A stretch of DNA of 29,300 nucleotides from Stephanodiscus triporus (Eukaryota; Bacillariophyta; Thalassiosirophyceae; Thalassiosirales; Thalassiosiraceae), in assembly GCA_036939755.1 (NCBI GenBank), contig JALLAZ010000040.1:1-29300 (forward strand). Direction: 5' to 3'. The stretch's first letter is position 1. Every line of letters begins with the position of its first letter. Made by a program: the position numbers and the translations under genes. Shown here one piece after another: positions 1 through 29,300 of this stretch. The notes beneath the pieces are model-generated. The model was not told where the DNA came from. It did no database searches and saw only the letters and a list, made by a program, of their open reading frames with translations.

Positions 1-235
1 AATAAGCGATCTACATACTCGAAGATGAGTCGGCCTACGTTTTTGGGAGGTGGTGCGGACGGGAAAGCCATTTTGCGCGGGAATGCGAGCAAATGAGCCT
101 TCATTCCGCATCGTATGGTATGGTAGGAACTCGTACAAATGCGCGAGACCGTTGCGCACACTACTTTTTCGCTTTTTTTCTCTCTCCTCACGGCGGATTT
201 TGTCAAAAATTCATAATATTATTATCACAACGACC

Positions 236-2253
236 ATGGCGGCGACGACAACGACAACGACGACAACGACCTCCTCCTCGTCCGCGATGCCGTCCTCCAA
301 GGATCAGACCCGCATGCGCATCGAGAGGATGGAAGCCGATCGACGCGATCGTCGCCTCAGGACCAAGGAGCTGCGCGCGAATCGTGCCGAGGAGGAACGG
401 AGGAATATCTCCCTGGGCAACCCCGGCGACGTCGACTTCGTGGGACTGGTGGCGCGATGGCGGGAGGAACACGCCGGATCGGCGCGATCGCACGAAGATG
501 TTGGCGACGTTGACGACGGCGCGATGATGATATCGACATCGACATCGACATCGACGACGCGGGGGGACAAGATCTGCGTCTGCGTGCGCAAGCGGCGTCT
601 CAGCCCGAAGGAGGTATTGCGGATGGAGCACGACGCCGTCACGTGCCTGCATCCCACCGCCACGGTCCACAGCGCCAGGCTGAGAGTCGACGGCATTTCC
701 AAGTACTGCGATCACAACACCTTCGTGTTCGATCACGCGTTCGACGAATTCTCGTCCACCGAGGACGTTTATCGGCACGCCGCCCGGCCGCTCGTTCGAT
801 ACGTCTGCGCGGGGGGGGCGGCGGGAGGCGACGGCAGTGGCAGCGGCAGCGACAGCGGCAACGGCAACGGCGTACCCCGCGGGACGGTCTTCGCCTACGG
901 TCAGACCGGCAGCGGCAAGACGTACACGATGGGAGGGATACAGAGGATGGTCGCCGAGGACATCTTCTCGATCCTGGCCGGCAACGGCAACGGAAACGGC
1001 AACGGAAACAACCGCCTCGACGGTAACAGCGTCAAAATCGGATTCTCGTCGGAGGATACCGCAGTTTCCGTCGCCATATTCGAAATCTACGGTGGACGGA
1101 TGCAGGATTTGCTCAACAATCGCAATCGACTCAAGGTGCTCGAGGACGGCAAGGGCGAGGTGGTCGTTTCCGGCCTCGAGGAGTTCGCGGTCTCAAGCCC
1201 CCGCGAATTCCTATCGCTAATCGAGAGAGGACAAAACAACCGCACCACCCACGCCACAGAGGCGAACGACGTGTCGTCCAGATCGCACGCCATATGCCAG
1301 ATACTATTCCGCGATAAGAGCAACGCCGGATGGAGGCTCAGGGGCAAGCTCTCCCTCGTCGACCTCGCCGGGAGCGAGCGCGGGAACGACACCAAATCCC
1401 ACGACAGGCAACGACGGACCGAGAGCTCGGAGATCAACACGTCCCTACTCGCCCTGAAGGAGTGCATCAGGGCGATAGACGGCGGGAGCGGACACGTCCC
1501 GTACAGGCAGAGCAAGCTCACGCTGATATTGAAGGATTGCTTCGTTAGCAAGCTGGCGCGTACTGCCATGATCGCCACCCTCAGCCCCGGCAGCAACTCG
1601 ACGGATCACACCCTGAACACACTCAGGTACGCCGACAGGATCAAGGAAAAGAAGGTACGTCGATCGTTTCATTTTTTTTATTCTTCGAATGATCCCGCGC
1701 GTACGAACTGTGGGAGTAACATCGCACTCCTTTATTGTCGTGTTCGACTCCCCCCCTTCCCAAGGTTTGCAATTCGTTCGCTCAGTCCGATAGGTCGCCC
1801 ACGAGATCGCTGACGCAGTCGACGAAGAAATCCTCGGTCCGGGAGCAACCCGCGACTATCGCTTGTCCGCCGGCCATTCCTGACGATCGCGACGAATGCG
1901 ATGACGAATACGACGAGCTCGAAGAGATCATGAACGGCCAAGACGACCACGCGCCGGACGGGCCGGAGCAGCAATATTCCGAAATCGACCGAACGGTCAA
2001 GAGGCTGTTCGAGGAGGAGGAGAACCTCCTGAATTCGCACATGAAATCGATCCACGAGAATGCCGAGCTCCTGACCGAGGAGGGCGCGCTATTGCAATCG
2101 GTCCAGGGAGATGATTACGACATCGATGTTTACGCATCTAGGCTCGGAGAGATACTGGATAGGAAGACGGCGTTGATACGCGACTTGCAGGTTAGGCTCG
2201 GGTCGTTCCGCGACTTGCTTAGGAAGGAGGAGGAGCTATCGGGATTCATGTGA
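236..2253 (+). CDS. Kinesin-13 family motor protein (KIF2/KIF24/MCAK-like)
   Basis: Two exons, 236-1654 and 1765-2253, joined in phase 0 over a 110-bp GT-AG intron, give about 635 residues. The motor has the P-loop GQTGSGKT (residues 222-229), switch I NDVSSRSH (about 344) and switch II DLAGSER (376). Kinesin-13 is indicated by the internal (non-N-terminal) motor, an RVD tripeptide where the family has the KVD finger, the segments FEIYGGRMQDLLN, LEDGKGEVVVSGL and LLALKECIRA, and a C-terminal coiled segment with YASRLGEILDRKTALIRDLQ. Family members depolymerise microtubule ends using ATP at spindles, cilia or the cell cortex. Start 236 is chosen because CCATGGC is a good initiation context and the sequence before it is low-complexity; the frame stays open upstream to 50. 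Glycine/asparagine/serine runs encoded by GGCAAC/GGCAGC repeats sit between helix alpha1 and the P-loop strand and again after the P-loop helix. Family assignment is firm; subfamily function is inferred. Confidence 0.93.
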
Positions 2254-2680
2254 GCTCGTGGGGGATTACGACTGTCGTTCCTTTTCGAGTAGTGATTTGC
2301 GTTCGTGTTTTTGGCAAGTTCCTGTCGATTGAATGGATGGCCACATGGAGCTCGATCTACAGGGTATATCTAATCTGGCTAATAATAAACCATGCAAAAT
2401 GAGATCAGCTCAAAATTATGACGTATTCATGTCTCCTCCTCCACAAAACAACCAAGAGAAGTCGTGATACATGCTCGCCGTGAATCGATCGCACTCTGGT
2501 GGTCACCAGGGAAAGACGCTCTTTGTGAGAAGCAGGAGCAGGGTGGCCCGCTACAGCCCCCCCCTGTGCCTCCCCCTACATGCAATCCTCCTGCTCATTT
2601 ATCTCATCCGTGATGATAGAAAATACGCAAGAGCAAGAACTGGGCAAAAGTGCAGGGTTATTGGGGTTCGCATAATCGCC
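2254..2680. other. Intergenic spacer downstream of the kinesin gene
   Basis: No gene recognised. An AATAATAAA stretch near 2382-2390 could serve as the kinesin polyadenylation signal. An open frame starting at 2471 on the plus strand runs through unrelated spacer into the antisense of the release-factor fragment and is not considered coding. Confidence 0.5.
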
Positions 2681-3186
2681 TCAAGTACGGGATGCGCAAT
2701 CCCTGCATTCCCGGGCGGCGAGCGAGATCATCCCCTCGGCGTCGACGTCGTCGTCCCCGACGATGACGCCGCCGCCGACGACGACGACTATGAAGACGAG
2801 GAGGAAGACACGAGCTCCTCCTGCATGTCCAGCGCGCCCCCCACGCGTCCACCAAAAGCGCCCCCCACGACTCCGCGTCCTCGATCGTCTTCCTCGCCTC
2901 GGCCATCTCCGTAGGCGGAGGACGTCGACTTCCAGAAATTCGGATCCGACGCGATCTCCCCCTCCAGGTCGCTCAGTCTCATTCGCGCCCCGTCTCACGA
3001 GAGCGAGGGTAGGTTGCGCTCGACGGACCCCGCCTCCCTCCGATCGCTGGCATCGCCGGCGCCGCCCGAGGAGGCGCCGCCCTCTCCGTCCCCGCGCCGT
3101 TGGTCGGCTGCGCGGCAGTTAGCGCGAACGGCGGGGAGCGGCGCGTCGTTAATGGCAGTCGTCGCCCGAGAGCCCGAGACGTTCAT
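2681..3186 (-). pseudogene. Decayed 5' fragment of a peptide chain release factor 2-like gene
   Basis: The minus strand contains RLSDLEGEIASDPNFW (about 2930-2982), a good match to the conserved start of bacterial/organellar RF2 (LxxLExExxxPxFW). The expected following helices appear in other frames: AEARKTIEDAESWGALLVDA, then LDMQEELVS, then DAEGMISLAARECRDCASR. At least two frame changes lie within GGAGAT/GACGAC-rich sequence. An in-frame TGA (2995-2997) separates the leader (from 3186) from the conserved part. A GTACTT donor-like site follows CASR, but the GGQ-containing catalytic domain is absent: only about 430 bp remain before the kinesin gene. I infer a 5' remnant of a plastid or mitochondrial RF2 gene. 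Assembly indels in a real gene are the alternative, but they cannot supply the missing C-terminal two thirds. Confidence 0.42.
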
Positions 3187-3962
3187 CTTCCTGCTGCTAT
3201 TGATCCCGCCACGGTGGGACGTAGTCCGTGACCTCTGCGTTCGTCCTGCTGCTCTGCGCGTTCGTCCTCCCGGTTGGATTGGACGAAGCGGGTGTCATCG
3301 GCACACAATCCCCCCCCCCCTCTGTGCCCCTCAACGATCGCCGCCCCCGTGGATGTGTGGCGGAATGAGAGATGTGAGGAGGAATTAGAATGTCAGGGGA
3401 AGCAGCCACGGTTGACAGTGGCGGCTGTGTCGGCGGCGGCTGTTGGCGGCGGCGGAAGACAACGGCAGCGGACGAAGTGGACAGAAGACAGCAGCGGTCG
3501 ACGACGACAACTGGCGGCGCCAGGCAACAACGGACGTAGTAGGAGGACGGGGGGATGTTATCTCTCGAAAGAAATAGGGATCCGGTAAAAAACAGGCAAG
3601 GTGGAAATGCTACCTCTAGAGAGAGAGAGTGATAGAGATGTTGTATCAAAACCCTTGATGAATTCTGTCTTACCATCTCATCTTGTAGACCGCTGTCTTA
3701 CGGTCATTTTGGTGTGCGATAGTCCTTGGTGCGCATCGTTCGAGCCTGCCAGATGAACTGAATTCTACCCCTCATTCAGTGCGAAAAGTGTCTCATTAGT
3801 ATGATGACAATTATTTACTGGAATAATCTATCGTGAGTCCATGTCGCGGGGAGGTTTCTATCAATATAGATATTTTCATCACATCAATAGTTATTTTTCT
3901 AAGCTCAAATTACTTGTTAGAATAAAACGTGCACTCGGTGACATTTCGCCTTCCACCACAAT
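3187..3962. other. Gene-poor spacer with homopolymers and one copy of a dispersed repeat
   Basis: Contains a C-rich run (3311-3320 and flanks), CGG/GGC-rich sequence (3420-3530), a short GA-rich run (3617-3631) and a dispersed repeat copy (3281-3352). A 159-codon minus-strand frame (3197-3676) is compositionally biased, has no recognisable motif and crosses the repeat, so it is not called. Confidence 0.4.
3281..3352. repeat. Short dispersed GC-rich repeat, copy 1
   Basis: This segment and 6642-6732 share the same ordered blocks: GGACGAAGCG, then GTCATCGGCACAC, a poly-C tract of variable length, then GCCCCTCA-CGATCGCCGCCCCCG. The blocks are near-identical; the poly-C tract and its flank differ in length. 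No coding role is visible. The copies are in the same orientation, about 3.4 kb apart. Confidence 0.6.
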
Positions 3963-6251
3963 ATGCCCAAGGCCAAGACCCCGCGCGATACTACGTTCCA
4001 GATCCTCCGGGTCCGACACGTCAGATACGGCATCCGTCGGGTCAAACTCGTCGTCCGACTGTTGTTCGAAACGTCGTATTGCGTCGAAAATGCGCACGAC
4101 CTCGAGGGGACGATGGGTCGGCCGTACCTCGTCAAGGTCGCGCCCCATTTCACCCTCGTGACGCTCTTGACGGTCGCCTCCCTCGCTTTTTCCTTCGGGA
4201 TGATGTCTCGCCTTGCGCTCCTAACTCTCATGGGAGCTCGTGCCGCGCTCGACCAGGTCAAGATAATCGGCCTCCCCACGCCCGTGATCCTCGGCGGGAA
4301 GGAGGTGCCGCCCACCGAGTACACGTCGAAGATGTTTCGGCAGGGTGGCGCCATAACGAGCCGCACGGTCCATCTCGATCGGACGAATTTGGCGACGAAC
4401 GATGAGGATAAAAAAGATGCAGGCAAAGTTGAACATCACGAAGACGGAGGTCTTCATCTTCCCTCCGGGCAACATATCTTGGTCGACATCAAATATGTGG
4501 ATCCTGACTTCCTCAACTCCGAGGAAAGGCTGGCCGCGGCCATGATTGAAATGGTCAACGAGTCCAAGCTTACGTTGCTGTCGTACCACTGCCATTCGTT
4601 GGTACCGGTGGGGGTAAGCTGCGCGGGAGTATTGTTGGAGAGCCACGTGAGTTGGTACCGTAAACTCTTGTTACTCGTTTACATTTCATGACAGCCCATT
4701 CTCAACCAAAAGTTCTCACTCCAACTCAGGTGGTATTCCACACGTGGCCGAAAGATGGTGTCATCGCTATGGACCTATTCACCTGCGGCGCGGGCTTGAT
4801 CCCCGTCCTTCCAATGATCGAGAGATTGTTCGGCATACCCGGCCTCGACTTCCCGCACGAGCCTCTGGTGAAATGGTCTCAAAAGCTTCGCGGATTTCGC
4901 GAGGGCTTCTCCCTGGACTACAACCGGCACGAGAATCCCCTGGAACAAGATCTCGGTCACGACATCTTGGCGAGTCATCACCTCGAGAGAAAGAAAGTGC
5001 TGTATTCGGGACAAACGAGCTTCCAGCATGTTGATGTATACGAGTGGCACGATCCTTCGGAAACTTTATCTGGTTCGTATGAGAGTTTGCTGTCCGATGA
5101 TGGTCACGAGACTCTTCATCCGGAAATATGTACGCTTGACAAGGGCTTATATCTTGACGGAGTAGAACAGAGTAGCTTGCGTGGAGAGGCCGCGTACCAC
5201 GAGGCATTGGTCCATCCAGCTATGTTTGCCCATCCAAACCCAAAGCGCGTGGCAATCATCGGTGGAGGAGAAGGCGCGACCCTTCGTGAAATCCTCAGAC
5301 ACAAGTCCGTTACTATGGTGAAAATGGTGGAAATTGATGGAGAGTTAGTCAAAATATGCAGGGAGCATCTACCGGAATGGTCCGATTGTAGTGACATGGA
5401 CGGAAGCGATGCAGATTCTTGCTTTAATGATTCCAGAGCATCTGTGGAGTTTATTGATGCATTTGGATGGTTCATCGAAAACTTTGGCAAGGACGACATC
5501 AAAGAGGAAAAATTCGACGTAATAATCATGGACGCCTTGGATCCAGATAAGTTCGTTGCTATTGTTGGTAGCCTCTACAACGACAATACCTTCATCAATG
5601 CACTATACAATGGTCTATCCGACGGTGGTGTGGTGAGCATGAGCAAGCGGATGAGCACATTGCCGGTTATTCATTTATTTCTAACTTTTTGCGTGATTTT
5701 TTGCTCGCTCTCAGTTTGTGGTCCAGCTTGGTGAGTCCGATCGACTCGAGGACCCTGCGGCAGATGTGGGCCCAGGCAGAGACAAAGCAAATATGATGGA
5801 TGCGCTTGAACGTGCAGGATTCAAAAGCATGCACATATACGATGAGGGCCACAGCCATTTCTGCGCGCCTTGGACCTACCTTGTTTGCTTTAAAAACTAC
5901 GAATCAAGGGCGAGCTGGTACAAGACCGCACCTAAGCTTGAAATTGAGATGCATGAGCGACTCCACAGAAAAAAGTCGGGGAGTTCTACCCTCCTCTTCT
6001 TTGACGCGCCTGCGATGATGGGCTACCAGTTGCCCTCAAGAGCCCACGAAACCGCGCACTGCCGTCGTGATGACAAACCAGGTTGCAATGGCACATACAA
6101 CCTCGGAGTGTTGGCAGATGAGTACCATAAAGAAATGAATGCCGATTTGCACCATGCAGGAGAATTATCTGCACCGATTTTCAGCCCAATCGCCGAACGC
6201 CACGTGCGCCTATTATCTGCTCGTCAAGACCCCCTCCTGCGCGATAAATAA
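3963..6251 (+). CDS. Bifunctional S-adenosylmethionine decarboxylase / aminopropyltransferase fusion
   Basis: Exons 3963-4646, 4730-5632 and 5715-6251 join in phase 0 over introns of 83 and 82 bp (707 residues; 657 if translation begins at ATG 4113). The first half is a prokaryotic-type AdoMetDC proenzyme. Numbered from ATG 4113, the E-S self-cleavage pair of LLESH puts the pyruvoyl serine at 177, with His182 in HTWP and Cys197 in FTCG. The 5- and 15-residue spacings equal those of Thermotoga maritima Ser63/His68/Cys83. The second half is a spermidine synthase-like aminopropyltransferase: YHEALVHP, GGGEGATLREILRH (about 356), IMDALDPD, then LSDGGVFVVQLGE across the last splice. The fusion would make decarboxylated AdoMet and transfer its aminopropyl group to a polyamine. 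Diatom fusions of this class have been proposed to build the long-chain polyamines of silica walls. A hydrophobic stretch just after ATG 4113 (TLVTLLTVASLAFSFGM) suggests a signal peptide or anchor. The intron splits the active site directly after Ser-His. Confidence 0.92.
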
Positions 6252-6641
6252 AAGCGAAGAAAGTCTTTGTAATTAATGAATAATTACACTCATCTCTGCG
6301 AGTATCTTAAACTGAAACTTGAATTCTTATCTCGATTATGATAGTTGGACTAACTGGACAACTATCGAATACTCTTAGAAAATATGTAAGTATGGTAGGA
6401 GTACATGAACAATGCATCACACAACGACTGGTTGACCCGGAATGGCTCTTTTGAAGCAACGGTCACAAGGTCTGTCGATCGGGCAATGTAACGCACACTT
6501 CTTTTTTTTCTTTTCGGAGCCTCGATCTCCGACGACGAATTCGAAAGTATTTATCTTATCCCATCCTCTCCTTTAAGTACCTGCACAGTACGCGCGATTC
6601 CACGCTCGGCCGCGCCGTCGAGATTCTCTCCATGTACGTAC
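6252..6641. other. Intergenic spacer
   Basis: 3' flank of the polyamine fusion gene. AT-rich, with a polypyrimidine run near 6501-6513. No gene or repeat family recognised until the dispersed repeat at 6642. Confidence 0.4.
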
Positions 6642-6732
6642 GGACGAAGCGCGCGTCATCGGCACACGACCCCCCCTCTCCCCTCCCCCCCCCCGCCCCC
6701 TTCTTGCGCCCCTCATCGATCGCCGCCCCCGG
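6642..6732. repeat. Short dispersed GC-rich repeat, copy 2
   Basis: Second copy of the block series described at 3281-3352, with a longer C-rich tract between GTCATCGGCACAC and the GCCCCTCATCGATCGCCGCC block. It overlaps the point where the ELM2-like reading frame on the minus strand runs out. Confidence 0.6.
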
Positions 6733-7237
6733 GGCTGACGCACGACCTCGGGCCGACGACCGCGGCGGGAACGGCCGGGACGCACGGCGGCAATTCCGCC
6801 ACCTGATATTCCGCTCCGATGCGCGTGCGATGGGGGGCGTGATTACTCAGCCAGCGATCGCCTCCGTCGTCGTCGTCGTCGTCGTCGTCGCAGTCGGCTG
6901 TCGCTCCCATCGACGACGATCGATCCTCCCGTCTCATCCGGATATCTCCCGCGATGACAGCGACGGACGTCGCCCCCCCACCGCCCTCGACGACCGGCGA
7001 GGATACGCCCGCGGCGGCGGCGGCGGCGGCGGAGTCGTGATCGTGATCGTCGTCGCGATCGTCCCCCCCGCGCGAGTCGCCGCCGCCTCCGAGCGCCATC
7101 CGAATGAGGGCCGCGTCCTCCTCGAACGCCGCCCGCCGACGACCCCCCTGGTCGTTGTCGTTGTCGTCGTCGTCGTCATGGTCGTCGCGTCGCTGGCGCT
7201 TGACGTCGGGCCGCGAGTCGCCGTCGTCGTGTGTCAT
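6713..7237 (-). pseudogene. 5' part of an ELM2-like nuclear protein gene, apparently truncated
   Basis: The minus-strand frame from ATG 7237 encodes about 174 residues: an acidic, Asp/Gly/Ala-rich N-terminus with a basic KRQRR patch, then HRTRIGAEYQVAELPPC (about 6778-6828). That segment resembles the first strand of ELM2 domains (IRVGxEYQAxxP), found in chromatin co-repressor scaffolds with SANT domains. A CAG/GTGGCG junction inside this motif could be a splice donor, but I find no rest-of-ELM2 or SANT exon before the polyamine fusion gene ends at 6251. The frame stops inside a dispersed repeat. The start lies 204 bp from the divergent RmuC gene, so the two may share a promoter. Poly-Asp and poly-Ala runs are encoded by GAC/GCC repeats. 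ELM2 identity rests on one short motif; a complete but unusual small protein is the alternative. Confidence 0.42.
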
Positions 7238-7441
7238 GGTTTTCGGTTTAGTGGGTATCGTAAGGGAATTTTGGGGGGCGGAGGGCAGACCACTGGATAT
7301 GGCGCGAAAGATTCCCACGGAGGAAGTAGTAGATGCAGGTACAAGGTACAATACGTACTCAACGTACTTACCTGGGGTAAGGTAGATAGGTATGTACAAA
7401 AAAGACGAAGACAAAAAGGGACGAAAAGACCAACGACAACC

Positions 7442-8526
7442 ATGGTGCATCGAGGACTGTTGTCACAAGCAATCGTTGCCTCTCGACGCGAAGTACCACA
7501 ACAACGGCGTCGGATATTCCAATACGCCCTCTCGCATCCTGACGAGGCGACGCTCCTTGCGTTAGGCGCGGCGGCTGCCTCGGTCGCCGGCCGTCGGATC
7601 TGGAAACTCGAGTCGAGGACGCGCGAGTTGGAGGGCACGTTGAGATCGCAGCGGGAATGCGCGGAGGCAAAGATGCGCGACTGCGAATCGCGCGAGATGG
7701 AATTGCGCATGGCGAACGACGACTTGACGCGGAGGTACGACGCGATGCGCGAGGAGAGGGCGAGGATGGAGGCGTCGATAATCGACAGGGGCAGGATGGG
7801 CGAGGCGGTGCTGACGGACGTCCTCGACGATTGCAGGGCGCGGGGCCTCGTCAGGGACTACCGCGTGCAGCGCGCGGTAGCCGCGGACGGGAAAAGGCCC
7901 GACGCGGAGGTGGAGGTCGTGGACGGGATATGTTCGTCGTGGTCGATAGCAAGGCGCCGATCCCGCCGTACGACGTCGTCGACGGCGCATCGCGGAAGGA
8001 GTACGTGGATAGGCTGAAGGATCACGTACGACAACTCGGCGACAGGAGGTACCACGCTTCCACCTCGGATACGACGCAGTGTTCGAACGTCACGCTGATG
8101 ATGTTGCCCGGCGAGGGGTACTTACAGGCGGCGTACGAAAATGGGAGGGACGTATACGAATTGAACAGGTACGCGAGAGATCGCAACGTGTTGGTCGTTG
8201 GCCCCAACGGACTACGGACGTCGTTGCAGGTGTGGAAGATGCGGTTCGAGGAGCAGGCATCGAAGGATAGGCTCGACGATGCGCGAATACGCGAAAACAT
8301 CGTCACGACTCTCCAGCCGCTGTGGGTCGAAAGTCTCCTGCCGTTCGTTAGGGGTACCGGAATACTCCTCGAGAGGGCCGTTTCGTCTTGGAACTCGAGG
8401 GTGGACGATATTGTCGCATTCGACAAGGTGCTCCGATCGAGGGATGTACTCGACCTCGCAAGGACGAGGAAAGCGGAGCTGCCGAAAAAGATCACGATGC
8501 CGAAATCGATCGAGGAGGAAACGTGA
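7442..8526 (+). CDS. rmuC: RmuC-family protein (bacterial-type nuclease-fold), frameshifted in this assembly
   Basis: ATG 7442 (ACCATGG context) opens a leader rich in Arg/Ser/Gln, a hydrophobic segment (LLALGAAAASVAG), a long coiled coil (about residues 55-120) and then the RmuC domain. That domain includes RPDAEVEV, FVVVDSKAPIPPYDVV, LMMLPGEGYLQAAYENG and NRYARDRNVLVVGPNGL, all close to bacterial RmuC. Bacterial RmuC limits inversions and is predicted to have a PD-(D/E)xK nuclease fold. The frame breaks at GGG 7925-7927: the upstream part is in one frame, the part from VVDSK onward in another, and one extra G would reconcile them. The break falls between the PD and DxK halves of the predicted active site. 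A homopolymer sequencing error is the simplest explanation, because both flanks are well conserved; a recent pseudogene is possible. The leader suggests mitochondrial or plastid targeting (inference). Confidence 0.82.
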
Positions 8527-8546
8527 AATAACATCGTAAAGCGCAT

Positions 8547-8584
<38 letters not shown>

Positions 8585-9372
8585 GCCCTCGGAAAATCGA
8601 TCACGGCAGATCAAGACATATGTCGATCATCGCGCCGGCCGCGATAACTAGACCAACATTGCTACTCATTGACAACAGATCGGGTGCATCATCACATCAG
8701 AGGGAACTCTAAAGGTTGGTGCTTTGGCTTCTCAGAACTATTAAGACCCCTTACCTGGCGGATTTAACCCGCGAAAGCAAAAACAAAACACTGACGGAAG
8801 GTTTCTGCTAGGGGATTAGTTTGGGAGGATATGGAGACATGGGTCATGCCAGTCCGAGCAAACCGTACAATCGCTGGGAGTGTTACCCCGTGGACGAAAT
8901 GATGTGTGAGCTATTCTGATAAAAAATGTTGTGTGTAAGCAAGTTGTGTAGCTATGTTTCTCCCATGGATCCCCCCTGCATCGCGTTGCGTTGCTCAACG
9001 CCTATGCCGCTGGCTTGGCGGCCGGTTTGCCGTCGTCGGCGTCTGGATCGTTGCTGTCGTCGGTCCAGCATCGTACCTACGTTGACGTCTTGCCAACAAG
9101 TAATTCCCGACGATCAAAATAACATACTATCCAAACATTAATCCTAAAACACCCCCAGTACTTTGGATTGGTTGTTTGTCCATTGGTTTGTGCATAGACT
9201 GCGTTTTGCCAAACTTCAAAACACCCCCATAAATTACTCTATCTTCTTCGCGGCCGGGGACTACGATAGATAACTTGGGATCACGGGGTCATTCGTCTAC
9301 CTGCACAGTGTATCATATCTACCATAGGAGGTGGAGCGGTGCGGAGGATAGAGTCAGTCGTTCGCCGACACC
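8527..9372. other. Intergenic spacer between the RmuC and ORC3 genes
   Basis: Begins with a perfect GA microsatellite (8551-8580). The remainder has no credible coding frame, tRNA fold or recognised repeat. A 12-bp direct repeat AAAACACCCCCA occurs near 9146 and 9217. Confidence 0.45.
8551..8580. repeat. (GA)15 microsatellite
   Basis: Thirty uninterrupted bases of alternating G and A lie 25 bp after the RmuC stop codon, so it is likely in that gene's 3' untranslated region. Confidence 0.95.
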
Positions 9373-12347
9373 ATGGCGGTCATCGCGACGATCCAACTCC
9401 GCGACGGCGGCAAGAGATTGCGATTGCCCCCGTGGATGAACGTCCTCCACCTTCCCGAGTACGGCATTCGGGCCGCCGATCCGGCGGGGGGGGCGACGGG
9501 GGTCCGGGGGGGGAAGGACGCGGCGACGGCGACGGCGACGGCCACGGCGACGGTCGAGCCCGGCGCATCCGTCCGTCGGCGATTTTCGTCGTCGAACGGG
9601 CGCGGGACGACGGCCGTCCATCCTCCTCCCCCCCATGCGAACGATGCCCGCGGCTTCGGCTTCGGCTTCGGCGGCGGCGGCTTCGGCGGAGACCTCGACG
9701 CGCCGCGGGTGTCGGCGTCGAATCGCAGGGCCAGGAAGGACGTCGCCCTCGACAGCCTGTTCCCGCCCACCGCGCGCGAAATTCGAGGGAGCGCCAGGTA
9801 CCTGTCGGAGGCGGGCGCGCGGTTGGTCATGCGGGAGGTGGACGATTGCGCGCGGCACTGCCTGAGATATTCCGCCAACCCGAGGAAGCGCGGGAGGTGG
9901 GGGGGGGGGGAAGACACCTCTCCCTCGTACGACGGCACGAGGATGGCGGATGAAGACGGGAGAAGGAGGTGGGGGTGGAGGGAGGTCGATCGGGGAAAAA
10001 ACCTGGCGACTCTTGCCGAGGAAATACGCGACTTTTTTCACATGTTCCAACCCGACGACGACCACGAGGACGAAGGGGTCCGCGAAGGAGGAGAAGACGC
10101 GGGCGCGTCGCATCGTGCTGCCGCGGACCCGCCATCGCCAACGAGGCTACGGACGGAAACCATTCGCCCGACGGACCGACGCGACGCCCTACGCGATCTG
10201 CTCCTCCCCGAGAGGTACGACCCCACCCGCCTGCCGATGGTGTGCGTCAAATGCTATCCCAACGTGTTGGATCGAGCGGAGATCGTCGTGGGCCTGGCAT
10301 CGGACCTATCGAGGAGGAGGACGACGACGACGACTGCGCGATGCGGCGGCAACGCGACGACGCGTCCTCCTCCGAGCGACTCGCCTCGTGTCATGGCGGA
10401 GGAGGCGACGGCGGCGGCGGCGGCATCGGGAGCGGGTGTGGAGGAGGAGGAGGAGGAGGAGGAGGGGGGGGGGAAGTTCGAGGGGAAATCGCCGTGCGTG
10501 TGCGTGGTGCGATCGACCTCCGACCTCGTTCGGCAGGGCCACGCGATCGCTGAGGTTTTATCCCAATGCATATCCAACGACCCGGGGGGGGAGGACTTCG
10601 CGTCGGAGCTCCAACGGCAGCGGAAGCGAATGAGGTCCCATCACCACGGCGGCGCGAATGACGGGGCGTTGTTCAAGTCGATTCGGTCTTGGACGCGATC
10701 GCTGGTGGATTGGGCCGGATACACAGATACCTTCGATTCGGTCATCGTGATACTTGAGGTGAGTGTGCCTTACATTGCCGTTCGTTGCCTTGCTGCAAAA
10801 TGTAATGGCTGCGTCATTTCAGCCTCATCCTTCGATGCGCGTACGCGCCCCATTCCGCAAAACGCAAAAATCAACTACCATACCTCGAAAACGAAGGACC
10901 CCGAAAAGATTCCCTCTCCGTCGTTGGACGCGTTCTTCACCACGCTGGCATCTCTTCGATCGAACGACGGGGTCCCGATTTGCTTGGTCGTGATCGATGG
11001 GACTCCGGGCGGGCTGGGCGATCGACTGTCTCGCCTGCGCGATCCGTCCCTCCGGGGTGCTTCGGGCGGCGTGGCCGCGCGAGATCTGCTCGTGCCATTG
11101 CCAGAAGTTCAGTTAGGTATGTTTGCTCAGGATGAATTTCTCGCGTGGTTGATATCAACCGTCAATGCTCACCTCTGCCTGTTTATACTTGGTGCATGTT
11201 TAGACCTATTCATGGCTAGATTATTCTCGAGTAAGTGCATCCCGACGTTCCTCTGGACCGACCATCGCCTGTTGAAGCACATCCAGGAGGTATTCCGTGA
11301 TTACGACAATTCCATCGTGTCCGTTGCGACGAAACTGAAGTCGGAGTTACGTCGTTATTTCGCGTGTGAGTCATGCAAATGTTCGATCGAACGAGACTGC
11401 CCCCCGACATCAAATCGTCGATACTACTTGCTCATGATATTTAATCTGATGTAAATATCTTTGCAGGTGCTCCCGTCACGGTCGAGTCACTACTGAACTG
11501 CGAAAAATTTACAACCATGCATGAGTCGCGAATCAAGTTTATATATGGAGATGAATACTGTAGGAAAATGTTATCATCGCATTTTTCCTATTTCGCTCCG
11601 ATGACTATGACATTAAATAAAGGTACAAATGATGGACATATCCCTGATTTGTTGTGGAGGATACAAATGTCATACCTGTCTCATCAGATATGTCAGAGGG
11701 TCAGTAATATTTTCAATATATCTCCTCTCGCTGAGATTGGAAGAGTGGCTGGTGCTGAGTTTAGTACAAATGCTCATATGCGCGAACTTCTTCTCCTACT
11801 CTGTAATGTGAGGCGTAAGGTTACAACGTGGAAAGACTCTTCTCCTGATCGCTCGGCTTCATTATGTAGGAAATTGAATGAATGGATTGTTCTTGTTGGA
11901 AAATTCGCTTTGGTTGATTCATCTTCCAACGTTGCCATGGCTAGGGCCCTCGTTGAAAACATAATGGCATGGGCCAGTGGAAACTTGGCAGCGCGAATGA
12001 AATTGGAAGTGTCACATGCAGTACAGCCGCGAAGAGATGTAGCCAAGGCGTTGTGCGCGCCGATGCCCAATGCTCTGACGCCCTGCTCCCTCGCTCATGC
12101 ATGCCGCATTGCTTTCCGGGTCTTTCAATCGCGTGTGATGTCGCTTGCAGAGTGGCACGAGAAGTATTTTGATGTAGTTATAGATCAAGATGGACAAAAG
12201 GCTGGTACGAGGAATACGAATGAAGCTGCATTTTTCTTCGCAGTGTATGAATTAGTGCACATGGGCTTCGTTAGGAAGCTGATCACAGGCAAAAGGAAGG
12301 AGGAAGCCTATGAAAAGATGGCCATAATATGGGGAAATGGAGGATAA
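9373..12347 (+). CDS. ORC3: Origin recognition complex subunit 3
   Basis: Four exons, 9373-10758, 10897-11116, 11204-11365 and 11467-12347, joined by GT-AG introns of 138, 87 and 101 bp, give a continuous 882-residue frame. Recognition: SWTRSLVDWAGYTDTFDSVI followed over the first splice by ILEDPEKIPSPSLDAFF and VPICLVVIDG, matching the ORC3 AAA-like core. The C-terminus has SLAHACRIAFRVFQSRVMSL and AAFFFAVYELVHMGFVRKL ending in IIWGNGG, the ORC3 winged-helix end. ORC3 is a subunit of the six-protein complex that marks replication origins and loads the MCM helicase. The protein is longer than human ORC3 (711 residues) because the N-terminal half carries Gly/Phe, Thr/Ala and poly-Glu runs coded by GGCTTC, GCGACG and GAG repeats. 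Unspliced reading reaches 11454 in the first frame but loses the conserved C-terminus, which supports the introns. Confidence 0.88.
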
Positions 12348-12771
12348 GCGCCATTCTTATCTGCATACTCAACTAACATATATTATACTTCGATGGAATT
12401 GCTGTGCTCACGCTTCTAGGTGCTATGGCCAAGAGTAGTATATCGCACGTACTATTTTTAATAACTACCTTATTCGCCCCACACAGGCAGAGGAAAGGAT
12501 AACTACCTACTTCTCTGCGGCTAACCTGATACAATGCTACTCGCTAAGCTATCTGAAGATGCTTCTGGTGTTTTTTGCTTACTTGGCGGTAGAAGAATAG
12601 TGGCAATTCAACTTTGCCTCCATGTTTTTGGATATCAAGGGACTGCTTGAATGCTCTCCCCCAAATCAGTGTACGTTTCAATAACGTAATTAGAAGTCCT
12701 TAGAATAGAGACTGCTTACTCTCACTTCACTCCCTCCTCCCTGTTAAACCGATGTCGATGTCCTCGCATTA
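12348..12771. other. Spacer between ORC3 and the plastid protein gene, holding an RDR gene piece
   Basis: Apart from the minus-strand RDR segment at 12583-12673, no gene is visible here. This may be a tail-to-tail junction of ORC3 and the polymerase gene in one haplotype or locus copy. Confidence 0.45.
12583..12673 (-). pseudogene. C-terminal exon piece of the RNA-dependent RNA polymerase gene
   Basis: Bases 12619-12673 are identical over exactly 55 bp to 18373-18427, the last assembled bases of the polymerase gene. Reading on past the shared block in the polymerase frame gives GGKVELPLFFYRQ, then CAA/GTAAGC, a good splice donor at 12582. With the shared SLDIQKHG this makes SLDIQKHGGKVELP, matching the conserved RDR C-terminal signature (avDfpKtG..v.iP). 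On the other side of the shared block (12674-12699) the frame stays open only to a TAA at 12700-12702. This is either the true 3' continuation of the polymerase gene, misplaced by the assembler, or a relic of a second copy. I favour the former for the part below 12619. Confidence 0.6.
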
Positions 12772-13763
12772 TTACAATGCCTCGAACGTGATCTCCTGAG
12801 TCTCGTGCAAACTCGTCCCGTCGATGGCTTTCAGCTTGCCCATGAACTCGCTCTCCAGCGGGTCATAGTTAGCCCCGGCCCACGCCCCGTGCTCCTCGAG
12901 GGGCTGGGTGATGCTCACCTTGAAGTCCATGCACCCGCCGCACACCTGACGAGTCACCTGGGCGCCGGGTAGGGCCTTGAGTTTCGGGAGGAATTCGTTC
13001 AGTAGGGATTGACACGCCTTGAGCGATTCCGAGTCGCCCGGTCCACCTGATGGGCCTGCCGAGTACTGTTTTTCATGCGAGAGTGGGTATTCGTGAGTTT
13101 CCACGTAGTAGGGATGTGAGTAATCAAGAGTGGGCCGTCGCGAAAAAAAGTGATATGGCGCAGGAACCACAGCAAGCATCTGACATAAACGCACTGTCCT
13201 TCAGGTCAAGTTTCTAAAGCCACATCACCATGTCCAAGGGACGAAGGTTTCAGCGATATGTTTGGTTCCTCATTAGGGGTCATGCGTCAAAACTCAAATT
13301 ATGGCAACAATCAACAATCATCGGTCCGTTTGAACAAAAAAATCTCTCTCAGGCGAATACAAATAATAGGAATACTTGGTCCACATGCTTAATTCGGAAC
13401 AAGTTTACACAGTATGGTTCATCCTCATTGAGAGCTACCAGGGCACGCGGACGATCTCGCTTTTGCTTGCAAACGCTACCACGCCACGGCAGGACGTACT
13501 AATTAACAACAAACAGCGCACTATGCGGATCGGATGGCGAAAAGAGAAGAGAGAGGAAAAGATTAATGATACCTCACCTTGCAACGCCATTCCCTCGCGA
13601 CGTGCTCGAACGCGACGCCGGTCTCCCCGATCTCCGCTCGTAGTTGAGTCGGGGGCGGCGATGTCGGCGTAATCGACCTGCTGCTACCGGGCGCGAACGC
13701 CTCGGCGGAAGATGCCACGAGCAATGCCGCAGCGGCCGATTCTAGGAAGGCTTGGATCTTCAT
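12772..13763 (-). CDS. Small plastid-targeted protein of unknown function
   Basis: Exon 1 (13763-13578) and exon 2 (13065-12772) join in phase 0 over a 512-bp GT-AG intron (AAG/GTGAGG donor, AAAAACAG acceptor), giving 159 residues. The N-terminus is a signal peptide (AAAALLVASSAEAFAP) with the AFAP motif at the cleavage point, followed by a Ser/Pro/Thr-rich transit region: the standard diatom bipartite plastid leader. The mature part includes AFEHVAREWRCK, then SLKACQSLLNEFLPKLKALP, a paired-cysteine motif VCGGCMDFKV and a GKLKAIDGTS..ETQ end. I do not recognise a characterised family. The CxxC pair could bind metal or be redox active, but nothing else indicates this. The intron is several times longer than others here and could hide a small exon. 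The start is the ATG directly before the hydrophobic core. Confidence 0.72.
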
Positions 13764-14264
13764 ATTGTTGTCGTCGTCGTCGCTGTTATTGCTATTACTA
13801 TCGGCCGCCTCGATGATGCAGTGGTACATCCAGCAAAAACGAATGCAACGAGGAGAGAGTGGATGGAGAGTGATATGCTCTATGAGTGTGTGGTGAAGCC
13901 AAGATCGACCACAAAGTGTAGTAGTTCAAGTGATGGGTGATTGATGGATGGAGATACCTACTACGATACGATGTTATCTCTAGATAGCGTACCATACGAT
14001 ACGGGATTGCATGTTAGATGGGTGCACAAGAGAAAAAGAGAGGAAGTGATGACTCATGACTCATGACTCCGGTCAGGACTTCTCCACAATCGGCGCGACA
14101 ATTTGCGCGCGATTACCCCCAAGAAAAGTCCCCGCCACTTTTGACAATATTTCATTTCTGGAGTCATTCTGAGCAGTTTTTGCCACCTGTAGCATTATGT
14201 ATCTCTCTACGATATCTTGTCATAAAATCCAGCAGGAGTCCTTTCAGAAAAGTCAAACTTAACC
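13764..14264. other. Upstream region of the plastid protein gene
   Basis: No coding sequence recognised. Contains TTG/TCG-type short repeats near 13765-13790 and the TGACTCA cluster at 14050-14069. Confidence 0.4.
14050..14069. promoter_or_regulatory. Tandem TGACTCA motifs (possible bZIP binding cluster)
   Basis: Two perfect, directly abutting TGACTCA heptamers and a third TGACTC-C copy. TGACTCA is the classical AP-1/Gcn4-type bZIP site, and diatoms have many bZIP factors. It lies about 290 bp upstream of the plastid protein start (minus strand) and about 200 bp upstream of the C2-like frame (plus strand). A chance 7-bp tandem repeat is the alternative. Confidence 0.35.
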
Positions 14265-14564
14265 ATGTGGAATCAGGCCCTCATCGCACCCCAGTTCGTC
14301 GCCGCCCGCCCATCCACGCTTCTTGTATTCAAGGAGAAGAAAAATAAATTAGACGAATACATTAATGACGCTGACAGAAACCCGAAGTTTAAGATCAATG
14401 CCCATTCCTTCATTCTATCTGAGCAACATACCCTCGAAGATGCAAGTGGTACAAAGATCGGGACTGTTCACTTGAATCTCTCGAACTATCTCGGCTTATG
14501 CCAGACATATTACCTGGGCACCATGAGCAACAATAAGACGTGCAAAGAAGTCAAAGAGAAGTGA
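14265..14564 (+). pseudogene. Fragment resembling an NT-C2 type domain
   Basis: A 99-codon frame contains FKINAHSFILSEQHTLED followed by GTKIGTVHLNLSNYLG, resembling the second half of N-terminal C2 domains of the EEIG1/EHBP1 class (LGxVxINLSxY). These domains bind membranes or other proteins. The expected first half of the C2 fold and any downstream coiled region are missing. The frame ends soon after, in a lysine-rich tail that no longer fits the family. I read it as a fragment or a partly recognised exon of a gene whose other exons I cannot find in the following 1.5 kb. Identity rests on a single motif. Confidence 0.33.
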
Positions 14565-16068
14565 GCAAGAAAATGAGATTAACCAGTACAAGTACAACAA
14601 TATGTAAATTGATGGCTACAGTTTGTTTGCCATATGCACCTCTTTTTGCCGGAGAAATTAGATACCGACCCTTACTATCACCCACCTGCTTCGTTTTTTC
14701 AACTCGCTTTCTCATTTCTGTTTCTCTGTCGCGCATCCTCGTTTGCTTCTATCTTGCCTGCGTCATGCCGTTACTGCCAAATCATAGGCTTTCTGACCCG
14801 CTGAATTACGCTGTTGACATTCATCACGGCAATACCATCATCGGAAAGGCAAACGGGGACTGGAGCAGGACGGAAAAGACCACGATTTCTCTTGGCAGGA
14901 GGCAGGCGGCCAAGGTCAGAGCCATATGATGGAACTGAATCATGGCATCGTCGACAGATCCATCATCGTCGAAATCGAGGGAGGTGTTGACGTCGTATTC
15001 ATGTTCATGGTTGTGATTGCTCTCTTTGGGATATGCTACAATAAAGAAAGAAAGTATGAAAATATGTTCGACATTCTGTGATAGCGTCACCGTTTGGGGC
15101 AACGGGGGCAGTCAATGATATGAACAATGTCACATTCATAGTTCATACTAGGTAACGATTGATAGCGTCAAGAAATTTCAATAGTTATACTTAGCCAACG
15201 AATATCACAAACTGACTGTTCCACTCTGTATATTTGAGGAGCATGCAAAGCGTAAAAAATATTGGAAGGAGGACGTCTTTCGTGACCTTCTTCATTTTTT
15301 CCTTACCGTTGCCTTGAGCAGGTCCCCCTTCCAAGAATGAGCAATTTCATTTCATCCCCTTTCCTTTGTACCAATATGCACCATCGGTCCCCCTTCAGTC
15401 CGCTATTGGAAATCTCATCACCGTGAGAAAATAAAAGTTTTACCATCCTCGGTCTTGAGTTTTCTGCATGACCACAACATGTAGTAGACGATGTCGAGTC
15501 GATGTTGACGGCAACGTTGTGGCGCTCTGGAAGCACGCAGGCAAGGCTTGCCCCCCCGAAATTTCGTGCAAAAAAATACAATGACCTCTCTACTCTCGCG
15601 CCATCCAAGAATAAAATATGATGCAGCTCTCTTCTTAAGCCCCCCCCCCCCGGCCCACGCCGCCAGCCCCTCGCTCCTTCCTTCCTCCTCACCACCATAC
15701 CACCCAACGAGCATCTTGGGCTTTTTTGGCGCGAACAAAAAAATCCAGTTTTTTCTCCCGCCACCGCGGGAGGGAACATCGCACGCGTAAAAATAGTTCC
15801 GTAAGCTAGTAAATTGATGCCTCCGATCTAGTTCAGCGCGATGGATGCCATTTGCTGGGATCGGGGAAATCCTTTGGCCATTTTTAAGGGGAGCTGCGCA
15901 ACACCCTAATGAAGCCCCCTTCCGATTTGGCCAAAGGATTTTCAGCATGGCGACCAGTTATGAATATATTTCACTCAAACACCTTGCAGATCACCTGATT
16001 TACCTCGCATCATCATCTTCCTTCTGGTTCAGCCTGAACTCCAACTATGACTCCACCTATCTAAACGA
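14565..16068. other. Gene-poor stretch before the transposon-like gene
   Basis: No convincing gene. Contains pyrimidine-rich sequence (14640-14760), a C-run near 15641-15652, an A7 run near 15748-15754 and an imperfect hairpin (15867-15941). Several 80-170 codon frames on both strands are of skewed composition and match nothing I recognise. Confidence 0.4.
15867..15941. repeat. Inverted repeat / hairpin, 14-bp perfect stem
   Basis: AAATCCTTTGGCCA (15867-15880) is exactly complementary to TGGCCAAAGGATTT (15928-15941). Inside the loop, AAGGGG and CCCCTT can add a second short stem. The structure may be a remnant of a small inverted-repeat element, or a transcript hairpin. Confidence 0.6.
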
Positions 16069-16074
16069 TTGAGT

Positions 16075-18371
16075 ATGACACCAAAAGACTACAAGTGCCT
16101 CCTCGTGGCTGCCGACCTTGCCCACTTTCACAAAAGATGGGGTTTCTCCATCAAGATGACTAAGTTGAAGCTCTTCCTTGAGGGGCATCGCTTCGTGACA
16201 ATCAACTGTGATGGCATGTTTGAAGTCGATACAAAGAAGTTGGACTTGAATGTGTTCATCCACGGAACGCCAAAAGTGAATACGGAGCATTTTTACTTCC
16301 TTCGGATTGGTGTACTCAATGCCTCTTCTCCAAGAAAAATTGAGATGCAGAAGGATCCAAATGATGGTCGAATGATAACTACTCCCCCGAGGTTGGGTGG
16401 GCTGCATCTCCAGCAAAGCATCTTTCGAAGATTGATCAAATCAATATTGTGGAACCACTTTCTTGATAATGATTCGGAGGAGGGCAAGGAGGTGGTTGAA
16501 TCCTCTAGCAATGAGGAAGATGACAATGTGGTATCCCCTCCCCCCCCCCCTCCAGAGCGGCCATCATCGGTCGCTGCTAGCATGATTCCAGTGACGAGTG
16601 CTACCCTTGTTGATAATGATACATCTACAAAATATCCCCATCTATCTCAAGCACTGGGTGATGAAGATGGTTCCTTTGATCCAGCCGACCCTTCTGTTCG
16701 CAAATCAATGCAAGGATTACTGCAAGAAATCAATCATCTGTTGAGTACTAAATATGAACTCAATGTACGAGCGTTATCGTCCAATAAGCCTATATCATAT
16801 GTTCGAGTGCCAAGGACAAAGAGTGATAATGCCTTCACAAATTCTAAAGAATGGCTCGACTCCGCCATCAATATCTCTGGATCAGCGTATCGAATGTCTA
16901 AGCACCTCATCAAATTTTATAAAGATTCATTCCTTGCCGCCTGCGAGAAAGAAGGCATACCAGTCATCAAGCCAATGACTGCCACGGCATTCCAAGCCAT
17001 GTTGAATGCAGGAAAGGTAACTGGAACAGGGGAAAGAGAGTTGAAGAAGCATCTCAGCTCCCATCTTGGTAAAGGCTTTTGCCCTACCCGACGAAGCGTC
17101 CATATGTTATCAGAAGGTCATGGTGTTGTTCATTATGGCAGCAAGCAATTTACGTATGATAACAAAGAGAAGTCAGAATTTGTCGAATGGACAGAGAAGA
17201 ATATTGATGAAGAGATTAAAATTTATTTACAGAGGCATCTGACGAGCAAGTCAATAAAGCCATGCGATGTATTGCGTGTTCAGATGGTCGTTGGTGGTGA
17301 TCATGGCGACACCGCTTTCCAGTTCGGGGCATCGTTGTTGGTCGAACTAGCTGACGATAGCAACGTCAGCTTCGAGGTATCTGTTTGCGAACTGATCTGT
17401 CGCAAAGATACTGGACGTTTACTAGAAGAAACAATACTGGAGAGATTAACGAGTGGACTAGAAATTATTTCTACTTTTGAATTACATTTGTTCGAGGATG
17501 AGCTTGGCTCTATCGTTGCAGAGTTTCGTCGCCCGGACCAAAATCAAAACCCAGCAGAAATGCCTACCCACACACCCATCACCGAAGTCTTCGTCACGGG
17601 CGACTTGGCATACCAAGCCATGGTACTGGGGAAAGAGTCGATGGCCGGGCACTGGTGCATGTGGTGCAAGGCCAACAAGCACCAATTTTTTGGTGACAGC
17701 AAATTGTGGACAATGGAAGATCTCGTGAGATGTGGCGGGGATGCAGAAAAAGCAAAACAAGACCCATTGCTTGGTGTTAAAAAAAACCATGGTGGCCGCT
17801 TATACCTTTGTCGCACTACGTGGTTCCCCTTCTCCATTGCGAAATCGGGATAGGGAATCAACTGTTAGAGAAATTGTGGGCAATAATAAATGAGCACATC
17901 GCACATTTCTTACCGGGGGAAGAAGCGATTCGCGCATCTATCCCTGTCCTAAAAAATATCGTCGTTGACACAACCAAAGAAAGGGGCGAGTGGGATGAAT
18001 CTGTTGAGGGGGGGAAAACAGAAGATATTGATGCATGCTGTGGCTGCGTACAACAAGGGACGTGAGATCAGTTTGGCTATCAACAATGAACATGAGGAAT
18101 CAACTCACCTCATCAATTCATCTACATTGAAAGACCTTGACGATATAAGCAATTGTTTTGTCAACAAGCTGAAGCGAGCACACAGTACGTTGGCTGTCCA
18201 GCAGGACAAATTGAAGGTGATGTGGGCGGCAAAAGGGAAAACAGAACATAGTGTTGATACGAAGCTTTTTAAGGTGTTGAAGACGATCGGGGAGGAGTGA
18301 AGTTCTTACCATGGGGGGTCTTTAAATGGGAAAGACATTAAAAAGGTTATGAACAATGTGGGTCATATTTT
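16075..18371 (+). pseudogene. Transposon-like gene, broken by frameshifts at two homopolymers
   Basis: The frame from 16075 runs to a stop at 17853, but the conserved reading switches frame at an A8 run (17779-17786): PWWPLIPLSHYVVPLLHCEI and GIGNQLLEKL continue in a second frame. It switches back near the G7/A4 tract (18008-18018), continuing AVAAYNKGREISLAINNEHE to a stop at 18300, and YHGGSLNGKDIKK follows in another frame. Recognisable blocks are VGGDHGDTAFQFG, VTGDLAYQAMVLGKESMAGHWCMWC and LHCEIGIGN. This pattern (GGDxG, GDxxF/Y with a WCxWC pair, then LHxxxGI) occurs in a widespread, poorly characterised class of eukaryotic mobile-element proteins. I cannot name the superfamily. The Asp and Glu in these blocks could form a DDE-like catalytic set (inference). 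No terminal inverted repeats were found. Codon use is AT-richer than neighbouring genes. Confidence 0.55.
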
Positions 18372-18372
18372 N
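18372..18372. other. Assembly gap (single N)
   Basis: The 55 bp immediately right of this N (18373-18427) are identical to 12619-12673 and the identity ends exactly at 55 bp, as expected of a contig end at a graph node of k=55. Adjacency of the transposon-like gene and the polymerase gene across this N is therefore not established. Confidence 0.85.
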
Positions 18373-21300
18373 TCCATGTTTTTGGATATCAAGGGACTGC
18401 TTGAATGCTCTCCCCCAAATCAGTGTATTTTGGTCATTAACACCGTAAACTTTGCGTGCATCCTTGTACTTGCGGGAGAGCACTTTAATGATTTTATCAA
18501 AGTCACTAGAACGCACTAGGAAATCTGTCACCTCGTCAATCCAAAAGCCACTCACATCATCCCATTCAGGTAGCTCAGAGAGCTTGCTCTGATTTGAATA
18601 CCAGTACTCCCAAACCAACAACTTTGAATCCACCTTAGCCTTATCAAGAGGCTCCCACACATCATTGCCATCGTCATAATGAGAGTAAACCTTGATGGTT
18701 CCATCCTTTGCCGCCCTGTGTTTGATGATTTTCACAGGGACAGGGTCTGGAAGAGTTTTTAAGTGGTCCTTCAGCCATTTAAAGTCAGCATCCCGATTCA
18801 TATTCTCATGTTCCTGTTTGTTATTTCTGACATACCAAAGAAGCAAGTCTGGGGGCTTGCTGGACATACCGAACATTTGTCGAATCTTTTTCAGAGAGTA
18901 CCATTCTATTGAGCCCTCCAATTCCCATTGTAGTTTAAACTCAATTTGTGACGACCTCTTGTTGCGCATGATAGGACGATGTGAAAGCACATGGGATATA
19001 GAGAATCTGCCATCGAATATGTCCTCTCTTGTTAGTTCAGCGGTCTCTTTGTTACAGCCATTCTTTGACAGCTCAACGAGATAAGTGTCTGGTGCTTCCG
19101 CGAGTTTCTTAACCACCACTGCTTCATAGCCATTATACTCAAACTCATAACCAACATTCTCATCTGAGAGGAAATTGAGCTCCATTGTTCTGGTATCATT
19201 CGCCATGATGGCTTCAAGAAGTTCAGTGTCCCAAAAGGCAGCAAACCTGTCCCCGTCACAATCACTGTCATTGATTTTAGGAGGCAAGGGTTCACCTTTG
19301 ATAGAAAATACCACGGCGCCAAATTTCATTGAAGCTAAGAAGTTGTAGGACTCTTCTGGGATGTCGTTGTAACATGCAACTCTAACCACTTTCCCATCAT
19401 CGCCTTCTGTGCAAGGTGACTGCAACAAAGGAGGAATGCATAAAGTGAAAGTGGGTCAATTAACTCTTTAAAAAGGAAGGTGACACACCTGCTAATGACA
19501 AACTTACTCTCGTGAGAAAAACGTTTTGAGGAAGCTGTTCCCCCATGCCAGTCAAAAACACGCAACCCGCAGGCAAAGAACCAGTCGGGTCGCTGACTCC
19601 TACAAGTGTTGAGTGGTGGTTTCTCTGCTGATTCCATTGGTTGAACTCATTGAAATCTGTGGACGAAGTGTCAAACAATGCTGCACTGAAGAGTTTACAT
19701 TTTAGACAAACTATAAAACATATCTACTTACATTGATCAAGGAGAACTGGACTGACACCCGAAGCAATCAAAACATTCTTAATAAAAACAATGTCATCCT
19801 CCCTAACATTCAGCTTTTTCTTCTGTTTATCAGTTGGGTCTTTCATGTCATCGTTAATAAATTTTTCCATGGTGTAGCAATTTTCAGAGGGGAATATTTG
19901 GGTGATAACGAGTACAACTTTGGCGTGCATAGGATCAGCCGAACTGCTTCTTTCCACCTTGATCATTGATTCAGGGATTTCAATCTTCTCAATACCGGGT
20001 TTGATCACTAGCATTCCTTTTGCTATTCCAAATTTTGAGGGAGAGAAGATACGCACTTGAATAGCAATAGATCTAAACACCCTTCTCACAGAGAGGCAAA
20101 ACAGAAATTGGTAAAACATAATGGGTGATAAGTGATAACGCATGTAAAGAAGAGGTTTTCAACTCACCTGATACAATCCATCCCAAGAAGGTCATAAAAG
20201 AGTGATTCTGGTATGAATCCACAACCTTGATGACATTCATTGATGTCATCTATTACCTCAAATTTGCTAGGGGGTAGATCGTGAATCAACATATCTTTCT
20301 TGTTTGGTGCTCGACAAGCAGTGCTGACCAGTAACTTAAATCGTGCTGCTACCTTCCATGGTCCAAATTCATACGCTAGCTTCTCAAAGTTGGCTATCCC
20401 AGCAAGAGCTGATTTTAAGTCAATTCTATCTAGACCTGGTCCAGAAACAACAAGGTAAAAGGTTTTGAACTTCGGCTGCCCCACACCATCTATTACGGGG
20501 CCCTTGCCGCCCTTTTTATATTCACTGTAGATCATTTCATACCTCATGCAATGTTCTATTATTACAATTTGAGGAGGGTCATCTGTTATCGCTGTTTCGC
20601 GTACGCAAATGCGGTCTTTGAAGATGACTGACAAGTAGCTGGGATTTGTGTCTCTCCTCATCACCCAGGGAGTCACATATTCTGCTAGTGTGGATGGTGT
20701 TGACCCTTTCTTTACTCTTTTTGGCTCTCCCTTGGGGGGAGGCTTTGGAGCGTACCAATCCTTCTCTTGTACTGCACCACCCTTAATACCATCCTGGGGC
20801 TCACCATCTTCATAGCCGTTACTAAAAAGTGATTCATCATCATCTGATTCACTCTTCGGGGGGGGCTTCGGAGCGTAGCAATCCTTCTCTTGTACTGCAC
20901 CACCCTTAATACCATCCTGAGGCTCGTCATCTCCTTCGCCGCTACTAAAAAGTGTTAGTATATACGTAGTAGTATAAGGTACTTAGACCACACTTCTACT
21001 CCTATCCTCTCATGCCCTCCATGNGTAGTATAAGGTACTTAGACCACACTTCTACTCCTATCCTCTCATGCCCTCCATGGCGAGGCCCGGAGTCCTACAA
21101 AAAGTGATCCGGCATCGTCTGATTCGCTAACGTCTCTCAAACTTGTTTCTCCATTCAAGTATTGGCTGTTACTGCCATCCTGAGGCTCGTCATCTCCTTC
21201 GTCGCCACCGCTAAACCGAGATTCATCATCATCTGCCTCATCATACCTGCTATCTTGCAACGCGCTCCTCTGTTGTAATACATTGTCAGGTATGCCCTCC

Positions 21301-22731
21301 CCGCCATTAGTATCCCTCTGCTGTGATGTAAAATCAAGTATGCCGTCACTAACATCTTCCGACCTTGTTGCTATCCCATTCATTTGGATTTGACCGTTAC
21401 TGCTATCCTGCGATTCACTATCTTCGCTGTCACCAAAAATAGACTCATCATCATTTGCATCATCGCGCTGTCTCGGCGATGTATATGCATTTGACACAGA
21501 TAGACGGTAATAATCTTCCGGCGGACATTTTCTGCTACCAAACTGCTGTTGATCAGTACCATTGGTATCATAGTCGTCGAATACTTCAGGAAGCCTTCGT
21601 AGTGTCATTAAGCTCAAGTCCTCTACATCACCATCCGAATACCTGCATCGATAAATTTTGCCTTTGGCTGTAAAAAGGTGGCAGGGACTCTTGCAAATAA
21701 GTGAATGTATCTTCTCACCAAAACAAGACAAATGAAGGGGGGACGGCAATATCAGACTCACCAGCCCCAGGCCGGATTTCTATGACTTCCCCAGTAAACC
21801 ACCCACAATGAAAACGCTTGCGAAATTTATACCCAATCTTAATGTCTTTTCCACTCGCTCTCTTTGCCCTTTTCTTACATGGTGTTACAACTTTAGCCCT
21901 GACATGATTATGTCGTAGTCGTTTGAGGGAGGGTGAGAGTGGCGGATGATGCGACGACGACCGAACATGCCGTATGCCTCCATCGTTGTCGCCACCATCT
22001 GGTTGTTTCGACGGTTGCGTTTGCGACAGTCGTTCCTTCTGCCTCGAGCGAGTGTACACAGGTCCATCGATCATTGACAGAATCAGTTGCGACTGCTGCG
22101 ATTCTATCTCTCGGGAACGATGCCTTGAGTCGCTAGCGAGACCTTCGCAGAAATCGACCGTAGCGGACGGTGGATTACTACTCCTTGAACACTCCCCGTC
22201 ATCGTCATCATCGCGAAAGCCACCGCCATTCCCACGGCGAAGCTCATCCAGCGAGAGGAGTGTTCCATCGGTGCCCATGGCCAAATGACGAGGAATGCCA
22301 CACACCATGCATTTATTCCGACGATTCGAGTTGAGGAGAGTACACTGAATGCAGGACCAGTCCGTCAAGGGTCTATGACGATCCTTTTTGGATCCTATCC
22401 ATGTGGGAGGATACCGTTTCAGGGGTAGTTCGGAGGATGGGTTCCGTTCGGCTGCGCACTCCTTCGAGGACGAATTTGCTCCTCGATCCATATCGTTGCT
22501 GTGGTCGCGCGAGCCCGTCGTGTTCGCATCGCTCGAACCGACGCCCGCATCATCGTTCGACTTGGCACCATCGATCGCCGATGATGTGGCGTCATCTGAG
22601 AAGTTGCGCTTAGCACCTGACCTTTTAGTGATGTCTGGTTCATCTTCATCATCACTGCACATCAAGCCGATGATAGATGTTGCTGTTCCTGCTCCCATTA
22701 AAGCCGACGTTGATTCTTCTTGGTTGCTCAT
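18373..22731 (-). CDS. RNA-dependent RNA polymerase (cellular RDR type) with RanBP2 zinc finger, Tudor-like and chromo-like modules; 3' end missing
   Basis: Exons on the minus strand: 22731-21762, 21667-21099, about 20944-20168, 20072-19732, 19680-19508 and 19419-18373; all junctions are canonical and in phase except the second (see the gap at 21024). About 1,290 residues are visible. In order: an acidic N-terminus; a RanBP2 zinc finger (124-146, C-x2-C-x10-C-x2-C, DWSCIQC...CMVCG); a Tudor-like module split by intron 1 (FHCGWFTGEVIEIRP / KIYRCRYSDGDVEDLSL); acidic DDESxF repeats; then the polymerase, with QVRIFSPSKFGIAKGMLV, IPESMIKVE, GVSDPTGSLPAGCVFL, RSPCTEGDDGKVVRV and the catalytic DCDGD (19249-19263, DxDGD of the RDR family). 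Cellular RDRs copy RNA into dsRNA for Dicer/Argonaute silencing. After DCDGD comes an insertion with an SH3/Tudor-like and two chromo-like segments before SLDIQKHG. The stop codon is not in this contig; the continuation appears to lie at 12583-12618. Confidence 0.87.
20736..20958 (-). repeat. 123-bp tandem duplication coding for a 41-residue acidic linker unit
   Basis: Two near-identical direct copies offset by 123 bp (for example GAGCGTA at 20748 and 20871) encode units starting SESDDDESLFSNGYEDGEPQ and ending YAPKPPPK. Degenerate relatives (DDESIFGDSEDSESQD, DDESRFSGGDEGDDEPQDG) occur in the preceding exon, so the linker grew by repeated in-frame duplication, most recently here. Confidence 0.88.
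20969..21079. other. Assembly gap (N at 21024) flanked by an exact 55-bp direct duplication
   Basis: 20969-21023 and 21025-21079 are identical, and the identity stops exactly at 55 bp. This is best read as two overlapping contigs (k=55) joined with an N without merging; the real sequence probably has one copy. It lies in an intron of the polymerase gene (donor GTAGGA at 21098; TACTAAC branch-point-like sequence at 20952-20958 upstream of TTTTTAG). Splicing at these sites leaves the frame off by one base, so the exact exon boundary here is uncertain. Confidence 0.85.
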
Positions 22732-23109
22732 TGCAATGATTCTGACAGACGAATAGAACCAACAAAAGGATGGATCTTTGGAGCTGCGTGGCTTCGTTTT
22801 GTGATGTACAATCCCTATTTACTTACATAATACCATACACGCTATCGTACATCTTGATGGCCTTACTGGGCGTTGAACAAAAACGCGTATGGTATGGTAG
22901 AGTTTTGAACAACGCACCAAGGCCGGCCGCCGACGACGCAAATCTTCGTTGGGAGATTCTCCTTCTTGACCCCCCCTCGTGGCATTCCGTTATCCCCTTG
23001 CGTGATGGACTACATCCCTCCTTCGTGGTCGCAGGCGGATAGCAGAGTGGACCGAACGTCGATAGCATCAAACAAGATCGTTGCCGCGCGGCGGTCTACT
23101 ACTTCTACC
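22732..23109. promoter_or_regulatory. Divergent intergenic region between the RDR gene and the serine-rich gene
   Basis: The two start codons point away from each other across about 380 bp (about 235 bp if the right-hand gene starts at 22966), suggesting a shared bidirectional promoter. No specific motif is asserted. Confidence 0.35.
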
Positions 23110-24063
23110 ATGGAAACTAGCTCTAGCTTCTTTTCCCTTTCATCTTCATTTACTAATTCCTTGTCCTCTTCCTTCATGAATGCGCCACGGTCGCGGTACG
23201 TCGACGTCAAGGACGGGGGGCACGTCATATCGGTGAGCGGCAGTAGCAGCAGCATGAGCAAGTTTATCCCCAAGAGAAATGCGTCGCGGAATAGCGGAGC
23301 ACAGGATGCATGTGGGTCGAATCAAAATCAAGAATGGACGGCGGTTGAGAGGGCCGAGCGAGTCGCACGCGACAGCGTGCTGTTGAGCCTGCTCGAGGTC
23401 GAGGTGGAGAAATCGGGCGTGGTCACCGCCGCGGGGTACAAGGCCGTGCATCAAAAGTTTTTGTACAGCGACATGGTGGAAGAGGAGATGAATCGGCGGT
23501 GTCGTGCCAGTAGGCGTAATACTACACATCTGACGGAGGAGAGCGGAAGTCTGTTTGGAGACTTGGTCAAGAGCATCCAACAAAGTTGCAGTAGTAATGA
23601 TCTGATTAGTATGGCCAAGAAGATCGGCTTGGGGAACGATGGCGCCTCGGTAGAAAACCACGATCCTCTCTCTTCCAGTACTTTCAGTGATAGAAATTTA
23701 GCGCCAGGAAGGTCGTCAGTACTCCCAAATATGGAATCGCTTCCACTATTTAGGCAATCACTCTCAGAGAAAGATTGGGAAGACCTCCAAGATCTTGATG
23801 AGGATAGTGTGGATTCTGTAACTGCCAAACATTCCTTTGTTTCGTCTTGCGAGGATGAAAATAAACCAGGACAGTGTCGCATACAACGGAAGGCGCGTGT
23901 CATTTTGAGTGAGGTCTGTCTGGATCCAGATGAGATAGATGTCAAGACCAACAACATGCATGGGAGCGAGCGGGAAGATGATGATGCATCTTCTGTCAAC
24001 TCCTTTTCTTCTAAACGCTCCTACAAGGACGAGTGTGGGTGGCTTCCGTGGTCAGTAGAATAG
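23110..24063 (+). CDS. Serine-rich protein of unknown function
   Basis: ATG 23110 has the context ACCATGG and opens a 317-residue frame without introns. In-frame ATGs at 23005 and 22966 would extend it by 35 or 48 residues, but lie in the probable promoter. The N-terminus is Ser/Phe-rich (SSSFFSLSSSFTNSLSSSF). The centre has a charged, probably helical segment (EWTAVERAERVARDSVLLSL and MVEEEMNRRCRASRRN). The C-terminal half is acidic with many Ser, and the protein ends in CGWLPWSVE. No enzymatic motif, transmembrane segment or known domain is visible. It is probably regulatory or structural, but this is only a compositional guess. It is divergently arranged with the polymerase gene. Confidence 0.68.
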   Translation: METSSSFFSLSSSFTNSLSSSFMNAPRSRYVDVKDGGHVISVSGSSSSMSKFIPKRNASRNSGAQDACGSNQNQEWTAVERAERVARDSVLLSLLEVEVEKSGVVTAAGYKAVHQKFLYSDMVEEEMNRRCRASRRNTTHLTEESGSLFGDLVKSIQQSCSSNDLISMAKKIGLGNDGASVENHDPLSSSTFSDRNLAPGRSSVLPNMESLPLFRQSLSEKDWEDLQDLDEDSVDSVTAKHSFVSSCEDENKPGQCRIQRKARVILSEVCLDPDEIDVKTNNMHGSEREDDDASSVNSFSSKRSYKDECGWLPWSVE

Positions 24064-24235
24064 GATTATCGGAAGGGTTGACATAGGTCTGAAGATGCTA
24101 CTTATTCTAGCACTAGAACGGAACAAAGAAAATTGAATTCGACAGTATTGTATTGCTTGGCGTAAAGTTAAGTATAGAAAGAATATAAGCCTCCCTATCG
24201 CCTCCTCCGAAGACCTTTCATATCACAATAAAGGA

Positions 24236-25909
24236 CTATTGCTCATTCATCATACGAGGGAGCATATTCACCTTGGGCATGCTGGAGAACCACAAGTAGT
24301 CGGCGATTTTCGACTGGTACGTCCAATTATTGGGCGCCGTGCCGATTTCCAAACGCAGCCACTTGCTCTCCGACAGCGTCTCCTCGGCGCTCGGGTTCAG
24401 CAGTATCGTCGTGACGGCCTCGTCGTCGACGAGGCTCTCCGGGTTCAGATACTTGCATACACGCGGGACGCGGCCGTTGATCCCGCCGAGGAAGCGCACG
24501 TCGGCGACGGGGGCTATCGTGACGACCAACGAGTCCGGACGCGACGTCGCCCACCTCGCGATGGCCGTCGCGCACGCCTCGTGTACGAGGATGCGCTCGG
24601 CGAAGAAATTCCCCTGCTCCGCCTTCGTCGAGGCCTCGTCTTTCGCCGTTGGGGACGACGACGCGACGAAGTCCTTAAGCAGGCTCTTGTCCGTGTACAA
24701 CTTGAATTTCGGCTCCTGCGTCAGCGCGATGAACCCGGGCGCGTCCGCGACGTACGTCCCCCGTCGAGTCGGGTCGAGCGACTGCAATCCGCCGCCGCGC
24801 ACGACCCTCAGGTCGGACGGCTCCGGCGCCAACGCCAACAGCGCGCATCCCCTCCTCTTCGCGAATCTCAATATCGGCAAGTGACGCTCGGCGAGGACGC
24901 CGTCCGCGCCCAGCGCGATCAGCGTCTCCACGACCTTCCTCTCCACGTCGTACTCGTCCAACGACGACATCGTCGTCGTCGCGTCCTCCTCCCCTTTCGA
25001 TAACAGGTAATAATCCAGCGCGTCCTGGGCGCTGCGGGGCGCGAAGGCCAGCCCGATCGCCGTGTTCCCCGACCGTTCCCTGGGCCTGCATATGTCCGCG
25101 AGTAGTCCCACCGCCAGCGAGGCGTCGGCGTTCGTCTCGCCGGCCACCCTCTCCGGCGACGCCGTGTGGGTGTCGTCGAAGTTCGCGCCCAGGAAGACGA
25201 AGCTCTGGTAATTCGCCCCCGACCGCGACGACGACGTCGACCCGTCGTCCCCCGTCGTCATGCCGACGACGCGCTTCGCCGCGTCCAACGATCCGAACAC
25301 CGCCCTGTTCATGAAATTGTTGAGGTTGACGTCGTCCTCGACCACCGGTCCCTTCGGCGTGCCCTTGCCCATGCCGAGGCCCTTGAGTATCGCCGCCTCC
25401 CTCGACGCCCTGTAGGGTATCAGGGAGGGTGGGATCGTCGAGTCGACGAGGTACGCGGTGCACCGCCTGGCGGGAACGTACGAGCCGCCGTTGGACATGG
25501 ACGCGAGTCGCGAGCCGAACGGATTGCTGAACGACGCGATGGGAGGGAGGGCCGACGCGGACGAGACGGGGAGTAGGCCGACCCCGCCGAGGGCTGCGAC
25601 CGATGCGGCGGATCGACGGAGGACGCACCTGCGACTGACCGTAGTCGTCGTAGTCGGCCACGACGGAGGCGCGGGCATCCCACCGTCCTCGGGGGGCGGC
25701 GAGAGATGATCCGAATCTATGTTTCCGCGTCGCTCGTCCTTCGAATAGAGCGAAGACGACGACTCGACGACGACGACATCGACATCGACGCGATGATGTT
25801 GTTGCGATCGCCGAAGCTCCTGGGATAATCGAGGCGGCGCGAACGCATCGACCGCGGTGAGCACCACCAGCAGCGATGCGAGGAGCGATGACGAGCGCGG
25901 AGGCATCAT
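24236..25909 (-). CDS. Plastid (thylakoid lumen) ChaN/DUF399-like haem-binding-superfamily protein
   Basis: Single exon, 557 residues, from ATG 25909 (an adjacent ATG lies at 25906). The leader has three parts: a signal peptide (LLASLLVVLTAVDAFAP) with the AFAP plastid-import motif, a Ser/Arg-rich transit region, and a second twin-arginine-like signal (SRRCVLRRSAASVAALGG ending SSASA), which indicates passage into the thylakoid lumen. The mature part contains FVFLGANFDDTHTASPERV, HLPILRFAKRRGCALLALAP, RGGGLQSLDPTRRGTYVADA and a late SLVVTIAPVADVRFLGGING. It resembles plant plastid proteins with a ChaN-like DUF399 domain (Tiki/haem-binding uptake superfamily). A haem- or iron-related role is possible, but the histidine ligands of bacterial ChaN are not clearly conserved. 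The reverse-strand frames are shadows of this GC-rich gene. Confidence 0.78.
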   Translation of the reverse strand: MMPPRSSSLLASLLVVLTAVDAFAPPRLSQELRRSQQHHRVDVDVVVVESSSSLYSKDERRGNIDSDHLSPPPEDGGMPAPPSWPTTTTTVSRRCVLRRSAASVAALGGVGLLPVSSASALPPIASFSNPFGSRLASMSNGGSYVPARRCTAYLVDSTIPPSLIPYRASREAAILKGLGMGKGTPKGPVVEDDVNLNNFMNRAVFGSLDAAKRVVGMTTGDDGSTSSSRSGANYQSFVFLGANFDDTHTASPERVAGETNADASLAVGLLADICRPRERSGNTAIGLAFAPRSAQDALDYYLLSKGEEDATTTMSSLDEYDVERKVVETLIALGADGVLAERHLPILRFAKRRGCALLALAPEPSDLRVVRGGGLQSLDPTRRGTYVADAPGFIALTQEPKFKLYTDKSLLKDFVASSSPTAKDEASTKAEQGNFFAERILVHEACATAIARWATSRPDSLVVTIAPVADVRFLGGINGRVPRVCKYLNPESLVDDEAVTTILLNPSAEETLSESKWLRLEIGTAPNNWTYQSKIADYLWFSSMPKVNMLPRMMNEQ

Positions 25910-26098
25910 CGTTTTTTTTTTCTCGGTTGATGGTATCCTGTATCGTGCAAGGATGATGGTTATCACGCGATCGCCCTTTGCCCACTGCCACCCAAGCCTG
26001 TCGCCACTGAGGCTGAGGAGAAAAGATGATGTGCGGACGACGAGCGAGCGCCATTTGATTCGAGCCTCAGTAGTTGGGAGTCCGTACTACAGTAAAAG
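25910..26098. promoter_or_regulatory. Short divergent promoter region
   Basis: Only 189 bp separate the divergent start codons of the plastid DUF399-like gene and the SPF45-like gene, so their promoters must overlap. A T-run (25912-25921) lies next to the minus-strand start. Confidence 0.4.
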
Positions 26099-27288
26099 AT
26101 GAACGTGCAAAGCTCCAGAGCACCAGCACGAGAAATGGACGGCTCAGACGACCTATTCGGCGGCCTCCCGGCCGTCTCGAATGCCGAGAATTCGACGACG
26201 ACGACGACGGCGGCGGTGACCGCCGCCATCTCCGACGCGGCCGATGCCGATCCTCGGCCGAAGCCCGCACCCGCCGCCGAAGACAACGACGACATCGACA
26301 AAAATTCGTCGGTAAAACGCGGGACGGGAGAAGGAGGGTCGTCGTCGTCGTCGACGTCGTCGCTCGTTAGCTCGCTCGGCAAGGCCGGCACGGCGATGGT
26401 GAGTCCGGATCGTGGACATTGCTAGATGATTCATTCGACGTCGTCTTCGTTTCTGTTTAGTCCTCGACGACCTGATGTCATTATTATTTCTTCCGCGATC
26501 GCGACCACACCCGAGCCGCACAGGCATTCGTGCCTCACGCGATCAGGAACAAAAGGAAGGGGACGGCACCTCCTCGGCCGCGGGCGTTGGCTAAGCCGAA
26601 TTCGTCCGGGGGGGAAATTTCAAGGGTCCGCGTCGGCTCGAATGAAGAGGAAGATGGATTGCAACAAATATCGGAGTTGGTCGCGACCGAAATAACGTGC
26701 GAAAACGATGACGGTGTTGCCGATCACGGAAACGATGGATTCGAAGGCGACGAGGATAACGCACGAGACAACGACGACAATGACCACGCCAACGCCAACG
26801 AGCCGTATCTGGAGGACGAACCCGAGGCATTGCGTCTGCTGCATGCGAGCGTGGTCCAACCGTACGATCCGTACCTGCCCAACGACTACCTGGCCCATCG
26901 GGAACGGAAGAAGACCGAACAGGTACGTAGGGATATGCAAAGGTCGGCGTTGCAGAGGCTCGAACAGCAGGAGAAATTGCGGAGGAAGATCGAGGAGGAA
27001 AGGAAGAAGATTCTCGAGAGCGGCGACTTTCGTAAGATCGTGGAGAGGAGTCGCGACGGGGACGTCGCGAAGTCGGGAGGTGCGGCGGGAAGGGGGCGGG
27101 GACGGGGCGTTACCAATCTGCCGGCCTGGCTGGTGAAGAAGCAAGAAGAACAGAAGGAGGAGGAGGAGGAGGAGGAAAAGGAGGAAAAGGAGGAAAAGGA
27201 AAAGGAAGATAAGGAGGACTTGGCGATGATGGCTTCCTACTCCTCGGGACCTATCGATGACGGACGATTTGAGGATCCCTTGACATGA
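26099..27288 (+). CDS. SPF45/RBM17-like N-terminal-region protein without G-patch or RRM
   Basis: Exons 26099-26398 and 26524-27288 join in phase 0 over a 125-bp GT-AG intron and give 354 residues (342 if ATG 26135 is used, which yields MDGSDDLFGGLPAV). The pattern DDLFGGLP at the N-terminus, then LGKAGTAMAFVP, then YDPYLPNDYLAHRERKK followed by a long charged helix resembles the N-terminal part of splicing factor SPF45 (YDPxxPNDYExxxRE). The following GRGRGVTNLPAWLVKKQEEQ and a Glu/Lys-rich tail end the protein. The G-patch and RRM of canonical SPF45 are absent, and no further exon is seen before the satellite. It may be a spliceosome-associated factor of this family or an unrelated coiled protein with the same short motif. 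The GAGGAG/AAGGAA tail is a coding microsatellite. Confidence 0.78.
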
Positions 27289-27739
27289 TCCTCGTGGCCG
27301 TGTATGTCACCTCACATGAATATCCTTATGAACTATCACAAACACTCAAATGTAGTTCTATGTTAAAATGAAGTCTAACTTTGACAGTCTGTGGTGGTTC
27401 TCAAATAATCAAGGGGCTGTTACCCAAATTTTCCTGTCAAGCTGGATGGCAGCACCATTTCATTCACTCATCGTATTGACCTTGGCAATGTCGACTATTC
27501 AGTTTTTATTAGTATCCCCCTAATGCTTTGTGTGCTGCTCCTATTGGTTTGATTGTGGATGCATGTCTTTTGAAGGAGCAAGTAGATTCGAAAATTAACT
27601 GCAACCAAAACCAAAAGGTCAGTTTGGTATTCAACTTTACCAGATGGATGCTCGTTTTGATCATGGAATTAATCAGGAAAGGTGATACCCCAAAAGGTAC
27701 ACAAATTGATTTGAAAAAGGTTAGTCCAGGTCAGATTCA
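27289..27739. other. Spacer between the SPF45-like gene and the satellite array
   Basis: AT-rich, with no recognised gene. A 97-codon frame (27528-27821) runs into the repeat array and is not considered real. Confidence 0.4.
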
Positions 27740-29215
27740 CATCATTTTTTGCCCAGGAAATGCCCAGAATTCTAGGTGTCTTCCAAAAGCATTGCAACTG
27801 AAAGAGGCAGTAATGTGGTAAGAAACCATCTTGAAGAGGTTAGTCCTATCATCTTGGGGTCACTTTCCCATCACTTTTTGACCAGGGGTTACCCAGAATT
27901 CTAGGTGACTTCCAAAATGCTTGGTCATTGAATGCAGCTGTTATATGGCAAGGACACATCCATATGAATACCCATTGCACCGCAATTTCTAGCCAAGAAG
28001 TGTTGCCCAGAATTCTAGGTGACTTCCAAAATGCTTGGTCATTGAATGCAGCTGTTATAAGGTAAGGACACATCCATATGCATATCCATTGCATATGAAG
28101 ATCGTCAATCACCTTGCATGTGTTTGACAATGATTTGAAATCAATCTGGATTCAGCCTCAATCACCACACTTCACCATCATTTCTAGTTCTATTAGCAAA
28201 TGAGTGTTACCAAGAATTCTAGGCGACTTCCAAGATGCTTGGTCATTGAATGCAGCCCAGATGTGGTACAGACACCTCCATATGCATATCCAATGCACAT
28301 GAAAATTGTCAATCACCTTGCATGTGTTTGACAATGATTTGAAATCAATCTAAATTGGGTGGACAGCCTCAATCATCACACTTCACCATAATTTCTAGCC
28401 AAGGAGTGTTACCCAGAATTCTAGGCGACTTCCAAAATGCTTGATCACTGAATGCAGCTGTAATGTAGTAAGAACACATCCATATGAATACCCATTGCAT
28501 ATGAAGATTGTCAACAACCTTGCATGTGTTTGACAATGATTTGAAATCAATCTGGATTGGGTGGACAGACTCAATTGCCACACTTCACCATCATTTCTTG
28601 CCAAGGAGTGTTGCCCAGAATTCTAGGCGACTTCCAAAATGCTTGGTCATTGAATGCAGCTGTAATATGGTAAGGACACATCCATATGAATACCCATTGC
28701 ATATGAAGATTGTCAATCACCTTGCATGTGTTTGACAATGATTTGAAATCAATCTGGATTGGGTGAACAGGCTCAATCACCACACTTCACCATAATTTCT
28801 AGCCAAGGAGTTACCCAGAATTTCTGAATGCAGCCAAGATGTGGTATGGACATATCCATATTAATACCCATTGCATATGAAGATTGTCAATGACCTTGCA
28901 TGTGTTTGACAATGATTTGAAATCAATCTGGATTCAGTGGACAGGCTCAATCACCATACTTCACCATCATTTCTAACCAAAGAGTTACCAATTATTCTAG
29001 GCGACTTCCAAAATGCTTGATCATTTAATGCAGCCCAGATGTGGTAAGGACACATCCATATGCACATCTAATGCAAATGAAGATTGTCGAACTTGCTTGC
29101 ATGTGTTTGACAATGATTTGAAGTCAATCGGGATTGGGTGGACAGGCTCAATCACCACACTTCACCATCATTTCTAGCCAAGGAGTTACCCATAATTCTA
29201 GTGTTGTCGTCCTTT
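27740..29215. repeat. Tandem satellite array, monomer about 200-202 bp
   Basis: The marker GAATTCTAGG (or a close variant) recurs at 28010, 28214, 28416, 28618, 28818, about 28993 and about 29193. Spacings are 204, 202, 202, 200, 175 (about 28 bp deleted) and 200 bp. Shorter, more diverged units begin at about 27767 and 27896 (129 and 114 bp). The monomer includes CCAAAATGCTTGGTCATT, CACATCCATATGAATACCC and TTGCATGTGTTTGACAATG. The 60-90 codon frames it creates on the minus strand recur with the repeat period and are not genes. Confidence 0.95.
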
Positions 29216-29300
29216 TTGTACTTTCATAATGACATTGTCCTTACACTGTTAGGGGATTTTGCCAAACTTCACTGTTGCATATCTCCATAAGTACTAAGTA

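Follow-up and report, generated by a model that had tools for sequence, protein, structure and literature searches.

Gene Organization at the Locus

The window, a stretch of 29,300 nucleotides of Stephanodiscus triporus contig JALLAZ010000040.1, carries on its (-) strand a gene predicted to encode an RNA-dependent RNA polymerase (RDR) of the RNA-silencing type, the catalytic fold of which is well supported. The predicted exons join at GT..AG sites into a single 1302-aa open frame with no internal stop, as a first-pass annotation had anticipated in reading spliceable exons on one strand. This frame requires the E2/E3 acceptor CAG|20916, the nearer E3 acceptor (before 20944) being out of frame with E2 by one base. 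Exon 1 (21762..22731 (-)), open from the ATG at 22731 to the donor GTGAGT at 21761, encodes the N-terminus with a degenerate SIM-like motif, a zinc-finger block and the first part of a PTM/DIR17-type Tudor domain, which is interrupted by the intron 21761-21668 (-). Exon 2 (21099..21667 (-); acceptor TTTTTACAG, donor GTAGGA at 21098) supplies the remainder of the Tudor domain and acidic repeats, and exon 3 (20168..20916 (-)) the last acidic repeat and the N-terminal RDR core. The core continues through exon 4 (19732..20081 (-)), which bears the QVRIFSPSKFGIAKGML motif, and exon 5 (19508..19656 (-)), to exon 6 (18373..19419 (-)), comprising SPCTEGDDGKVV, DCDGD, an inserted module and the start of the C-terminal helices, before it is cut by an N at 18372. 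The E2/E3 intron (20917..21098 (-)), which holds an N at 21024 and a duplicated 55-mer, belongs to a repeated intron-like element with six further copies in the genome (alignment GTAGGACTCC...TACTAACA); an Rfam search of the window and four loci carrying the element returned no match. The same stretch also contains a dispersed repeat whose copies are partly decayed.

Exactly two Ns occur in the window, at 21024 and 18372, and each adjoins an exact 55-base duplication (20969-21023 = 21025-21079; 18373-18427 = 12619-12673). Judged by these flanking duplications, both single Ns are scaffold (contig) joins, which the gene spans at its E2/E3 junction and at its C-terminus. The reading of these duplications as target sites of a transposon inserted in the RDR gene was rejected, because both are of equal length, 55 bases, and each lies beside an N. 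The lower bound of 18373 given in the first-pass annotation is merely the base adjoining the second N and not a gene end. The true C-terminus, GKVELPLFFYRQVSKKHQKHLQIA*, has been displaced by the scaffold join to 12544..12618 (-), where it is tied to the gene by the 55-mer held in common with 18373-18427 and by alignment with the C-termini of P0002 and P0001; similar ends occur in the gene's own paralogs C1063 and C730. The apparent C-terminus NMTHIVHNLFNVFPI* (18322..18371 (-)), after the N at 18372, is spurious and has no counterpart in P0001 or P0002; a gene end at 18322 was ruled out, as the ends of these two proteins match 12618-12544 instead.

The RDR Core

The polymerase motifs reported earlier were all located, with QVRIFSPSKFGIAKG at 20059-20015, SPCTEGDDGKVV from 19419 and the catalytic DCDGD at 19263-19249 (-), in which the aspartates of the D-x-D-G-D signature of RDRs (PF05183) are intact; the first barrel motif, Q-[VI]-R...KG[MV], accompanies the RDR fold. 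The PF05183 profile just reaches its cut-off of 23.8 bits in a six-frame search (23.8) and just misses it with exon 6 alone (23.3). In 12 of the 14 relatives scanned it scores 38.9-112.3 bits; among these 14 it was not called in P0006 and P0011, both of which end before the motif.

The exon-6 model, built with 9 aligned sequences, has a mean pLDDT of only 61.8, and most of its catalytic part lies under 50, as expected from the truncation of the barrel; the RDR fold therefore rests on a model of the relative P0008 and not on the window's own chain. The P0008 model matches RDR2 and QDE-1 by E value (Foldseek, 1e-10 to 1e-14), with poor superposition (TM 0.34 or less, rmsd 10.7-14.8).

The borderline PF05183 score, the need for a downstream acceptor at the E2/E3 junction and the partly decayed copies of the dispersed repeat in the same stretch might be taken to indicate that this paralog, which is one among the genome's several RDR genes, is decaying or inactive, serves as a scaffold and keeps an intact-looking frame only by chance. 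We consider this improbable: the 1302-aa frame has no internal stop, the DCDGD aspartates are intact, the C-terminal motif is conserved and the sequence sits in a well-supported clade of eight.

The N-Terminal Tudor Domain and Acidic Repeats

The Tudor-like module of the first-pass annotation lies at 21591..21837 (-) and matches PF21743 on the spliced peptide at 31.8 bits (positions 1-45 of 48, cut-off 27.2), compared with 17.5 bits on exon 2 alone; in the RDR relatives the Tudor domain falls under the Pfam cut-off or is uncalled. The acidic linker is likewise genuinely repetitive, containing four DDxxS[LRI]F motifs; when the stretch was shuffled 5000 times, no shuffle had more than one. The degenerate SIM-like motif IIGLMCSDDEDE (22674-22639 (-)) matches a pattern that was written after the motif had been seen and arises in 111 of 20000 shuffles, and MAFFT left the motif of the relatives unaligned with it. 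A SUMO-interacting motif consists of a [VI]-x-[LIV] hydrophobic core followed by an acidic tail; SIM-like motifs of the IDLTL/IDLSL type are found in P0001, P0004, P0006, P0011, P0024 and, by eye, P0002. Lysine-rich stretches (KKRAKR) that would suit a nuclear protein were also noted by eye.

The same module order, without the zinc finger, recurs throughout P0001 and, as far as each reaches, in P0006, P0011 and P0024, two of which (P0006 and P0024) are transcript-derived. From this shared order it follows, at the level of sequence, that the union of Tudor and RDR in one protein is real. A misjoin of two genes at N21024, Tudor on one side and polymerase on the other, was rejected on the basis of the same order in these four relatives together with the homologous acidic repeats (family D3) that flank the N. 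The possibility that the exons at 22731-21099 form a separate gene is thereby dismissed for the Tudor domain and the polymerase; the rejection does not extend to the zinc-finger block.

A Probably Captured Zinc-Finger Block

The RanBP2-type zinc finger WSCIQCTLLNSNRRNKCMVC (22300..22359 (-)) was correctly recognized at the outset: it reads W-x-C-x2-C-x10-C-x2-C, conforms to the W-x-C-x(2-4)-C-x3-N-x6-C-x2-C pattern of its type, and scores 27.4 bits against PF00641 (cut-off 27) as a 34-aa segment and 20.6 bits, below the cut-off, on the whole 322-aa exon. RanBP2 fingers fall into subtypes marked by a stacking aromatic and an Arg pair (ZRANB2 type) or by a Thr-Phe/Met surface (NZF type). In the present finger N..RR resembles the RNA type, although no aromatic follows the N, and T-L resembles the NZF type; the nearest solved chains are of both kinds (RBM10 2mxv, E 6.6e-4; TAB3/TAB2 NZF, E about 0.03-0.07; ZRANB2, E 0.054).

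The finger lies in a block (residues 43-265, 21937..22605 (-)) that resembles P0022, a two-finger protein without an RDR, being 56% identical to it across residues 74-265 and 47% across 43-205; the block keeps one finger. As the finger is seen only here and its block shows 56% identity with a stretch of P0022, the block was probably captured from another gene, and would have been gained in this lineage. The four 60-residue windows wholly inside the block have a GC content of 0.51-0.60, against 0.39-0.51 in the others. The finger pattern is absent from all 20 RDR relatives, several of which do not extend far enough to reveal it. Exon 1, used as a query for independent copies of the zinc-finger and Tudor exon, yielded none at E <= 0.01 among 1384 candidates, all proteins of 0.55-1.75 times the query's 338 aa. 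These absences, the resemblance to a stand-alone protein, the GC-richness of the block relative to its surroundings, the lack of its junction in any independent sequence found and the two other join scars on the contig would also fit an assembly or amplification chimera, in which polymerase, Tudor and insert form one gene with the real order of P0001 (acidic N-terminus, Tudor, acidic repeats, RDR, insert). We hold a chimera to be unlikely, since 22731 to 21080 contains neither an N nor a 55-base duplication, the reading frame is maintained across both edges of the block, and P0022 as a query matched only the window in this assembly; moreover, an identity of only about 56% and one finger in place of two suggest that the block diverged in place.

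The Post-Catalytic Insert

The catalytic barrel is followed, ahead of the C-terminal helices, by an insert of about 190 residues (18565..19158 (-)) that the first-pass annotation missed; its modules, motifs and splicing otherwise stood, with the boundary at 18373 corrected. In the models, the insert folds as a Tudor-like barrel and two chromodomain-like barrels next to the active site. The Tudor-like barrel (19158-19006 (-)) was assigned from its strand order and from weak Foldseek matches to the Tudor domain of SETDB1 (E 0.01 to 0.1, prob 0.25-0.66); the VIA-align comparison covered mainly residues 221-279 and had no separate row for it. The chromodomain-like barrels (19005-18814 and 18744-18589 (-)), taken from the exon-6 model, show the three-stranded barrel and C-terminal helix of the chromodomain fold. 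The top Foldseek match of the model is to chromodomains 2-3 of cpSRP43, and chromoshadow domains score like chromodomains. PF00385 gave no match for the two window segments and 15.3 bits, under the cut-off of 25.1, for P0001, and the barrels are therefore labeled as a chromodomain-like fold and not as chromodomains proper. Compared by eye with Rhino/HP1 sequences, their aromatic cages look incomplete: of the three cage residues that receive methyl-lysine, the first barrel keeps F and W and the second only Y.

The free tree places the window in a clade of eight at 100/100, sister to P0005 at 87/91. It requires three changes for the origin of the insert; of 200 bootstrap trees, 38% need a single change. 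The insert of P0010 is missing its first barrel, the Tudor-like one. An initial clade test (p-AU 0.0007) was set aside because it had placed four partial or pre-insert-ending relatives outside the group, and one clade including these four is not rejected (p-AU 0.58). A single origin of the insert is allowed by the sequences, not demonstrated.

Proposed Function

The genome also holds Dicer-like (PF00636), Argonaute-like and other RDR genes; the Argonaute-like PIWI match, at 26.8 bits, lies under its cut-off of 28.9, and PF14622 detected no Dicer in the genome. One viral_contigs scan for a viral origin gave four pattern matches, none of which was confirmed. The reading that we favor, and consider reasonably probable, is of a nuclear-type diatom RDR with recruitment adaptors in the same chain, making double-stranded RNA for a small-RNA pathway. 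The built-in modules suggest targeting of the enzyme to particular chromatin or RNA: the adaptors would hold the polymerase on the chromatin, RNA or protein partner where the template is synthesized, the polymerase would copy that template into double-stranded RNA, and the Dicer-like and Argonaute-like proteins would convert this to small RNAs. The initial interpretation, an RDR recruited to marked chromatin or to RNA at its site of synthesis, is thus supported in part.

It is possible, though distinctly less probable, that the extra modules do something other than read chromatin, the finger binding RNA or ubiquitin and the barrels binding peptides (as in cpSRP43 and chromoshadow domains), with the enzyme part of an RNP or Argonaute complex in, for example, cytoplasmic post-transcriptional or antiviral silencing. 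The closest counterparts of the finger are in RBM10, where it binds RNA, and in TAB2/3, where it binds ubiquitin; the structural matches of the barrels lean the same way, and WG/GW-rich stretches in three relatives (in P0007 and P0010 the excess amounts to a single count, with 25 rows tested) could bind Argonaute. Against this, the PTM/DIR17 Tudor type is found alongside Myb and methyl-CpG-binding domains in P0023, an N-terminal chromodomain is present in P0013, and the KKRAKR-type stretches, by eye, would suit a nuclear protein. An extension of the favored, recruited-RDR reading, which we offer only as a speculation with the odds against it, is a one-chain equivalent of RITS-RDRC or SHH1-Pol IV-RDR2: the barrels by the active site would anchor the RDR and switch polymerization on upon binding a mark or chromatin protein, and diatoms would repeatedly have re-equipped such RDRs with KOW, chromodomain, WG/GW Argonaute hooks, SUMO-interacting motifs and a captured zinc finger.

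Comparison with Known Systems

Thalassiosira pseudonana and Phaeodactylum are reported to have one to three RDRs, which probably belong to the same family; the available parts of the papers describing them, supplementary figures apart, say nothing of Tudor, chromo or zinc-finger modules (PMC3155517, PMC3145265, PMC4247016). Diatoms have methylated transposons with matching small RNAs, according to the accessible portion of PMC4247016, and the gene described here is a candidate for how they aim small RNAs or methylation at transposons. RDRs with a DEAD-box helicase occur in oomycetes, Dictyostelium, Hydra and Nematostella; they likewise carry an extra N-terminal domain, theirs being a helicase and the diatom's a set of reader modules, and an insert behind DxDGD is not mentioned for them in the part of PMC4791657 available. 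Among the matches listed, and subscription papers and supplements apart, no RDR with Tudor or chromodomain modules is described in the portions of the literature at hand.

By profile, through its relatives, the diatom RDR is matched by plant RDR2 (maize 7w82, Arabidopsis 7roz/7eu0) at E 3.6e-12 and, with a lower score, by QDE-1 of Neurospora (2j7n, 7y7p-7y7t) at E 7.4e-5. To our knowledge, plant RDR2 lacks a Tudor domain, a zinc finger and a chromo insert behind the catalytic motif, and QDE-1 lacks fused reader modules. Plant RDR2 reaches chromatin in trans, via Pol IV with CLSY and SHH1, and in fission yeast RITS/RDRC couples the chromodomain reader Chp1 to the RDR Rdp1, so that in both the link from chromatin mark to RDR is made by separate proteins. 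The coupling of reader to RDR is similar in the diatom, whereas here chromodomain-like barrels and polymerase would lie in one chain. The RDR itself is of a known kind, and the fused Tudor, chromo-like and zinc-finger modules appear, from sequence and models, to be a new variation; a mark link and an RNA-copying enzyme in a single chain would make a compact, testable system.

Gene structure and the displaced C-terminus

The RDR gene comprises six minus-strand exons, E1 to E6 (22731-21762, 21667-21099, 20916-20168, 20081-19732, 19656-19508 and 19419-18373), forming an open frame with GT donors and AG acceptors. At E3, the nearer acceptor, TTTTTAG|20944, puts the frame off by one, whereas CAG|20916 keeps it; either a sequencing error or splicing at this downstream acceptor would account for the E2/E3 frame problem.

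Only two Ns are present in the window, at 21024 and 18372, each beside an exact 55-base duplicate (20969-21023 = 21025-21079 and 18373-18427 = 12619-12673, respectively). As the duplicates match in length, we infer that a k-mer assembler produced them at the ends of contigs. The scar at N21024 sits inside the E2/E3 intron. Past the second 55-base copy of the other, the frame continues at 12618-12544 (minus strand), reading GKVELPLFFYRQVSKKHQKHLQIA up to the stop. This end aligns with the C-termini of two relatives from the database search, P0002 (GGKVKLPLAYYREVKQSLKHLVDIVQ) and P0001, whereas the sequence beyond N18372 has no counterpart in either; the window therefore contains the true gene end, at a displaced position, and the lower bound of 18373 in the first-pass annotation marks an assembly scar. 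Including this end gives a 1302-residue protein uninterrupted by stop codons.

An intron-like repeated element spans 20917-21098 (minus strand), from the 5' splice site GTAGGACTCC to the branch point TACTAACA. In the genome searched (21.65 Mb, 1324 contigs, the window being C40), six further copies with 85-95% identity were found (contigs C1143, C1314, C413 and C959), and four copies have in common an upstream flank ending AACCT; the element may represent a diatom family resembling introners, or may belong to a larger repeat. Elsewhere in the window, a 600-aa frame (16051-17853, plus strand) without a Pfam family above cut-off has dispersed copies in the genome (counting itself, 12 matches, of which 5 contain stops) and is probably an uncharacterized mobile element. 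A ChaN/Tiki-type haem-binding domain protein (24236-26086, minus strand; PF04187, 28.7 bits) has, by eye, a plastid-targeting-like start.

Tudor, polymerase and insert in one gene

The PTM/DIR17-type Tudor domain scores 17.5 bits in E2 alone and 31.8 bits (cut-off 27.2) with E1 and E2 joined, which supports the E1/E2 splice. Elsewhere in the genome, the family has seven other matches above cut-off, on six contigs. The linker carries four DDxxS[LRI]F motifs (at most one in each of 5000 shuffles), and similar acidic repeats, by a looser pattern, occur in P0001, P0002, P0003, P0006, P0011 and P0024. Separately, P0023 (Skeletonema marinoi) combines a PTM/DIR17 Tudor domain with Myb and methyl-CpG-binding domains in a single chain.

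The nearest proteins are mostly metagenomic; those named include Stephanodiscus triporus (P0004), CCRYP (P0005; the prefix of Cyclotella cryptica genes), an MMETSP transcript (P0006) and Nitzschia (P0009). The source is probably a diatom of the Thalassiosirales. P0001 contains the Tudor domain, acidic repeats, entire RDR and post-catalytic insert (Tudor-like and two chromodomain-like barrels) in a single polypeptide. The same order is found up to mid-core in P0006 and P0011, and up to the beginning of the core in P0024; P0006 and P0024 bear MMETSP transcript names. The Tudor domain of these relatives is visible by alignment, with Pfam scores below cut-off for P0006 (16.9 bits) and P0024 (17.2 bits) and no Pfam Tudor call for P0001 and P0011. 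The last 130 residues of P0024 match the RDR start of P0001 (E 2.9e-19) and of the window (E 6.9e-9). This shared order and the P0024 match place Tudor and polymerase in one gene rather than two, and the fusion of Tudor, RDR and insert is real.

The zinc-finger block

The zinc finger, also part of the fusion first proposed, is a probable component. Its pattern is found in 0 of 20 RDR relatives, although at least six of these (P0003, P0005, P0012, P0016, P0017 and P0018) start only in or near the core. It scores 27.4 bits as a segment, narrowly above the cut-off of 27, and 20.6 for the whole exon. Its best matches, P0021 (938 aa) and P0022 (944 aa), have two fingers each and no RDR; P0022 is 56% identical over residues 74-265. 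GC content is 0.51-0.60 in the four 60-residue windows within the block (residues 43-265) and 0.39-0.51 in the remaining ones. As query, P0022 finds only the window itself in this possibly incomplete genome assembly. The rival reading is a chimeric junction. Owing to the absence of the pattern from the relatives, the RDR-free match and the higher GC, we read the block as a segment captured from another gene.

A modular clade of RDRs

In the tree, the window groups with P0001-P0006 and P0011 (support 100/100). The insert may have had a single origin. Among the other RDR relatives, P0013 has an N-terminal chromodomain (54.7 bits), weak in P0020 (15.1 bits), and P0014 has KOW-like repeats, weak in P0019. 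WG/GW repeats, which resemble Argonaute hooks, exceed all 500 shuffles in 3 of 20 relatives, the insert-bearing P0005, P0007 and P0010 (22, 8 and 12 vs shuffle maxima of 10, 7 and 11), clearly in the first and by one count in the others. An IDLTL-acidic, SUMO-interacting-motif-like stretch lies near the N-terminus of P0001, P0002, P0004, P0006, P0011 and P0024; the window's degenerate version may be a chance occurrence. SUMO-family matches are present in the genome.

Further RDR genes lie on C1063 and C730. The C1063 paralog (L020:5455-8316) shows, by eye, two N-terminal KOW/Tudor-like units (YVQVAK...ARGKI...), with only a weak KOW4_SPT5 match in Pfam (11.3 bits). A second copy of the chromo-like insert (35% identity) at C1301:10166-10519 (minus strand) apparently belongs to a further RDR paralog, truncated where the contig stops.

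Proposed role

On the simplest reading of this anatomy, the polymerase's own adaptors would anchor it at its site, with chromatin the favored target. In the same genome, C649 carries a Dicer-like frame that matches RNase III twice, and C2 an Argonaute-like exon scoring below cut-off. The parts consulted of three diatom studies (PMC3155517, PMC3145265, PMC4247016) do not mention Tudor, chromo or zinc-finger modules for diatom RDRs; they describe diatom genes for RDRs and for Dicer-like and Argonaute-like proteins, and PMC4247016 reports small RNAs on methylated transposons.
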